A stretch of 64,000 nt of DNA from Brachyspira hyodysenteriae ATCC 27164. GTDB taxonomy: Bacteria > Spirochaetota > Brachyspiria > Brachyspirales > Brachyspiraceae. Below, in pieces: positions 1 through 64,000 of the stretch; position 1 is the first letter of the stretch, and each line of letters begins with the position of its first letter. The translations under genes were made by a program, and so were the position numbers. Location: positions 1,736,001-1,800,000 of the forward strand of contig NZ_CP015910.2 of NCBI RefSeq assembly GCF_001676785.2, in the 5' to 3' direction. The notes beneath the pieces were generated by a model, which had not been told where the DNA came from, ran no database searches, and saw only the letters and a list, made by a program, of their open reading frames with translations.

Positions 1-17
1 ACATTAATTAACTTTAA

Positions 18-1721
18 TTAGCTTTTATCATCAGCCATCCAAGTACGCAACAACTGAGCAACATCATCAGGTCTCTCATGACTTACTCTTATAACCTCAT
101 CCATAAGTTTCTTACGAGCTGCATCTTCTAAGCTCATTTCACTTATAGGTTCTTCATTAGCATTCATCATAGCTTGTCTGCGCATTTCCATTTGCTTACG
201 TTCAAGCTCTTCTTCTCTAAGTCTGCGTCTTCTAGCAAGCTCTTTCTGTATAGCTCTTATTGCTAATGCCAATACGAACAATATTAATAAAGAAATCATT
301 GTTATTATCAATGTTTTTCTTATAAATCTATCTCTCATAAGTTTAGCATCTTCAGCATTGAATCTATCCCAATGGTCAAACTGAATATGTGTTACGCTTA
401 CTTGGTCGCCTCTTTTCAAATCATAACCTATAGCAGCTTGTACTAAAGATGTAACATTTCTTATTTCCTCAGCTGTTACAGGATGATATTCTCTTACATA
501 AGAAGTTCCATTAGTTATTATAGGATCTCCGTTTTGATCATAAGACTTAGTCCATCTTCCATCCAAAGCAACTGCTGCTGATATTTTTCCTATTTGATAG
601 CTTCCCTTTTTAATAGCTTCATATCTTTTACTTAATTCATAGTTATCTTGAGAATCAGTTTTTGTATATGTTTGCCATCTATCACTTTTATCTTTATATC
701 CAGGAGGTACATTTTCTTCAGCTCCTGCTGCACCTTGAGGTATAAACTGCTGTCCTTTCCAATCCTCTGTAACTGTACGAGTTGATACCTGAACCTTATT
801 AGTAAATTGGCTATCATCATAAGGTGTTGCAGGGTCATCTTCTTTTAATATTATTGGAAGAACTAAATTATTTGTTATACTTACATCGTCCCAAATAAGT
901 TCTAATGCTATTGTTGTTTCTACTCTGTTTGTATATATTCTTCCTAATGTTTGTCTTATTTTATTTTCTATTTTCTTTCTTTCTCTATCAACTATTTTCA
1001 ACTCTTCCTGAGCTACTTTCAATTTCAAATTAGCTGCCTCATCTGTAAAATCAGTTAATACATATCCTGTACTATCTGTAATTGTTACAAATTCAGGTTT
1101 TAATTTATCAACACCCATAGCTATTAACTGCTGTAAGCCTCTTACTGTTTTAGGATCTCTTAATACTTCCTCTTTGAAAGGCTGTGCTTTAATAACTACT
1201 GATGCTGTAACAGGTGAATCTATGTCTGTTAAATATTCCTTCTTAGGGAAAGCTAAATCAACTGTAGCTTCCTGTACAAAATCTAATTTAGTTAAAAGCT
1301 GAGTTATAGCTTTAGTTAAAGATCTTCTTTTATTAATATCAAGCTCAACATCTGTTATACCTATACGAGGAGCATCAAATAATTCCCATCCGTCAACTCC
1401 TGTAGGCATTCTTCCCTCTTTTACCAATTCTAATTCTGCTTTAGCCTTATCAGCTTCGCTATTGAGGGTAATAAAACCATTTCTGTATTGGTATCTTATG
1501 TTATTAGCATCTAATACTGCTATAACATTTCTAGCATCTTCCTGAGTCAATGCCTGCTGAAACAATAATGTTCCTGTTCTTCTTGATGTGAGCACTATTG
1601 TTGCTATTATTGCCCCAAGACCTATTACTAAAATACCTATTAACACGGCTTTTTGCAATGTTGTTGTCTTAGAAAAAATATTCTTTATTTGACTTGTCAA
1701 TTTATTTATAAAGTCCTGCAT
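18..1721 (-). CDS. fliF: flagellar M-ring protein FliF
   Basis: FliF forms the MS ring of the flagellar basal body in the inner membrane, the base on which the rod, C ring and export gate are built. The 567-residue protein has the family layout: an N-terminal membrane helix at about 25-45, a long periplasmic ring-building region, a second membrane helix at about 470-490, then a basic cytoplasmic tail. The last 25 residues contain ERPDDVAQLLRTW, the conserved segment that binds FliG. The ATG has AGGTGG about six bases upstream. The gene lies at the left edge on the minus strand, so downstream flagellar genes (usually fliG) would be outside the window. Two promoter candidates lie upstream. The identification is firm. 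Confidence 0.97.
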   Translation of the reverse strand: MQDFINKLTSQIKNIFSKTTTLQKAVLIGILVIGLGAIIATIVLTSRRTGTLLFQQALTQEDARNVIAVLDANNIRYQYRNGFITLNSEADKAKAELELVKEGRMPTGVDGWELFDAPRIGITDVELDINKRRSLTKAITQLLTKLDFVQEATVDLAFPKKEYLTDIDSPVTASVVIKAQPFKEEVLRDPKTVRGLQQLIAMGVDKLKPEFVTITDSTGYVLTDFTDEAANLKLKVAQEELKIVDRERKKIENKIRQTLGRIYTNRVETTIALELIWDDVSITNNLVLPIILKEDDPATPYDDSQFTNKVQVSTRTVTEDWKGQQFIPQGAAGAEENVPPGYKDKSDRWQTYTKTDSQDNYELSKRYEAIKKGSYQIGKISAAVALDGRWTKSYDQNGDPIITNGTSYVREYHPVTAEEIRNVTSLVQAAIGYDLKRGDQVSVTHIQFDHWDRFNAEDAKLMRDRFIRKTLIITMISLLILFVLALAIRAIQKELARRRRLREEELERKQMEMRRQAMMNANEEPISEMSLEDAARKKLMDEVIRVSHERPDDVAQLLRTWMADDKS

Positions 1722-1754
1722 TAGAAACCACCTAATAAAAGTTATCTTTAGAAT

Positions 1755-1781
1755 TTATCGGATATAGTTATGTTTACTTTA
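1755..1781 (-). promoter_or_regulatory. sigma-28 (FliA)-type promoter of fliF
   Basis: On the minus strand TAAAGTAA (1774-1781) is followed by exactly 11 bases and then TCCGATAA (1755-1762). The bacterial flagellar sigma-28 consensus is TAAAGTTT-N11-GCCGATAA, so 6 of 8 and 7 of 8 positions match with ideal spacing. Transcription would start near 1748, leaving a leader of about 27 bases that holds the fliF ribosome binding site. The match is seen directly; use by FliA is inferred. Confidence 0.65.
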
Positions 1782-1824
1782 TAAAAAATTTAAGGGTTTA
1801 CATAACTATTTTTCTTTTTTATGA

Positions 1825-1853
1825 ATATTAGTTTACATAATTATTTTTGTCAA
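1825..1853 (-). promoter_or_regulatory. sigma-70-type promoter of fliF
   Basis: On the minus strand a perfect TTGACA (1848-1853) is followed by a 17-base spacer and TAATAT (1825-1830). The start point would be near 1818, about 95 bases before the fliF start. The spacer contains one copy of a 13-bp motif (GTnnACATAAYTA) that recurs four times in this upstream region. Confidence 0.6.
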
Positions 1854-1941
1854 CAAGTAAACATAATATTTTTTGAATTTATATTGGACTTTTTAGTTTT
1901 TTTTGTTAAATTGCATCTTTTAATATTAATGTTATTATAGC

Positions 1942-2421
1942 CTAACATTTTTTTATGAAACTTTCAATTAAATTCAAAGAAAACATTACACTTTGCTCTC
2001 TTACCTCTTGCCTATCTCCAGAAAATATATTTTTATAAGCCTTAATATATCCATGAGCAGCCAAACATATCCATACTAATCCTACAGGCTTTTCAACACT
2101 TCCTCCAGAAGGTCCTGCTATTCCGCTTATTGCTATTGATATATCACTTCCCATTATTTTTCTGCTATTTTCTGCCATCTCCAAAACACATTCTTCACTA
2201 ACTGCACCATATTTTTCTAATGTTTCATTACTTACATTTATCATTCTATGCTTTATTTTATTTGAATATGTTACAAAAGAGCCTTCAAAACATTCAGATG
2301 AACCTGATACTGATGTTATATGTGCTGCAAATAATCCGCCTGTACATGATTCTGCTGATGTTACTTTCAATCCTCTTTGTATTAATAATTCAACAACTTC
2401 TTTTGCTTTATCATAATTCAT
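1942..2421 (-). CDS. pncC: nicotinamide-nucleotide amidase (CinA C-terminal domain)
   Basis: The protein deamidates nicotinamide mononucleotide to nicotinate mononucleotide, recycling the pyridine nucleotide released by NAD-dependent DNA ligase. Its 159 residues form a stand-alone CinA C-terminal domain, with the N-terminal molybdopterin-binding-like half of long CinA proteins absent. The signature TSAESCTGG at about residues 21-29 carries the catalytic serine, and the central ISGIAGPSGG segment is typical. It stands alone on the minus strand between AT-rich spacers, upstream of fliF but with fliF's promoters between them. Family assignment is firm; the amidase activity is inferred from the family. 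Confidence 0.93.
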   Translation of the reverse strand: MNYDKAKEVVELLIQRGLKVTSAESCTGGLFAAHITSVSGSSECFEGSFVTYSNKIKHRMINVSNETLEKYGAVSEECVLEMAENSRKIMGSDISIAISGIAGPSGGSVEKPVGLVWICLAAHGYIKAYKNIFSGDRQEVREQSVMFSLNLIESFIKKC

Positions 2422-2645
2422 ATTAAAAACCTTAATTTTAAATATATATTAATAAACATAATAAATAATAAAAAATAAAATTCATTTAATTTAAAATATT
2501 ATATATTAATAGCTCATTTTTTTAATAATTTTAAAAAACTAAAATCAAAATATAAAAATTATGAACTAAAAAGAATTATTTTTAATCATTAGAATTGAAT
2601 ATTTAATTTATATTACAAAAAGAAATTCAAAAATTTAATAAATAT

Positions 2646-3572
2646 TTATTTAATATTATAAAAAGATTTTATTTCTTCAGCTACTTTATCAATATCATTT
2701 TCATTAATTCTTCTATGCTCTTCTCTTCTAAACCAGGTAAGCTGTCTTTTAGCAAAATTTCTTGTACGCTTTTTAATAAGTTCAATAGTTTCATCTAAAC
2801 TCATAGATTCATTTATCAAATAATCATAAATCTCTTTATAACCTATAGCCTGCATTGATGTATAACTATTATCTATTCCCATATCAATAATTTTTTTTAC
2901 TTCATCAAGCAAGCCTTTTTCAAACATTATGTCAACTCTTTTATTAATATTATCATAAAGAGTTTCTCTATCAATATCAATAACATAACTCAAATAATCC
3001 AAATCAATAACCGGTTTTCTTAATTTTTTTAATTCTGAAAATTTTTTTCCAGTGTTATAATAAACTTCTAAAGCCCTTACAACACGCCTTGCATTAAATC
3101 TATCTATATTCTCTGCAGCTTCTTTATCAATATTCAAAAGCTCTGAATATAAACTTTCAAGTCCGTATTTATCTATTCTATCATAAAGTTCTTTTCTAAT
3201 TTTCTGAGAAGCTTCTTGATTGTCATTTTCCTCATCAAAAATACCATATTTTATAGCATCTATATAAAATCCAGTGCCTCCTACACCAAATATTGGTATA
3301 TTATCTATACTATTTATCACATCTTTAAATATATCAAGGTATTCTTTTATATTGAAATTGACAGAAGGTTCTAATATATCAACCATTTTATAATTGTATT
3401 TTTTTATTTCTTGTTGGGAAGGTTTGGCAGAGCCTATATCCATATATCTATAAACTTGTATGGAGTCTATAGATATTATGGCGGCATTATTGAAATAGTT
3501 ATCTATTAATTTATGAGCAAAACTGCTTTTACCTGAAGCTGTTGCTCCTGATATAAATACAATATTTTTCAC
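2646..3572 (-). CDS. miaA: tRNA dimethylallyltransferase MiaA
   Basis: MiaA transfers a dimethylallyl group to N6 of adenosine 37 in tRNAs that read UNN codons, the first step of ms2i6A formation. The 308-residue protein has the P-loop SGATASGKSS near the N-terminus, DSIQVYRYMDIGSAKP, FGVGGTGFYIDA, QAIGYKEI and the C-terminal KRTRNFAKRQLTWFRREE motif, all in the usual order and spacing. It begins with GTG six bases after the rpoZ stop and has no evident ribosome binding site, so translational coupling to rpoZ is likely. It is the last gene of the gmk-rpoZ-miaA cluster. Confidence 0.97.
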   Translation of the reverse strand: MKNIVFISGATASGKSSFAHKLIDNYFNNAAIISIDSIQVYRYMDIGSAKPSQQEIKKYNYKMVDILEPSVNFNIKEYLDIFKDVINSIDNIPIFGVGGTGFYIDAIKYGIFDEENDNQEASQKIRKELYDRIDKYGLESLYSELLNIDKEAAENIDRFNARRVVRALEVYYNTGKKFSELKKLRKPVIDLDYLSYVIDIDRETLYDNINKRVDIMFEKGLLDEVKKIIDMGIDNSYTSMQAIGYKEIYDYLINESMSLDETIELIKKRTRNFAKRQLTWFRREEHRRINENDIDKVAEEIKSFYNIK

Positions 3573-3578
3573 TATTTA

Positions 3579-3986
3579 TTATTCATCTTTTTTCTTTGAA
3601 GATTTTTTCTTTTTTTTAGATTTTTCTTCATCTTCAGAATAATCGTCATCATAATCATCATCTGAATCAGCAGCTATATATTCAGAATCGCTTTCTTCTT
3701 CTAAAGTATCATCTTCTGAAGCATATTCATTTTCATCATAAGCAACTTCAGAATGCTTAAAAGGTGCTTCTTCATCTACTGTCATATCAACACCTTCTTC
3801 ATATTCATACTTAATTTTACCGTCAAGTATGTTTTTCATAACAGTAGGTATATATTTTCCGCCTCTGTATTTAGTTTCACCTTTAAGAAGAGTACCGCCG
3901 TTTTTAGCCAATTCAATCATAGCTTTGCTAAGTTCATAGCGATTACCCTTATATTCTATAAGTTTTTCTAACGGTATTATACCCAT
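3579..3986 (-). CDS. rpoZ: RNA polymerase omega subunit with a charged tail
   Basis: The omega subunit helps assemble RNA polymerase by binding the beta-prime subunit. The first 50 residues, with RYELSKAMIELAKNG, resemble the omega core, and the place directly after gmk is the usual position of rpoZ. At 135 residues it is longer than a minimal omega. The second half is a low-complexity tail of aspartate, glutamate and serine that ends in a lysine-rich stretch (KKKKKSSKKKDE). The ATG has GGAG nine bases upstream. Similarity is modest, so the call leans partly on gene order. The acidic-then-basic tail is likely disordered. Confidence 0.75.
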   Translation of the reverse strand: MGIIPLEKLIEYKGNRYELSKAMIELAKNGGTLLKGETKYRGGKYIPTVMKNILDGKIKYEYEEGVDMTVDEEAPFKHSEVAYDENEYASEDDTLEEESDSEYIAADSDDDYDDDYSEDEEKSKKKKKSSKKKDE

Positions 3987-4011
3987 ATATTAAACTCCAT
4001 ATAATTTAAAT

Positions 4012-4563
4012 TTATAATTTTGAATTGATTGCTTCTTCTAATTTTTTATAAGCTTCTTCAACATCATCATTTTCTATAATGATATCGAATTTATCTTTAT
4101 ATTCTAATTCTCTTTTGGCATCCCAAATTCTAAGTTTTATACTTTCTTCTGTTTCAGTTCCTCTATCTTCAAGTCTTTTTTTTAGAATTTCCATAGAAGG
4201 AGGAGTTATAAATATATAATTAGCCTCTATTCCCTTGTTTTTTATATATAAGGCGCCTTGAATGTCTATATCAAGTATCAAAATATTATTTTCATCATCA
4301 GCTTTTTCTAATTCTTTGAAAGAAGTTCCATAATAATTATCATGAACTAATGCCCATTCTATAAAATCGCCTTCTGATATCATTTCCTCAAATTTTTCTT
4401 TATCTACAAAATAATAGTCCTTACCGTCTATTTCATTTGCTCTTTTAGTTCTAGTGGTATGCGAAACACTAAAAACTGCGTTAGAATGATTAGCCATATA
4501 CTTTTTTATCAAAGTAGTTTTGCCGGCTGCCGAAGGGGCTGTAATAACAACGATATTGCTCAT
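4012..4563 (-). CDS. gmk: guanylate kinase
   Basis: Guanylate kinase phosphorylates GMP to GDP with ATP in the cytoplasm. The chosen start gives 183 residues with the P-loop ITAPSAAGKTT at about residues 5-15, SHTTRTKRANEIDGKDY for GMP binding, and LILDIDIQGA. A longer reading from an ATG at 4587 adds eight residues (MQFYIWCI) but has no ribosome binding site. The ATG at 4563 has GGTG about six bases upstream and starts the protein where the family normally starts. It is the first gene of the gmk-rpoZ-miaA set and diverges from gltX. Confidence 0.96.
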   Translation of the reverse strand: MSNIVVITAPSAAGKTTLIKKYMANHSNAVFSVSHTTRTKRANEIDGKDYYFVDKEKFEEMISEGDFIEWALVHDNYYGTSFKELEKADDENNILILDIDIQGALYIKNKGIEANYIFITPPSMEILKKRLEDRGTETEESIKLRIWDAKRELEYKDKFDIIIENDDVEEAYKKLEEAINSKL

Positions 4564-4745
4564 AATACACCAAATATAGAATTGCATCTAATTATATTAT
4601 ATTAATAAAAATATTTCAAGTTTTATATTAAAAATATTCATATATTAGTAATTAAAACATAATATAACAAAAAAACAATACATATAATACAAAAAAATAA
4701 TAAATTTACTTAAAAATTTATTTTTGCATAAAACCGTTATATTAA

Positions 4746-4773
4746 TTGATATTTATTTATTTTAATGTATAAT
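4746..4773 (+). promoter_or_regulatory. sigma-70-type promoter of gltX
   Basis: TTGATA (4746-4751), a 16-base spacer and a perfect TATAAT (4768-4773) lie 30 bases before the gltX start codon. A strong AAGGAG ribosome binding site follows at about 4792-4797. Confidence 0.65.
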
Positions 4774-4803
4774 AAGTCAAGTTTAAAAATCAAGGAGTAA
4801 ATT

Positions 4804-6249
4804 ATGTCGGAAATCAGAGTTCGTTTCGCTCCATCTCCAACAGGTTTTTTACATATAGGAAACGCAAGAACTGCATTATTTAACTGGTTATATGCTAAAG
4901 CTATAAAAGGAAAATTAATTCTAAGAATAGAAGATACAGATCAGGAAAGAAGCACTAAAGAAGCTGTTGATATGGCTATAAAATCATTAAAATGGCTTGG
5001 TATAGATTGGGATGAAGGTCCTGAAGTTGGCGGAGATTATGGTCCGTATTTTCAGTCTGAAAGATTAGATATATATAAAAAATACACTGAAAAACTTATG
5101 GAAGAAGGAAAAGCATACTATTGTTTTTGTACTTCTGAAGAATTAGAAAAAAAATCTAATATGCAGAGAACTCTCAATCAGCCTATTATTTATGACGGCA
5201 AATGTAAGGATATACCTTTAGAAGAGGCTAGAAGAAGAGTAGCAAACGGAGAACCTGCTAAAATAAGATTCAGAGTACCAAAAAATCAAATAGTAACTTT
5301 TGATGACTTTGTTAGAGGAATAGTAAAAACTAATAGTGATGAAATAGGAGATATCATTATTGTAAGAGAAAATGGATTCCCTACATACAACTATGCAGTT
5401 GTTATAGATGATATGCTTATGAAAATTACGCATGTTATTAGAGGTGAAGATCATATATCAAATACTCCTAAGCAGATACTTATTTATCAGGCATTAGGTG
5501 CTGAAGTACCTAGATTTGCACATACTTCTTCAATACTTGGTAATGACAGAAAAAAATTATCAAAAAGACATGGCGCTGCTACTTTAATGGAATATAAAGA
5601 TGAAGGCTTCCTACCTCAGGCTATGAGAAACTTCTTAGCTTTACTTGGATGGACTCACCCAGAAGCTATGGAAACTATGGTTGATGATGATATGATCAAA
5701 GCTTTCAAATTAGACAGATTCTCTAAAAGCCCTGCTATTTTTGATACAGCAAAATTGAGACATTTGAATGCTTGGCATATAAAAAATACAAATTTAGATG
5801 AAATTACAGAGTTATTTATACCATATTTGGTTAATGGCGGTTTCCTAAAAGAAAATTACACAGAAGAAGAACATGCTTGGGCTAAAAAACTTGTTTCTGT
5901 TATAAGACATAACTGTGTTGTTTTATCTGACATCGTAAAATATGTTCCTGTATTCTTTGAAAATGATTTTGAGCTTACTGATGAAATGAAAGAAATGGTA
6001 AACAAAGAAGAAAGTAAAAAACTTCTTCAATTCATCAAAAATGATATAGAAAATACTGATGAAATTACAGATGAATACATGAAAGCTTTAATCAAAAAAG
6101 CACAGAAAGAAACAGGATTAAAAGGTCCTAATCTATATCACCCAATAAGATATGTATTGACAGGAAGTGCTGCCGGAAGTGAATTATCACATATATGCGA
6201 ACTTCTAGGCAAAAAAAATGTTCTTTACAGATTATCTAAGTATATTTAA
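4804..6249 (+). CDS. gltX: glutamyl-tRNA synthetase
   Basis: This class I aminoacyl-tRNA synthetase charges tRNA-Glu with glutamate. The 481-residue protein has the HIGH motif in PTGFLHIGNARTA near the N-terminus, the glutamyl-specific LRIEDTDQERS, and the KMSKS-type loop as KKLSKRHG near residue 255. The C-terminal third is the helical anticodon-binding region. Whether it discriminates between tRNA-Glu and tRNA-Gln cannot be read from the sequence. It has its own promoter and is followed after 18 bases by a receiver-domain gene, probably co-transcribed up to the terminator near 6700. Confidence 0.97.
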   Translation: MSEIRVRFAPSPTGFLHIGNARTALFNWLYAKAIKGKLILRIEDTDQERSTKEAVDMAIKSLKWLGIDWDEGPEVGGDYGPYFQSERLDIYKKYTEKLMEEGKAYYCFCTSEELEKKSNMQRTLNQPIIYDGKCKDIPLEEARRRVANGEPAKIRFRVPKNQIVTFDDFVRGIVKTNSDEIGDIIIVRENGFPTYNYAVVIDDMLMKITHVIRGEDHISNTPKQILIYQALGAEVPRFAHTSSILGNDRKKLSKRHGAATLMEYKDEGFLPQAMRNFLALLGWTHPEAMETMVDDDMIKAFKLDRFSKSPAIFDTAKLRHLNAWHIKNTNLDEITELFIPYLVNGGFLKENYTEEEHAWAKKLVSVIRHNCVVLSDIVKYVPVFFENDFELTDEMKEMVNKEESKKLLQFIKNDIENTDEITDEYMKALIKKAQKETGLKGPNLYHPIRYVLTGSAAGSELSHICELLGKKNVLYRLSKYI

Positions 6250-6267
6250 TAATAATTGGGGTAAAAT

Positions 6268-6660
6268 ATGATTAATGGTAAACCTTTAATACTTGCTGTA
6301 GATGATGAAGAACCTATTAGGGATCTTATAAAATACACTTTTGAACCTCATGATTTTGAAATTGTTACAGCAGAAAATGGTAAATCAGCAATAACTATAT
6401 TAGAACATAATCCTGTTGATGTTATCATCACAGATTTGCTTATGCCTTCTATGACTGGACTTGCTCTTATAAGAGAAATGAAAAAGAGAAAAAGTTCTAT
6501 ACCTATTATAATAATTACAGCTTATGGTAATACTGAAATGGTAAAAGAGATTATAGCAGAGGGAGTATTCAGACTTATAGAAAAACCATTAGATTTTGAT
6601 ATATTGATTCCTATAGTACATGAAGCTATAGAATACAAGAAAGATCAGGAAAATAAATAA
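6268..6660 (+). CDS. stand-alone CheY-like response regulator
   Basis: This is a single receiver domain of 130 residues with no output domain. The phosphorylation site residues are all present: acidic pair D12/D13, phospho-acceptor D56 in ITDLLMPS, T84 and K106 in EKPLDF. Phosphotransfer from a histidine kinase is expected, but no kinase gene is nearby, so partner and output are unknown. It follows gltX by 18 bases with GGGG as a ribosome binding site, suggesting a shared transcript. It is more like a general signalling receiver than the chemotaxis CheY itself. Confidence 0.88.
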   Translation: MINGKPLILAVDDEEPIRDLIKYTFEPHDFEIVTAENGKSAITILEHNPVDVIITDLLMPSMTGLALIREMKKRKSSIPIIIITAYGNTEMVKEIIAEGVFRLIEKPLDFDILIPIVHEAIEYKKDQENK

Positions 6661-6681
6661 AGAATAATAACTAACAATAAT

Positions 6682-6720
6682 AAAAGGCTTGAGTTTAATT
6701 AAAAACCCAAGCCTTTATTA
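6682..6720. terminator. bidirectional intrinsic terminator
   Basis: AAAGGCTTGAGTTT (6683-6696) and AAACCCAAGCCTTT (6703-6716) form a 14-bp stem. The single A-C mismatch on the plus strand becomes a G-U pair on the minus strand. T-rich sequence follows on both sides. It separates the gltX transcript from the convergent small lipoprotein gene. Confidence 0.8.
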
Positions 6721-6747
6721 TTTTTAATTTTTAAGTAATTAATAAAA

Positions 6748-6957
6748 TTATTCAATAACCTCTTCTATTTTCTCTCCGGCTTCATCTAAAGCTTTTTCTG
6801 CCTTTTCACTAGCTTTTTCTATCTTGTCTCCTGCTTTATCAATTGAATTTTCTATTTTGTCAGTAACTTTGTCTATACTTTTTTCAACTTTATCTTTTTC
6901 ACATGATACAAAAACAAATGATAAAATAATAAAAGCAATAAAAATAATTTTTTTCAT
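6748..6957 (-). CDS. small helical lipoprotein
   Basis: A 69-residue protein with a lipoprotein signal peptide: MKKIIFIAFIILSFVFVSC gives lipidation at Cys19. The mature part is a heptad-like amphipathic repeat of the pattern (S/A)xDK(V/A)xDKIE, predicted to be one continuous helix or coiled coil. This resembles small periplasmic helical lipoproteins in general, but no family can be named. It lies 28 bases downstream of a CAP-domain gene whose first 21 coding bases are identical to its own, so the signal-peptide start was probably copied between them. Function unknown. Confidence 0.75.
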   Translation of the reverse strand: MKKIIFIAFIILSFVFVSCEKDKVEKSIDKVTDKIENSIDKAGDKIEKASEKAEKALDEAGEKIEEVIE

Positions 6958-6985
6958 AATATTAACTCCAAAATAATTATAATAT

Positions 6986-7432
6986 TCACTCTGCTAAAGA
7001 ACAATAAATAATAGCCCAATATGTATTCTTAGCATTCTTATATATTCCAATACCTATATGTGTGTAATCCATATCTAATATAGAAGATGAATCATTTGGA
7101 TCTTTAATCATAGCTTTAAAAATACCGCTTGCTGTTTCATATCCTGTTCTTATAGATTCACCATAATATGCTACCATTATACCATTTTCTGAAAATACAG
7201 TATGCATTTCACTTCCGTCCGGTCTTTTAGATTCAAAAACCTTTGATATCTCCTCTGCCCTAATAGCTGCTGCTTTTTGCAAATCTTCATTTGTTTCATA
7301 TGCCTCAAGTCCTGCTTTTTGCCTTTCTTCATTTATTAAATCAAGAAGTTTTGCTGACTGCTCCGGATCTTGAGAAAATAAAGGCAATGCTAAAAATAAA
7401 ATACTAAATGTAATAAAAATAATTTTTTTCAT
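6986..7432 (-). CDS. secreted CAP (SCP-like) domain protein
   Basis: A 148-residue exported protein with a signal peptide ending about SQD (residues 1-21), followed by a compact CAP domain. Visible features are LLDLINEERQKAGL at the start of the first helix, SENGIMVAYYGES in the centre and the HIGIGIY strand near the end, matching bacterial YkwD-like proteins. Such proteins are secreted and their biochemical role is generally unknown; binding of lipids or peptides is often proposed. It probably shares a transcript with the small lipoprotein gene downstream, 28 bases away. Confidence 0.85.
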   Translation of the reverse strand: MKKIIFITFSILFLALPLFSQDPEQSAKLLDLINEERQKAGLEAYETNEDLQKAAAIRAEEISKVFESKRPDGSEMHTVFSENGIMVAYYGESIRTGYETASGIFKAMIKDPNDSSSILDMDYTHIGIGIYKNAKNTYWAIIYCSLAE

Positions 7433-7509
7433 AAGAAAATCCTGAAAAAGTTTATATATAATATAAAATCATTATCAAACATAATCGTAAAACATTTTAT
7501 ACAACTTTT

Positions 7510-8466
7510 TTATATTATATATCCTCCGCTTTTTTCTAAAACTTCAGCATATTTTTTTACACCAGTATTAACATTCATAAAAGGCTTATCATAACCAGCT
7601 GCTCTAAGTTTTTTCAAATCGGCCTGAGTATATTTCTGATATTTGCCTCTCAAAGCATCTGGAAACGCTATATATTCTATTGAAGCTGATTTATAAACTT
7701 CTTTTAATGCCTTAGCAATTTCTACAAAACTCTCAGCATTTCCTGTACCGCAATTAAATATTCCAGATTTATTAGGATTCTCAAAAAAGAAATTATTAAC
7801 AGATACAACATCATCTATATGTATAAAATCTCTTAAGAAATTCTCACTTCCTTCAAATATTTTCATTCTCTCGCCTGCTTTTATCTGATTAAATAAATGA
7901 AAAGCAACAGAAGCCATTCTTCCTTTATGATTCTCCTGAGGTCCGTAAACATTAAAATATCTAAGTCCAACTACCTGACTATTTACTTTATTTTCTTTGA
8001 ATAATTTATTTAAATATCTGTCAAAATGATACTTTGAAAAAGCATAAACATTCAAAGGATATTCATTCTTTTCATCTTCTTCAAAACCATTCTCACCATT
8101 TCCGTATACAGAGGCACTTGAAGCATAGAAAAGTCTTATTTTTTTATCCAAACAAATATGTAGAATATTCTTTGTATATTCATAATTATTTTTCATCATA
8201 TATTTGCCGTCTGTTTCCATAGTATCAGAACAAGCACCCTGATGAAATATTGCTTCAACTTTATTATTATTTACAAATGAAGTTAAATAATCCAAATTAA
8301 AATCTTCTTTGTCTATATAATCTCTGAATTTAATTCTATTTAGATTCTTATGTTTAGAAGCGTTTTTCAAATTATCAACTACAAGTATATCGTCAATCCC
8401 TAAATTATTTAATCCCTTTACTATATTAGAGCCTATAAATCCGGCTCCTCCTGTTACTATAATCAT
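7510..8466 (-). CDS. hldD: ADP-glyceromanno-heptose 6-epimerase
   Basis: HldD epimerises ADP-D-glycero-D-manno-heptose to the L-glycero form used in the inner core of lipo-oligosaccharide. The 318-residue protein is an extended short-chain dehydrogenase: the NAD(P)-binding VTGGAGFIGSN at the N-terminus, SASVYG and the catalytic YAFSK pair. GLRYFNVYGP and the RDFIHIDDVV substrate region follow. The start is preceded by GGAGGGG. It is 36 bases downstream of the heptose nucleotidyltransferase gene, so two steps of the same pathway are adjacent. Confidence 0.93.
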   Translation of the reverse strand: MIIVTGGAGFIGSNIVKGLNNLGIDDILVVDNLKNASKHKNLNRIKFRDYIDKEDFNLDYLTSFVNNNKVEAIFHQGACSDTMETDGKYMMKNNYEYTKNILHICLDKKIRLFYASSASVYGNGENGFEEDEKNEYPLNVYAFSKYHFDRYLNKLFKENKVNSQVVGLRYFNVYGPQENHKGRMASVAFHLFNQIKAGERMKIFEGSENFLRDFIHIDDVVSVNNFFFENPNKSGIFNCGTGNAESFVEIAKALKEVYKSASIEYIAFPDALRGKYQKYTQADLKKLRAAGYDKPFMNVNTGVKKYAEVLEKSGGYII

Positions 8467-8502
8467 ATTACCCCTCCGAGTTTTATTAATTAATATTATT
8501 TT

Positions 8503-8964
8503 TTAACTATTAATTTTTTTTATAATATTAGTAGTAGAATATCCATCAACAAAGTCAATAAGTACTGTTTCTTTTGAATATTCTCTGCCTACAACATCTT
8601 CTATTTTATAATCTCCGCCCTTTACCAAAATATCCGGCTTTACTATTTTTATTAATTCAAGCGGTGTATCTTCATCAAATATAGATATATAATTAATACA
8701 TTCTAAAGCAGCAAGTACAATGGCTCTGTCAGTTTCATTATTGATAGGTCTGTCATTTCCTTTTAAACGCTTTACAGAATCATCACTATTAAGCCCTAGA
8801 ATAAGCAAATCACCAAGCTCTCTAGCCTTTTGTAAATACTCCACATGTCCTCTATGAAGTATATCAAAACAGCCGTTTGTAAATACTATTTTTTTATTTT
8901 CTTCTCTATATTTGTTTAATACAGTATCTAAATTATTTCTTTCTATGAGTTTTTTATTTATCAT
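8503..8964 (-). CDS. hldE: D-glycero-beta-D-manno-heptose 1-phosphate adenylyltransferase
   Basis: This enzyme joins ATP and heptose 1-phosphate to make ADP-heptose, the substrate of the neighbouring hldD product. The 153 residues correspond only to the cytidylyltransferase-like half of E. coli HldE: FTNGCFDILHRGHVEYL contains the HxGH nucleotide-binding motif, and NSDDSVKRLKG, RPIN and VKGGDY follow. The kinase half is missing, so a separate HldA-type kinase must be encoded elsewhere. This single-domain form is often called RfaE2. Confidence 0.92.
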   Translation of the reverse strand: MINKKLIERNNLDTVLNKYREENKKIVFTNGCFDILHRGHVEYLQKARELGDLLILGLNSDDSVKRLKGNDRPINNETDRAIVLAALECINYISIFDEDTPLELIKIVKPDILVKGGDYKIEDVVGREYSKETVLIDFVDGYSTTNIIKKINS

Positions 8965-9044
8965 TATTGATTTATTCCAATTTTATATTTATTTGATTAA
9001 TTATATCATGTAACATATTAATAACAAGAATTAAAATATTATAT

Positions 9045-10241
9045 TCAATCTTTATATTCTAAAAAAGAAATAAGCTCTATATGATAAGTATCAGCAAACA
9101 TATCTATAATATTTAAATCTGATAAATTATAATACTCTTTTAATAGATTAATATCGCGGGCAAAAGTCATAGGGTCGCATGAAACATATATAATTTTTTT
9201 AGGCTTAATCCTTATTATTTCTTCTACCACATTTTTATTCATTCCTTCTCTAGGAGGATCTAATATCAAAGCATCAATATCATAATCAATATTTTTTAAT
9301 GTTATTAAAGCATCTTCATTTTTTATTTTTAAATCATATTTATTTGCTATTAATACAGAATCTTTATTTATCTCTGAAGCTATAAATTTATAATGATTAT
9401 TAAAACTTTTTATTTTATTTTCTAAAGCAGATGTAAAAAATCCGCTTCCAGCATAAAGCTCAACTATACTACTGTCATTATCACTTAAATATTTAATAAC
9501 ATTATACTGAAAATCATCAAGAAGATATAAATTACTTTGGAAAAATGTTTTATGCCCTATTGGAATATTACCATACTTAGTTTTATATAGTATAGTATCA
9601 CTTCCGTAACTTTTAATATTTTTATTATGCTTTACTGTTATTCCTTTAAAATATTTTTCAAAACATTTTATATTTATTTTTTTATTAAGTTCAATAAATG
9701 CAAGAGCTTCATTATTATTATTTTCTATAGAATAAATATTTCCTGTGATATTATTTTCAGATGCAAAATTCTTTATCTTATCAAATAAACTTTCTTTTAA
9801 AATAACACATTCATCAATATTTACAAAATCATTGCTTTTAAATCTATAAAAACCAATTCTGCCATTATCAGCTATCATATTAACTCTAAGCCTATAATTA
9901 ATATTTTCACCGTAAATCATTTTTATATCATTATTAAAGTCAATATTTCTAATAGCATTTAAAACAACATTCTTTTTTGTATCTAATTGTTTATTATATT
10001 CTATATGATTAAATAAACATCCTCCGCAAATACCGGCATATTTACATTTTGGGTTTATTCTAAACTGAGAAGATTCTATTATTTTATTTATAGATGCATA
10101 AGAAAATTTTTTACTTTCTTTAGTTATAGTGATATCTAATATATCGCCTTCAACACTATGAGGTATAAATATAACCTTTCCATTTTCATCTTTTGCAATT
10201 CCATATCCGCCATAAGCAGTATCTATAATTTTAACTTCCAT
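9045..10241 (-). CDS. 23S rRNA (uracil-5)-methyltransferase, RlmD/RlmCD type
   Basis: This SAM-dependent enzyme of the TrmA/RumA family makes 5-methyluridine in RNA, most likely 23S rRNA. The 398 residues hold an N-terminal TRAM domain (1-60, with GGYGIAKDENGKVIFIPHSV), then the Fe-S cysteines CKYAGICGGC near residue 83-92. The Rossmann methyltransferase domain has ELYAGSGFFT, LDPPREGM and SCDPMTFARD, the last holding the catalytic cysteine. Which uridine is modified cannot be decided from sequence. It is nine bases from the stop of the Rpn gene upstream. Confidence 0.92.
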   Translation of the reverse strand: MEVKIIDTAYGGYGIAKDENGKVIFIPHSVEGDILDITITKESKKFSYASINKIIESSQFRINPKCKYAGICGGCLFNHIEYNKQLDTKKNVVLNAIRNIDFNNDIKMIYGENINYRLRVNMIADNGRIGFYRFKSNDFVNIDECVILKESLFDKIKNFASENNITGNIYSIENNNNEALAFIELNKKINIKCFEKYFKGITVKHNKNIKSYGSDTILYKTKYGNIPIGHKTFFQSNLYLLDDFQYNVIKYLSDNDSSIVELYAGSGFFTSALENKIKSFNNHYKFIASEINKDSVLIANKYDLKIKNEDALITLKNIDYDIDALILDPPREGMNKNVVEEIIRIKPKKIIYVSCDPMTFARDINLLKEYYNLSDLNIIDMFADTYHIELISFLEYKD

Positions 10242-10250
10242 AAATTTATA

Positions 10251-11192
10251 TTAAAGTTTCTCTATTTCCTCTATAGTTAATCCTGTATTTTCACTTATAA
10301 ATTTATTATCTAAACCTGATTTTTTAAGACTTTTAGCTATAGATATGGCTTTATTTTTTTCTCCTTGTTCAATACCCTGTTCAATACCCTGTTCAATACC
10401 TTCTTTTATACCTTGCTGAATACCTATTTCTATACCTTCTTTTTTTCCTTCTTCTCTCTCATATTGAAGCATAGCAGCCTGTCCATAAAGAAAAGTGTCT
10501 CTTTCATTATAGGCAGACATCTCTTTTTCATCGGCTACAAATCTTTTATATTTATCCATAACTTTTGACATTATATCATTACCTCCTATTAACTTATTAA
10601 TGCTTTTTTCTAAATCTTTAGCAGTGAAAAAATCAATCCAAGATAAAAGTTTATTCTTATTATAATCATCTATACTAGCATTTTTTAATATTTCTGCAAA
10701 TCTCTTAATCTCTATAAAATGTATTTGAAAATCATCTAATTTAAGACTAGGATTATTAATATCTGATAATTGAAGACATTTATGCTCTCTTTTTATATCA
10801 CTTTCACTTCCTATTTTTAAATTAAAATTCAAGAAACTAATACTAATCATTTGACTTATATTAATATAATTTTCATTCTCTTTTAATTCAGAAGATATAT
10901 TTTTAGCTATATAATATAAGATTCTTTTTATAAAATTATTATTTCCTATCAACTGTATTTCAATAAGTATCTTTTTACCATCTTTAGTTTTTGCTTTAAC
11001 ATCAAGTATAGACTCTTTTAAATTTTCATTTTCTGCTAAATTGTAAGGATTAATAATTTCAAGATTACTTACAGATTCAAAACCCACATCATTTAAAACA
11101 GCATTAACAATATTTTCTAATATATCTTCATCGCCTTCAGTACCGATTAGATATCGTACAAATAAATCATTAAGTCTATTAATCTCTTTCAT
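10251..11192 (-). CDS. Rpn/PD-(D/E)XK transposase-like nuclease
   Basis: A 313-residue protein of the Rpn (recombination-promoting nuclease, formerly transposase_31 or YhgA-like) group, which is frequent in Brachyspira. The N-terminal 150 residues contain the predicted nuclease core: ILDVKAKTKDGKKILIEIQL supplies the D-(x)n-ExQ variant of the PD-(D/E)XK motif. The C-terminus has a short-period repeat of GIEQG type (residues about 258-290), encoded by near-identical 12-base units around 10,365-10,440. Members promote RecA-independent DNA exchange in E. coli, but whether this copy is active is unknown. No terminal inverted repeats were seen around it. Confidence 0.82.
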   Translation of the reverse strand: MKEINRLNDLFVRYLIGTEGDEDILENIVNAVLNDVGFESVSNLEIINPYNLAENENLKESILDVKAKTKDGKKILIEIQLIGNNNFIKRILYYIAKNISSELKENENYINISQMISISFLNFNLKIGSESDIKREHKCLQLSDINNPSLKLDDFQIHFIEIKRFAEILKNASIDDYNKNKLLSWIDFFTAKDLEKSINKLIGGNDIMSKVMDKYKRFVADEKEMSAYNERDTFLYGQAAMLQYEREEGKKEGIEIGIQQGIKEGIEQGIEQGIEQGEKNKAISIAKSLKKSGLDNKFISENTGLTIEEIEKL

Positions 11193-11248
11193 AGTACTAT
11201 TATAATAAAAACATAATAAATTGTCAAAGAAATATAATTATTATAAAC

Positions 11249-12529
11249 TTAGAAATAATCAGAAAAATAAACCTGCTCTTTAGGTATAATAGATTCTAAT
11301 AAATTTATTCCTTTTATGCTTGATTCTATTCTTCCTATTCTATACAGATAAGAAGGAGATTTATAACTCATAAGCATCGTTGTAAGAGTTTGAATATTCA
11401 TTCTTATAATGTATCTGTCTTTTCCGTTTCTTTTATATTCTTTATTAAGTCTTTTACAAACGGTATTTTTATTCTCGTCCCAATAAATTAAAAAGCTACC
11501 ATTATTCCATTTAGCCATATTATCTTTTATTATTAAATTGATTTTTTTATTTTTAGGCTTTCTCAAAAACGGATAATCATTAATAAACCCTTTGACATCA
11601 GTAATTCTTGCCATTATATAAGGTCTTATAGTTTCTTTTATTTCACTGTCCTCAAGCAAAAATGCAATAGGCTCATTAGTATAATTATATCCATGAACTT
11701 TATCCACCATAGAGAAATGTGCAGATATATAATTCCAAAGTCCAAGCCTAGCCTCAAAATTAAGATAAACAAGTTCTTTTATATGAAATATATCATTTTC
11801 TATTACATAAACTAAAAAACCTTTAGCCTCTTCTTTTTCATTATAATATATTGCAACTATTGTATCATCTACATCCCATCTCCAATACTCTTCCCATTCT
11901 AAATCACCCCTAATCAAAGCACCATGCCTTGTATGAGAAAATTCATTATAAAGCTCTATTAAATCCTCACTGTCAGAAGCAACTCTCTCTACCCTCCCCT
12001 TATTAGTTATAGTTTTTGGAAGCTGAGTATCTTTTATTTCAAAACTCATTTTATCAGAAATGATCTCCCAACCTTTTCTCCTATAGAATGGTATTGAATA
12101 AGGATATAATACAGATATAGTCTGACCTTCTTTTTTCATGTTCTCAATACTCTTTATCATCAAATCATTCATAAGTCCGAGATTAGAATATTCAGGATAA
12201 GTGGCAACACCTGTAATACCAGCCATTTTATATATAACGCCATGTATATTCATTCTCATAGGATAAACAGCAATTTGAGAAGCAAGCTTTTCACCGTCAA
12301 ACCAACCCAAAACTTTAGCCTTGCTTAATACAGCAGATTTAGCCTGTTTTATTTCATCAATCTCATAACCAAGATTTATAAGTTCATTATTGCTCACTTG
12401 AAATGCATATCTTAATAGATTATTAAAATCATCTAAATCTTCTAATGTTAAATATCTTATTCTAAATTTATTTTTCTTTTTTTTGATTATACTTTCTTTA
12501 GAATCTTCTTTACTATGATGAATACTCAT
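11249..12529 (-). CDS. Eis-like GNAT N-acetyltransferase
   Basis: A 426-residue acyl-CoA acetyltransferase with the layout of the Eis family. A first GNAT fold (about 22-170) carries MAGITGVATYPEYSNLGLMNDLM as the acetyl-CoA-binding region. A second degenerate GNAT fold and a C-terminal sterol-carrier-like domain (about 310-426) follow. Eis proteins acetylate amines of varied substrates, including aminoglycosides in mycobacteria, but the natural substrate here is unknown. It stands alone with its own spacer on both sides. The family is reasonably clear; substrate is not. Confidence 0.85.
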   Translation of the reverse strand: MSIHHSKEDSKESIIKKKKNKFRIRYLTLEDLDDFNNLLRYAFQVSNNELINLGYEIDEIKQAKSAVLSKAKVLGWFDGEKLASQIAVYPMRMNIHGVIYKMAGITGVATYPEYSNLGLMNDLMIKSIENMKKEGQTISVLYPYSIPFYRRKGWEIISDKMSFEIKDTQLPKTITNKGRVERVASDSEDLIELYNEFSHTRHGALIRGDLEWEEYWRWDVDDTIVAIYYNEKEEAKGFLVYVIENDIFHIKELVYLNFEARLGLWNYISAHFSMVDKVHGYNYTNEPIAFLLEDSEIKETIRPYIMARITDVKGFINDYPFLRKPKNKKINLIIKDNMAKWNNGSFLIYWDENKNTVCKRLNKEYKRNGKDRYIIRMNIQTLTTMLMSYKSPSYLYRIGRIESSIKGINLLESIIPKEQVYFSDYF

Positions 12530-12624
12530 AAATTTTACCTATATTTTACATAATACATAGTTAATATAATAAAAATATTTATAATTGTCAATTTATAAAA
12601 TTATGAAGCTATATAATTAAGATT

Positions 12625-13455
12625 TTAATTATTATGAGAATTTTCTATATTAGCCATAAATAATTCATCTGAAGGAAGAACCAAATTTTCAACATTATCT
12701 TCTTTACCCTGACATAATTTGAAGAAATCACAAAACTCACAATGCCTTCCAACCTTTTTATCAAAAGCTCTGTCATACCTTATATCATCAACTATTTCGT
12801 CAAACCATTCTCTTAAATAATTAATAGATTCAGGAGTAAATTCTATAGTATCTAATTTATCATCTTCAAAATGATAATAAGAACCGCTAGTAACCTTACA
12901 TTTAAGCCCATCCAATATACAAGCATATAATTTCAGCTGTATGGTTTTTCTATCTCTCTCCTCATTATCCTCGCCTACATCATAATACTTTGTAGTTTTA
13001 TAGTCTACAATCTGTAATGTTCCATCAGCAGATAAATCTATTCTATCTATCCTTCCAAATAAAATATAATCTCTTACTCTATTTTCCATATAGCTTTCTA
13101 TTTTATAAGGTACTTTCTGTCCAAATGAATTAAAGAAATTAGAAAGCATATAAAGTCCTCGCTCTCCAAGTTCCTTTTCTTCTTCTCTGCTATTAAAAAA
13201 AGCCCTTATACCGCTTCTTTTCCATACATTTCTGAATATATTATATAGATTATCTAAAGTTCTTTCTTCTGCACGCTGTTCATAAAATTCTTTACATGCC
13301 AAATGTATAGCATTACCGAATATAAAGTAAACATTAACACTTCTCTTTTGCTTTTTAAAAGGCTTTTCTATATAAGTATACCTATACTTTCTAGGACAAA
13401 GCAAATATGTTGACATACTGTATTCACTAAATCTCTGTAATTTTTTAGCTTCCAT
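12625..13455 (-). CDS. Fe-S PD-(D/E)XK nuclease (RecB/Cas4-like)
   Basis: A 276-residue stand-alone nuclease-fold protein. Cys20 in LLCPRKY plus the C-terminal CEFCDFFKLC give the C-(x)n-C-x2-C-x5-C pattern that binds an Fe-S cluster in AddB and Cas4 nucleases. The core motifs are the early histidine in FGNAIHLACKEF, ILFGRIDRIDL (the motif aspartate) and LQIVDYKTTK (D-x-K). An exonuclease or DNA-end-processing role is inferred. There is no cas gene or CRISPR array nearby and no AddA/RecB helicase adjacent, so it is better called a RecB-family exonuclease of unknown pathway. Confidence 0.88.
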   Translation of the reverse strand: MEAKKLQRFSEYSMSTYLLCPRKYRYTYIEKPFKKQKRSVNVYFIFGNAIHLACKEFYEQRAEERTLDNLYNIFRNVWKRSGIRAFFNSREEEKELGERGLYMLSNFFNSFGQKVPYKIESYMENRVRDYILFGRIDRIDLSADGTLQIVDYKTTKYYDVGEDNEERDRKTIQLKLYACILDGLKCKVTSGSYYHFEDDKLDTIEFTPESINYLREWFDEIVDDIRYDRAFDKKVGRHCEFCDFFKLCQGKEDNVENLVLPSDELFMANIENSHNN

Positions 13456-13499
13456 AAATTAAAATTATTATTAAATCTATATATTAATAATATTTATTA

Positions 13500-14369
13500 T
13501 TATTTTTCTGCTGTATTGTTATTTTCAGTTTCAGCAGAAGTATATTTATTAAGTAATTCTTTTATATCAGTATCAGTAGTAATATCTACAGGCTTTTTTC
13601 CTTCTATATCTGCTATATTAGCATCTGCTTTATTTTTCAAAAGTATTTCTACCGCTCTGTAACTATCAGAAGCTGCCGCAAAATGCAAAGCTGTCCAACC
13701 ATCATCATCTTGGAAATTAACATCTGCTTTAAATTTAATCAATGCTGATATAACTGTTACCTGATTATTCATAGAAGCCCACATTAATGGAGTAGTTCCT
13801 GTATTATCACCAACATTAACTATATCTATACCCGCACTTCTTGCAGCAGAAGAATCTAATATCACAGAAACAACATTAGCGTTTCCTCTTGCTGAAGCAA
13901 TATGTACAGCCATAGCATCATCTATACTGTCTTTAGCAAGAACATCAGCACCATAACTTAAAAGCATATTAACTATATCAGCATATCCATAATATGAAGC
14001 AAGCAAAAGAGGTGTCTGACCATCAGCATACCATTTATTATCTCCATCCATTAATATAGTATCAACAGGAAGTACAGGGTTCATATCAATCCACTTTTGA
14101 GATAATAATTCTTTTAATACTGCTGTATTATTAGCTTTAACTGCCACATGTAATGCAGACCATCCTTCAGAATTTGTACCATTAACATCTGTACCTTGTT
14201 TTAATAATTCTCTAATTTTATTAATATCACCTTTTTCTATATAATCAAAAAATTCATTGTTGGAGTTTGTAAGTATATTATTTTGAGAAGTTTCTGAATT
14301 TGTGATGTCTTGTGAATATAACATAAAGCTAAATAAAAACAAACTAACCGCAACAAATACTTTTTTCAT
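13500..14369 (-). CDS. exported ankyrin-repeat protein
   Basis: A 289-residue protein with a signal peptide (MKKVFVAVSLFLFSFMLYSQ, cleavage about residue 19-20) followed by about six ankyrin repeats. Recognisable repeat cores include GWSALHVAVKANNTAVLKEL, GQTPLLLASYYGYADIV, AVHIASARGNANVV, GTTPLMWASMNNQVTVI and GWTALHFAAASDSYRAVEIL. It is probably periplasmic and mediates protein-protein binding. It has no partner gene beside it and diverges from an outer-membrane-type gene. Ankyrin proteins are abundant in Brachyspira genomes, and function cannot be assigned. Confidence 0.9.
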   Translation of the reverse strand: MKKVFVAVSLFLFSFMLYSQDITNSETSQNNILTNSNNEFFDYIEKGDINKIRELLKQGTDVNGTNSEGWSALHVAVKANNTAVLKELLSQKWIDMNPVLPVDTILMDGDNKWYADGQTPLLLASYYGYADIVNMLLSYGADVLAKDSIDDAMAVHIASARGNANVVSVILDSSAARSAGIDIVNVGDNTGTTPLMWASMNNQVTVISALIKFKADVNFQDDDGWTALHFAAASDSYRAVEILLKNKADANIADIEGKKPVDITTDTDIKELLNKYTSAETENNNTAEK

Positions 14370-14463
14370 AGAAATACCCTCAATTCTATTATAATTTCTA
14401 TAAATTATAGTATATATTTAAAAATATACAACAATTTATATAATAATTTTCATATTACAATAC

Positions 14464-14492
14464 TTGATATATTGTAATATATAAAATAATAT
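14464..14492 (+). promoter_or_regulatory. sigma-70-type promoter of the outer-membrane-type gene
   Basis: TTGATA (14464-14469), a 17-base spacer and TAATAT (14487-14492) precede an AAAGGAG ribosome binding site and the ATG at 14518. Confidence 0.55.
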
Positions 14493-14517
14493 ATCTAATA
14501 TTTTAAAGGAGATTTTT

Positions 14518-15846
14518 ATGGATAACTATAATAAAGCACACTATAAAGTTTTAACAAGTAAAATCAATTCTTTTTATTTAACTATTTTTTGTATTATGTT
14601 AATTAGTATTGGTAATAAAGCATATTCACAAACTACAAACACCAATGACATAAAAAGATACGGACAATTATCAGCATCTTTAGAGATGGTTGCTTATGGA
14701 AGAATGAGCGATTTAATAGAACAAACAGGAAATGAAGATACTTTAGGTGTTTTATTATACGGAGATTTGCATTATATAAAACAATATAAATATGCATCTA
14801 TAGAAGCAGCATTCAATGCCAGATTTTATGAGCCATTATCTCATAAAGCAAGATTTTATAAAGATATGTCTCCTCCTGTATTTGACTTCTCTAAAATGAA
14901 TATATTTGTTAATTTTAAATATGTAGGCATAAGGGCAGGAGTTTTAGAACCATATACAAAAAACATACCTATGACATCATATTTTCCAACATTATTCTAT
15001 TATCATACTGTAAGCAGCAATAAAGCAACGGTGCTTTCAGGACCTAGAGATATGCCTATAGGCTATGATACTCAGTTTATACCAAGATACGATACAGGAA
15101 TAATGGTAGAAGCTAATTTCTTCGGAGTATTTATAGGTGTAGGTATGGTTAATGGTGAAATGGGGCTAGATGCCAATTCCTCTAAAGGTTTAATGGCTAA
15201 AGTAGCCTATAGTAATGATTATATAAATACAGGAGTTGCCGGAATTGTTACAGAAATAGGCTCAATACCGATAAAAGAATGGGGAGACAGTGTTAATGCA
15301 TTTTTCTATTTCAAAAATGGAAGAGATGGAAGATTTACTGTAGGACTAGAAGGTTTTTGGTTCAGACATGGAATAAGAACTCATAATCAATATTTTCCAG
15401 GTCAGGAAAATACAAATGATCATCATTATAATGGAGGATATTATACTGATTTTTCCGTACAAACATTCAATGGAAATGAGCCTTATTATGGTATGAGCGG
15501 ATTTATATTTTTTGAAGCTAGAAGATTATGGAAATTTGATATAACTGCTCATTTTGGAATACATGATAATAATATATATTCTAATGCTGAAGATATTTAC
15601 CAGCTAAAATATAGAGCTTTCTTAAGAATAACATTCAATATAACTGATGATTTTAAAATAATGATTTCAGATACATTTACTTATGATCCTGTTTATAAAA
15701 ATAATTATCAATATTATGAATTAGAGGATAGATATCAAGTTGGAGTTATTTCTTATGAGGCAAAAAATGGCGGACATTATACTGTAGATAATGATTTTTA
15801 TTTGGGTATGAGTTTCAAATTTGGCGGAGTATGGGGAAATAAATAA
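14518..15846 (+). CDS. predicted beta-barrel outer-membrane protein
   Basis: A 442-residue exported protein not assigned to a named family. An N-terminal stretch with a hydrophobic core (about 21-32, LTIFCIMLISIG) ends in NKAYSQ, a likely signal-peptidase site near residue 38. The mature part is rich in aromatic residues and glycine, with alternating polar/apolar segments such as YGQLSASLEMVAYGR, GTGIMVEANFFGVFIGVGMV and FYLGMSFKFGGVW. This is the look of an outer-membrane beta barrel or porin. The strong promoter and AAAGGAG site suggest good expression. It is monocistronic; proB follows after 65 bases. The barrel prediction is an inference from composition. Confidence 0.7.
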   Translation: MDNYNKAHYKVLTSKINSFYLTIFCIMLISIGNKAYSQTTNTNDIKRYGQLSASLEMVAYGRMSDLIEQTGNEDTLGVLLYGDLHYIKQYKYASIEAAFNARFYEPLSHKARFYKDMSPPVFDFSKMNIFVNFKYVGIRAGVLEPYTKNIPMTSYFPTLFYYHTVSSNKATVLSGPRDMPIGYDTQFIPRYDTGIMVEANFFGVFIGVGMVNGEMGLDANSSKGLMAKVAYSNDYINTGVAGIVTEIGSIPIKEWGDSVNAFFYFKNGRDGRFTVGLEGFWFRHGIRTHNQYFPGQENTNDHHYNGGYYTDFSVQTFNGNEPYYGMSGFIFFEARRLWKFDITAHFGIHDNNIYSNAEDIYQLKYRAFLRITFNITDDFKIMISDTFTYDPVYKNNYQYYELEDRYQVGVISYEAKNGGHYTVDNDFYLGMSFKFGGVWGNK

Positions 15847-15898
15847 AACTATTTTAAAATAATTATAAATTAAATCTTTATTTTTTTATTATATCATT

Positions 15899-15904
15899 TA
15901 TAAT
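15899..15904 (+). promoter_or_regulatory. -10 element very close to the proB start
   Basis: A perfect TATAAT ends seven bases before the proB ATG. No clear -35 hexamer lies 16-18 bases upstream (only T-rich sequence), so the call is tentative. If it is used, the transcript would start at or beside the start codon and proB would be leaderless. Confidence 0.35.
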
Positions 15905-15911
15905 AATCAGT

Positions 15912-17057
15912 ATGAAAAATATAGATTTAAATAATGTAAATAGAATAGTATTCAAATTCGGTACGAATGTTTTGAGGAATGATGAAGGATATATATCTTT
16001 AGCTAGAATATATTCGTTTATAGAAGCTATAGCAAAGTTTCACAGAATGGGAAAAGAAGTTTTAATAGTTACTTCAGGAGCTGTGGGATTAGGTGCTAAA
16101 AAAATTAATGTAACAGATTTAGATGAAGTTGCTTTGAAACAGGCTTGTGCTGCCATAGGGCAATCTCAGCTTATGTCTATATATGAAGACGGATTTTCAA
16201 AATTCGATATAGTTACTGCTCAAATACTTTTAACTGAAGAAGATTTCTCCAATAGAAGAAGATATTTAAATTTGCACTCTACTTTGAGTATGCTTTTAAA
16301 ATATAAAGTTGTGCCTATAATAAATGAAAATGATACAGTATCAAGCGATGAGCTTAAACAATTATACGATGTTACTCAAATAAGTTTTTCAGATAATGAT
16401 AAACTTTCAGCATTAGTAGCAAGCGAATTAGATGCTGATTTACTTATAATACTTTCAGATATAAATGGGCTTTATGATGATAATCCTAAAACTAACCCTA
16501 ATGCTAAATTTATACATGAAGTATTTGAAGTTACAAAAGAAATAGAGAATCTAGGTCTTGATGCTTCAAAAGGCGGAAGAGGCGGAATGAAAACAAAGCT
16601 TCAGGCTGCAAAAATAGTTACAAGATCAGGATGTGCATTGTTTATAGCTAATGGAAAAAGACCTAATGTTCTCAATGATATTTTTGAGACAAAAGATAAA
16701 ACAATATTCTATCCTGTTGAAGAAGATAATGAACTTTCAACTAAAAGAAGATGGATTGCTTATGCTACAACTATAATAGGAAAATTAATAGTTAATGCTG
16801 GAGCTAAAAAGGCTGTTTTAGAAAAAGAATCAAGTCTTTTACCTATAGGAATAACAAAAGTAATTAATAACTTTAAAAAAGGCGATATAGTAAGTATAAT
16901 AGATGAAAATGGTACAGAGTTTGCAAGGGGAATAGTTAATTATAATTCTGATGATGTTCAGAAAATAATAGGACATCACTCTGATGATATACTTAAAATA
17001 TTAGGCTATAAAAATTATGATGCTGTTATTACCAGAGACTATATAGTATTATTATAA
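15912..17057 (+). CDS. proB: glutamate 5-kinase
   Basis: ProB phosphorylates glutamate in the first step of proline synthesis. The 381 residues comprise the amino-acid kinase domain (about 1-255: FKFGTNVLRN, LIVTSGAVGLGA, IINENDTVS, SDNDKLSALVA, GGMKTKLQAA) and a C-terminal PUA domain (about 280-370). The start codon has no Shine-Dalgarno sequence, but the protein begins at the normal place before the kinase beta strand, and a TATAAT lies seven bases upstream. proC is 1.5 kb away on the opposite strand; proA is not in the window. Confidence 0.95.
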   Translation: MKNIDLNNVNRIVFKFGTNVLRNDEGYISLARIYSFIEAIAKFHRMGKEVLIVTSGAVGLGAKKINVTDLDEVALKQACAAIGQSQLMSIYEDGFSKFDIVTAQILLTEEDFSNRRRYLNLHSTLSMLLKYKVVPIINENDTVSSDELKQLYDVTQISFSDNDKLSALVASELDADLLIILSDINGLYDDNPKTNPNAKFIHEVFEVTKEIENLGLDASKGGRGGMKTKLQAAKIVTRSGCALFIANGKRPNVLNDIFETKDKTIFYPVEEDNELSTKRRWIAYATTIIGKLIVNAGAKKAVLEKESSLLPIGITKVINNFKKGDIVSIIDENGTEFARGIVNYNSDDVQKIIGHHSDDILKILGYKNYDAVITRDYIVLL

Positions 17058-17074
17058 TAATATATTTTTTATTA

Positions 17075-18073
17075 TTATATATTTTTTAATTGCAAAGTAG
17101 CATCTTCAGGAGTAATAGAATTAATAAATACTCCGCTTCCTAACTCATATCCTGCCAATTTACTCATTTTAGGCATTATATCTAAAAACCAATGGCTGGA
17201 ATCTTTGTATTTATTTTCAAGTGTAGGCAAAAGAGTATGAAGTACATAATTAAAACCAACTTCACCCAAAAGCTTATACAATCTGTCAAATACATCTTTT
17301 AATATACTTGAAAAATCTAAAATATTAGAACTAGAAGTATGTATAATACTATCAGAATGATCTTTTGGAATTACATATATCTGATATGGAGATCTTGAAG
17401 CAAATGGAGATATAGCTATAAAGCTTTTATTTTCGCATATCACTCTTTCATCTAATGATTTCTCTTCTTTTATTATATCGCAGTATACGCATCTTCCATT
17501 TTTACCATAATAGTCTAATGCACCGCTTATCTCCTCATACATCTGAACTGGTATAAAAGGAGTGGTTATAATCTGAGAATGTGAATGATAAAGACTTGCC
17601 CCTGCTTCCGGCCCAAAATTTTTAAAATACAGACTATACATCATATCCTCATTTTTTCCTAAATCTTTAAGCCTCATCATAACAGCTTTAAAAATGTAGA
17701 AAAAATCTTCTGTTTGTGCATGATAAAAATTAAAGTAATGATTGGGATGTTCTATAATAACATCATGAAAACCCTTAGAACTGCTGGCATAAAAAAGTTC
17801 ATTCTCTTTAGGCAATTCATTTTTATGGGTTTCAGATATTATAGGATATTTGTTAGGTACGATTCTAACCTGCCAAATTTCCTCCTGTTCAGCATAAACA
17901 GTATAAACAGGATCCGGAGTTTTCATTTCATGTCCTCGGCAAAAAGGACAGCTAAGTTCAGAATTAGCAACATGTCTCTCAGTTGAATTTACATAATCGC
18001 TAGGTCTTCCTGTTCTCTCGGATGAAATGATTACGGACTGTTTTGTTACAGGGTCTTTACGGATATGGGGCAT
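17075..18073 (-). CDS. galT: galactose-1-phosphate uridylyltransferase
   Basis: GalT exchanges UMP between UDP-glucose and galactose 1-phosphate in the Leloir pathway. The 332-residue protein has the zinc-binding CPFCRGHE near residue 41 and the active-site region SLYHSHSQIITTPF, where the HxHxQ motif carries the nucleophilic histidine. A second CxxC (CVYCDI) lies near residue 195, as in compact GalT-like HIT-superfamily enzymes. The final residues before the stop are typical. It starts six bases after the stop of a receiver gene, so the two are co-transcribed, an unexplained pairing. Related ADP-glucose phosphorylases have a similar fold, so exact substrate is inferred. Confidence 0.87.
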   Translation of the reverse strand: MPHIRKDPVTKQSVIISSERTGRPSDYVNSTERHVANSELSCPFCRGHEMKTPDPVYTVYAEQEEIWQVRIVPNKYPIISETHKNELPKENELFYASSSKGFHDVIIEHPNHYFNFYHAQTEDFFYIFKAVMMRLKDLGKNEDMMYSLYFKNFGPEAGASLYHSHSQIITTPFIPVQMYEEISGALDYYGKNGRCVYCDIIKEEKSLDERVICENKSFIAISPFASRSPYQIYVIPKDHSDSIIHTSSSNILDFSSILKDVFDRLYKLLGEVGFNYVLHTLLPTLENKYKDSSHWFLDIMPKMSKLAGYELGSGVFINSITPEDATLQLKNI

Positions 18074-18079
18074 AAAATA

Positions 18080-18442
18080 TCAACCTATAAGTCTTTTTAT
18101 CTTATCTTTAATCTCTGTAAGATTACCTGATTTTAATATGTAACCATCAGCATTCCAAACAGAAAACTCATGTCTATAATTATTATATGCTGTACATATT
18201 ATAATAGGAAGCTCTCTATGTTTTTCTCTAACCTTAGCCAAAAAATCTAACCCATCCATTTTAGGCATTTTTATGTCTAATGTTATTAAATCAATATGAG
18301 GAGTACCTTTATCAAGCATTTCTAAAGCTTCTTCCCCACTATCGGTGGATACTACATCATATCCCTCATCTTTAAACTCTTCTTCAAAAAGAGTTCTAAT
18401 GCTTTTTTCATCATCTAAAACTAAAATTGTCTTCTTAGGCAT
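18080..18442 (-). CDS. stand-alone CheY-like response regulator
   Basis: A single receiver domain of 120 residues. The acidic pair D10/D11, phospho-acceptor D56 in LDIKMPKMDG, T84 and K104 are all in place. I chose the ATG at 18442 because GGAGA lies six bases before it and the protein then begins MPKKTILVLDD as usual; a longer reading from 18469 lacks a ribosome binding site. It is followed by galT after six bases. No histidine kinase is near, so input and output are unknown. Confidence 0.9.
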   Translation of the reverse strand: MPKKTILVLDDEKSIRTLFEEEFKDEGYDVVSTDSGEEALEMLDKGTPHIDLITLDIKMPKMDGLDFLAKVREKHRELPIIICTAYNNYRHEFSVWNADGYILKSGNLTEIKDKIKRLIG

Positions 18443-18580
18443 AATGTTCTCCAAGTATCTTATACTCATATTATAATAATTGAGTTAAAAAAGTCAAATA
18501 GAATTTTTTAATTTGATTATTACAATATTATCTTTTATAAATAAATAATTGTAAAAAAGCAGTATTTTATACTACAATTC

Positions 18581-19372
18581 TTACTTTTTTTCACTTTCTA
18601 TAGATTTATTATAACTTGCAATAACGCTTTCTATAAGTCCGCTTCTAAGTCCTTTTTCCTCTAAAACCTCAACTCCTTTTATAGTAAGTCCTCCAGGAGT
18701 ACATACTCCGTCTTTTAATTGTGCCGGATGTTTTCCTGATTCTAATACCATAGCACCAGTTCCTTTAAAAACTTGCGACGCCATTTCTATAGATGTTTTT
18801 CTATCTATTCCCATAACAACTCCTGCATCACTCATAGCTTCTATTAATATATACATAAATGCAGGAGAACAGCCGGCCATAGCATTATAAGCATGTATTT
18901 GTTCTTCTTTAATTACCTTAACCATTCCAACACGTTTCAATAACTCAACAACACCGTTCTCAACAACTTTATTTTCTGTTTCAACAACTGATATAAAACC
19001 ATTGCAAGTTTTAACAGGGGTATTAGGCATTATCCTCACTATTCTGCTTCCGCTGAAATATCTTGATAAATCTTTTTTTGATACAGAAGCTGCAACACTT
19101 ACGATAGTGGCGCCAACCTTAATAGAAGATGATATCTCAGCAGCAATAGCCGGAATCATATAAGGCTTAACTGCCAAAAATAAAATATCAGCCTCGCTTG
19201 CAGCCTTTCTATTATCATTATAAACTTTTATTCCAAGATTCTTTTCAAGATAATCTTTCTTTTCCATAGTTTTTACGCTTGCTACAATATTGGTATACTC
19301 TATTCCAGATTTGATAAAGCCTTCTATTAAAGCTCCGCCCATAGCACCTGCACCAATAAATCCTATTATCAT
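18581..19372 (-). CDS. proC: pyrroline-5-carboxylate reductase
   Basis: ProC reduces pyrroline-5-carboxylate to proline with NAD(P)H, the last step of proline synthesis. The 263 residues begin with the Rossmann motif GFIGAGAMGGALIEG and contain LFLAVKPY, RIMPNTP and the C-terminal signature KDGVCTPGGLTIKGVEVLE, all in standard positions. Length is normal for the family. It is close to proB but on the opposite strand and separated from it by galT and a receiver gene, so the two are not one operon. Confidence 0.97.
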   Translation of the reverse strand: MIIGFIGAGAMGGALIEGFIKSGIEYTNIVASVKTMEKKDYLEKNLGIKVYNDNRKAASEADILFLAVKPYMIPAIAAEISSSIKVGATIVSVAASVSKKDLSRYFSGSRIVRIMPNTPVKTCNGFISVVETENKVVENGVVELLKRVGMVKVIKEEQIHAYNAMAGCSPAFMYILIEAMSDAGVVMGIDRKTSIEMASQVFKGTGAMVLESGKHPAQLKDGVCTPGGLTIKGVEVLEEKGLRSGLIESVIASYNKSIESEKK

Positions 19373-19474
19373 ATTAACTCCTTTTCATATAAAAATTCAA
19401 ACTTATATAAAATAATACCAAAATATTAAAAAATGTAAAAATGATATTTTATTAAACTTTGATAAATCATCATA

Positions 19475-20248
19475 TTAATTAATATTTTTTTCACATACTT
19501 TATTCATATAACATTTATTACAATCAGGATTATTTTCATGGCAATAATCTCTGCCTAATTTCCAGCATACAAAATCTATTTTTCCAGGAAATTGAGGATT
19601 CAATTCTCTTGCCTTATAAATAACTAATAATTTCTTTTTATCATTTTCTAATTGATTATATCTTTCAAATTCTATAAATCCAAGTCTGTACATAACTCTA
19701 ATAACATGAACATCTGCAGAAATATCTATACTGCTATAGTCATTCATTTTTATTTTAAATTGATTTGCCAATGTATTAGCTGCCATATTAGCAACCTTCT
19801 GACCGCATCCTCTAAATTCTAAAAATTTATAAACTATTGAAGAACTGCTTGGATTATCTTTCCATATTTTTGAAGCATCTCCATCATAATATTTTATTAT
19901 TCTCTCAATTGCATTATAAAATATTTCCGCCTTATCATTATTAAATCTATGAAGTTTATTTTTATTAAAAAAGTTTTTATAATAATCTAAACCTTTTTTA
20001 TTTAATTCATATATATCAAAATTATTTAAATCTTTATATATTTTATACGGTATAATCCATGCTTTTTTAGAACTAATCTGAACATCCATCAAGCATCCTA
20101 AAACAAATGCATGAGGATATTCTTCCAACTTATTTAGAAATATATTTGCATCTTTATCATCTAAAAAATGTAGTTCTTTCATATTACTAAATATTTCGTC
20201 AGACTCATTTAAAAGCAGTTCTAATCTTTTATCCATTTTATAATCCAT
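19475..20248 (-). CDS. endonuclease III-like DNA glycosylase (HhH-GPD, Fe-S)
   Basis: A 257-residue relative of the endonuclease III superfamily, which removes damaged bases and cleaves the abasic site. The helix-hairpin-helix FRGCGQKVANMA carries Lys151 at the position of the lyase lysine, and Asp179 in DISADVHVIRV matches the catalytic aspartate. The C-terminal cysteines follow the C-x6-C-x2-C-x5-C pattern of the endonuclease III [4Fe-4S] cluster. It differs from typical Nth in a longer N-terminal region, so the substrate may differ. The start could also be the ATG at 20236. It begins nine bases after the preceding gene's stop. Confidence 0.85.
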   Translation of the reverse strand: MDYKMDKRLELLLNESDEIFSNMKELHFLDDKDANIFLNKLEEYPHAFVLGCLMDVQISSKKAWIIPYKIYKDLNNFDIYELNKKGLDYYKNFFNKNKLHRFNNDKAEIFYNAIERIIKYYDGDASKIWKDNPSSSSIVYKFLEFRGCGQKVANMAANTLANQFKIKMNDYSSIDISADVHVIRVMYRLGFIEFERYNQLENDKKKLLVIYKARELNPQFPGKIDFVCWKLGRDYCHENNPDCNKCYMNKVCEKNIN

Positions 20249-20257
20249 AATATCTAT

Positions 20258-21148
20258 TCAAATAGAATTAAGTTTATTAATTGCTTCTTCTATTGACTCT
20301 ATTTTAGAATCATATTTATTAATATTTTCTAATCTGTTTATACCATTACAAGCCTGCCATAAAGAAATTAAAGCTACATAATCCTCAGCTTTATTTTTTA
20401 CATTATAATTATCGAAATTGCACATTATCTCAGACAATACATACTCAAAATCTATGATAATAGATTCATATATTTTTTCAGACTTCTCAAAATCTTTTAT
20501 ATCTTCAAAACATAAAGCCGTTTTTATTAAATCAGGGCCAACCAAAGCTTTATAATCAGACATAACATTGCAGGTTATATAGCTTTTATGATACATAACA
20601 TCTGCTCTATTCTGTAAATCCCCATATATATCATAAAAATCACTGAACACATCGAATATATATCTATATATAGAAGAAGTTATATATATACTTAATTTAT
20701 CAGCCAAATTTGCTATTTTAAAATTCAATACAATATTGCTAGTTATAATTAATATAAACTCATGCATTCTATTTAATAAAATAGTAAGCTCTTCTTTAAG
20801 TCCTCCAAAATATAATGCATATACAAATCTTAAAAAATCTCCATATAATAAAGCATTATTTACAGTTAAATCAAAACTTATATTATCCATAGCACTTATA
20901 TTCTTATTATTAATTAATCCTTCTATAACTCTTAAAACACTCCCATCATCTTCATAATAAAAATTATAATTATTAGAAGTGAATAATGCTATGGCCTGTA
21001 GTTTACGTTTAGATGAAAAATCTTTTATATAAGAAGTTAATACAGACTTGGCCAAAAAAACATTTCCCGATGATAATGGCTTCAATATATCAGCATATTC
21101 ACCATTAAATAAATTTTCCTTTAATTGTATTAATTCTTCCTCATTCAT
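20258..21148 (-). CDS. hypothetical helical protein
   Basis: A 296-residue protein not recognised as any family. It has no signal peptide or membrane segment, and its composition (leucine, isoleucine, aspartate, lysine, no glycine-rich loops) suggests an all-helical, TPR-like cytoplasmic protein. The segment CFEDIKDFEKSEKIYESIIIDFEY resembles a single TPR helix pair. It precedes the endonuclease III-like gene by nine bases and is probably co-transcribed with it. Whether it has a related role is unknown. Confidence 0.7.
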   Translation of the reverse strand: MNEEELIQLKENLFNGEYADILKPLSSGNVFLAKSVLTSYIKDFSSKRKLQAIALFTSNNYNFYYEDDGSVLRVIEGLINNKNISAMDNISFDLTVNNALLYGDFLRFVYALYFGGLKEELTILLNRMHEFILIITSNIVLNFKIANLADKLSIYITSSIYRYIFDVFSDFYDIYGDLQNRADVMYHKSYITCNVMSDYKALVGPDLIKTALCFEDIKDFEKSEKIYESIIIDFEYVLSEIMCNFDNYNVKNKAEDYVALISLWQACNGINRLENINKYDSKIESIEEAINKLNSI

Positions 21149-21300
21149 AATTTACCCCTAAATAATTTACCCCTATATTTACAACATATATTATACTATA
21201 TATTTGTAAATATTTATATAACAATAATAAAAATTAAATATATACTTTTTATTCATTTTGATATAAAATAAACCGCATTAAAAACTAATAGGATATAAAA

Positions 21301-22536
21301 ATGGAACTTTTAGCACCTGCCGGAAATAAAGAAAAATTGGAAGTGGCATATCATTATGGAGCTGACGCTGCATATATAGGCGGAGCATTATTTAATTTAA
21401 GACATCAAAGCAAAAATACAACTATAGATGAACTTGCCGAGTGTGCACAATTAGCTAAAAAATTAAATAAAAAAATGTATTTAACTTTAAATGCTTTCCT
21501 GCATGAGTATGATAAAAATAATTTAAAAGCATATTTAAAAGAAATACAGAATCTAAATATAGATGCATTCATAATATCTGATTTAGGAGTACTTGGAATA
21601 GTTAAAGAAACAATACCTGAAGCAACTATTCATATAAGCACTCAGGCATCCGTTACAAATAGTTATTCATGCAAAATGTACGAAAGTTTGGGGGCAAGCA
21701 GAATAATATTAGCTAGAGAACTTTCTTTAGATGAGATAAAAGAAATAAGAGATAATACTGATTTAGAATTGGAAAGTTTTGTGCATGGTGCTGTATGTAT
21801 GTCATATTCAGGAAGATGCCTTCTTTCTAACTTTTTAAATAACAGAGATGCTAACGGAGGAGAATGCTCTCAAGTTTGCAGATGGAATTTCAAAACATAT
21901 ATAGAAGAAAAAACAAGACCTGGAGAGTTCATGGAAATTGAAGAAGGAGAAAATCACACTACAATATTAAGCAGCAGAGATTTACAAATGGCTGAATATC
22001 TTCATTTACTTCAGAAAGCAGGTATCGATTCTATAAAAATAGAAGGCAGAATGAAAAGTGTATACTATGTAGCTAACACTGTGAGAGTTTATAGGATATT
22101 ATTAGATTTGCTTGATAGAATAGGATATGATTCATACCCTGAAGCAATAAAAAAAGAGCCTATAGCAAGTTATTTGAAAGAGCTTGATACTATAAGCAGA
22201 AGAGAAAGCGATACAGGATTCTATTTCGGAAGAGATAATATAAAACCTACATTAAAAGGATATTTAAAAGGCAGAAGACTTATGGGTATGATTTCTGATG
22301 ACAGCGAGGAATATGCAAAAATTACAGTATACAATACTATAAAAAACGGAGACGATTTAATATATATAGGAAAAGATTTTATAAATCATAATGATAATAG
22401 ATTCAAACTATTTATAAAAACAGAAGAAAATGAATTTGTAGAAGTTGATAATATTAGAAATATAGATAACGCCTATATAAAATCAGGAGTACATGATTTC
22501 AAAAAATATGATATTATCACTGTTGAAGAAAATTAA
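21301..22536 (+). CDS. U32 family protein, TrhP-like tRNA hydroxylation factor
   Basis: U32 family proteins once annotated as collagenase-like peptidases include TrhP, needed for prephenate-dependent 5-hydroxyuridine formation at tRNA position 34. The 411-residue protein has the N-terminal ELLAPAGNKEKLEVAYHYGADAAYIGG, STQASVTN, and four cysteines C166, C173, C189 and C193 that match the Fe-S cluster ligands. A later KIEGRMKS motif is typical, and a C-terminal beta domain follows. The TrhP assignment rather than RlhA, UbiU or UbiV rests on overall look and length; a phylogeny would be needed. ruvX follows after 18 bases. Confidence 0.82.
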   Translation: MELLAPAGNKEKLEVAYHYGADAAYIGGALFNLRHQSKNTTIDELAECAQLAKKLNKKMYLTLNAFLHEYDKNNLKAYLKEIQNLNIDAFIISDLGVLGIVKETIPEATIHISTQASVTNSYSCKMYESLGASRIILARELSLDEIKEIRDNTDLELESFVHGAVCMSYSGRCLLSNFLNNRDANGGECSQVCRWNFKTYIEEKTRPGEFMEIEEGENHTTILSSRDLQMAEYLHLLQKAGIDSIKIEGRMKSVYYVANTVRVYRILLDLLDRIGYDSYPEAIKKEPIASYLKELDTISRRESDTGFYFGRDNIKPTLKGYLKGRRLMGMISDDSEEYAKITVYNTIKNGDDLIYIGKDFINHNDNRFKLFIKTEENEFVEVDNIRNIDNAYIKSGVHDFKKYDIITVEEN

Positions 22537-22554
22537 CAATAAGCAGATAAAGTT

Positions 22555-22974
22555 ATGGTACTAGGTATTGACTTCGGAAGAAAAAAAACAGGTACTGCTT
22601 TTATGGATATGGATATCAAAATTCCTTTTCCATGCAGGCTCATAGAAGAAAGCAATGCAAGAAAAGTAAAACGTGCTTTAATGGATATAATAGAAGAAAA
22701 AAATATAGACACTGTTGTTTTTGGGCTTCCTTTATCAGATGAAGGAAAAGAAAGCGATTGGTGTGCTGAAATAAGAAGATTTTCCGAGTTTCTTCTAAAA
22801 AGCGTAAAAGTTGATATTGTATTTGTTGATGAATATGGTACTTCTAAAGAGGCTGATTTTATATTGAGAGGAAAAAAGAAAAAAGTTAAAAATAAAGCTA
22901 ATGATTTAATTGCCGCAACTTTAATATTAGAAAATTATTTAAATGTTCTTAATATGAATAATAAAAACCAATGA
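22555..22974 (+). CDS. ruvX: YqgF/RuvX family RNase H-fold nuclease
   Basis: This protein has the RNase H fold of the YqgF family, implicated in pre-16S rRNA 5'-end processing and described as a putative Holliday junction resolvase. The 139-residue length is normal. Catalytic acids are visible: the first in LGIDFGRKKTG, then VFGLPLS, and the last aspartate in NKANDLIAATLILENYL. The segment FVDEYGTSKEA replaces the usual DER-x-ST motif, keeping the acidic residues but with tyrosine in place of arginine. It is probably co-transcribed with the upstream U32 gene. Confidence 0.9.
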   Translation: MVLGIDFGRKKTGTAFMDMDIKIPFPCRLIEESNARKVKRALMDIIEEKNIDTVVFGLPLSDEGKESDWCAEIRRFSEFLLKSVKVDIVFVDEYGTSKEADFILRGKKKKVKNKANDLIAATLILENYLNVLNMNNKNQ

Positions 22975-23045
22975 TATAACTATTTACTATTTTTATGATT
23001 AGATAGTTATATATATTAATAAAAACTATAAAAAGGTAATAAAAC

Positions 23046-23972
23046 ATGAATAATAATATAACTAAAAAATATATAACATTATCATCTATAATTGTAATTT
23101 TGATAATAATATTAATCGCAATAACTTTTATGAAAAACAGAGGATATTCATTGCCTGAACTAAAAAAGATAAATTCAAATATATCTGAAATAACTATAAA
23201 AAGAGGGGCAAATGAGACTATATCTATAAAATATAATGATAACAAATGGACTGTAAATGATAAATATAATGCTGATGATAATTTAGTAACTTCAATTACA
23301 AATGCATTAAGTACTATACAGCCTATAGAAATAGTTTCAAGAGGAGATGATAACAGCATATCAAAATATAAATTATCCAATGAAGAATCATTAACTGTTT
23401 CAGCTTTAGATAATTCTTCAAAAGAAGTAAGAAATATAAAATTTGGTATGAAATCAACTTTTGGAAATAGTGTATATGCTAAAATAAATAATGACAATAA
23501 TATATATCTTCTTGGAAATACTTCTACAAATCCTAAAGATATATTCGATAAAACAGAAAATGATCTAATAAATAAAACCATATCACAAATTCGTAATGAT
23601 GATATAGAACAAATCACTATAGAATATAATAATAATTCATATACATTATCAAAAAACACAAATGATACCAATAATACTTGGATAAAAAATTGGAATAATA
23701 ATACAGTACAAGGAAATGATATTTATACAAGCGTATTCACTTTGGCAAATTTAAATGCTGACGGCTTAATAACTAATGATAATATAAATAAAAATACATC
23801 ATTATATAAAATCAATATACAGGCTTTGAATGGAAATATATCTTATGAAGTATTGAATAAACTTGATGACAATAATTATGAAATAGCAAATAACAATGAT
23901 AATAACAGATATTATATGACAGAAAATTCATTTAATAGTTTCAAAGAGTCTATTGATAATATCATTAATTAA
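23046..23972 (+). CDS. DUF4340-type membrane-anchored protein
   Basis: A 308-residue protein with one N-terminal membrane helix (about 10-29) and an exported region rich in asparagine and beta-strand residues. The pattern of WTVNDKYNADDNLVTSITNAL followed by short Gly/Lys-rich strands is that of DUF4340 proteins, which often accompany ABC-type gliding or export systems. No such ABC genes are beside it here. It is followed by a strong terminator and the convergent lptB gene. The family call is fairly good but function is unknown. Confidence 0.75.
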   Translation: MNNNITKKYITLSSIIVILIIILIAITFMKNRGYSLPELKKINSNISEITIKRGANETISIKYNDNKWTVNDKYNADDNLVTSITNALSTIQPIEIVSRGDDNSISKYKLSNEESLTVSALDNSSKEVRNIKFGMKSTFGNSVYAKINNDNNIYLLGNTSTNPKDIFDKTENDLINKTISQIRNDDIEQITIEYNNNSYTLSKNTNDTNNTWIKNWNNNTVQGNDIYTSVFTLANLNADGLITNDNINKNTSLYKINIQALNGNISYEVLNKLDDNNYEIANNNDNNRYYMTENSFNSFKESIDNIIN

Positions 23973-23990
23973 TTTTTCAATATAAGAAAT

Positions 23991-24020
23991 AAAAGGGGCT
24001 TAAAACAAGCTCCTTTTTTT
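23991..24020 (+). terminator. intrinsic terminator after the DUF4340 gene
   Basis: AAAAGGGGCTT (23991-24001) pairs with AAGCTCCTTTT (24007-24017) with one G-U pair and a five-base loop, followed by a run of T. Convergent lptB ends 19 bases further on. Confidence 0.85.
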
Positions 24021-24038
24021 AATGAAAAGAGTTTAAAA

Positions 24039-24881
24039 TTACATAGTAAAAGATTCGCCCAAATAAACTTTACGTGCTAATGGATTGTTAATTATTTCAT
24101 CAGGTGTTCCCTTTACCAATATTTGTCCATTACCCATTATATATGCTCTATCTGTGATTCTCAAAGTTTCGCGTACATTGTGGTCTGTAATCAGTATTCC
24201 TAGTCCTTTTTCTTTTAAAGAAGCTATGATGTTCTGTATATCTATAACGGCAATAGGGTCAACTCCGGCAAAAGGCTCATCTAATAATATGAATTTAGGA
24301 TTAACAGTCAATGCTCTTGCTATCTCGCATCTTCTTCTTTCTCCTCCGGAAAGAGTATAACCTTTTTGTTTTCTTACATGGTTAATATTAAATTCATTAA
24401 GAAGCATATCTGTTATATCCATTCTATCCTTAGCAGATAATGCCTTATTATATTCCAATATACTAAGAAGATTATCCTCAACGGACATCTTACGAAAAAT
24501 AGAAGCCTCCTGAGGTAAATAACCTATTCCTAAAGTAGCTCTTTGATGCATATGAAGTTTTGTAATATCAAGATCATTAAGATATACATTTCCGGCTGTA
24601 GCTGTAACGAACCCTACTGTTATATAGAAACTAGTTGTCTTTCCTGCCCCATTAGGCCCTAAAAGTCCAACAACTTCACCTTGTTTTACATTATAAGAAA
24701 TATCACCTATAATTTTTCTTTTTCCGTAATATTTTGTGAGATTAACCGCTCTTATTTCATAGGGATTTGATTTATCATAATTAAAGAAATTTTCCGCTGT
24801 TATAGGATTATTACTATTATTAGAGGGTATGATATTTGTATCATCTTTTTTTTTGAAAATATTAAGAAATTTACTAAACAT
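24039..24881 (-). CDS. lptB: LPS export ABC transporter ATPase LptB
   Basis: LptB powers extraction of lipo-oligosaccharide from the inner membrane by the LptFG complex. The 280 residues show Walker A GPNGAGKTT, the LptB-specific YLPQEASIFRKM, ABC signature LSGGERRRCEIARAL, Walker B FILLDEPFAGVDP and the switch histidine in ITDHNVRETL. It has an N-terminal extension of about 40 residues, rich in asparagine, not found in typical LptB. The start has AAAGAGAGGG upstream. lptF, lptG, lptC and lptA are not in the window. It agrees with the presence of heptose genes at 7.5-9 kb. Confidence 0.93.
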   Translation of the reverse strand: MFSKFLNIFKKKDDTNIIPSNNSNNPITAENFFNYDKSNPYEIRAVNLTKYYGKRKIIGDISYNVKQGEVVGLLGPNGAGKTTSFYITVGFVTATAGNVYLNDLDITKLHMHQRATLGIGYLPQEASIFRKMSVEDNLLSILEYNKALSAKDRMDITDMLLNEFNINHVRKQKGYTLSGGERRRCEIARALTVNPKFILLDEPFAGVDPIAVIDIQNIIASLKEKGLGILITDHNVRETLRITDRAYIMGNGQILVKGTPDEIINNPLARKVYLGESFTM

Positions 24882-24913
24882 ATACCCTCTCTTTATTTAT
24901 TATTATTTATTTT

Positions 24914-25456
24914 TTATTGTACATTTATATCAAGTCCGCCTGAATGCTTTTCAGTATTTAAAGTATTCATAGCTTTATCAAATGTATAAAGGTTTCTTCC
25001 CTCTAAATTACCGCCGCCTAGCATTTTAATTTTTTCAATAATATCAGTGAATAATTCTTCTTCTTCAAGCTGTTCTTGTATAAACCAATCTAAGAACCTA
25101 GATGTAATATAATCTTTATTCTCCATAGCTTTTCCAACCAATTCATTTATGCATGAAGTTACATACTCTTCATGTTTTAATATAGTTTCAAATAAATGCT
25201 CTACTGAATTGAAATCGCTTTGAGGTGCATGCATATCGCTTATAACAGCCTGTCCGCCTACTTTATTTATGAAATCTCTAAATTTTTCAAAATGTTCTAA
25301 TTCTTCTTTATAGTGTCCATATAAAAAGCTGCTGCATCCTTTCAAGCTTTTTTTATCGCACCAGCCAGCCATATTGAAATAAAGACTAGCAGAATATAAT
25401 TCTTTATTTAATTGAATATTTAATAATTTAATAGTATCCTCTTTTATTATAGACAT
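24914..25456 (-). CDS. ftnA: bacterial ferritin
   Basis: Ferritin oxidises and stores iron in a 24-subunit shell. The 180-residue protein has the ferroxidase-site residues in LNKELYSASLYF (Glu19) and KEELEHFEKF (Glu52, His55), and later QEQLEEEEL. It is slightly longer than a typical FtnA because of a C-terminal tail from about residue 155 on. The gene precedes lptB by 32 bases with no obvious terminator between. Its upstream region is a repeat-rich spacer of 517 bases. No Fur box was recognised. Confidence 0.93.
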   Translation of the reverse strand: MSIIKEDTIKLLNIQLNKELYSASLYFNMAGWCDKKSLKGCSSFLYGHYKEELEHFEKFRDFINKVGGQAVISDMHAPQSDFNSVEHLFETILKHEEYVTSCINELVGKAMENKDYITSRFLDWFIQEQLEEEELFTDIIEKIKMLGGGNLEGRNLYTFDKAMNTLNTEKHSGGLDINVQ

Positions 25457-25973
25457 AATAAACTCCTTTTTAATATTTTATAACCTCTAACTATTCTATA
25501 ATATGTTTTAAAATTATCAATAAAAAAATATTATATTTTTATAAAACTACTCGCCGGTACTCGCCGTACGGGCAAACCGCACCGTATTTCTTAATATTTC
25601 GGATAGTACACTGTAGGTGCGGCTGATTACTTTTCATTATACAATATAAAAAGCTATAATATTATATAACTAATTATAGAAATAAAATGTATTAATATTA
25701 TAATTGACTTGTACGAGCTGTTACCGCAGGTACGCTTCGCGCCACCAACCTGCACTGTATTGCTTAACCTTTAAGATAGTACAATGTATGCGACCGAAGT
25801 AAGTACCCAGACGAAGTCCACCCGCAAAGCGTGCCCTTGGCAAGGTGAGGGTATGCGGCATCGTACTTTTCATTATACAATGAATTATAATAATAAAAAG
25901 CTAAAAAATATTATAATACAATCTCATAAATAAAAGGCAAACAAATATAATAAAAACAAATTCCGCTTAAATT
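25457..25973. repeat. intergenic region with two diverged GC-rich hairpin repeats
   Basis: This 517-base stretch has no credible gene. It holds two diverged copies of a repeat, about 25,553-25,665 and 25,711-25,920. Both contain a GC-rich segment, then a (c)GCAC(t/c)GTATT core, then GATAGTACA-TGTA, and end in a shared ACTTTTCATTATACAAT followed by AAAAAGCTA. In the first copy CCGCACC (25,577-25,583) and GGTGCGG (25,616-25,622) can form a stem. The second copy carries an extra GC-rich insert (25,810-25,863) starting with GACGAAGTCC, also found at 63.0 kb. G+C is far above the neighbouring genes. Confidence 0.7.
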
Positions 25974-28900
25974 CTAATTAATAAGATTCTTAACTTCGTC
26001 CCAGCTTAATTTATTAATATCGCCCATAGAATCGCCAACTACAGTATCAATCAATAAACGTTTTTTGTTTTGAAGTTCTAATATCTTCTCTTCTATAGTG
26101 CCTCTTGTGATTAGCTTATAATTAGTTACAACGCGTTTCTGCCCTATTCTGTATGCTCTGTCAGTGGCTTGATCTTCTACTGCTGGATTCCACCATAAAT
26201 CATAATGCATTACAGTGTCCGCCTGAGTGAGAGTAAGTCCTGTACCTGCTGCTTTAAGGCTAAGTAAGAATATAGGTGCCTCTCCTGCATTGAATCTATG
26301 AACTAAATCCATTCTGTCCTTTGTAGCTCCGTCCAAATAAAAATAATCTATTCCTAATTTCTTGAAAGCACTGCGCATAAGATTAAGCATTCTAGTAAAT
26401 GAACTGAATACCAATACACTATGTCCGCCTGAAATGGCTTCTTTAATCATCTCTATAAACATATGGAATTTACCGCTTGTATGACTCTCGCCCCTCAAAT
26501 CATCATGCATTAATCTTGGATGGCAGCAAACCTGTCTTAATCTTGTTAATGCTGAAAATATTTCTATATGTGATTGAGCAAAACCTTTACGTTTAACAGT
26601 TTCAAATATTTCTATTCTAGCCGCTTCAAGTATGGACATATAAAGTTCTTTTTGGTCTTTAGTTAAATCGCAGTAGCTTACAACTGTATGTTTTGGAGGC
26701 AAATCTGTAAGTACATCGGTTTTTAATCTTCTTAATATGAAAGGTGCTATTCTAGTTTTTAAATTATCTAATGCCTCGCTTGAACTATCCAAACCCGCAA
26801 GTATAGGAGCTTCATAATCTTCAACAAAATCTTTATGTTTACCCAAAAATCCCGGCATAAGAAAATCAAACATTGACCACATCTCGCTTATACTGTTTTC
26901 TATAGGCGTACCGCTTAGAGCAAGTCTTTTTAATGATTTCAAACTCTTTACCATTTTGGCATTCTGAGTATTGGCATTCTTTATATGCTGTGCCTCATCA
27001 AGTATAAGATAGTTAAACTCATTTTCACTTAATGCCTTTACATCGCGTCTTAATGTAGAATAAGATATTACTGCAACATCATAATTGCTTACAGCCTTAA
27101 TCTTCTTCATTCTAGTTTTTAAATTACCAGACAAAACTATAACCTCAAGAGAAGGAGCAAATTTCTTAATCTCGCATTCCCAGTTGGCAACGCATGAAGT
27201 AGGAGCAACAACTAATGAAGTGAGTTTATTACCATTTTCTTTTTCTTTCAATATTGTAGCTATAGTCTGAAAACTTTTACCAAGTCCCATATCATCGGCA
27301 AGTATACCATTCAATGACATATCAGCCAATTTTCTAAGCCATTTATAACCTATTAATTGATAGCTTCTGAACTCGCCTACTATATCTTTAGGAGGTGTTT
27401 CATCATACTCAACACGCTTTATATTTGCTATAGTATCAACAGCATTATCATCTAAATCCAATTCTATTCCGCTATGTTTCTCAAGCATATCAGCGAAATA
27501 AGGAGCACTGAACATAGGAAGCAAATATCTGTTATCTTCTTTCTGTTCTATAGGATTTTCTTTGAACATCTTGGCTATATAATCAATTACTTCCAAATCT
27601 ATAGGCACAAATGAACCGTTCTGAAGTCTTATATATTCTTTATTTTCAACCTTTACAGCTCTTACTATTTCTGATAAATCATGAAGCTCTTTAACTCCTT
27701 CAAATGAAAAATTAATCTCAAAGAAATTAATATCCTTAGTTAAAGAAACTCTCATCTTAAGAGGCTTAACATTTAATTTTAATGATTTAAAAGATTCACT
27801 ATAATAACAAGTCCAGCCCCTATCTTGAAGAGAAGGAAGTATTTTATAACATAAATAGAATATCTTCTCATCATCTGAAGTAGCAAATGTATAATCTCCT
27901 ACTTTTTCTAAATATTTTGATAAAGTTCTGCAGAAATATTCTTCTTTTTCAGTATCTCTGTAAATCTCTGTAACCTCATTATCAAACATATTGCTGCTTG
28001 TAAACTTTCCTGAATAAGGATCAACTGTAAAAGAACCATATTTGAACTTTATAGTAGAAAATACATTAGTTCCGTCATAATCCAAAAATACCAATGCCTG
28101 AGCAGGAAAAGCTAATATATCATTCTCTTTTATATCTTCAGGAAGTTCTATATTATCAAAATCTTTTTTAAGGTTAGGAAGAACCCTTGAACAGAAATCT
28201 TTTATATAATCTTTTTTTACTACTATACTGTCTTTAAAAATATTCTTTTTTATTCTAGGGTATGAAGGATTAGTCTCATAAAAAATATCTTTATAAAGCA
28301 CAAAATCGCAGTTTTCTCCGAATGTATAAACTCTATTTAAATCAACATCTTTAATACTAAGATTAAGCACTAAATCCTTATTTTCATTATAATAGCTTTC
28401 TAGCTGTAAATTTAACACTTCATCGCTGAATGTAATTACTCTGCTTTCAAGTCTTATATTAGGAACGTCTTTTAAAAGCGACAAACATTGATATGCATTA
28501 TAATCTTTGAACCATAATTTACCGTTTTCCTGTATCTGCTTAGCTTCTGCATATAAATTATTCAAAAATCTTATTAATTTTGCCTCTGCCTTGCTGAAAT
28601 CTTCAAGCTCTATTACCTTTTCATCATCTTCTATATTCTGTTTCTCTCCGATAACACATGAAAATAAAAAACTTTCAAGCTCGCCTACCCTATACTCTTT
28701 CTTATTTTCTAAATCTATTAATTTTAAAGAAAGCCCCAAAGTTCTTTCATTATTGTTATCGCCCCTTAAAGATAATAACACAGATAAACTATAATACTCC
28801 CTATAAAGATTATCCCTGTAATTATCCATCAAAGGAGATCTTGTATAATAAAGCCAATCTTTACGGGAAGGATCCATTATTTCTGATGATTCTTCCTTCC

Positions 28901-29069
28901 TGTTTCTGTCTATTCTTTTATTATCGCTCTCTGTAATTATAACGCTGTTTGCTATAGTCTTAATAGATGCCTTCGCCAGCTCATCATTTTCTTTAGCATT
29001 AGCATTCAAATTTAAAAAAGGATTATCATTTTCCTTAATTTTCTTTTTAGACTTACCCCTAGTATTCAT
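25974..29069 (-). CDS. SNF2/SWI2-family helicase-like ATPase
   Basis: A large (about 1031-residue) DNA-dependent ATPase of the SNF2 family. The C-terminal 500 residues hold the ATPase: motif [16 protein letters not shown], motif [11 protein letters not shown], motif III [11 protein letters not shown], motif V [24 protein letters not shown] and motif VI [8 protein letters not shown]. The N-terminal half has no zinc-binding SWIM cysteines and may be the bacterial SNF2_N-associated region. These proteins remodel nucleoprotein or RNA polymerase complexes. Of several starts, the ATG at 29,069 has AAGG eight bases upstream; a GTG at 29,096 would add nine residues. It is a single-gene unit. Confidence 0.93.
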   Translation of the reverse strand: [1031 protein letters not shown]

Positions 29070-29262
29070 TTCCATAACCTTACTATATTTATACACATTA
29101 TTTTGAGGCTTTTATAATAATAGAATTATTAAAAAAGTCAATATTATATATTGTATAAAAAAACATGATTTTTGATAATATGTAAAAAAGAATAGTTTTT
29201 TATATATTATGATAACTAGATTATGTTAACATTATATGTATTTATAGTTGTTTTTTGTATTT

Positions 29263-30033
29263 TTATTGGAATATACTCAAATCTTTGAAATAATTTTTAG
29301 CGTCATTATAGCCCTGTTCTATCCTTATTTCAGCACCTTTTGGAGAGAAATCAAGCACACCCCGAAAAAAATTGCCTAAATCTTTGGAAGGATACATCTC
29401 ATAAATATTGACATTATCCTTCTTTTTCACAGGCTTTTTATAATCCAAATGAATCACTATTATATCGGTACAATCCTCATAAAGATAAAGAGGCTCTATA
29501 GGGCAATCATCTGTATAACAGCCATCAAGATAGAATTTATCATCAATCTTTTCTGTAGGAAATACAGTTACAAGAGCAGATGTAGCTAATAGTATTTTCT
29601 TTATTCTTTCAGTAGAATTGCCGTTTAATTTAAAATATTTTGATTTTATAAAAAAAGGAGCATTATACTCTGTACAGGAAGCATATATATTAAAATGATA
29701 ATTTGATAAAAGATTAAGATCAATATATTTATCTATAACTTCTATTAATCCTTCTCTTGAAAATATACCGAATATAGAAGATTTTTCAATCTTGAAATAG
29801 TCCTTAATTTTTTTTGGAGTAAGAATCTTTGTTTCTATTTCTTTTATCCATACTTTTTCAGCTGCTTCATAATCATTCATAGCCATAAGGCAGGAATTCA
29901 AAGCACCTACAGAATTTCCGGAAATGGCACTCACTTTATCATATATACCAGACTCTTTGAAATATTTCCATACACCTATATGATAGGCACCTCTGCCTCC
30001 TCCTCCGCCTAGTACAAGTCCAATTTTTTTCAT
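29263..30033 (-). CDS. patatin-like phospholipase
   Basis: A 256-residue lipid acyl hydrolase of the patatin family with a Ser-Asp dyad. The oxyanion region LGGGGGRGAYHIG is at residues 8-20, and the nucleophile Ser41 is in GNSVG (GxSxG). The catalytic Asp lies in LDGCYTDD, where DG(C) replaces the common DG(G/A). It has no signal peptide and probably acts in the cytoplasm or on the inner membrane. It is flanked by an AT-rich spacer before the SNF2 gene and an intrinsic terminator of fliD on the other side. Substrate unknown. Confidence 0.92.
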   Translation of the reverse strand: MKKIGLVLGGGGGRGAYHIGVWKYFKESGIYDKVSAISGNSVGALNSCLMAMNDYEAAEKVWIKEIETKILTPKKIKDYFKIEKSSIFGIFSREGLIEVIDKYIDLNLLSNYHFNIYASCTEYNAPFFIKSKYFKLNGNSTERIKKILLATSALVTVFPTEKIDDKFYLDGCYTDDCPIEPLYLYEDCTDIIVIHLDYKKPVKKKDNVNIYEMYPSKDLGNFFRGVLDFSPKGAEIRIEQGYNDAKNYFKDLSIFQ

Positions 30034-30056
30034 AACTCAAGTATACTCATTTAATT

Positions 30057-30093
30057 AAAAAAATGCTATTGCATATTAAATATACAATAGCAT
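30057..30093 (-). terminator. intrinsic terminator after fliD
   Basis: On the minus strand ATGCTATTG and CAATAGCAT (30,063-30,071 and 30,085-30,093 in plus coordinates) form a perfect 9-bp stem with a 13-base loop, followed by seven T. It lies 25 bases past the fliD stop and before the patatin gene. Confidence 0.85.
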
Positions 30094-30117
30094 AATATTT
30101 AAGCAATAATTAATTGA

Positions 30118-32319
30118 TTAATTACCGCCATTATTCTGATTAAGTGAAGACTCAAGTCTCTTTCTTTCTCTTTCAGCCTGCTGCAATTCTGCCTGCATTT
30201 GATAATATGAAGCAAGTCTCTGCTGTCTGTATTCTTCTATACGGTCTTTTTCATCGTCCATTCTTCTTTTATTATCATCTAAACGGCTTTTTGTCATAGT
30301 GATGCTATTTTCCACAATACCTCTTGTTTGAGAATAAGGAGTTACAAAATCACTCATAACATAAGCAACTCCTGTATCCGGCACATCATCTCCTGTGGTA
30401 TCATTAGAGAATAATTCTTCTATACCGTCCATCTGAGTATCTATTTTATTCATAAATTTTTCTTCATCAACCTGTAAGAAACCTTTTTTTACTTTAGCCC
30501 AATCCTCTCCAGCATTTCCTCTATTTATTCCTATCTGGTCAAGAAGAGCCAATTCCTCGCCATACTCTGTTTCATAAGCATCAGCAACTATCATTCTTAC
30601 TCTTTGTGATAAAGTGCTTACAAGCGTATTTCCGCTGAATACTCCTACATAATAAAGTTTCTTTCTAAGTGCATCATCTGACATATCCATATTGAACTCT
30701 ACACCCAAAGTAGTAGCCAAATCATTTAAATCGGTTCTATTCATAGTTTCAAGTCCGTCTCTAATATCTCTGGATAAAGGTCTTTGAGTAGTATCATTAA
30801 GAAGATCTATAACTTCATTATAAGCCCTTATAAAATTAGCTATAGCATTAACTACTCCCTCTTTGTCAACTTCAATAGTAGTAGCAAATGCTTCAGGAGT
30901 AACTTTTTTGGCTGTGATATTAAGTCCATTAACTACATCATTAAATTCATTGCTTTCGCTTAATACATCAACTCCGTCTATAGAAGCCCTAGCATCAGTT
31001 GCCTCTGATACCAAATAGTTAGGAGCATCTTCCTCTTTACCCATATCTTCAACTAATAAATCTTTATAAAAGACATTATATCCGGCATTTTTATTTATAA
31101 GAACAACCTCTGTTATAACATCACCCGGCTCAAACTGTCCGCCTATAGGTATATTAAGTCTCTGCCATGAAGAACTTATAGTAGGCAAAGCAAAGAATTT
31201 TTCTACTTCATCGCCTGCTTGATTGATATATTTAACTCCTATAATTTCAGAGTTAAATCCTGTGGCATCTATTGGTTCAGGAGCTTCTGCTTCAACTCCT
31301 TCTTTTGCCTTTCTTTCCTCTTCTAAAGCTTCTTTATATTTCTTTATATCTTCAAAAGTTCTTGAACTGTCTGCTGGTGATAAGCCTTCTCCGTATAATT
31401 CAACATCTTTATATATTACACTGTCTACTTTATTGAAAGTTAATCCTGTATCAGGTATAGACAAATCAACTGTAGGAGGCATAATAGGAGCTTCTTCATC
31501 ATCTAAAGTATCAGAAACTCTAGCTGTTATAGATAAAGTAATATTTTCATTAGCTTCTGCCTCTCTATGTAATGGAAGTGATAATTTATTCTCGCCTTTA
31601 AGTACTATAAAGTCATTTTTAACCATATAATTAGTAGTTAAATTATCTGATTCATCTTCCCATTTACTCAAAAGCTGTTCATTAAATATATGTCCCAAAT
31701 GTCTGTAAGGACGTCTAGTGAACATATTGAGTTCTTTCAATATACCTGATTCATCGCTTACAACTTCTACTATATTTTTAGATCCTGTTTTAACTAAATC
31801 TATAGTAAGAACTTGTAAATTTCTTGATTTTTGAGTTATTGTAGTTCTTATTTTCTTACCGAAGGCCTTATCTATAGCTTTTTGTAAATTTACCAAGCTT
31901 CCGCCCGCAAAATCTATAGTAGTCTCTTCCTCTCCTATCTTAAGAACTATCTTTCCTGCCGGCAGAGTATCAGCCATATTGAAAGCCTTTGATGAAAATT
32001 TCTGACTAGCCGCTATATCTTTAATTGCTATATCATAAGTTGTAGTATTTGCTAATCTATTGGCTGTAACTGTAAAGTAATCCGGTATACCTTCACCTGT
32101 ACCTACATAATTTTTGAAAGGAGAACGGAAGCCGTAAAGCTCTTTTGAGGCTGTAGCAAGTGTATCTAATCTGGCTTTTAAATCTTCATATGCAGATATT
32201 TGTCTTTGATAATCTCTTGCATTATCTGCCAAATTAGAAAGCGTGGTGCTTCTTTTATTTACCTCTGCTTCTACTGCATTTTTATATACTTCATCAAGAA
32301 AAGCTTCACTTGTTGCCAT
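30118..32319 (-). CDS. fliD: flagellar filament cap protein FliD
   Basis: FliD caps the growing flagellar filament and helps flagellin fold; in spirochaetes the filament lies in the periplasm. The 733-residue protein has FliD_N (MATSEAFLDEVYKNAVEAEVNKRSTT and the coiled start) and FliD_C with AIANFIRAYNEVIDLLND and a C-terminal coiled coil of MTKSRLDDNKRRMDDEKDRIEEYR. The middle (about 230-430) is a long variable region, making it larger than enteric FliD. The start follows AAGGAGAGG. A sigma-28-like -10 element lies 80 bases upstream, as expected for a late flagellar gene. Confidence 0.93.
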   Translation of the reverse strand: MATSEAFLDEVYKNAVEAEVNKRSTTLSNLADNARDYQRQISAYEDLKARLDTLATASKELYGFRSPFKNYVGTGEGIPDYFTVTANRLANTTTYDIAIKDIAASQKFSSKAFNMADTLPAGKIVLKIGEEETTIDFAGGSLVNLQKAIDKAFGKKIRTTITQKSRNLQVLTIDLVKTGSKNIVEVVSDESGILKELNMFTRRPYRHLGHIFNEQLLSKWEDESDNLTTNYMVKNDFIVLKGENKLSLPLHREAEANENITLSITARVSDTLDDEEAPIMPPTVDLSIPDTGLTFNKVDSVIYKDVELYGEGLSPADSSRTFEDIKKYKEALEEERKAKEGVEAEAPEPIDATGFNSEIIGVKYINQAGDEVEKFFALPTISSSWQRLNIPIGGQFEPGDVITEVVLINKNAGYNVFYKDLLVEDMGKEEDAPNYLVSEATDARASIDGVDVLSESNEFNDVVNGLNITAKKVTPEAFATTIEVDKEGVVNAIANFIRAYNEVIDLLNDTTQRPLSRDIRDGLETMNRTDLNDLATTLGVEFNMDMSDDALRKKLYYVGVFSGNTLVSTLSQRVRMIVADAYETEYGEELALLDQIGINRGNAGEDWAKVKKGFLQVDEEKFMNKIDTQMDGIEELFSNDTTGDDVPDTGVAYVMSDFVTPYSQTRGIVENSITMTKSRLDDNKRRMDDEKDRIEEYRQQRLASYYQMQAELQQAERERKRLESSLNQNNGGN

Positions 32320-32399
32320 ATAAACACCTCTCCTTATAATAATATATATTAATAAAAACTAAAATTCTAATCTCTTCGTAAAATAAATCTATTTTTAAA

Positions 32400-32426
32400 T
32401 TATCGGAACAAGGAAAAAAATAATGA
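32400..32426 (-). promoter_or_regulatory. possible sigma-28-type promoter of fliD
   Basis: On the minus strand TCCGATAA (32,400-32,407) matches 7 of 8 positions of the sigma-28 -10 consensus. The -35 position at the ideal 11-base distance reads TCATTATT and matches only 4 of 8, so the call is tentative. The start point would be about 75 bases before the fliD ATG. Confidence 0.4.
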
Positions 32427-32521
32427 GAATAATATTTTTTATTAAGCAGTATTACTTTTATATTGATTTTTTATCAAATATAGTATACTATTGTATGGTA
32501 AAAACAATCAAGGAGAGATTT

Positions 32522-32725
32522 ATGGAAGTTTCAGACAAGAGCTGGGTTGTCACATTAATTTTAGCAATATTTTTACCAGTACACAGATTCTATGTCGGCA
32601 AAATAGGAACAGGTATATTGTATCTTATTACATTCGGCGGATTAGGTATATGGTACATTGTTGACATAGTGATGATCATACTGGACAAATTTACTGATAA
32701 AGAAGGAAGAAAACTTAAAAAATAA
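32522..32725 (+). CDS. TM2-domain membrane protein
   Basis: A 67-residue protein made of one TM2 domain: two hydrophobic helices (about 8-20 and 28-54) joined by the signature HRFYVGKIGTG. The ATG at 32,522 has AAGGAGAG eight bases upstream; an upstream in-frame ATG at 32,423 would add 33 residues without a ribosome binding site and is not preferred. TM2 proteins occur in many bacteria without a settled function. It stands alone, with its own terminator. Confidence 0.88.
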   Translation: MEVSDKSWVVTLILAIFLPVHRFYVGKIGTGILYLITFGGLGIWYIVDIVMIILDKFTDKEGRKLKK

Positions 32726-32745
32726 GTAAATTTGTGAAATCGATG

Positions 32746-32780
32746 AAGGTTAGTATTATTATGATACTAACCTTTTTTAT
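32746..32780 (+). terminator. intrinsic terminator after the TM2 gene
   Basis: AAGGTTAGTAT (32,746-32,756) and ATACTAACCTT (32,764-32,774) form a perfect 11-bp stem with a seven-base loop, followed by five further T. Confidence 0.9.
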
Positions 32781-32823
32781 TAATTATTAAAAATATATTC
32801 AAAACTTTATTTCACAATATATT

Positions 32824-33375
32824 TTATTTAATATCATCATAATAAACATTTTCAAGCTTTTTTATGAAATCTTTATTTTTCCTGTAATTAGCCTTATCAT
32901 TTTTTAATTCTTTATAAAGCTCTTTTATATCTAGAGTTTCTAACATTGACTGAAGTTTCTTTTTATAATTTCTGTTCTTACATTTATTATAAAATATTAA
33001 AACACTTTTTGTATGTTTAAAAGAATCAGCATTTTCAAAAATATCTTCAAAGTATTTAACATTATCAATATTCCAAGAAGTTAAATCACAGTTAAAATAT
33101 TTTGCATTACTAAACATCTCACTCATATCAATAACTTTAGACACATTCCATTTACTTAAATCGGCATTAAAATATTCAGCATTTTTAAACATGCATTTCA
33201 TATCAGTTACATTAGATACATTCCAAGTTTCTATGCCGTCAAAATTCTTTCTTTTACTATCTTCGAATAAATATGACATATCAATTATATCGCTTGTATC
33301 TATATCAGAAAGATTTATATTTTCATCTTTAATATAATCCAATAATCCGAATTTATATTTAGGCTTGTATTTCAT
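32824..33375 (-). CDS. BspA/DUF285-type repeat protein
   Basis: A 183-residue protein with three or four copies of the roughly 25-residue DUF285 repeat (core WNVSNVTDMKCMFKNAEYFN, then WNVSKVIDMSEMFSNAKYFN and a weaker WNIDNVKYFEDIF). This is the BspA-type leucine-rich-repeat-like motif common in Mycoplasma, Brachyspira and other host-associated bacteria. No signal peptide is visible, which is unusual for a family usually described as surface-exposed. The C-terminal 60 residues are a charged helical tail. The gene is directly followed upstream by the 280-bp tandem repeat, so its promoter region overlaps repeat DNA. Confidence 0.85.
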   Translation of the reverse strand: MKYKPKYKFGLLDYIKDENINLSDIDTSDIIDMSYLFEDSKRKNFDGIETWNVSNVTDMKCMFKNAEYFNADLSKWNVSKVIDMSEMFSNAKYFNCDLTSWNIDNVKYFEDIFENADSFKHTKSVLIFYNKCKNRNYKKKLQSMLETLDIKELYKELKNDKANYRKNKDFIKKLENVYYDDIK

Positions 33376-33394
33376 TATTGTTTACCTTTATTTA

Positions 33395-33983
33395 TATATA
33401 CTGAAAATTTTTAAGTTTGTCAATTTTTTATTCAACTTTTTCCCGCCGCAAAAAGTTGCAAAAAGTGCAATTATAAAATTAGTACTAAATAATACTAAAA
33501 TTATTTTACATGTAATATAAATTATCAATTTAAGTTCAAATATAGCCCTTTTGCTTCTTTGTGGCAATACCACAGGCACTCCCTACGGTCGCAAAAGAAG
33601 TGGGGTGCGGGGCAAAGCCCTGCAGATATTTAAAATTTAAAAAAATTATTTCTGACAAAATATAGTTGTTTAGGTATATACTGAAAATTTTTAAGTTTGT
33701 CAATTTTTTATTCAACTTTTTCCCGCCGCAAAAAGTTGCAAAAAGTGCAATTATAAAATTAGTACTAAATAATACTAAAATTATTTTACATGTAATATAA
33801 ATTATCAATTTAAGTTCAAATATAGCCCTTTTGCTTCTTTGTGGCAATACCACAGGCACTCCCTACGGTCGCAAAAGAAGTGGGGTGCGGGGCAAAGCCC
33901 TGCAGATATTTAAAATTTAAAAAAATTATTTCTGACAAAATATAGTTGTTTAGGTATATACTGAAAATTTTTAAGTTTGTCAA
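33395..33983. repeat. 280-bp perfect tandem duplication
   Basis: Two identical units of 280 bp (33,395-33,674 and 33,675-33,954) are followed by the first 29 bases of a third (33,955-33,983). Reading the two copies side by side shows no difference. Each unit begins TATATACTGAAAATTTTTAA and contains GC-rich segments CCCGCCGC and GTGGGGTGCGGGGCAAAG. Short open frames inside the unit have no ribosome binding site. A diverged inverted copy lies at 62.8-63.15 kb. Confidence 0.95.
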
Positions 33984-34062
33984 CCACGAGCTGTGGCACC
34001 TCCCGCACAATATTGCATACTCTTATCAAATGTCCGCTATACGTGCGGCTGATTACTTATTA
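33984..34062. repeat. GC-rich hairpin repeat, same family as at 25.6 kb
   Basis: Abutting the third partial tandem unit, this stretch contains CCGCAC (34,003-34,008) and GTGCGG (34,043-34,048) able to pair, followed by CTGATTACTTATTATTGCAC. The same GTGCGGCTGATTACTT occurs at 25,618-25,633. The rest of the spacer to 34,207 is AT-rich with a small CCACTACTTCC-AAGTAGT palindrome near 34,146. Confidence 0.6.
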
Positions 34063-34207
34063 TTGCACAAATATCTGGTTTTACATTACATTAAAAAAAT
34101 ATTTTACTACTATGTGTTAATATTTTATATTATTCTTTTTACCGTCCCACTACTTCCAAGTAGTATTTAGTATGCTTATCATAATAATATCAAACAAAAA
34201 TACAACT

Positions 34208-35428
34208 TTAATTTTTAATAATCTTTATAGGAAGAAGCCTTTCTAATTCTGTCTTTGATACCTGAGTGTTTCCTGTTATAAGACTAAGCACCTTTATATT
34301 ATCTTTATCATTCAAGGCATTATAAATATATTCTAAACTATAATCTTTATTGTAACTACTTAAAGGATATATAACATTTACATGATTCTCGCATACGAAC
34401 TCTTTTTCTTTAACTATTGCAGACTTTATATTTATATTTTTATGAGAGCCTGTTACCCTATTAACAGCTATAACATTATTTTTTATTGTTAAATCTTTTG
34501 GAATATTTCTTATATACTGAAGTTTTCTTTTATTAGGTATAAGTATTTTTCCATCAACTATATTAGATGAATATATCAAAGGTATAGAATTATTTTTATC
34601 ATCAGTGAGATTTTCTTTATATTTATTCCAAGCAATGCTTCCTGTTTTTACCTCATAACCTATTTCTTTTAAACTTATAGTATCTTTATACGCTTTATTT
34701 AAAAATGCTTTATCCTCTGTAAATATTGTAATATCATTTTTTGAAAATATATATTTTTTATTTTTATGACTATTAGTTTTTTTTAGTATTAAAAGCATAA
34801 CCTTTTGATTAGCCATATAAAAATTATCAGAGCCATCTACAATATGCAAATATTCAACACTGCTTATGTTCATTATATATTCTCTTAATTTACTGAAAAA
34901 AGCCCCATTATTCATAGAAGGAGGCACCACATAAGCTAAATATCCGCCGTCTTCTAAAAGCTCCAAGCCTAATTTTATAAATATAGAAAATATGTTAACT
35001 CTTCCGCTTATTATATCATTATGTTTTTTCTTTAATTCTTTATCAGGCTTAAACTCAAAATACGGAGGATTGCCTATAACATAATCATATTTAATAGATT
35101 TTTTAGTATCAAGCTTCAAAGTATCCAAACATTTTATATCTGCATTCTTTATAAGTTTTTTGGATATAGAAACTAAACTTTCATCAATATCAAATCCGTA
35201 TAATTTATGACTTTTAAAATATTCATTGCAAGATAAAAGAAACTCTCCACTTCCGCAGGCTGGATCAAGTATTTTTACATTATCTTTTTTTTCTGAAATA
35301 GATACTAATTCTTTTAAAAGCAAATCTCTTATAGTTTTAGGAGTGAAGTACTGCCCTAATTTTTTTCTTTTTTCTATATCAGTATTTTTAAGATAATCAA
35401 AACTTTCTTTTGTATACTCTTCTTGCAT
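34208..35428 (-). CDS. N6-adenine DNA methyltransferase of a type II R-M system
   Basis: A 406-residue SAM-dependent DNA methyltransferase. The SAM-binding motif I is LDPACGSGEFLL near residue 53, and the catalytic motif IV is NPPYFEF, typical of N6-adenine (gamma-class, TaqI-like) enzymes. The region KLGQYFTP before motif I matches N6_Mtase and Eco57I-like proteins. The C-terminal 180 residues form a target-recognition part with ITGNTQVSKTELERLLPI at the end. It begins 16 bases after the restriction enzyme gene's stop, so both are on one transcript. The recognition sequence cannot be predicted here. Confidence 0.88.
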   Translation of the reverse strand: MQEEYTKESFDYLKNTDIEKRKKLGQYFTPKTIRDLLLKELVSISEKKDNVKILDPACGSGEFLLSCNEYFKSHKLYGFDIDESLVSISKKLIKNADIKCLDTLKLDTKKSIKYDYVIGNPPYFEFKPDKELKKKHNDIISGRVNIFSIFIKLGLELLEDGGYLAYVVPPSMNNGAFFSKLREYIMNISSVEYLHIVDGSDNFYMANQKVMLLILKKTNSHKNKKYIFSKNDITIFTEDKAFLNKAYKDTISLKEIGYEVKTGSIAWNKYKENLTDDKNNSIPLIYSSNIVDGKILIPNKRKLQYIRNIPKDLTIKNNVIAVNRVTGSHKNINIKSAIVKEKEFVCENHVNVIYPLSSYNKDYSLEYIYNALNDKDNIKVLSLITGNTQVSKTELERLLPIKIIKN

Positions 35429-35444
35429 ATATCTCTCTTAATCT

Positions 35445-36155
35445 TTACAAACTATTACAAAACTCTATAACATTATTTTCGCATTTTATTCTATCTTCAT
35501 GTATAAAATAATCTATTTTAGCATTCTCATTTATAGTCTTATTCTGCTCATAAGCTCGCCTAACATAAACATTAAATCCCCTATCAAATTTATATGCAAA
35601 CAAATTATTTTTACTTTCTTTTTTCATTTTATTTTTAAAATTATCTTCAAGTTTTTTTATCTCTTCAAAAAAAGCTATCAATTCATTTCTTTCATTCATA
35701 GGAAGAACATCATCTCCTATAAAGAAAGTAACATCTCCCCTGCCGTAAGAACCAAATATATAAATAGCATTAGCCTTGGGTAAATTACTATTCCACATAG
35801 GTTTTGAAGAGCTTTCACTGCTGTATTTTATTTCTATAGCTATAATTTTTTTAGACGTAAAGATTAGAAAGTCCGGAAAATTCTGACTTCCATAAGGCTG
35901 ACGTACGAAGCAATTCTCCATACTTTTATCTTCTAAAGCATAAATATTATCAATTACTTTATCAGAACTCTTATCTAAAATATCATTTTTTATAGAAGAA
36001 AGTATATTTTTCATTTCTTTATCGTCATGCATTCGTCTATTAAAACCATGACGTTTCAAAGAGGTTTCAAATCTATCTTCAAATTCACTGCCCTCTTTAC
36101 TTTTAAGCCATTCTTTCTTATTTTTCTGTATATCTATAAAAATATCATTAAGCAT
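35445..36155 (-). CDS. type II restriction endonuclease, PD-(D/E)XK type
   Basis: A 236-residue protein directly upstream of the methyltransferase gene. It has a PD-(D/E)XK core: FPDFLIF (with PD) followed nine residues later by IAIEIKYSS (ExK). RQPYGSQNFPDF before it resembles a segment seen in some type II enzymes, but I cannot name the isoschizomer family. The rest is charged and helical. Its place beside a DNA methyltransferase on the same strand with a 16-base gap makes the restriction role likely. Both genes are AT-rich like the neighbours, but the flanking repeats suggest acquisition or local rearrangement. Confidence 0.78.
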   Translation of the reverse strand: MLNDIFIDIQKNKKEWLKSKEGSEFEDRFETSLKRHGFNRRMHDDKEMKNILSSIKNDILDKSSDKVIDNIYALEDKSMENCFVRQPYGSQNFPDFLIFTSKKIIAIEIKYSSESSSKPMWNSNLPKANAIYIFGSYGRGDVTFFIGDDVLPMNERNELIAFFEEIKKLEDNFKNKMKKESKNNLFAYKFDRGFNVYVRRAYEQNKTINENAKIDYFIHEDRIKCENNVIEFCNSL

Positions 36156-36200
36156 TTTTTTAATATAATTATAAATTAAAATATTGTCAAGTATTATACT

Positions 36201-36719
36201 TCATACTAATTGTTTCCACAACCAAATATCAGGTTTTCCTATACCATTAGCATCAGGAAAAATGCCTGCAATTTTATATCCGTTTTTCTGATAAAATTCA
36301 TAAGGATGATTATTAATATTTTTTATATTATTTAATATATATGATATATCAGTATTATTAAAATCAAATTGATGCAAATTAGTTCTAAAATCTTCATCAT
36401 CTGAACCAAGCATTATATTAAGTACATTTTTTGATTTAGCCTCTCTTTCAATCTCCTTTAATAACTTAGAACCTATACCCATATTCCTGTATCCGTACTT
36501 TACTATCATAGGATGAAGTTCACATGTTATATTTGAGTACATCTCCAAAAGTCCTGCATATCCTATCAATATATTATTTTTTATATACCCCAAAGAAATA
36601 AAAGACTTATTAATCAATTCAATTGTATCGTCTATACTATAAAAACCATTAAATGCTTCTGTCATCATTATTGATATATCTTCAGCATAGTTAATATTTT
36701 CTTTGATATTTATAAACAT
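36201..36719 (-). CDS. AAC(6')-like GNAT acetyltransferase
   Basis: A 172-residue acetyltransferase with the GNAT acetyl-CoA-binding segment YRNMGIGSKLLKEIE. The C-terminal block HPYEFYQKNGYKIAG and PDANGIGKPDIWLWKQ closely matches the signature of AAC(6')-I aminoglycoside acetyltransferases. This makes it a candidate aminoglycoside 6'-N-acetyltransferase, though such chromosomal relatives often have other natural substrates. The ATG at 36,719 is preferred; a TTG two codons earlier is the alternative, both served by AAGG. It stands between the restriction gene and a lipoprotein gene on the other strand. Confidence 0.8.
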   Translation of the reverse strand: MFINIKENINYAEDISIMMTEAFNGFYSIDDTIELINKSFISLGYIKNNILIGYAGLLEMYSNITCELHPMIVKYGYRNMGIGSKLLKEIEREAKSKNVLNIMLGSDDEDFRTNLHQFDFNNTDISYILNNIKNINNHPYEFYQKNGYKIAGIFPDANGIGKPDIWLWKQLV

Positions 36720-36806
36720 AATCAAAAGCCTTTTTTCATATATTGACTGTTATCATCATTAAATATATAATCTCTAAAATATTTATCAATAATAAAAATA
36801 AAAATT

Positions 36807-38624
36807 ATGAATAAAATCATTGTAATAATATCTTTAATCATACTATTAGCAACATCTTGTCAAACTTTGAATATCATTATACCTAATGATGTAAGAAAAA
36901 TGCTTGCTAAAAATATTGATGAAGATAGAAGTCAAAATCCTCTTTATAGAGAGTTCAGAGCAGCTTGGATATCATCAGTAGTGAATATAGACTGGCCTTT
37001 GAAAGGAGGAAGCGAATCCGAACAGAAAAAACTCATTGTAAAACATTTAGATACATTATATGAAAATAATTTCAATGCTTTATTTATTCAGGTAAAGCCG
37101 GATGCAGGAGTAATATTTAAATCAGAAATAAATCCTGCCACAAGATATTTTTCCGGTTCAAAATCAAGCGATGAAAAAGATGATTACCCTTTCAAAACTG
37201 ATATGCTTGAATTCATAATAGAAGAAGCTCATAAAAGAAATTTAGAAGTTCATGCTTGGTTTAATCCTTATAGAATGTCTTTTACTTATGATAAAACTAA
37301 AAGCTATGAAGAACAATTTTCAAAAAAGAATTTTATTCATACATATGTTTCTAATAATCTTAAGCCTATATATTGGTATGATAACAGACTTTATTTAGAT
37401 CCTGGAGAACCTATAAGTGCAAAATATATAACAGATTCAGTAATAGAAGTTGTTGAAAATTATGATGTAGACGGCATACATTTTGATGATTATTTTTATC
37501 AGAATGCTGCAAGAGGAAAAACTTATAAAGATTGGCCTGATGAAGTAAGCGCTGAAAAATATGGAGCTAAAAGAGGATACGATATTACAAATAAATCTGA
37601 TGATGGTTATGGAGTGAATGGACTTTATGCTTGGAGAAGAGATAATATCAATAGACTTGTAAGCGATTTATACAGAGAAATAAAATCAAGAAAACCTTAT
37701 GTAAAATGGACTATTTCACCTGCAGGAGTTTGGAGGAATAAAGATAAATTAGCAGAATATCCTGGAAGCAAATATGGAAGCGAAACAAGATCATATAATC
37801 CTAATTTTGATGCTTTGCATGCTGATGTTCTTTTATGGATGCTTAACGGCGAAAAAACAGCTACTTTAAATAATGCCACAAAAAAAGACGGATTAAATAG
37901 AATGTATATTGATGCTATAATACCGCAAGTATATTGGACTTCAGAACATAAAACAGCACCTTTCGATAAAATAGTTAAATGGTGGGTTGGTGAAGCAAAA
38001 AAATCAAATAATGGAAAACTTGCAGACATATATATAGGACATGCTCTATACAGAATGGGAAGTGCCACAAATATAGAACCTTGGCATGATATTGATTTGA
38101 TGTCAAGACAAATAAATTATATAAGAGATGTAGGAAAAGGATATATTAAAGGATCAGCATTCTTCACAATGCATAATATGTATAGAAAAGACAGAGATAC
38201 AGGAAATTTCGGAAATGATGCTATTGAATATGTAAGAGAAAATAATTATATATTCAAAGCAATAGTACCAACAATGAACACTATGAAAGATATAAGTAAA
38301 GCTCCTTTAAAATTAGAGAATCCAAGTATTAAAAAAGTTTTCGGAGGAATTGAAATAACATTCACAGATCCTAATGAATACAGACTCGATAAATACGGAC
38401 ATCTTCTGCCTTCATATTCTTCGTACTATGCTGTATACAGAGAAACTATAGGAGAATCAGGAATAGAATTAATAGATAAAATAAGAAGAACAGACTTCAA
38501 TGCAAACTCAAAAGTAACATATAAAGATAAAACAGCAAATTCAAAGCAGACTTATATATATTATGTTACAGCATTGGACAGGATACATAATGAAAGCGAA
38601 TACCTTACTATAATAAATGATTGA
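36807..38624 (+). CDS. GHL10-type glycosyl hydrolase lipoprotein
   Basis: A 605-residue lipoprotein: signal peptide with lipobox LATSC (Cys18). The following TIM-barrel part is of the glycosyl-hydrolase-like 10 family (DUF187), with FRAAWISSVVNIDWP, AHKRNLEVHAWFNPYR, YDVDGIHFDDYFY and IIPQVYW. Members of this group in E. coli (DigH/YddW) cleave peptidoglycan glycan strands lacking stem peptides. The C-terminal 130 residues look like a fibronectin-like domain (YAVYRETI... TYIYYVTALD). A peptidoglycan role at the cell envelope is inferred. Not evidently in an operon; the next gene begins 32 bases later on the same strand. Confidence 0.88.
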   Translation: MNKIIVIISLIILLATSCQTLNIIIPNDVRKMLAKNIDEDRSQNPLYREFRAAWISSVVNIDWPLKGGSESEQKKLIVKHLDTLYENNFNALFIQVKPDAGVIFKSEINPATRYFSGSKSSDEKDDYPFKTDMLEFIIEEAHKRNLEVHAWFNPYRMSFTYDKTKSYEEQFSKKNFIHTYVSNNLKPIYWYDNRLYLDPGEPISAKYITDSVIEVVENYDVDGIHFDDYFYQNAARGKTYKDWPDEVSAEKYGAKRGYDITNKSDDGYGVNGLYAWRRDNINRLVSDLYREIKSRKPYVKWTISPAGVWRNKDKLAEYPGSKYGSETRSYNPNFDALHADVLLWMLNGEKTATLNNATKKDGLNRMYIDAIIPQVYWTSEHKTAPFDKIVKWWVGEAKKSNNGKLADIYIGHALYRMGSATNIEPWHDIDLMSRQINYIRDVGKGYIKGSAFFTMHNMYRKDRDTGNFGNDAIEYVRENNYIFKAIVPTMNTMKDISKAPLKLENPSIKKVFGGIEITFTDPNEYRLDKYGHLLPSYSSYYAVYRETIGESGIELIDKIRRTDFNANSKVTYKDKTANSKQTYIYYVTALDRIHNESEYLTIIND

Positions 38625-38656
38625 CAAATATAATCTAATAAATATACTTATATAAT

Positions 38657-39328
38657 ATGATATTAGAAAATTTATATTATACTGATTATTATAAAAATCA
38701 TTGGAATAAATATGGTATTCTATTTGAAGATAAATATTTTGAAAGTGATAAAAAAACTATATTAAATGATGATTATTATATTATACATAAAAAATATTCA
38801 GGATACATTCATCAAAAAGATATTATAGGATATGAAAGAAGTTTGTACACTAATCATGATAATAAACTTATTTACAATTATAAAAGTGATGATGCCAGAA
38901 TGTTTAAAATAATAAATCATAATAATCATGAATATTTTATTTTTAATAGAGATTTATCCGGTTTTTCTATAATCGATTTAAATAAAACTAATAAAGAATT
39001 TAACTTCTATTATAATAAACCAATAAACAAAAACGGCGTAATTGTTTTTATGAATGCTGAATATTGTAATGATAAAATTCTTTTTTATATATTCTATTTA
39101 TCAAAAGCAGATAACGGAGCATTTAAAAGAGTATTCAATTATTTATTATATGACTTTTCTAATGGAATACAAAAGAATCAAAATTATGTTAACTTTGTAG
39201 ATATAAGAAAATCAATATTAGATTTATACGATTATGAATTATATTTTACTTATAAAGCATATTTTGATAATAACAGCATAATAGCAGAAGATTTATCTAA
39301 CGGGAAAAAATTTAATATTAATATATAA
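38657..39328 (+). CDS. hypothetical protein
   Basis: A 223-residue protein without a recognised family. It has no signal peptide or membrane helix and is very rich in tyrosine, asparagine, isoleucine and lysine, with short beta-strand-like stretches (YIIHKKYSGYIH, HEYFIFNRDLSGFSIIDL). It looks like a soluble beta-rich protein. It begins 32 bases after the GHL10 gene and is convergent with the next lipoprotein gene, ending two bases before that gene's stop codon. No ribosome binding site is obvious, so the exact start is uncertain. Confidence 0.6.
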   Translation: MILENLYYTDYYKNHWNKYGILFEDKYFESDKKTILNDDYYIIHKKYSGYIHQKDIIGYERSLYTNHDNKLIYNYKSDDARMFKIINHNNHEYFIFNRDLSGFSIIDLNKTNKEFNFYYNKPINKNGVIVFMNAEYCNDKILFYIFYLSKADNGAFKRVFNYLLYDFSNGIQKNQNYVNFVDIRKSILDLYDYELYFTYKAYFDNNSIIAEDLSNGKKFNINI

Positions 39329-39329
39329 A

Positions 39330-39797
39330 CTAATTCAAAGCCTTATTTCTCATTAATATTAAAGCTAAATCATCAATTCCATTTTCTTCATCACTATACA
39401 ATGAATAATATATTCCATTAACGTTCCAATAGACTATATATTCTTTTTTATTATTTGTTTGTATTGTTATTTCTATATTTGTTTCTTCATCAATATTTTT
39501 TCTTTCTTCTTTAAGATTATCAAAAAATGAAAGTAAATCATTTAAATTCTTTGAAGCTCTGTAATAATAGTTAATATTATTATAATCAAAATTAGATTCT
39601 GCAATAGTTTTATTAACGATAGCATATTTAACATTCATAGCATGCTCAGGAGCCGGCACACAGTATCCTAAAACAGTAAAAGATTTTGTAGAGTCCACCG
39701 GTACAATATCAAACTTTTCACTATTATTTTTATTGGAAGAACATGATATAAATAATAATATACTAAAAATTAAAAACAAAGATTTTATTATATGCAT
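39330..39797 (-). CDS. hypothetical lipoprotein
   Basis: A 155-residue protein with a lipoprotein signal peptide (lipobox FISC, Cys19) and a mature part with no recognised family. The exported region has mixed strands and helices, for example EITIQTNNKKEYIVYWNVNGIYYSLYSD. It follows oppC by 58 bases on the same strand and could be part of the same transcript, but nothing in it resembles a substrate-binding protein, so a link to the transporter is unproven. Confidence 0.7.
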   Translation of the reverse strand: MHIIKSLFLIFSILLFISCSSNKNNSEKFDIVPVDSTKSFTVLGYCVPAPEHAMNVKYAIVNKTIAESNFDYNNINYYYRASKNLNDLLSFFDNLKEERKNIDEETNIEITIQTNNKKEYIVYWNVNGIYYSLYSDEENGIDDLALILMRNKALN

Positions 39798-39855
39798 AGT
39801 TATCCTTATATTAAATAATCTAATTAAGATTAAATCATATTCAATAAAAAATCAA

Positions 39856-41268
39856 TTATCTGCTTCTAAGTTTAGGGTGAAGTATCTTATCCAAAGCAAA
39901 ACCCAAAAATGCAAATGACATACCTAAAATAGCAATCAAAATTCCCGGAGGTATTATCCACCACCAAAGCCCAGAAAGCACAGCAGAACCTTTCATAGCA
40001 TCATGCAAAATCTGTCCCCAAGTAACTATAGAAGCATCTCCAAGTCCAAGCAATGATAAAGAAGATTCATAAACTATAGCAGAAGGTACAGCCAAAGCCA
40101 TAGAAGCAAATGAAAAAGGCAAAAGTAAAGGAGCCAAATGATTAAATATTATTCTAAAATGTCCTGCTCCTATAGTGCGTGCTGCCTCAATATAAGTTTC
40201 TTCTTTAAGCTGCATAGCCATAGAACGAACTGTCATAACCGAACCAGTCCAAGAGAAAAATATCATCATCGTTATCATAGTCCATATACTAGGCTTGAAT
40301 ATAGCACTCATAACTATCATAACAGGAAGTACAGGTATGCCTATAAATATTTGATAAATAAACTGCATAGTATTATCAACAAATCCGCCGAAATATGCAG
40401 ATACTATTCCATACATTACTCCTATTATAACAGATATAAAACTTGTAGCTATTCCGATAAATAATGCCCATTTCAGTCCGGATACTAAACCAGAAAATAT
40501 ATCTCTTTTCATATTATCAGTACCCATTATACCAGACATAGAGCCTACCAATACTATATATGGATCTTCAAAGCTTGCATTATCTCCTGAAAATTTTCCG
40601 CTCACTTCAAATTTATAAATGCCTTTCAATGCCTGAAAATTTTTAGCCATATCATCTTTTTTTGTATTAAAAAGTATTTTCATAGGATTGGTTGTAAGAG
40701 TATCAATCTGTCTTGCTAATATTCTAGGAACTGACTCTCTGTAAAATCTGAATATTCTATTTTTTGAATCATTGAATGATGATATTCTTAAATCTCCGTT
40801 TATATTATGTAAACTATCTGAAAGTGTAATTACTGCCCCATCAGGTCTTGTTACATTCCAAATGAGTCCTGTAGCACCATTAACATTAGCATGAAAAATT
40901 AAATCCACTGGAGCTTTATCAAATTTATAATCATATTCAAATACTGCTTTATAATTTAATTCTCCATTTATATTATTAGTTTCAACACTTATAGGTTTTA
41001 TATCTGTTGTGATAGCTGATTTTTCTTTCTGAAAAAAATTAATCCATTCAGGAGCAGCTGAAGCCGGATTATCCTGCCAATATGTTATATCTCTCCATCT
41101 TTTAGGTGCTTCTTTATAAGTTAAAAGCAAAGGCTCAAGTAATGATACCATAATAGCTAAAACAAGTATGCATAAACCAACAACACCTGTTTTATCTCTT
41201 TTAAACTCATTAAAAAATTCTATTAAAGGAGCAAGTTTTTTCTTGATTTTATTCATATCTCTATCCAT
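39856..41268 (-). CDS. oppC: oligopeptide/dipeptide ABC transporter permease, OppC/DppC type
   Basis: This is the second permease of a peptide-type ABC importer. Its 470 residues include the binding-protein-dependent transport domain with the EAA loop EAARTIGAGHFRIIFNHLAPLL and five to six helices in the C-terminal 230 residues. Between the first helix (about 29-50) and the transport domain lies an exported insertion of about 190 residues, so it is clearly longer than a normal OppC of about 300. The start overlaps the oppB stop as TAATG, giving translational coupling. Binding protein and ATPase genes are not next to it. Substrate is unknown. Confidence 0.9.
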   Translation of the reverse strand: MDRDMNKIKKKLAPLIEFFNEFKRDKTGVVGLCILVLAIMVSLLEPLLLTYKEAPKRWRDITYWQDNPASAAPEWINFFQKEKSAITTDIKPISVETNNINGELNYKAVFEYDYKFDKAPVDLIFHANVNGATGLIWNVTRPDGAVITLSDSLHNINGDLRISSFNDSKNRIFRFYRESVPRILARQIDTLTTNPMKILFNTKKDDMAKNFQALKGIYKFEVSGKFSGDNASFEDPYIVLVGSMSGIMGTDNMKRDIFSGLVSGLKWALFIGIATSFISVIIGVMYGIVSAYFGGFVDNTMQFIYQIFIGIPVLPVMIVMSAIFKPSIWTMITMMIFFSWTGSVMTVRSMAMQLKEETYIEAARTIGAGHFRIIFNHLAPLLLPFSFASMALAVPSAIVYESSLSLLGLGDASIVTWGQILHDAMKGSAVLSGLWWWIIPPGILIAILGMSFAFLGFALDKILHPKLRSR

Positions 41269-42308
41269 TACATCTTGCCTCCGACTTTTATTCTAGGATC
41301 TAAGAATCCGTAAGATATATCAAGAACAACTAATCCGAATTGATAAAGTGCTGTAGTTATAGCTAAATTACCCATCAATACTGGTATATCATTTTGCTGA
41401 ACTGATATCCAATAAAGATTTCCCAAACCAGGCCAAGAAAATATACCTTCAAATATAATTGATCCTGCAATAGAACCAAGAAGTCCCAATAAAGTTATAG
41501 TAACTATTGGAGGAGCTGAACTTCTTAAAGTATGTCCAAGTAAAACAGACTTTTCAGATATCCCTCTTGCTCTTGCTGCCATTATGTAATCTTCCTGCAA
41601 TGTTGATAAAACTATATTTCTTACAACAAATGAAAGTCCCCAAAAACCTATTAATGTTAATGTAAGCAAAGGCAAAGACATATGCCATAACATATCCAAA
41701 TAATACATTATGCCTGTAGGTGTTGGTATGGAATGCACTCCTCCAGATGGGAATAATTTAAACTTATAAACAAATATCATTATAAGTATCATAGAAAGCC
41801 ACCAAGTGGGCATACCGTAAACTATCATAGTTATAATGCTTGTAGTTCTGTCAAATGCCCCGCCTGCTTTTCTAGCCTTTATAAGTCCTATTATCAAACC
41901 TATTATCATTTGTATAACTGATGCTGTTGTAAAAAGTATTATAGAACGAGGAAGTGCCTCTCCTATTATCTTTATAACATCTCTGTTACCGTTTGAATCC
42001 ATCATTATAGAAGATTTTCCGAATTGGAAAGTTATTGTATTAATACCCCTTATAAATATTCTCTCTCCTATGCTTCTATTAAGCCAATATATATCATAAT
42101 AATATGCCCTTCTCTCTTTTATAAAATTCTCCACATCTTCAGTACGCATATTACTAAGTCCTCTCACTTCGGCATTTATATTTTCTTCAATTTGCGCCTT
42201 GAGAGTTTTTTCACTAACGGTATTAAATATAGCAGAAGACATAAACATAAGTATTACAAACATGATTATGCCTTTCAATATTCTTTTAATAACAAAATAA
42301 GTAAACAT
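41268..42308 (-). CDS. oppB: oligopeptide/dipeptide ABC transporter permease, OppB/DppB type
   Basis: The first permease of the pair, 346 residues with an N-terminal helix, a short exported loop (about 30-95) and the transport domain with the EAA loop AARARGISEKSVLLGHTLRSSAPP. It resembles the YejB/OppB group. The order oppB-oppC with a 1-base overlap is standard, but the expected substrate-binding protein and oppD/oppF ATPases are missing from the window. The upstream 470-base spacer is full of inverted GC-rich repeats. Assignment to the family is firm, substrate is not. Confidence 0.92.
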   Translation of the reverse strand: MFTYFVIKRILKGIIMFVILMFMSSAIFNTVSEKTLKAQIEENINAEVRGLSNMRTEDVENFIKERRAYYYDIYWLNRSIGERIFIRGINTITFQFGKSSIMMDSNGNRDVIKIIGEALPRSIILFTTASVIQMIIGLIIGLIKARKAGGAFDRTTSIITMIVYGMPTWWLSMILIMIFVYKFKLFPSGGVHSIPTPTGIMYYLDMLWHMSLPLLTLTLIGFWGLSFVVRNIVLSTLQEDYIMAARARGISEKSVLLGHTLRSSAPPIVTITLLGLLGSIAGSIIFEGIFSWPGLGNLYWISVQQNDIPVLMGNLAITTALYQFGLVVLDISYGFLDPRIKVGGKM

Positions 42309-42778
42309 AATATAATCCTTTCAAGCATTATACTAAAAATAATAAAAATTGTAAAGTATTATTATGTTAATTTAATTATGTTAATTTTCTTAAATTTTAA
42401 ATACTACGCACGGTGAGTTTATTAAAAATATCAATTAAATTGCATTTAAAAAACTGCCTATATAATAAAACAATATCAATCGTGCGTTAAAGAATTTTTT
42501 TAACTTAATAAAAACTTGGGTGGGTGCTAAAATTTCTTATTCAGCAGTAAATATAAATAAAACTATAATTGCAAAATTAAAATATAAAAAATAAAGGGCG
42601 GGGTATGTAATTAAGCTTTAAAACTTTATTTCAATCCCCACCATATTTTCTTATTAACTTATATTGAATTTTTTAATTATTATTTTTTTATTGCGTACTT
42701 AGAAAATATAAAATCCCACCCTAGATTTTTTTAAATTTAGAGCTTACTTACCGCCCTAAAATATATAATATTTAGATA
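42309..42778. repeat. gene-free spacer with paired inverted GC-rich motifs
   Basis: No credible gene is seen in these 470 bases. Against an AT-rich background there are GC-rich words that pair with each other. ACGCACGG (42,407-42,414) can pair with CGTGCGT (42,480-42,486), GGGTGGGT (about 42,518-42,525) with CCCACCC (about 42,715-42,721), and AGGGCGG (about 42,595-42,601) with CCGCCCT (about 42,751-42,757). This could be a degenerate element or a long structured leader of oppB. I cannot choose between them. Confidence 0.55.
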
Positions 42779-43270
42779 TCAGCAATACTCAGTTTTTTCA
42801 TTAAACGAAGCTGACTTACCACTTTCGATATGCTCGTCCATAAGAATATTAACTATTTCATCAGCACGATTATTTTCTTTATTAGTGGAATGCCCTTTCA
42901 CTTTTATAAACTCTATATCATGCTTTTTAGAAAGTTCTATTAATCTTAACCAATATTCTTTATTTTCAACAGGCTTCTTATCACTTTTTACCCAATTATT
43001 TTTCTGCCAAGAATATATCCATTTAGTCATACCATTAACTAAATATGCACTGTCACTATGAAGCTTTATACTATGAGAATGCTTTAATCTCTCAAGTGCC
43101 TTAATAGCCGCCTTCATTTCCATTCTGTTATTTGTAGTATTATCCTCGCTTTCACCTATCTCAAGACGAAGATTATGCTTTTCACTTATAAGTATTGCTG
43201 CCCAAGCACCAAGCCCAGGATTTCCTCTGCATCCGCCGTCTGTGTATATAATAATATTATCTTTTGTCAT
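42779..43270 (-). CDS. rnhA: ribonuclease HI
   Basis: RNase HI degrades the RNA strand of RNA-DNA hybrids. The 163-residue protein has all four acidic active-site residues: D in IYTDGGCRGNPG, E in NNRMEMKAAIKAL, D in LHSDSAYLVNG, and D in NRADEIVN, with the GHS loop before the last. It has a normal-length core and a short C-terminal tail. It is downstream of nrnA by 34 bases and probably in the same transcript. Identification is firm. Confidence 0.96.
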   Translation of the reverse strand: MTKDNIIIYTDGGCRGNPGLGAWAAILISEKHNLRLEIGESEDNTTNNRMEMKAAIKALERLKHSHSIKLHSDSAYLVNGMTKWIYSWQKNNWVKSDKKPVENKEYWLRLIELSKKHDIEFIKVKGHSTNKENNRADEIVNILMDEHIESGKSASFNEKTEYC

Positions 43271-43304
43271 GAATTTTCTTAAGTTTATTTGATATTATAA
43301 AAAA

Positions 43305-44318
43305 TTATGAAGCCATCAAATCAATCAATTTATCATTTATTGATTTCACCAAATTTTCTTTAGTATAATCTTTCTTTGATACTGTAAAACCTGATGCTTT
43401 AGGATGTCCGCCGCCGCCGAAACTCTCTGCCACTTCTCTAATATTTTTAGAACATCTGCTTCTAATACTGACTCTAAAGTTATCTTCATTTTCATGAATT
43501 ATAAAGCCAATCAATACATCATCCATCTGAATAATAGTATCAGAAGCGCTAACAGCAAGCTCTTTCATATTAGTACCGCAAATCTTATCTCCCAAGCATA
43601 TGTATCCTATTTTATTTTTATCATCTATAACCATACTTCTATATATTTCCATTAAAGCAGCAACATCATTTTTAGTATATCTCTTTCTAACAACATTTCC
43701 AAGATTTTCCTGTATTATACCTACTTTCATTAATTTAGAACCATAAAGCAAAGTTCTATCTGTTGTATTGCTGAATATAAAACTTCCTGTATCTGTACAA
43801 ATACCGCAGTAAAGAAGTGTTGCTATATTATGATCAAACTTTTCTAAATAATCCTGAAATATATCAACTATTATCTCACAAGTAGCACCTGCAGTAGTAT
43901 CATCATAAAACATAGTAACTCCATTAATATTTCTAACTTTATGATGATCTATGAATATTACTTCATTGTATTCATTTAATACTTCAGAAATCCAACCAAT
44001 TCTATCTATATCACCTGAATCTAAAACAACTAAAACATCTTTTTCAGGCAAAGTATCTTCATTAACTTCAAAAATTACTTCATCAACAAAAATAAGATTC
44101 TGCAAATCTCTCTGCTTTTTATCTGTATTTACAACACAAGCATTCTTGCCAAATATATTTTTAATGATTAAAGACAAAGCAAGCCCAGAACATATACAAT
44201 CGCAATCCGGATTTCTATGCCCTGTAATAGTAACATTATCAGCTTTTGAAAGCCTTTCTATTATTTCTTTTTTTGATACATTTAATTTAGCTTGTTTATC
44301 TTCTTCATTATAAGACAT
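43305..44318 (-). CDS. nrnA: DHH/DHHA1 phosphoesterase, NrnA-type
   Basis: NrnA-type enzymes degrade short oligoribonucleotides and can dephosphorylate pAp. The 337 residues contain the DHH domain: GHRNPDCDCICSG, VVLDSGDIDRI and FIDHHKV with metal-binding residues. The DHHA1 domain ends with SFGGGGHPKASGF. The order nrnA next to rbfA is common in bacteria. Substrate could instead be a cyclic-dinucleotide product, as for the related GdpP family, but the membrane and PAS domains of GdpP are absent. Confidence 0.92.
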   Translation of the reverse strand: MSYNEEDKQAKLNVSKKEIIERLSKADNVTITGHRNPDCDCICSGLALSLIIKNIFGKNACVVNTDKKQRDLQNLIFVDEVIFEVNEDTLPEKDVLVVLDSGDIDRIGWISEVLNEYNEVIFIDHHKVRNINGVTMFYDDTTAGATCEIIVDIFQDYLEKFDHNIATLLYCGICTDTGSFIFSNTTDRTLLYGSKLMKVGIIQENLGNVVRKRYTKNDVAALMEIYRSMVIDDKNKIGYICLGDKICGTNMKELAVSASDTIIQMDDVLIGFIIHENEDNFRVSIRSRCSKNIREVAESFGGGGHPKASGFTVSKKDYTKENLVKSINDKLIDLMAS

Positions 44319-44348
44319 TGATAAGTCCTTAATTTATTATTATTAAGA

Positions 44349-44717
44349 TTAATTTTCTTCAGGAATTTCTTCCGGTATATCCAAATTTTTTATATCTGTT
44401 AATACTTTATTAGTTTCTATTAGATTTTTATCATAATGGAATGTCAAATTTGGAACATACCTAATAGTAAGCTGTTTTTTAAGATAAGAAAATATTACTC
44501 CCTTAGCACTATTAAGGCCGTTAAGAACTTCATTTTGCTTATCTTCACGCAAGCATACAAAATATACTTTAGCATTCTTTAAATCTTTAGCTGTATCTAC
44601 TTTAGTAATAGTTACAAGATTATTTTTTATTCTAGGATCTTCTATCTCTCTCATTATAATCATAGAGAGAGTCTGCTTAATATTCTCATTAACTCTAAGT
44701 ATTCTATGTGAGGACAT
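44349..44717 (-). CDS. rbfA: ribosome-binding factor A
   Basis: RbfA binds the 30S subunit and helps mature the 5' end of 16S rRNA. The 122-residue protein has the family pattern: a start with RILRVNENIKQTLSMIIMREIEDPRI, the central KDLKNAKVYFVC and TIRYVPNLTFHYD near the end. It is 30 bases upstream of nrnA and 20 bases downstream of cheW, so it probably shares the cheW promoter. Confidence 0.95.
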   Translation of the reverse strand: MSSHRILRVNENIKQTLSMIIMREIEDPRIKNNLVTITKVDTAKDLKNAKVYFVCLREDKQNEVLNGLNSAKGVIFSYLKKQLTIRYVPNLTFHYDKNLIETNKVLTDIKNLDIPEEIPEEN

Positions 44718-44737
44718 AACAGTATTTACTTATTTTC

Positions 44738-45217
44738 TTACTTTACTATAGAATTATTAACGGCATTAGTTAGATCGTCAAGCTCATCTTTAATGAATAC
44801 TTTATCTATATCAACTAAAATAATCATTTGTTCATTAGCTTTAACTAAACCCATTATATATCTGCTGTCTATTCCAACATGCATATCTATATCTTCTTGA
44901 ATATTTTCATTATTTATAGTAAGTACATCTGATACAGAGTCAACAACCAAACCATATTTTTTATCGCCTATTGCTACAACTACAATTACGCAGTTTTCAG
45001 GATTCATAGGCTCATCAAAATGGAATCTTGCTCTTAAATCTATAACAAGAATTATAGTACCTCTCAAATTAATAATACCTTTCAAATAATCCGGACAATT
45101 TGGGATTGGAGAAGGCTGCATAAAGTTTAATATTTCCTGAACTTTTAATATATCTATTCCGTATAATTCGTTATTTATTTTAAATACAAGTATTTGATTT
45201 GATATGGCACTGCTCAT
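44738..45217 (-). CDS. cheW: chemotaxis coupling protein CheW
   Basis: CheW links chemoreceptors to the kinase CheA. The 159 residues form one CheW domain: VFKINNELYGIDILKVQEI, IPNCPDYLKGIINLRGTIILVIDLR and GLVVDSVSDVL. It is preceded by AAAGGAG and a TTGACT-N16-TATAAT promoter, and followed by rbfA, an unusual pairing of chemotaxis and ribosome maturation. No cheA or cheY genes are adjacent, though a broken chemoreceptor gene lies at 57.9 kb. Confidence 0.96.
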   Translation of the reverse strand: MSSAISNQILVFKINNELYGIDILKVQEILNFMQPSPIPNCPDYLKGIINLRGTIILVIDLRARFHFDEPMNPENCVIVVVAIGDKKYGLVVDSVSDVLTINNENIQEDIDMHVGIDSRYIMGLVKANEQMIILVDIDKVFIKDELDDLTNAVNNSIVK

Positions 45218-45243
45218 GTTATCTCCTTTAAATCATATTATGA

Positions 45244-45271
45244 ATTATAATATATAATGTACATAAGTCAA
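45244..45271 (-). promoter_or_regulatory. sigma-70-type promoter of cheW
   Basis: On the minus strand TTGACT (45,266-45,271), a 16-base spacer and a perfect TATAAT (45,244-45,249) lie 27 bases before the cheW start, with AAAGGAG between. Confidence 0.65.
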
Positions 45272-45426
45272 GTAATTTTATTATTCTTTTTATCCATTTT
45301 ATACTATATTCAATAAAAATACAATAATATTAAAAACTAATATATTTCATTATTGATTATAAAATATAAAAAATACATATTAATAATACTAATTTACATA
45401 CATAAAATCAATTATAATAAATAATA

Positions 45427-45455
45427 TTGATTAATTAATATATTTAATTTATAAT
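45427..45455 (+). promoter_or_regulatory. sigma-70-type promoter of the sbcD-like operon
   Basis: TTGATT (45,427-45,432), a 17-base spacer and a perfect TATAAT (45,450-45,455) precede the ATG at 45,532 by about 75 bases. Confidence 0.6.
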
Positions 45456-45531
45456 ATAAAAATACAGTTTCAATAAAAATTATTAATCATTATTAACGAT
45501 AATATTATTAACTATAATAAAAGAGAATTTT

Positions 45532-46602
45532 ATGGCTAAATTATTAATATCAAGCGATTTGCATCTTAGTGTTCAGGAAAAAGAATATTCACTTTCTGTA
45601 CTAGATGAAATAATAGAATATGCAAAAGATTATGATGCTTTAATGCTTCTTGGCGACACTTTCAATACTTTTGAAGATTTGCAAGGATTAAAAGATGTAT
45701 TTTCACAAAAAATAGAAGATTATCAAAAAGATGTATATTTACTTAAAGGCAATCATGAAAACCTAAAAGCTAAAGGCATAACATTAAATAAATTAAAATT
45801 CCCCGACAATGTTATAGTTATAGAAGATATAAGTTTTTTTAATATTGACAATTTGGATATTATAGCACTACCCTACAGTGAAAAATATATTATAAATAAT
45901 GATATAAATAAAAAAATAGAAAGTTTAAATGCTGATAATAGAATAGTAATAGCTCATGGTATAGTTGAAGGCACATTATGGGCTATAGAAGAAAATGAAG
46001 AGGCAGCAAGCATACCTATAGATATAATAAAAAAGATAGACCCTAATATCGCAATAGTAGGACATATACATAAACAAATGGAAGTTAATATTGAAAATAT
46101 AGAAATAATATATACAGGCTCAGCAAGAGTATGGAGAAAGACTAAATCAGAAATGGGTATAAGAAGATGCTTGGCTATTGATACCGAAAACAACTCTATA
46201 AAAAAAACATTTATAAATATAAAAAATGCAGGAGTATATAGAGTGTATGAAAGCAATATTTATAATATATCAAATATAGAACAAAAAGCACCTGAATGGG
46301 ATATAAATGATATTATAGATGTAAATATTTATGGAATAGCTGAAGATGAAAATGAACTTGAAGAAAAAATAAATAATATAAAAAACAAATATTCAAAATA
46401 TGTAAGGGACTTTAATATAAAAACTTCGGACATATTTTTACTTGAAAATGCATATAATGAAAGCATCATAAAAGAATTCTTATCAATAGCAGATGAATAT
46501 GAATTTAATACTAATAATGAAGAAGATTTAGAAATAGTTGAAATTGCAAAAAGAATAGGCATAGAAAAAATATATACTGCCCTACAAAATAACAAAAGAT
46601 AA
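45532..46602 (+). CDS. SbcD/YhaO-like metallophosphoesterase
   Basis: A 356-residue nuclease-type phosphoesterase with the Mre11/SbcD motifs in order: SSDLHLSV (D-x-H), LLGDTFN (GD), LKGNHE (GNHE), IAHGIVEG and VGHIHKQ (GHxH). It pairs with the downstream ATPase, whose start lies 29 bases after its stop, as in the SbcCD and Bacillus YhaO-YhaN pairs. Such complexes cut DNA ends and hairpins in an ATP-dependent way. The small size and the partner's membrane helices favour the YhaO type. Confidence 0.88.
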   Translation: MAKLLISSDLHLSVQEKEYSLSVLDEIIEYAKDYDALMLLGDTFNTFEDLQGLKDVFSQKIEDYQKDVYLLKGNHENLKAKGITLNKLKFPDNVIVIEDISFFNIDNLDIIALPYSEKYIINNDINKKIESLNADNRIVIAHGIVEGTLWAIEENEEAASIPIDIIKKIDPNIAIVGHIHKQMEVNIENIEIIYTGSARVWRKTKSEMGIRRCLAIDTENNSIKKTFINIKNAGVYRVYESNIYNISNIEQKAPEWDINDIIDVNIYGIAEDENELEEKINNIKNKYSKYVRDFNIKTSDIFLLENAYNESIIKEFLSIADEYEFNTNNEEDLEIVEIAKRIGIEKIYTALQNNKR

Positions 46603-46631
46603 TAATTAAGAATAAAAAACGGAAAATTAAA

Positions 46632-48791
46632 ATGATATTAAATTTAAATAAATTTGGAAAGTTTAGAAATAAATCCTTTGAAATATCTGATAATCTTACA
46701 TTGTTTTACGGAGAAAATGAATCTGGTAAAACTACTATATTTGACTCTTTGATGTTATTATTTTCAGAAAACAAAAAAACTTCATCTTTCGCCAAGCAAA
46801 TAAAATTGAGATACGGTGATGACATAGATATTAATACAGAACCAGAAATAGATGAAAATATAAAACTTCATCCTCAGTCATATAATAATTTATATTCAAT
46901 AAGACAAAGCGAAATAATATTTGAAATGTCAGACAGCAAAAAAGATTCCAAAGATTGGGAAAGCGAAATAAAGAAAAAATTATTTGCTTCGGATATAGAT
47001 GTAGGAAAAATAATATCTGAAGTAAAAGCAGAATATGCTGGAAAATCTCAAACTGCAATACCGGCACAATTAAAAAATACAAAATACAGAAATGAAGAAA
47101 TAGAAGAAGAACTTAATGCTTTATACAGTAAGGCTAATACAGAAGTTAATAAAAAAGATAAATTAAAAGAACTTGATGAATTATTAAAAGAAAGTAATAA
47201 TATATTAAAAGAAAAAATTGATGAATACAATAAATTAATCGCCTTAAGAGAAGAAAAAAATAAAGCAAAAGAGAAAAATCATTTACTTAATATAAATACA
47301 ATGATACATGAATTTAATAAAAAGGATCAATTCATAAAAGATAATATCAATTTAAGAGATGATCATTCAAAAACAATAAATGCTCTAAGCACAAAAATAG
47401 ATGAAAGTGAAAATAGAATATCATTTTTAAAAGGAAAAATAGAATCTCTTCAAAAATCTTCTGAGGAAAGAAATAAAACAGATTATCAAAGCATGATGCT
47501 TAGAATAGATAAAGCAATAAAAAAAATAGATGAATTAAAAGAAAAAAATAACAAAATACCAAAAATCGCATTTTTAGCAGGCGTCATTTTGGTATCAGCA
47601 TTACTTAGTTTATATTTTAAAAATCCGTATTGGTTTTTAATAATACTTCCTTCCATACCTTTTTTACTTATAAAAGAAGGAAAAAATGATAAATTTATAA
47701 ATGATATATTAGATTCACTTCCTGAAATTGATATAAACTCTGACAATTTAGAACTATCCACTTTAAAAGATATATTGCTAAGAGAATTAGCTAAAATAGA
47801 ACTAATACTTGAAAAAAATGATGATGAGGAATTAGAAAATTATAAAAAAGAATTGGAAGAAGCAGCAAACAATTTAGAAAATCATCATAAAGAATTAAAT
47901 AATTTCTTTAATAAGCTCAATGTAAAAAACAAAGAAAATTATTATGAAATAAAAAGTAATTTTGATAATGTATATAAAAGCACTGAAGAATTATTTAAAA
48001 AATTAATGATAGAAGCGAAAAAATTCGGTTTAAAAGATATAGATACATTAAATGCCAACTGTAATAGAATATTAAAAGAACTTGATGAAAAAGGCATCAA
48101 TCCTGATGATTATAATGAAATGGAAATGAAAGCATTAGAAAATAAATTAAGAGAGTTAGAGAAAGAAATTAATTCTATAAAAGAAAATATGAATAAAGTT
48201 ATATCCAATGCTTCATATATTCAGGGAGAACTTAACAGCAGCGATGATGTGCATAAAAAAATAGTTAATCTTGAAAGTGAGTTTGCAGAAAATAATGAAG
48301 AGATAAAAAATTTAAATAAGAGAAAAAAAGCCTTAGAATTGCTTGAAAATATGCTTTCAAAAATAAATAAAAAAAATGATGATATATTCAATTCTCTTTC
48401 TAATGAAGCAGAACTTTTATACAATCATATAACAGGAAAAAATTTATCAGATGATGTGATTTCAATGTCAGGATTCGATAAAAATAAAATAATGGTAAAA
48501 GATAAACAGAACGAAATGAGAAATGTAGAATTATTATCTTCTGCTACAAAAGATGCTGTTTATATAGCTATGCGTCTTTCTATACTTTCAAAAATACATG
48601 AAACAGGAAGATTAATACTATTAGATGATCCTTTTATCACATTTGATAATAAAAGAACAAAAGAAGCATTATCATTTATAAGAGAATATTCTAAAAAATA
48701 TAATATTCCTATAGCAATATTCACAAAAGATGTATTTATAAGAGATATTATGAAAAATTATCAAGAAGCTATTATACATGAGTTATCTTAA
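46632..48791 (+). CDS. SbcC/YhaN-like coiled-coil AAA ATPase with membrane helices
   Basis: A 719-residue SMC-like ATPase. The Walker A motif GENESGKTT is at residues 27-35, and the ABC-type signature LSSATKDAVYIAMRLSI and Walker B LILLDDPFITFD are near the C-terminus. Long coiled-coil arms lie between. In the middle (about 310-345) is a pair of hydrophobic helices (FLAGVILVSALLSLYF and FLIILPSIPFLLI), which SbcC lacks but Bacillus YhaN has, so the arms may attach to the inner membrane. The P-loop is closer to the N-terminus than in SMC proteins, as in SbcC. It works with the upstream phosphoesterase. Confidence 0.88.
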   Translation: MILNLNKFGKFRNKSFEISDNLTLFYGENESGKTTIFDSLMLLFSENKKTSSFAKQIKLRYGDDIDINTEPEIDENIKLHPQSYNNLYSIRQSEIIFEMSDSKKDSKDWESEIKKKLFASDIDVGKIISEVKAEYAGKSQTAIPAQLKNTKYRNEEIEEELNALYSKANTEVNKKDKLKELDELLKESNNILKEKIDEYNKLIALREEKNKAKEKNHLLNINTMIHEFNKKDQFIKDNINLRDDHSKTINALSTKIDESENRISFLKGKIESLQKSSEERNKTDYQSMMLRIDKAIKKIDELKEKNNKIPKIAFLAGVILVSALLSLYFKNPYWFLIILPSIPFLLIKEGKNDKFINDILDSLPEIDINSDNLELSTLKDILLRELAKIELILEKNDDEELENYKKELEEAANNLENHHKELNNFFNKLNVKNKENYYEIKSNFDNVYKSTEELFKKLMIEAKKFGLKDIDTLNANCNRILKELDEKGINPDDYNEMEMKALENKLRELEKEINSIKENMNKVISNASYIQGELNSSDDVHKKIVNLESEFAENNEEIKNLNKRKKALELLENMLSKINKKNDDIFNSLSNEAELLYNHITGKNLSDDVISMSGFDKNKIMVKDKQNEMRNVELLSSATKDAVYIAMRLSILSKIHETGRLILLDDPFITFDNKRTKEALSFIREYSKKYNIPIAIFTKDVFIRDIMKNYQEAIIHELS

Positions 48792-48874
48792 TTAATTACC
48801 TTTAATAGTATTGTATTTTTATCAATTTCTTTATAAAATATATATAGTAATCTTATACAAATATCGGCGGAATT

Positions 48875-49969
48875 ATGAAAAGAATAGGTATATATATAGA
48901 CTTAGAAAATGTATCGCATCTAAGCTATGAAGTTAATTTTGAACAAATGTTTAATAATATATTTTCTTTTTATAAGAATAATTTAAAAGACAAAGAAATA
49001 GTTTATTCTATAAAAAAGGCTTATGGAGATGCTAAATCTATAAAAAAATACTCAAAAAATTTAAGAGATATGCATATAGATATAGTTTATTCTGTCCCTG
49101 TTAATAAAGCCAAAAATATGGCTGATATGATATCATCAATAGATGCCTTTGAAGATTTTGTAATAAATAAAAAAATTGATATAGTGATATTCGTGAGCAG
49201 AGATGTTGATTATACTGTAGTTATGGATAGACTTTCAAGATATGGTGCTATTGTAGGAATAGTTACAGTGTTTGATAATTCCAAAAGAAATATATTTAAA
49301 ACTTCATGCAATCATATATTTAAAATTGAAGATTATAAATTAGCAGAAAAGCATGAAACAGAGGCGAAAAAAGAAAATACAATAGATAAAACAGAATTTC
49401 TAAATTTCTTTTATAAAAGAGTATTGGAAATATATAATGTTGAAAATACTCAGACAGTAAAAATTTCTATATCTGATATATGCAATAAAATAAATGAAGA
49501 CTTTAATTTAGACAAAGGTAAAAGTGCAATAGAACAAACTCAATTCAAAAAAATTAAAAATGTACTTAAATATTTAAATAATAATGGAATAGAAACTGAA
49601 ATAAAAAATGATGATTTTGATATTAATGATATAGATGTATTTAAAAATGTAATGTCTAAAATTTTAAATATAAATAGCTGTGAAATTAGTGAGAAAAACT
49701 TTATTTTATCTTTTAAAGAAATAATTTCTAATTATGAAGAGAATACTATTATATCTCTTGCAAATACAATGAATGAAATTAATAAAAAATTCAAAATAGG
49801 CAATAATTCGAGTGCGGTAAAAAATACAAGATTTAAAAAGCCAAGTAAATTTATAGAATATCTAATGAAAAAAAACATTCCTATTGAACTTGCCAATAAA
49901 GGAAATAGTTTTAAAATGAAAGATAAAAATCAAGTATTAGAAATACTAGAAAATATATATAATGAATAA
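48875..49969 (+). CDS. NYN-domain ribonuclease-like protein with two C-terminal repeats
   Basis: A 364-residue protein. Residues 1-155 form a NYN (PIN-like, LabA/DUF88) domain: acidic residues in IDLENV (D9, E11), MADMISSIDAFED and FVSRDVDYTVV fit the metal-dependent RNase centre. Two similar segments follow, about 168-250 and 258-350, each ending in a pattern like TQFKKIKNVLKYLNNNGIE or TRFKKPSKFIEYLMKKNIP. These resemble the OST-HTH (LOTUS) domains that bacterial NYN proteins often carry, though similarity is weak. It follows the YhaN-like gene by 83 bases and precedes tyrA by 15. RNA is the probable substrate. Confidence 0.82.
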   Translation: MKRIGIYIDLENVSHLSYEVNFEQMFNNIFSFYKNNLKDKEIVYSIKKAYGDAKSIKKYSKNLRDMHIDIVYSVPVNKAKNMADMISSIDAFEDFVINKKIDIVIFVSRDVDYTVVMDRLSRYGAIVGIVTVFDNSKRNIFKTSCNHIFKIEDYKLAEKHETEAKKENTIDKTEFLNFFYKRVLEIYNVENTQTVKISISDICNKINEDFNLDKGKSAIEQTQFKKIKNVLKYLNNNGIETEIKNDDFDINDIDVFKNVMSKILNINSCEISEKNFILSFKEIISNYEENTIISLANTMNEINKKFKIGNNSSAVKNTRFKKPSKFIEYLMKKNIPIELANKGNSFKMKDKNQVLEILENIYNE

Positions 49970-49984
49970 TATGAGGAAATGAAT

Positions 49985-50839
49985 ATGTCAAATATAACAG
50001 TTATCGGAATGGGTTTGATGGGCGGATCTTTAATAAAGGCATTAAAGCTAAGTAATCAAGATTATCATATATATGCTATAGATACAAATAAAGAAAATAT
50101 AGAATCTGCTTTAAAAGATGGTTATATTGAAAAAGGCTCATATAATTATGATAATATAAAAGAACTTATTGAATTATCTGATATAATTATGATATGCACA
50201 ATTCCGTCAATAGCAATAGATATAATAAATAAATATAAACATTTAATAAATAATAATCAAATACTTTCTGACTTTTGCGGAGTAAAAACTGATATTTTCA
50301 ATAATACTAAAGATAAAAAATATGTAGGGCTTCATACTATGGCAGGAAAAGAAAAAGGAGGATACATTAATTCTTCCGAAACTCTTTTTAAAAACTCAAA
50401 TGCCATAATAGTAAATAATGAAAATGCCAATGAAAATGATATAAATATAATAGAAAAACTTTCAAAGGATATAGGCTGCTTAAAAATAAAAAAAACAACA
50501 GCACAAAAACATGATGAAATGATAGCTTTTACAAGTCAGCTTATGCATATAGTGGCATGCGGCATAGTTAATCATGATCATTTTTTGCCTTCGCTTGGTT
50601 TTGAGGGAAACAGTTTGGGAGATCATACAAGAGTCGGTACGATAGATGCTAATATGTGGAGCGAATTATTTTTATACAATAGTGATTATTTGTATGACTC
50701 TTTAGATAAATACATAAAATGCTTAGATGATTTTAAAAATGCATTAAAAAACAAAGATAGAAATGAATTAAAAAGACTTATGCAGCATTCAAATAATACA
50801 AAAAAAGAATGGCTCGATTTGAAAAATAATGACTTGTAA
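49985..50839 (+). CDS. tyrA: prephenate dehydrogenase
   Basis: TyrA oxidatively decarboxylates prephenate to 4-hydroxyphenylpyruvate in tyrosine synthesis. The 284 residues start with the NAD(P)-binding VIGMGLMGGSLIKALK, contain HTMAGKEKGGY (the histidine and substrate region) and KKTTAQKHDEMIAFTSQLMH. It is a monofunctional form without chorismate mutase or ACT domain. The ATG at 49,985 is preferred because GAGG sits eight bases upstream; the ATG at 49,979 has only two bases of spacing. It ends a plus-strand run before a hairpin near 50.93 kb. Confidence 0.92.
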   Translation: MSNITVIGMGLMGGSLIKALKLSNQDYHIYAIDTNKENIESALKDGYIEKGSYNYDNIKELIELSDIIMICTIPSIAIDIINKYKHLINNNQILSDFCGVKTDIFNNTKDKKYVGLHTMAGKEKGGYINSSETLFKNSNAIIVNNENANENDINIIEKLSKDIGCLKIKKTTAQKHDEMIAFTSQLMHIVACGIVNHDHFLPSLGFEGNSLGDHTRVGTIDANMWSELFLYNSDYLYDSLDKYIKCLDDFKNALKNKDRNELKRLMQHSNNTKKEWLDLKNNDL

Positions 50840-50914
50840 ATATAAAAAACTAAATTCAGAATTATAAACTTATAATAAGTTAAAAAATTATTAGCAGCAA
50901 TATAAACTATAAAA

Positions 50915-50951
50915 AATTAAATCTCTAGCATTTTATATGCCAGAGATTTAA
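50915..50951 (-). terminator. intrinsic terminator after the M24 peptidase gene
   Basis: On the minus strand AAATCTCT and AGAGATTT (50,919-50,926 and 50,942-50,949 in plus coordinates) pair, with a further GCA/TGC pair inside, and a run of T follows. It lies 23 bases past the peptidase stop and between convergent genes. Confidence 0.75.
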
Positions 50952-50973
50952 AACAATATTCTTTAATTATTAA

Positions 50974-52050
50974 TTATTTTATAATCATTTCTTTTGTAAA
51001 GCTATTTAAATTTTTATGTCCGTCTTTGGTTACAACTATCAAATCTTCTATTCTCACCCCTACCTTTTTATCAGCACAATAAATACCAGGCTCTATTGAA
51101 AATATCATACCCTCTTTTAATAATGCCTGATGAATAGAACTAACATCTCCATATTCATGAACATCCATACCTATACAATGTCCTGTTCTATGAGTAAAAT
51201 ATTCTCCGTAACCATTTTCTGTTATACAAGAACGTGCCTCATTATCTATATCTGAGAATTTTAATCCTTCTTTTACTTTATCAATGGCTCTTTCATTAGC
51301 AGTTTTTACTATATTATATATCTTTTTAGCTTCTTCATTAGGCTCTCCAAAAAATATAGTTCTAGTCATATCAGAACAATATCCGTTATGCATACAGCCC
51401 ATATCTATAACTAAACAGCCATTATCACCTATTACAGTATTGCCTGTAGAATAATGAGGATTAGCAGCATTCTCGGCAAAAGCTATTATAGGTGTAAATG
51501 AAAATCCGCCGTCTGCTCCGTTTCTTTTATATATAAGTTTTAATTCTTCTAAAGCATCAATTTCTTTCATACCTACTCTTACAAAGTCAATAATATCTTT
51601 CATGCTTTTATCATTGATTTCTGAAGCTTTAATCATCTTTTTTATCTCTTCTTCATCCTTTTGCATTCTTACATAATCTATGCATGAAGAAGCATTTATA
51701 TATTTTTTAGCTATATCAAGTTCCATCATCTCAAGTAAAAAATTAGATGTCATAACCTTATCTATACCAATATTTTTATCTTTATGTACAAATTTAGATA
51801 ATTTTTTCACCGCACTTTCTGTATCAGAATAATATAAAATATCTATATCTTTATTATTTAATGGGAAAAGCTGATTATTAATAAGATGAACTTCATTGTC
51901 CTGATTGATATAAAGTCCTAAAAATCTTTCACCTGAATGTATATTAATATTTGTAAGATAATATATTGACATTCTGTCTGTTATAACAAATTGATAAATA
52001 TCTTTTTCTTTCATAGCGTTAATAACTCTGTTTAATCTATTAGTATTCAT
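50974..52050 (-). CDS. M24 family Xaa-Pro peptidase
   Basis: A 358-residue creatinase/aminopeptidase-P-type metallopeptidase that cleaves N-terminal Xaa-Pro bonds of peptides. The metal ligands are in order: D in CLVIDMGCMHNGYCSDM (two Asp), H in HRTGHCIGMDVHEYG, E in FSIEPGIY and E in VGVRIEDLIVV. An N-terminal creatinase-like domain (1-125) precedes. The ATG at 52,050 has AAGGA nine bases upstream; a longer TTG reading to 52,077 is less likely. Peptidase use of peptides fits the genus's fermentative life, which is inference. Confidence 0.92.
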   Translation of the reverse strand: MNTNRLNRVINAMKEKDIYQFVITDRMSIYYLTNINIHSGERFLGLYINQDNEVHLINNQLFPLNNKDIDILYYSDTESAVKKLSKFVHKDKNIGIDKVMTSNFLLEMMELDIAKKYINASSCIDYVRMQKDEEEIKKMIKASEINDKSMKDIIDFVRVGMKEIDALEELKLIYKRNGADGGFSFTPIIAFAENAANPHYSTGNTVIGDNGCLVIDMGCMHNGYCSDMTRTIFFGEPNEEAKKIYNIVKTANERAIDKVKEGLKFSDIDNEARSCITENGYGEYFTHRTGHCIGMDVHEYGDVSSIHQALLKEGMIFSIEPGIYCADKKVGVRIEDLIVVTKDGHKNLNSFTKEMIIK

Positions 52051-52126
52051 AAGAATAATTCCTTTTATAAAAATCAAAAAATTATTAAGATATATTATAT
52101 ACTGTAATGTATTATTTGTATATAAA

Positions 52127-53035
52127 CTATTTATTTTTTTCAGGCAAACTAAGCAAAGTTAAAGCAGTCAATGTTAGTAACACGCCTACAACAGAAAGTA
52201 CAGTAGGTATTTCATGATAAAAGAATATTCCAAAAAACATTGCAGCTATAGGTTCGCCTGATGCTAATATAGAAGCCTTTCCAGCATCCATATGCCCCAA
52301 AGCTATAGTAAAAAATGCATAAGGAAATACTGATGTACAAAGAGAATGAAAGAGCATAAATACTAACATACCAGAACCATTTTCTACTACAACATTTGAA
52401 AGTGCTTTCCAATCAGTAAAAGGCAATGATATTACAGCTATACTTATTAATGCATATAAAGTAACGGTGAGAGTATTATAATTTTTTATTATAGCAAGTT
52501 TAGAAAATATACTGTAGAGCCCGTAGAAAAAAGCACCCATAAAACCTATAAATATACCAAAATATGTCCACTTCATAGTTTCATTAGTTTCAAGTACTCC
52601 GCTTGCGAAGAAACATCCTAGTAATGCTAGTATCATACAAATAATTTTTTTTACTGTTATCTTTTCTTTGAAAAATATATTAGCAAATATCAAAACAAAT
52701 ATAGGAGATAAACTCAAAAGTACCGCAGATAAAGATAATGATAATTGCTTTACAGCCTCATTATAACAAATATTAAGTCCTAATATTCCAAGTATGCCAG
52801 CTGAAACGAATATCCATAAATCTTTTAATTTTATTTTTATTAAAGACCTGTCATATAAAAATACGCATATAAAAAATATTATGCTTGCTACGATAACTCT
52901 TGAAGAAACAACAGTAAAACTATTAATATTCAATTCCATAAGTCTTCTTATAAATATTCCGCCGCCTCCCCAAAATATACCGGATAATATAGGAAGAATA
53001 GGTATAAACTTTTTCATAATGAAATAAGACTCCAT
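52127..53035 (-). CDS. DMT/EamA family transporter
   Basis: A 302-residue inner-membrane protein with ten predicted helices in two EamA halves, including the pattern SLSAVLLSLSPIFVLIFANIFFKEK at the end of the first half and LASGEPIAAMFFGIFFYHE in the second. Such proteins export or import small metabolites; the substrate cannot be read here. Starts at 53,035 and 53,017 (MKKFIPILPILSG) are both possible; the second starts the first helix cleanly, but its nearest GGAG is 12 bases away. A candidate small RNA with its own terminator lies upstream, so the gene needs a separate promoter, perhaps in 53,040-53,200. Confidence 0.9.
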   Translation of the reverse strand: MESYFIMKKFIPILPILSGIFWGGGGIFIRRLMELNINSFTVVSSRVIVASIIFFICVFLYDRSLIKIKLKDLWIFVSAGILGILGLNICYNEAVKQLSLSLSAVLLSLSPIFVLIFANIFFKEKITVKKIICMILALLGCFFASGVLETNETMKWTYFGIFIGFMGAFFYGLYSIFSKLAIIKNYNTLTVTLYALISIAVISLPFTDWKALSNVVVENGSGMLVFMLFHSLCTSVFPYAFFTIALGHMDAGKASILASGEPIAAMFFGIFFYHEIPTVLSVVGVLLTLTALTLLSLPEKNK

Positions 53036-53260
53036 AATATAATAATTCAGAATTTGAATAAATATTATATACTAAAAATAATTTTTTTTAATATAGAATT
53101 TCTAAATATTTTTTATAGTTAATTGTTTTTTATTAATTCCTTATATTCTAAAAATGTAAAGTTTAAAAATAATGTGATTAAAAAACATTGGATATATTTA
53201 TAAAATTAAGAATAGTAATTTATATATGATAATTTTTATTATAAATAAAGAAAAATCGTT

Positions 53261-53299
53261 AAAAAAATAAACCGCTTTTGTGGGATGAACAAAGCGGCT
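53261..53299 (-). terminator. intrinsic terminator of the candidate small RNA
   Basis: On the minus strand CCGCTTT and AAAGCGG (53,291-53,297 and 53,272-53,278 in plus coordinates) pair, extended by GT/AC past a bulged A. The tail reads TTTATTTTTTT. No minus-strand protein gene lies immediately upstream: rplT and its terminator are at 54.3 kb and the genes between are on the plus strand. Confidence 0.75.
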
Positions 53300-53339
53300 T
53301 ATTACAAATATAGTTATTGGGGGGTAGTCCAATCAACTA
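53261..53339 (-). ncRNA. candidate sigma-28-dependent small RNA
   Basis: Between a sigma-28-type promoter and a strong intrinsic terminator, about 80 bases carry no credible protein start (no ATG, and only a TTG frame without a ribosome binding site). On the minus strand the RNA would fold into a short hairpin AUUGG-loop-CCAAU (53,316-53,333) with the loop ACUACCCC, then an AU-rich linker, then the terminator hairpin with the loop UUCAUCCCAC. C-rich single-stranded loops of this type are used by sRNAs that pair with Shine-Dalgarno sequences. This is seen in sequence plus inference; no known RNA family was recognised. Confidence 0.55.
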
Positions 53340-53345
53340 AATATA

Positions 53346-53372
53346 TTATCGGCCGCTTGGCAATTAACTTTA
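53346..53372 (-). promoter_or_regulatory. near-perfect sigma-28 (FliA)-type promoter
   Basis: On the minus strand TAAAGTTA (53,365-53,372) is followed by exactly 11 bases and GCCGATAA (53,346-53,353). Compared with TAAAGTTT-N11-GCCGATAA, 15 of 16 positions match. A transcript would start near 53,339 and run into the terminator at 53,261-53,299. Confidence 0.75.
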
Positions 53373-53458
53373 GTATTTTTATAAAAAAATATTAAATATT
53401 GATTTTTTTTTATTACTTGTTATCATAGCAATATTAATTCACAATTAAGGAGCAGAAT

Positions 53459-53599
53459 ATGAAATCAAAAAATAATGTATCAAGAGAAAGTTTTACATTC
53501 AAACAAAATGAAAACGTAAAAAAACAAGTATCAAATATTATATCAAATTTCAATAATGTAAATAAAAATCAAAATTCAAATACTAAAAAAGATAAGTAA
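53459..53599 (+). CDS. 46-residue hypothetical protein
   Basis: A short ORF of 46 codons with a strong AAGGAG site eight bases before the ATG. The product is hydrophilic, rich in asparagine, lysine and serine, with no hydrophobic segment. Its stop is two bases from the start of the following membrane protein gene, so the two are probably translated from one transcript. No family recognised. The ribosome binding site and tight spacing support it as real. Confidence 0.6.
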   Translation: MKSKNNVSRESFTFKQNENVKKQVSNIISNFNNVNKNQNSNTKKDK

Positions 53600-53601
53600 A
53601 A

Positions 53602-54291
53602 ATGGATTTTTCATCTTTAATAACTGTTATAATATTTATTTTACCTGGATTTATTATTATAACTGTTAAAAATTTATACAGTTATGTAAAAAAAATAAAT
53701 ACTTTTTCAAAAATACTTCAATCATTAATTGCTACAATTTGTATATGGTATATTATTATAATATTATCTAATTATAATAGCAATTTAAACAATATTTTTA
53801 ATATATTATTAAAATTAGAAAAAACTAACTTTTTAGAATATAAGTTCCAAATTTTTACTTTTTTTATTATAGTTTATTTAGTATCTTTTATATTAGGATT
53901 AGTAATAGGATATTTGCTTCATAGATTAAAATTTATAGAAAAATTATATAATAAAATATATTATAAAATCTTTTCAAAAAAACCTACTAAACATATTTTT
54001 GAACATATATTTTATGAAGCTAGTTTAGATAAAAATAAGAATATATATGTATTCATAAAAACTATAAGCGGAGAATATATTTTTGGATTTGTAAAAGAAG
54101 CAAGTGATAATATAGATGATAGAAGTATATGTATATATGATGTGCATCAAATTAGAAATAAACAATTAATAGAAACACTATACAAAGAAAATAATTTTAT
54201 TTATATAAAAGAAAATTCAATAGAATATATTTATATATTAAATGATATTTCAGATTTAGAAAAAATATGCAATTATTTAATTAACAAATAA
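53602..54291 (+). CDS. membrane protein, DUF6338-like
   Basis: A 229-residue protein with hydrophobic helices near 5-25 (containing ILPGF), 38-58 and 80-110, followed by a soluble C-terminal part (about 130-229) of beta strands such as YVFIKTISGEYIFGFVKEAS. The layout, with an early PGF motif and a small C-terminal beta domain, resembles DUF6338 proteins, but this is a tentative match. It follows the 46-aa ORF by two bases, and the terminator after it works mainly for the opposite strand. Function unknown. Confidence 0.65.
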   Translation: MDFSSLITVIIFILPGFIIITVKNLYSYVKKINTFSKILQSLIATICIWYIIIILSNYNSNLNNIFNILLKLEKTNFLEYKFQIFTFFIIVYLVSFILGLVIGYLLHRLKFIEKLYNKIYYKIFSKKPTKHIFEHIFYEASLDKNKNIYVFIKTISGEYIFGFVKEASDNIDDRSICIYDVHQIRNKQLIETLYKENNFIYIKENSIEYIYILNDISDLEKICNYLINK

Positions 54292-54320
54292 AAATAATTA
54301 CTTATTCATAAAAATAATAT

Positions 54321-54358
54321 AAAAAACCGTTAGCATTCAAATTATAAATACTAACGGT
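54321..54358 (-). terminator. intrinsic terminator of the thrS-rplT operon
   Basis: ACCGTTAG (54,326-54,333) and CTAACGGT (54,351-54,358) form an 8-bp stem. On the minus strand the hairpin is followed by six T. It lies about 40 bases after the rplT stop. Confidence 0.75.
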
Positions 54359-54397
54359 GATTTTATACATAAGTAAATATTTTTTAAGTCTAATATA

Positions 54398-54751
54398 TTA
54401 AGCAAGTGCTTTTTTAGCTACTTCAACTACAGCTTCAAATGCTTTATAATCATCAATAGCTAAATTAGATAAAGCTTTTCTGTCAATAATAACATTAGCT
54501 TTTTTAAGTCCGTTAATGAACTTGCTGTAGGATATACCTAAAGGTCTGCAAGCTGCATTGATTCTTAAAGTCCATAAACGTCTCATCATTCTTTTTTTCT
54601 GTCTTCTATCACGATAAGCGTATTTTAAGCCTCTTATTACAGCTTCTTTAGCTTGTTTCATTTGCTTACTATGAGAACCATAGTAACCTTTAGCCATATT
54701 TAATATTTTTTTAACTTTTTTCTTTCTTACTACACCGCTAACTGCTCTCAT
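54398..54751 (-). CDS. rplT: 50S ribosomal protein L20
   Basis: L20 binds 23S rRNA early in 50S assembly and also represses its own operon in several bacteria. The 117-residue protein has the family sequence: KKVKKILNMAKGYYGSHS, YAYRDRRQKKRMMRRLWTLRINAACRPLGISYSKFINGLKKANV near the middle. It follows rpmI by 14 bases and ends the operon. Identification is firm. Confidence 0.98.
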   Translation of the reverse strand: MRAVSGVVRKKKVKKILNMAKGYYGSHSKQMKQAKEAVIRGLKYAYRDRRQKKRMMRRLWTLRINAACRPLGISYSKFINGLKKANVIIDRKALSNLAIDDYKAFEAVVEVAKKALA

Positions 54752-54765
54752 TCTAGTCTCCTTTA

Positions 54766-54969
54766 TTATCTGCCGTAAGGCATTAATCTTGGCATTTCTA
54801 ACATATTAGTATCATCTGCTATTCTAGCTTTACGATACTTTCTTTTAGTGTCAGGTCTTTTGCTTAAGAATTTGTGGCTACCAAATGCATGAGCAAATTT
54901 TACTTTACCAGTCTTAGAAAATCTAAAACGTTTTTTTGCACCGCTTTTTGTTTTTAATTTTTGTTTCAT
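54766..54969 (-). CDS. rpmI: 50S ribosomal protein L35
   Basis: L35 is a small 50S protein. The 67-residue sequence MKQKLKTKSGAKKRFRFSKTG with the later SHKFLSKRPDTKRKYRK is typical of the family. It sits between infC and rplT as in most bacteria, after a 126-base spacer that contains a perfect hairpin. It shares the infC transcript. Confidence 0.97.
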   Translation of the reverse strand: MKQKLKTKSGAKKRFRFSKTGKVKFAHAFGSHKFLSKRPDTKRKYRKARIADDTNMLEMPRLMPYGR

Positions 54970-55009
54970 AAACTAATATCCTTTTAATTATATTTACTGT
55001 ATGCTCAAA

Positions 55010-55034
55010 CTATATGTATGATAAGTACATATAG
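55010..55034 (-). promoter_or_regulatory. hairpin in the infC-rpmI spacer, possible L20 control site
   Basis: CTATATGTA (55,010-55,018) and TACATATAG (55,026-55,034) form a perfect 9-bp stem with a 7-base loop, and no T run follows, so it is not a terminator. In E. coli the L20 autogenous control site lies between infC and rpmI. That this hairpin has such a role is only an inference. Confidence 0.35.
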
Positions 55035-55095
55035 GTAGTGGGCTTTTATTAAAAATAGCTACTATGCTTCAATTTTATAATTAAAGCAATAATTA

Positions 55096-55680
55096 TTATC
55101 CTTCATTAGTTTCAGAAGATTCCTTTTTATTAGCAGAACCTTCAGAATCCGTTTTCTTAACTTTTACTGGGTTAAGTACTGCAGATAAATTCTTACCTTC
55201 TAATTTAGCAGGCTTTTCTGTAGCAGCTTCATTCTCTAAATCTTGTATAATCTTATTGATAAGGTCATAGCCGAATTCAGTATGAGCCATTTCCCTACCC
55301 CTAAACATTATAGTAATCTTAACCTTATTGCCTTCATCTAAGAATTCACGAATATGCTTCATTTTAAAGTTGTAATCATGTATGCTTATCTGAGGACGCA
55401 TCTTGATTTCTTTAAGCTGAACTGACTTTTGCTTTTTCTTAGCTTCTTTACTCTTCTTCTGAATATCAAATTTATACTTACCATAATTGATAATCTTACA
55501 AACAGGAGGTTCTGCTGTAGGAGCTATCTCCACTAAATCTGAACCTTCACTTTTTGCCAATGCAAGAGCATCTTTAATACTCATTACACCAAGACTCCCT
55601 CTCTCATCATGCACAACTCTAACTTCTGGTGCAGTAATAAATTGATTAATTCTCTCTCCTTCTTTTTTTACTGTTGCCAT
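55096..55680 (-). CDS. infC: translation initiation factor IF-3
   Basis: IF-3 binds the 30S subunit and checks start-codon pairing. The 194 residues include the N-terminal segment INQFITAPEVRVVHDERGSLGVM and C-terminal IF3 region KEIKMRPQISIHDYNFKMKHIREFLDEGNKVKITIMFRGREM. It begins with ATG and GAGGTAG about ten bases upstream, not the rare AUU/AUA start of E. coli infC, so the codon-based feedback may be absent. A charged tail (about 165-194) extends beyond the usual end. thrS is 12 bases upstream. Confidence 0.97.
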   Translation of the reverse strand: MATVKKEGERINQFITAPEVRVVHDERGSLGVMSIKDALALAKSEGSDLVEIAPTAEPPVCKIINYGKYKFDIQKKSKEAKKKQKSVQLKEIKMRPQISIHDYNFKMKHIREFLDEGNKVKITIMFRGREMAHTEFGYDLINKIIQDLENEAATEKPAKLEGKNLSAVLNPVKVKKTDSEGSANKKESSETNEG

Positions 55681-55692
55681 TATTTATCTACC

Positions 55693-57624
55693 TCATTTAG
55701 TAGTAAATATAGAATCATTCATTCTCTCCTTAGATTCTTTTTTGAGTTTTTCTATGAACTCATTTAAATCCATATCTTTAATTTCTTGTGAAGAACGTGT
55801 TCTAATAGATAATTTTCCGCTAGAAACTTCTTCTGCTCCTATTATAACTGTATATGGAGTTCTTTGCAAGCGATATTTTTTAATCTTAGTACCTAAATTA
55901 TCATTAGACTCATCAACTTCTACTCTGAATCCTGCATCTTTCAACGCCTTAGCTACTTCATTAGTTCTATCAATTTGAGGCTTTTCATTAAGTACATTAA
56001 CTACAGCTACTTGTAAAGGTGATAACCATAATGGGAATTTACCATTATAGTGTTCAACTAATATACCTATAAAACGTTCCATAGAACCAAGTATAGCTCT
56101 GTGAAGCATTACAGGAGTATGTTTTTTACCGTCTTTACCTTCATAGCTAATCTCAAATCTCATAGGAAGTGAGAAGTCAACTTGTAAAGTACCGCATTGC
56201 CAGTTTCTGTCAAGAACATCTTTAATATTAAAGTCTATCTTAGGACCATAGAAAGCTCCGTCACCTTCATTAATTTTATAGCTTATCTTTAATTTGTCTA
56301 AAGCATTGATTAATGATTTAGTAGCAAGCTCCCAAATCTCATCGCTTCCGATAGATTTTGCTGGTCTAGTAGAAACAAATATTTCAAAGTTCTCAAAACC
56401 AAAGTCTTTATATACAGATAAATAGTATTCAATAGTATTAATAATCTCGTCGCCTAACTGTTCTTCAGTACAGAATATATGAGCATCATCTTGAGTGAAA
56501 GCTCTTACTCTGAAAAGTCCATGCAAAGCTCCTGAAAGCTCATGTCTATGAACGAAACCTAATTCAGCAACTCTTAAAGGCAAATCTCTATAACTATGTA
56601 TATTAGAATTATAAACAATCAAGCCTCCTGGGCAGTTCATTGGTTTTACAGCATATTTAGTTTCATCAATTTCTGTAAAATACATGTTTTCTTTATAGTT
56701 ATCCCAGTGTCCGCTTCTATGCCATAATTCTTCATTAAGTATAGCAGGAGTTTTTATTTCAACATATCCGCGTTTATCATTTTCATTTCTTATATATGAT
56801 TCAACTGCTTTATAAATAATCATTCCTCTAGGATGCCAGAAAGGAAAACCAGGACCTTCATCATGGAAACTGAATAAATTCAACTCCTTACCTAATTTTC
56901 TGTGATCTCTTTCCTTAGCTTCTTTGAGTTTTTTAAGATATTTATCTAATGATTCTTTACTTTCAAAAGCTGTACCATATATACGGGAAAGCATTTTATT
57001 ATTAGAATCCCCTCTCCAATAGCTTCCTGCAACAGACATAAGCTTATATGCTTTTAAATAACCTGTTGAAGGAACATGAGGTCCTCTGCAAAGGTCTATA
57101 AAATCACCTTGCTCATAGAAAGATACTGTATCAGCATCTATACCTTCTATAATTTCAACTTTATAAGGTTCATTAGCTTTCTTGAAATATTCTATAGCCT
57201 CATTTTTATTCATTACTTTTCTTACTACAGGGATATTTTCTTTGATGATTTTTTTCATTTCATCTTCGATTTTTGGTAAATCTTCTTCAGTGAAAGGCTT
57301 TTCAGCATCAAAGTCATAGTAAAAACCGTCTTTGATAGCAGGTCCTATAGTAACTTGAGTATTAGGATAAAGTCTTCTAACAGCCTGAGCCATTAAGTGG
57401 CTTGTAGAGTGTCTTAATATTTCAAGTCCGTCATCTGAGGTGGTTAGTATCAATTCTAAATCGCCGTCTGTTTCAGGCGTATATGTAAGGTCAACTTGTG
57501 TTCCATTAAATTTAGCTGCTACTGCATCTTTGGAATCTTTTTTAGCATTTTGTTTAAGGAAGTCTAATAAAGACTCTCCGTTGGACAAATCATAAGACTG
57601 TCCTAAATAATTAATTTTTGACAT
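55693..57624 (-). CDS. thrS: threonyl-tRNA synthetase
   Basis: ThrS charges tRNA-Thr. The 643-residue protein has an N-terminal TGS domain (1-60), an editing domain (about 65-225, with HSTSHLMAQAVRRL), the class II catalytic core (FPFWHPRGMIIY, KPMNCPGGLIVY with the zinc cysteine, FRVRAFTQDDAHIFC) and a C-terminal anticodon-binding domain. The ATG has GAGGTG upstream. It opens the thrS-infC-rpmI-rplT operon. No T-box leader was recognised in the short AT-rich upstream region. Confidence 0.97.
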   Translation of the reverse strand: MSKINYLGQSYDLSNGESLLDFLKQNAKKDSKDAVAAKFNGTQVDLTYTPETDGDLELILTTSDDGLEILRHSTSHLMAQAVRRLYPNTQVTIGPAIKDGFYYDFDAEKPFTEEDLPKIEDEMKKIIKENIPVVRKVMNKNEAIEYFKKANEPYKVEIIEGIDADTVSFYEQGDFIDLCRGPHVPSTGYLKAYKLMSVAGSYWRGDSNNKMLSRIYGTAFESKESLDKYLKKLKEAKERDHRKLGKELNLFSFHDEGPGFPFWHPRGMIIYKAVESYIRNENDKRGYVEIKTPAILNEELWHRSGHWDNYKENMYFTEIDETKYAVKPMNCPGGLIVYNSNIHSYRDLPLRVAELGFVHRHELSGALHGLFRVRAFTQDDAHIFCTEEQLGDEIINTIEYYLSVYKDFGFENFEIFVSTRPAKSIGSDEIWELATKSLINALDKLKISYKINEGDGAFYGPKIDFNIKDVLDRNWQCGTLQVDFSLPMRFEISYEGKDGKKHTPVMLHRAILGSMERFIGILVEHYNGKFPLWLSPLQVAVVNVLNEKPQIDRTNEVAKALKDAGFRVEVDESNDNLGTKIKKYRLQRTPYTVIIGAEEVSSGKLSIRTRSSQEIKDMDLNEFIEKLKKESKERMNDSIFTTK

Positions 57625-57923
57625 TATAACACCTCTTGAATTGATACTTTACTATTTATATTAAAAAAATAATACAAATAGTTAAACTATTATAACATAT
57701 TTATTCTTAATAGTCAATGAATTTTATATGATTTTTAATTCATAATAATTAAACATTAAATATTACAAATAATGTTGACTTTAATAACTTAATTAATATA
57801 CTAAATTAATGCATTTAATATATAGATAAATATTAAAATATTATAATTAAATGTTTGTTTATATGAAACTATATAATTTTATATAGATTAAATAATATAT
57901 AATATATTAGGAGATTTAATAAT
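57625..57923. other. AT-rich spacer between thrS and the chemoreceptor pseudogene
   Basis: About 300 bases of nearly pure A+T between divergent genes. I see no hairpin, T-box-like element or sigma-28-type promoter in it, only a GGAG ribosome binding site before the pseudogene start. Confidence 0.5.
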
Positions 57924-59761
57924 ATGTTTAACAGTTTAAAAGTAAGAATGCCATTAATAATTATATCAACTATAACTGTTATGATAATAGGACTGTTATT
58001 AACATTAATAAATCTCTTTTCAAAATCAATTACAAATGTAGCTATAAATGGTTTTGAAAATATATCTGACAGATACGCTAAAAGTTTAGATAACTGGTTC
58101 GCTGACACTAAAAGCAATATAAAAATGTATTCTAGAAATAAAGCAATAATTAATTATTTATCTAATACAACAGAATAAAATAAAAATATAGCATACGATG
58201 AATTATTATATGAATTTGACATGGTAAAAGATGCATATAATAGCTTCAATATTTTAGATTTAAATGGAAACACATTAATATCAATAAATAACTCTAATAT
58301 AAATATGAAAGAAGATAATGCATGGAATAATTTAAAAAATAGAAACTATGATTTTGCAATAACAGAAAATATACTTATGAATGATTCTTCTGTACCTTAT
58401 ATGATAATATATTCAGGAATAAAAAATGATAAGGAAATACTATTGGAGTTTTTGCTATATCACTTAAATGGGATTAAAATAACTTTGAAAATGTTGTAAA
58501 TATAGGAGAATCTGCAAGACTATTTTTAATGAATGATGATAATAAATTAATAGCTCATAAGGATCCTTTAAGAATTGGAAAAGAAGGTTCAGAAGAGATG
58601 AGCAAAAAAAACAGAGGAGATGTCAGTAGAGGAAGCATTAGATATAAAAGCTTAACAACAGGAACAAAAACTGTAGCAGCATTCAATAACCTATCTGAAG
58701 TGCCTTTTACATCAGCAATAAGCGTAAACGAATCTGAATTTAATTCTCCTATAAAAACTATAACACTTATATCAATAATCACTACAATTATAATATTAAT
58801 TATAACATCTGTGATAATAGTATATTACATTACCACTAGGATAACTAATGTATTGAAAGAGTTATCCCATTCTATTGTAGATTTTAGTTTAGGTAATTTA
58901 TCATCAGAAATGCCTTCTTGGATATTTTCAAAGAAATACAGTAATAATGAAATAGGAAAGATGTCTAATGATTTTTATAATATGCAGAAAAAACTTATAG
59001 ATATTTTAAAAAGTATAAATAATATATCAGCTGCAATATCTGATAAATCTTCATCTATTTATAAAGAAAATGAATATCTATTAAAAAGAGTTGAAGAAGA
59101 AGCAGCAAATCTGGAAGAGACTGCATCATCTATGGAAGAGTTCGCATCAGGAATCAAAAATTCAACTCAAAGATCATCAGATGTATCAAATATAATGGAA
59201 GAAGTACAGGTATCTTTAGAATATGCCGCAGGTATTGTTAATGAAACTGCATCAAACATAGAAATAGTTAATGAGTCAAGCGCTAAAATAAAAAATATTA
59301 CAAAGATGATAGAAAATATATCTTTTCAAACAAATATACTTGCATTAAATGCTGCTGTTGAAGCCGCTCGTGCAGGAGAACAGGGAAAAGGTTTTGCAGT
59401 TGTTGCTTCCGAAGTAAGAAATTTAGCACAGAATGCTCAAACATCTGTTAAAGAAATAACTGACTTAATAGATGATTCTGTAGAAAAAATAAATAAAGCT
59501 ACAGATTCTGTAAGAGAATCAAGAGAAATATTTTCTCAATTAGAAGAAAAAATAAGAAATACAGTAAAACTTATATTAGATATCACTTCAACTATGCAGG
59601 AGCAAAGTATAGGAGTTGAGCAAGTTAATAAAGCAATTTACAATATGGATATTAACACTCAAAAAAATGCTTCATTAGCAAATGAAACTTCAAATTTATC
59701 TAGTGAATTACTTAATAAATCTGAAGAATTAAATGAACAAATTAGCTTCTTTAAATTTTAA
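57924..59761 (+). pseudogene. methyl-accepting chemotaxis protein, disrupted
   Basis: The whole region reads as a chemoreceptor of about 610 codons once repaired. Parts in order: N-terminal helix (57,950-58,020) and sensor region (58,025-58,740). Then come the second helix (about 58,760-58,830), HAMP, and the signalling domain with the hairpin tip [19 protein letters not shown] and [16 protein letters not shown]. Three lesions are visible. An in-frame TAA lies at 58,176-58,178 and a one-base deletion near 58,431. In the restored frame another TAA lies at 58,475-58,477. The long 410-codon tail from 58,529 could yield a fragment but has no ribosome binding site. Confidence 0.85.
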
Positions 59762-59864
59762 TTTATATATATAAAAAGTTACTATTTTTATTGAAAATTT
59801 ATTATTTTTACTATATTATAATTAAGTACTTTTTATAATCTTAAAAAAGAATAAGGAGAAAAAT

Positions 59865-60827
59865 ATGGTTAAATTCTCAGACTTAGGTCTTGTTAATAGT
59901 AGAGAACTTTTTAAAAAAGCTATAGGCGGAGGTTATGCTATACCTGCATTTAACTTCAATAATATGGAACAACTTCAAGCTATAGTACAAGCATGTGTAG
60001 AAACTAAAAGCCCTGTTATAATTCAGGTTTCTTCAGGCGCTAGAAAATATGCTAATCAAACATTATTAAGATATATGGCTCAAGGTGCTGTTGAATATGC
60101 TAAAGAATTAGGTGTTAATGTACCTATAGTTTTACACTTGGATCATGGCGACAGTTTAGAACTTTGCAAAAGCTGTATTGAATATGGTTTTTCTTCTGTT
60201 ATGATAGATGGAAGCCATTATGATTATGATAAAAACGTTGAATTAACTAGAAGCGTTGTTGAATATGCTCATAAATATGATGTTACTGTTGAAGGTGAAT
60301 TAGGAGTACTTGCTGGTGTTGAAGATGATGTTGTAGCTGAACATCATACTTATACTCAGCCTGAAGAAGTAGAAGATTTCGTTAAAAAAACAGGAGTTGA
60401 CTCTCTTGCTATTTCTATAGGTACTAGCCATGGTGCTTATAAATTCAAACCTGGTCAAAATCCTCAAATAAGATTAGACATTCTTAAAGAAATCGAGAAA
60501 AAAATTCCCGGATTCCCTATCGTACTTCACGGTTCTTCAAGCGTACCTCAAGAGTATGTTAAAATGATCAATGAAAACGGCGGTAAATTAGATGATGCTA
60601 TAGGTATTCCAGAAGAGCAATTAAGAGAAGCTTCTAAGAGTGCAGTTTGTAAAATCAACATCGACAGCGACTCAAGACTTGCTATGACTGCTGCTATTAG
60701 AAAAGTATTCCATGATGATCCTAAAGAATTCGATCCTAGAAAATATTTAGGACCTGCTCGTGATGAAATGAAAAAACTTTATATGCATAAAATAATTAAT
60801 GTATTAGGTTCAAACGGCAAAATATAA
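59865..60827 (+). CDS. fba: class II fructose-1,6-bisphosphate aldolase
   Basis: This zinc-dependent aldolase splits fructose 1,6-bisphosphate in glycolysis. The 320 residues contain LHLDHGDS (zinc histidine and catalytic aspartate), VEGELGVLAG, YTQPEEVEDF, ISIGTSHGAYKF (zinc histidine) and VLHGSSSVP. G+C and codon choice are slightly higher than around it, as expected for a highly expressed gene, with a strong AAGGAG site. A TATAAT is seen at 59,817-59,822, but its -35 spacing (20) is poor. A 30-aa basic ORF follows. Confidence 0.96.
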   Translation: MVKFSDLGLVNSRELFKKAIGGGYAIPAFNFNNMEQLQAIVQACVETKSPVIIQVSSGARKYANQTLLRYMAQGAVEYAKELGVNVPIVLHLDHGDSLELCKSCIEYGFSSVMIDGSHYDYDKNVELTRSVVEYAHKYDVTVEGELGVLAGVEDDVVAEHHTYTQPEEVEDFVKKTGVDSLAISIGTSHGAYKFKPGQNPQIRLDILKEIEKKIPGFPIVLHGSSSVPQEYVKMINENGGKLDDAIGIPEEQLREASKSAVCKINIDSDSRLAMTAAIRKVFHDDPKEFDPRKYLGPARDEMKKLYMHKIINVLGSNGKI

Positions 60828-60850
60828 TAAAAATTAAAGGAGATATTACT

Positions 60851-60943
60851 GTGGGAAAACAACATAGAAAAGTAGTTAAACGCAAAAGAGCATTAAGAAG
60901 AATCAAAAGACAAAAAGATGCTCTAAATGCTAAAACTAAATAA
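60851..60943 (+). CDS. 30-residue highly basic protein
   Basis: A very short ORF starting with GTG and preceded by a strong AAAGGAG (60,836-60,842) at good spacing. Of its 30 residues 14 are lysine, arginine or histidine (for example RKVVKRKRALRRIKRQK), and there is no acidic residue but one aspartate. It lies between fba and a clean intrinsic terminator, so it is transcribed with fba. Small basic proteins of this size are often ribosomal or RNA-binding. I could not assign a family. Confidence 0.6.
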   Translation: MGKQHRKVVKRKRALRRIKRQKDALNAKTK

Positions 60944-60960
60944 TCATTGAAAACAAATAT

Positions 60961-60998
60961 TTAAGGGCATGAGTTAATTCTTATGCCCTTAATTTTTT
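60961..60998 (+). terminator. intrinsic terminator after fba
   Basis: TTAAGGGCAT (60,961-60,970) and ATGCCCTTAA (60,983-60,992) form a perfect 10-bp stem with a 12-base loop, followed by six T. Confidence 0.9.
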
Positions 60999-61041
60999 AA
61001 CTAATCAAAATAAAATATCTTAATAATCAATAGGAAACAAT

Positions 61042-61938
61042 ATGAAAAAATATATATTAATATTATTATTCTCTATAATAGTATCATGTGCAAAACCAAT
61101 AGAAAAGTCGCCTCTTGCTCTTCAAACTGATTTCGGAAGAAAAGATAATGCAGTTGCTAGTATGTACGGAGTTGCTTTAACAGTAGATAAAGATTTAAAA
61201 GTTTATGACCTTACTCATGAGATACCTGCTTTTAATATTTGGGAGGCTGCTTTAAGACTCGATCAAACTGCTAGATATTGGCCTGAAGGTACTGTATTTG
61301 TAAATGTTGTAGATCCGGGAGTTGGTACTGATAGAAAATCTGTTGTTATGAAAACTACTAACAATTACTATTTTGTAACTCCTGATAATGGAGCTTTGAC
61401 TTTTGTAGCTGAAAGTTTAGGCATAGAAGAAGTAAGAGAAATTGATGAAGCTGTAAACAGATTAACTAACTCTCAGGAATCATATACTTTTCATGGAAGA
61501 GATGTTTATGTATATACCGGTGCAAGATTAGCTTCAAAGCAAATAACTTTTGAACAGGTTGGAAAATCTTTAGGTACTAATATTACTAAAATAGAATATC
61601 AAAAAGCAAAATTTGAAAACGGAAAATTCTCTGCTAATATTCCAATACTTGATGTACAGTATGGAAATGTATGGTCATCACTTCCTCGTCAATTAATGCT
61701 AGATAATGGTGTACAGGTTGGAGATATTTTGAATGTTTCTATATACAATCAAGGAAATTTAGTATGGAATGGAGATGTCAAACTTGTTAATACTTTCGGA
61801 GATGTACCTGAAGGCGATAATATGGCTTATTTCAATTCAGAGCTTAATTTCTCTGTTGCTGTAAATATTGGTAATTTCTCTGATAAGTACAAAGTTTACA
61901 GCGGTCCTGAATGGAGTATGGAAATAATAAAAAAGTAA
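61042..61938 (+). CDS. SAM hydroxide adenosyltransferase (DUF62)-family lipoprotein
   Basis: A 298-residue member of the SAM-hydrolase/fluorinase-like family (DUF62), whose members split S-adenosylmethionine to adenosine and methionine. The family motifs LQTDFGRKDNAVASMYG, YDLTHEIPAFNI, VVDPGVGTDRK (acidic SAM-binding loop), TPDNGALTF and TFHGRDVY are clear. Unusually, it begins with a lipoprotein signal peptide: MKKYILILLFSIIVSC puts the acylated cysteine at residue 16. Most relatives are cytoplasmic, where SAM is, so an exported form is puzzling. It has a normal RBS-like GGA and its own 100-base spacer. Confidence 0.88.
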   Translation: MKKYILILLFSIIVSCAKPIEKSPLALQTDFGRKDNAVASMYGVALTVDKDLKVYDLTHEIPAFNIWEAALRLDQTARYWPEGTVFVNVVDPGVGTDRKSVVMKTTNNYYFVTPDNGALTFVAESLGIEEVREIDEAVNRLTNSQESYTFHGRDVYVYTGARLASKQITFEQVGKSLGTNITKIEYQKAKFENGKFSANIPILDVQYGNVWSSLPRQLMLDNGVQVGDILNVSIYNQGNLVWNGDVKLVNTFGDVPEGDNMAYFNSELNFSVAVNIGNFSDKYKVYSGPEWSMEIIKK

Positions 61939-61950
61939 TATATTATAAAA

Positions 61951-62139
61951 AAGCTAAATATAAAATTGTTAGTATCGCTAAGTTTATCATATATAATACA
62001 AAGCTAGCTAACAATTTTTATTAGCAATAATAAAAATAATAGATTTTAAATATTAGAAAGCTAAGTATAAAAATTGTGAGCGTCTGCTAAGTTTACTTGG
62101 CAAACACTAGCGAGCGAACAATTTTTATTAGCAATAATA
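61951..62139. repeat. two imperfect tandem hairpin repeats before the HNH gene
   Basis: Copies at about 61,951-62,032 and 62,057-62,139 share AAGCTAA(A/G)TATAAA, GCTAAGTTTA and the end CAATTTTTATTAGCAATAAT. Each can fold by pairing its ATTGT half with its later ACAAT half (in the first, AAATTGTTAG with CTAACAATTT). The T-rich tail after the first could end the upstream transcript. The second ends ten bases before the nuclease start. Confidence 0.6.
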
Positions 62140-62148
62140 GGAACGACT

Positions 62149-62766
62149 ATGGCAAGAAGAAAAAAGAAAAAATCATCTCCTTTATTTATATTATTCATTT
62201 TATTAATAGCAGCAGGATACTATTATTATAATGATATATACAATAAAAAAGAAATATCAAAAACAGAAAAGCCCAAAAAAGAAACTATTACAAGATACAA
62301 TAGAGATGATTGGGGAGATTGGGCTGATGAAGATAATGACGGACTTAATACAAGGCATGAGGTATTAGCAAGAGCATCATTAGTAAAACCTGTAATATCT
62401 AATAACAGAGTAATATCAGGAAAATGGTATGATAAGTTTACAGGAAAATATTTTACTAATGCAAAAGATTTAGATATAGATCATTTAGTGCCTTTAAAAA
62501 ATGCACATATCAGCGGTGCTAGTAATTGGAGTAAAGAAAAGAAAAATGAATACTACAATTATATGAAAAACGAAAATCATTTGGTAGCTGTATCAAAAGG
62601 TGCAAATCGTTCTAAAGGTGATAAATCCCCGGTAGAATGGCTCCCTCCTAATGAAGAATATCAATGCGAATATGTAAGAGAATGGTATAAAATCAAAACC
62701 GATTGGGGGCTTACAATAGAAGAAGGTTTTGATGAAGTTTCAAACAGAGTATGCAAAGGAAAATAA
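62149..62766 (+). CDS. membrane-anchored HNH-type nuclease (DUF1524-like)
   Basis: A 205-residue protein with one N-terminal membrane helix (about 11-27) after a basic start, then a short linker and an extracytoplasmic nuclease domain. The HNH-type centre is visible in LDIDHLVPLKNAHISGA, with MKNENHLVAVSKGANRSKGDKSP as the second half, as in DUF1524/secreted DNA-entry nucleases. Such enzymes cut DNA outside the cytoplasm, for uptake, nutrition or defence. It is preceded by tandem hairpin repeats and followed by a MITE-like element, so it sits in repeat-rich surroundings. Function outside nuclease activity is unknown. Confidence 0.85.
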   Translation: MARRKKKKSSPLFILFILLIAAGYYYYNDIYNKKEISKTEKPKKETITRYNRDDWGDWADEDNDGLNTRHEVLARASLVKPVISNNRVISGKWYDKFTGKYFTNAKDLDIDHLVPLKNAHISGASNWSKEKKNEYYNYMKNENHLVAVSKGANRSKGDKSPVEWLPPNEEYQCEYVREWYKIKTDWGLTIEEGFDEVSNRVCKGK

Positions 62767-62818
62767 TTTTTTATTAATATAATTTTTTTAACTTTACTAT
62801 AAAATAGTTTGAAATGTT

Positions 62819-63153
62819 TATACTAAAAATTTTTAAGTTTATCAATATTTAGCCTTTTAATTTTATTGTTTGTGGTTGCTTTGCCCCCACACCCCAACTT
62901 CTTTTGTTGCCACATACGCAGTACGCCTTCGGCGAGAAGCAAAAAGGCTATATTTAGTCTTAAATTTAATAAATTATTTTACTTATAATACAATTTTAGT
63001 ATGATTTAATATTAATTTTATACTTGCACTTTCGCGAAGCGTGCAGACGAAGTCCACCTGCGGTGGCGGCAGCAACTTTGACGAAGTCCGCCTGTGGCGT
63101 GCGGCGGGAAAAAGTTGAATAAAAAATTGACAAAGTTAAAAATTTTCAGTATA
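62819..63153. mobile_element. MITE-like element related to the 280-bp repeat
   Basis: A 335-base non-coding element with similar inverted ends: left TATACTAAAAATTTTTAAGT and, on the opposite strand, right TATACTGAAAATTTTTAACT. The ends lie in a TA context on both sides. The interior is an inverted, diverged copy of the 280-bp unit at 33.4 kb, sharing the CCCGCCGC, AAAGTTG, AAAGTGCAA, ATATAGCC, GCAAAAGAAG-type and GGGGCAAAG-type blocks in the same order. It carries extra GC-rich mini-inserts with GACGAAGTCC (63,044 and 63,079 area). No transposase gene is inside. The MITE reading is inferred. Confidence 0.65.
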
Positions 63154-63236
63154 TAGTCAATAACTTGTATATGCTTATCAAATAACAGTATTTAAGAAAA
63201 TCATACTCATACATAATTGTAATAAAAACTAATAAT

Positions 63237-64000
63237 TTATTTATTATAATCTTCTATAAGCTGTTCAAAAAATCCTTTTTCAACATCAATAAGTTTTACT
63301 CTGCTTGTTTGATTAAATTTCTGTGCATCTGATTTATAATTATAATAATACTCTTCATTGTATACTTCTGAAAAATTAGTAGCTGATGCTGATATAAGAT
63401 TAGATTTACCTGTAGAAAATTTATCTAAATATAATTCATTATTTTCTATAATAAATGTGTAATAATATGTTTTACCGCGATCATATTGTTCTGCTGTAAT
63501 ATAGTTTCCTGATACAGCAATATTAAAATCGCTTAAATATGTATATTCATAAAATGCATCTTGTAAAGGATAAAACCCTGATACAAATGAAGCTTTATTA
63601 TCCTCTTTTTTCCATATAGTTATATAATGAAAATATTTATCTTCCTCACTTGTAAAATCATCAGGATAATCTATATATTCCTGATTTAATATAGGAGATG
63701 ATATAAACATATATTTATTATTAGTATCAGATTTAACAATAGACTCAGAAGTTGGTTCATAATAAAAATCGGTATTAGCTAATTTAAAATTCTGAGCTGT
63801 TTTATTTAATATTTTTACAATCAAATCATAATAATTATTTCCTGTAATAACAGTACCATTCAAATTTGTAGGACTTAAAACAGGAAAGTTATTTATTATT
63901 TCATCTCTTTCATCAGTATAATAACTATAATAATTCCAAATGTTTTCTAATTCTTGATTGTCTTGAAAACAATTAATATTAACATCAGCATTTTTTTCCA
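63237..64000 (-). CDS. hypothetical protein, 5' end outside the window
   Basis: The reading frame is open from its stop at 63,237 to the right edge (more than 250 codons), so the start is outside the window. A TTG at 63,863 is unlikely to be the true start. The visible part has no recognised family; it is rich in tyrosine and asparagine with beta-strand-like stretches (YYYTFIIENNELYLDKFSTG). This could be the C-terminal part of an exported or lipoprotein-type Brachyspira protein. Nothing in it identifies a function. Confidence 0.65.
   Translation of the reverse strand, partial: EKNADVNINCFQDNQELENIWNYYSYYTDERDEIINNFPVLSPTNLNGTVITGNNYYDLIVKILNKTAQNFKLANTDFYYEPTSESIVKSDTNNKYMFISSPILNQEYIDYPDDFTSEEDKYFHYITIWKKEDNKASFVSGFYPLQDAFYEYTYLSDFNIAVSGNYITAEQYDRGKTYYYTFIIENNELYLDKFSTGKSNLISASATNFSEVYNEEYYYNYKSDAQKFNQTSRVKLIDVEKGFFEQLIEDYNK

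Follow-up and report, generated by a model that had tools for sequence, protein, structure and literature searches.

FliA (sigma-28)-dependent small RNAs (sRNAs), which an earlier note on the DNA analysed here had mentioned from other flagellated bacteria, are indeed documented in Campylobacter jejuni and Escherichia coli. The C. jejuni RNA CJnc170 (FlmR) is FliA-dependent, unprocessed and 47 nt long; it has been proposed to feed back on flagellar genes, the flagellin gene flaB among them, and its overexpression shortens filaments (PMC11187230). In E. coli, UhpU, MotR, FliX and FlgO are sigma-28-dependent, and UhpU, MotR and FliX alter flagellin levels and contact fliC mRNA (PMC10578931). Contacts with 3′ untranslated regions (3′UTRs) have a precedent in icaR, for which an sRNA binding the 3′UTR is speculated to stabilise mRNA circularisation and a UCCCC anti-Shine-Dalgarno motif is described (PMC7821165). 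In spirochetes, the reason for several flagellar filament proteins has been called a longstanding question, and the flagellin genes of Treponema denticola are divided between sigma-70 (flaB1 and flaB3) and sigma-28 (flaB2) (PMC9481697). No regulatory RNA of Brachyspira was found in the literature searched, a body of work with most subscription journals outside its scope.

Here we analyse a locus within a 64-kb stretch of the Brachyspira hyodysenteriae chromosome (the window). Comparison of genomes leads us to propose, at a probability of roughly 0.7, that it encodes a sigma-28 (FliA)-dependent, free-standing, trans-acting sRNA that acts chiefly on the mRNA of one flagellin gene, flaB-a, and represses its translation late. 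If so, a late, FliA-made RNA aimed at a single flagellin would provide a testable link to the filament-protein question.

An RNA gene behind a sigma-28-type promoter

The earlier note had singled out, on the minus strand, a sigma-28 motif followed about 80 bases on by a strong terminator, with C-rich hairpin loops and no credible protein start between, and each of these observations held. The motif TAAAGTTA-N11-GCCGATAA (53372-53346, minus strand) is the sole exact match in the window and arose in none of 100 shuffles; allowing up to three mismatches gives 3 sites in the window against 1.5 expected. A terminator hairpin followed by seven T (53267-53261) closes the predicted transcription unit, whose start was placed by its distance from the −10 element and whose end was placed by the terminator (Table 1). 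With a folding energy of -21.4 kcal/mol (z = -4.7), the predicted RNA exposes ACUACCCC as the loop of hairpin 1 and UUCAUCCCA as the loop of the terminator hairpin, and in most lineages loops 1 and 2 of the sRNA are predicted to be single-stranded. No ORF of at least 50 aa overlaps the RNA, and a TTG-started frame that crosses it is not conserved. It thus ends in an intrinsic terminator and is non-coding, as a trans-acting sRNA is. Rfam covariance models at gathering score gave no match in the 64-kb window. The genome encodes FliA (TIGR02479, 255 bits, above cut-off) and, by weak detection, a FlgM-like protein. The RNA gene and the conservation of its promoter can be read from the genomes directly, and the gene is probably transcribed from that promoter under FliA control.

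Table 1 Features of the sRNA locus (window positions) and of its proposed target gene (genome:contig:positions).
Feature	Position	Strand	Basis
−35 element TAAAGTTA, sigma-28-type promoter	53365..53372	minus	Exact motif match; TAAAGTT in 27/28 aligned promoters
−10 element GCCGATAA	53346..53353	minus	CGATAA in 23/28 and CGATAT in 5/28 promoters; spacer free
Small RNA gene, ~78 nt	53261..53338	minus	Near-invariant in 24 Brachyspira genomes; order-wide by covariance models
Hairpin 1, AGUU-G-AUUGG / CCAAU-AACU	53312..53338	minus	Predicted fold; unrelated stems with the same loop elsewhere
Loop 1 seed ACUACCC	53322..53328	minus	Complement of flaB-a Shine-Dalgarno region GGGUAGU
Linker and terminator 5′ arm, CUAUAUUUGUAAUAAGCCGCUU	53292..53313	minus	Complement of flaB-a 3′UTR
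Terminator hairpin	53268..53300	minus	Predicted fold; compensatory changes among genera
Loop 2 seed UCAUCCC	53282..53288	minus	Complement of flaB-a leader hairpin loop GGGAUGA
Terminator T run, 7 T	53261..53267	minus	
flaB-a	G000:C1:2651030-2651863	minus	FlaB-type flagellin

Two further sigma-28-like sites were seen. One (TAAAGTAAACATAACTATATCCGATAA, two mismatches, window positions 1755-1781, minus strand) precedes by 60 bp a long ORF that begins MQDFINKLTSQIKNIFSK and has a FliF-like sequence. The other (TAAAGTATTAAATTAAAGAACCGATAA, G000:C1:831623-831649, minus strand) has a G/C-rich stretch (GGGGGAAATCACCC, GCACCCCCCG) after it and stands 354 nt before a 765-aa ORF.

Loops kept while stems change across Brachyspirales

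The sRNA is present in 24 of 26 Brachyspira genomes, and both genomes without it are ~85% complete. Twenty-two of the 24 copies share a single sequence of ~77 nt, whereas the regions on either side of it and the promoter spacer change without restraint. The promoter hexamers themselves do not: of 28 aligned promoters, 27 keep TAAAGTT and every one has CGATAA or CGATAT, across an unconstrained spacer of 13-15 nt. A homolog outside these 28, in G073, has TAAAGTT and CCGATAG at shorter spacing, and a sigma-28-type promoter precedes the sRNA in all five genera of the order. Neighbouring genes differ, with rplT near the sRNA in some genomes only and other genes in other genera, which marks the sRNA as a free-standing gene; with its own conserved promoter and variable neighbours, it is not embedded in a flagellar mRNA. 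Beside the window copy, the plus strand (53459-54291) carries a 46-codon ORF and, immediately after it, a gene for 229 aa whose match to DUF6338 is borderline; this pair lies between the sRNA and rplT here, and in at least one other genome the end of rplT is near the sRNA.

DNA similarity and covariance models extended the family beyond Brachyspira to two further genera of the same family (g2, genomes G065 and G073; g3, genome G146) and to a second family of Brachyspirales (G150 and G162), which the first covariance model reached unaided (E 3e-4 and 1e-3). A second model, trained on the divergent homologs and therefore giving E-values that are not independent for its training members, matched 29 of the 31 genomes of the order, among them every one of the 26 good-quality genomes (completeness of 90% or more, contamination of 5% or less). 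A gapped motif spanning linker and loop 2 matched 17 times across 84,980 named species, always in Brachyspira (among them B. pilosicoli, innocens, hampsonii, catarrhinii and alvinipulli) or uncultured spirochetes. A 393-genome sample of the phylum held no convincing homolog outside Brachyspirales; a candidate in G104 (E 0.009) was rejected as lacking the C-rich loops, and a BLAST match in G229 as apparently unrelated sequence. No IMG/VR contig contained the exact pattern. A second match in G073 (C11:33213-33288, minus strand) was likewise set aside, having neither C-rich loop and no sigma-28 promoter; it resembles the linker and terminator (ACUAUAUUUAUAAUAAGCCGAUUC) and could be a relic or chance.

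What the divergent copies share is the loops. Stems are swapped among genera (AGUUGAUUGG, AGUUGAUUUUUG, GUGGUA), while ACCC in loop 1 and AUCCC in loop 2 are kept across the order, with AUCC for ACCC in loop 1 of G073 as the exception. Loops conserved on changing stems are a signature of trans-acting seeds.

A single flagellin mRNA complementary at three sites

In most Brachyspira genomes, a 26-nt query stretch from the sRNA had another match elsewhere. This second site is the reverse complement of the linker and lies between the stop codon and the terminator of a FlaB-type flagellin gene, flaB-a. The pattern CTTATTACAAATNTA likewise occurs once as the sRNA and once more in most Brachyspira genomes, with a reversed control almost absent; additional matches exist in G003, G012, G013, G014 and G016, the one in G003 within another gene. 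A survey of flaB-a 3′UTRs in all Brachyspira genomes except G003 and in three further genera found the site in every genome examined except G019, where it is degraded, and in a changed register in G162; in G150 the sRNA is present and no flaB-a was found.

The linker and terminator arm are complementary to ~20 nt of the flaB-a 3′UTR. In G000, this duplex has a predicted energy of -29.1, against a mean of -10.8 (sd 3.7) and a best of -22.3 for 58 window genes, and the flagellin paralogs b and c score about -12, within the null range. Shuffled 3′UTRs reached the observed energy in 0 to 3 of 500 trials in seven lineages. Cognate pairing exceeds the best cross-genus pairing in G146 (-31.8 vs -21.5) and G162 (-30.0 vs -19.6), an advantage that is weak or absent within Brachyspira and g2. 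The 3′UTR of G162 has lost the linker complement and has acquired 15 nt that would pair perfectly with loop 1 and the adjoining flank. In the predicted structure, the linker lies partly inside the terminator stem, and the full 3′UTR duplex can form only once this stem is opened.

The other two predicted contacts lie at the 5′ end. The flaB-a leader contains a hairpin with an invariant GGGAUGA loop on a stem with compensatory changes at six pairs, and this loop is the complement of loop 2: UCAUCCC faces GGGAUGA in Brachyspira, UUAUCCC faces GGGAUAA in g2, and nine pairs form in G162 (CCUAUCCCG with CGGGAUAGG), whose leader has two extra GGGAUA motifs. Loop 1 (ACUACCC) is complementary to the flaB-a Shine-Dalgarno region GGAGGGUAGU. 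In G000, that duplex scores -16.3 (59 window genes: mean -3.6, best -14.1; paralogs: -5 to -10); G162 forms 12 perfect pairs, G146 has a shifted contact (UACCCUCC with GGAGGGUA), and G065 and G073 retain the helix through wobble pairs. Paralogs b and c are without the sRNA pairing sites. Outside G162, both leader contacts are just 6-8 bp, lengths that are not unusual by themselves; in whole-leader shuffles, 0 to 8 of 500 matched the observed pairing in five lineages, and the test was not significant in G065 and G073. In Brachyspira and g2, GGGUAGU also has a predicted cis partner, ACUAUUC, which gives the conservation of the Shine-Dalgarno stretch a second possible cause. The resulting hairpin ACUAUUC-AUGGA-GGGUAGU, directly upstream of the flaB-a start codon, displays a CsrA-like GGA in its loop, and the sRNA would disrupt it. 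Leaders of paralogs b and c have small GGA-loop hairpins of their own (GGCACGGAUGCC; GUUCAAGGAUGGAC), with AUGGA or similar at the Shine-Dalgarno sequence, as in CsrA sites.

Because the target windows were picked for complementarity, pairing percentages are biased, and two-sided changes, cross-genus energies and paralog controls are fairer evidence. In a joined alignment of the three contacts, five pairs changed on both sides, the covariation score exceeded that of all 500 shuffles, and slid registers collapsed. The two-sided changes fall in the linker/3′UTR and loop 2/leader helices, with none in the Shine-Dalgarno helix: sRNA base first, a loop 2/leader C-G pair is replaced by U-A, a linker G-C pair by A-U in G146, and a terminator-arm C-G pair by A-U in the genomes outside Brachyspira. 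With a conserved, exposed seed and compensatory changes in its partner, the RNA is, as judged by its sequence, a trans-acting base-pairing sRNA. Complementarity, covariation and specificity against paralogs are properties of the genomes, and together they point to probable pairing in the cell. Two outcomes that the earlier note had named as refuting its proposal, loops not conserved and promoter hexamers varying freely among relatives, did not arise. The sRNA proposal of the earlier note is thereby supported more strongly than it had claimed; the linker/3′UTR element, the target and the wider distribution had escaped it.

Proposed function and alternatives

In the genomes examined, the flaB-a promoter is sigma-70-like (TTTACT, about 16 nt, TATAAT); paralog c has the −10 element CCGATAAT. 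A sigma-28 sRNA acting on a sigma-70 flagellin implies feedback from the late class to the early class. In the mechanism that we propose, completion of the hook-basal body would free FliA from FlgM and the sRNA would build up; its loop 2 would kiss the loop of the flaB-a leader hairpin, loop 1 would pair with the Shine-Dalgarno region, and a long duplex with the 3′UTR right after the stop codon would be formed by the linker, or by loop 1 in the second family. The docked sRNA would then stop ribosome loading on flaB-a mRNA. The outcome could be late feedback on an early flagellin, or a filament composition moved towards sigma-28 flagellin; either way, the sRNA probably tunes the making of internal flagella. 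The earlier note had anticipated a coupling of motility to other genes; the target found, flaB-a, is itself a flagellar structural gene. The timing in this scheme is what we infer from the promoter classes. A bolder version, which we hold tentatively and at somewhat worse than even odds, has the sRNA clamp both ends of flaB-a mRNA (leader loop, Shine-Dalgarno region and 3′UTR), looping the messenger without Hfq as part of an order-wide sigma-70/sigma-28 switch of periplasmic flagellins. The G000 genome gave no match to the Hfq family PF17209, in a search whose control matched 5 of 14 known genomes; this genome lacks a Pfam Hfq match yet carries a conserved, apparently trans-acting sRNA.

If the pairing occurs, repression is the somewhat likelier sign, because loop 1 covers the Shine-Dalgarno sequence. 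The same RNA on the same target could instead activate or stabilise flaB-a if it protected the 3′ end of the mRNA and either unfolded the Shine-Dalgarno hairpin or drove CsrA off its sites, and so couple flagellin output to the finished hook. That the strongest and best-supported contact is with the 3′UTR is in keeping with such an effect, as sRNAs at 3′UTRs can activate (Spot 42 on hilD; PMC7821165), and so is the invasion of the cis hairpin, whose AUGGA loop resembles the CsrA sites proposed near flagellin Shine-Dalgarno sequences in T. denticola (PMC9481697). We consider activation unlikely, however, given that loop 1 would sit on the Shine-Dalgarno sequence right beside the start codon and that pairing as extensive as that of G162 would block ribosomes. 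It is improbable that the flaB-a 3′UTR is instead a sponge that titrates the sRNA away from its main targets, other mRNAs with G-rich ribosome binding sites. The 3′UTR duplex is the longest contact, and many GGGUAGU-plus-ATG sites, some recurrent between genomes, exist in Brachyspira; yet these sites are not commoner than a reversed control pattern, and a pure sponge needs neither the matches in the leader and Shine-Dalgarno region of the same mRNA nor the covariation of the leader contact. The suggestion in the earlier note that the C-rich loops address G-rich ribosome binding sites holds for one loop, loop 1, which fits that of a flagellin; with GGGTAGT-ATG sites at control frequency genome-wide, we claim no further targets. 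One such site, in a FlaA-like gene, was discarded as lying inside the coding sequence, away from the Shine-Dalgarno sequence.

Readings that dispense with flaB-a as the target fare worse. Were the RNA to act on a protein, for instance by titrating CsrA through GGA, the flaB-a complementarity would be coincidental or secondary. A UUGGA at the foot of loop 1 in Brachyspira copies and the CsrA-like GGA hairpins of flagellin leaders fit that idea, but the RNA has one GGA at most, missing in G065, G073 and G162, rather than the multiple GGA loops of the CsrB/RsmY type, and titration has no place for sRNA-mRNA compensatory changes; we regard it as very improbable and reject it as the main role. Least probable of all is a leader or attenuator of a downstream gene, or a small-protein gene. 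An EamA transporter gene does follow on the same strand about 225 nt further on, but a strong terminator intervenes, the sequence directly downstream is unrelated among genomes and rplT is nearby in only some. The TTG-started frame enters the terminator, is thrown out of register by a deletion in G003 and does not occur in the divergent homologs, and because it is not conserved we reject a small peptide. Repression of flaB-a by a FliA-dependent sRNA thus remains our preferred reading; its repressive sign we infer from the position of loop 1. If true, a three-point contact across both UTRs would be unusual among the architectures of bacterial sRNAs. Divergence of the sequences inside the order supplies ready-made compensatory mutants.

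Comparison with known systems

A close likeness is to CJnc170, also a short FliA-dependent RNA with a suggested flagellin target. The proposed targets of CJnc170 are RpoN-dependent class II genes, and the description considered here mentions no flagellin mRNA contacted at three sites with the 3′UTR among them (PMC11187230). The E. coli set is UTR-derived and Hfq-associated, and MotR and FliX pair within coding sequences (PMC10578931); in contrast, the Brachyspira sRNA is free-standing in a host with no Pfam Hfq match, and its predicted contacts are in the leader, the Shine-Dalgarno region and the 3′UTR. For icaR, the anti-Shine-Dalgarno motif belongs to the mRNA's own 3′UTR, whereas here the sRNA holds complements to both mRNA ends, and the hosts and genes are unrelated. 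CsrA control of flagellin addresses the same regions, leader and Shine-Dalgarno sequence, but is protein-based (PMC9481697), whereas the Brachyspira sRNA is an RNA complementary to comparable regions of one flagellin only. No compared system combines these features, and we therefore class the sRNA as a new RNA family that, as far as searched, appears confined to the order Brachyspirales.
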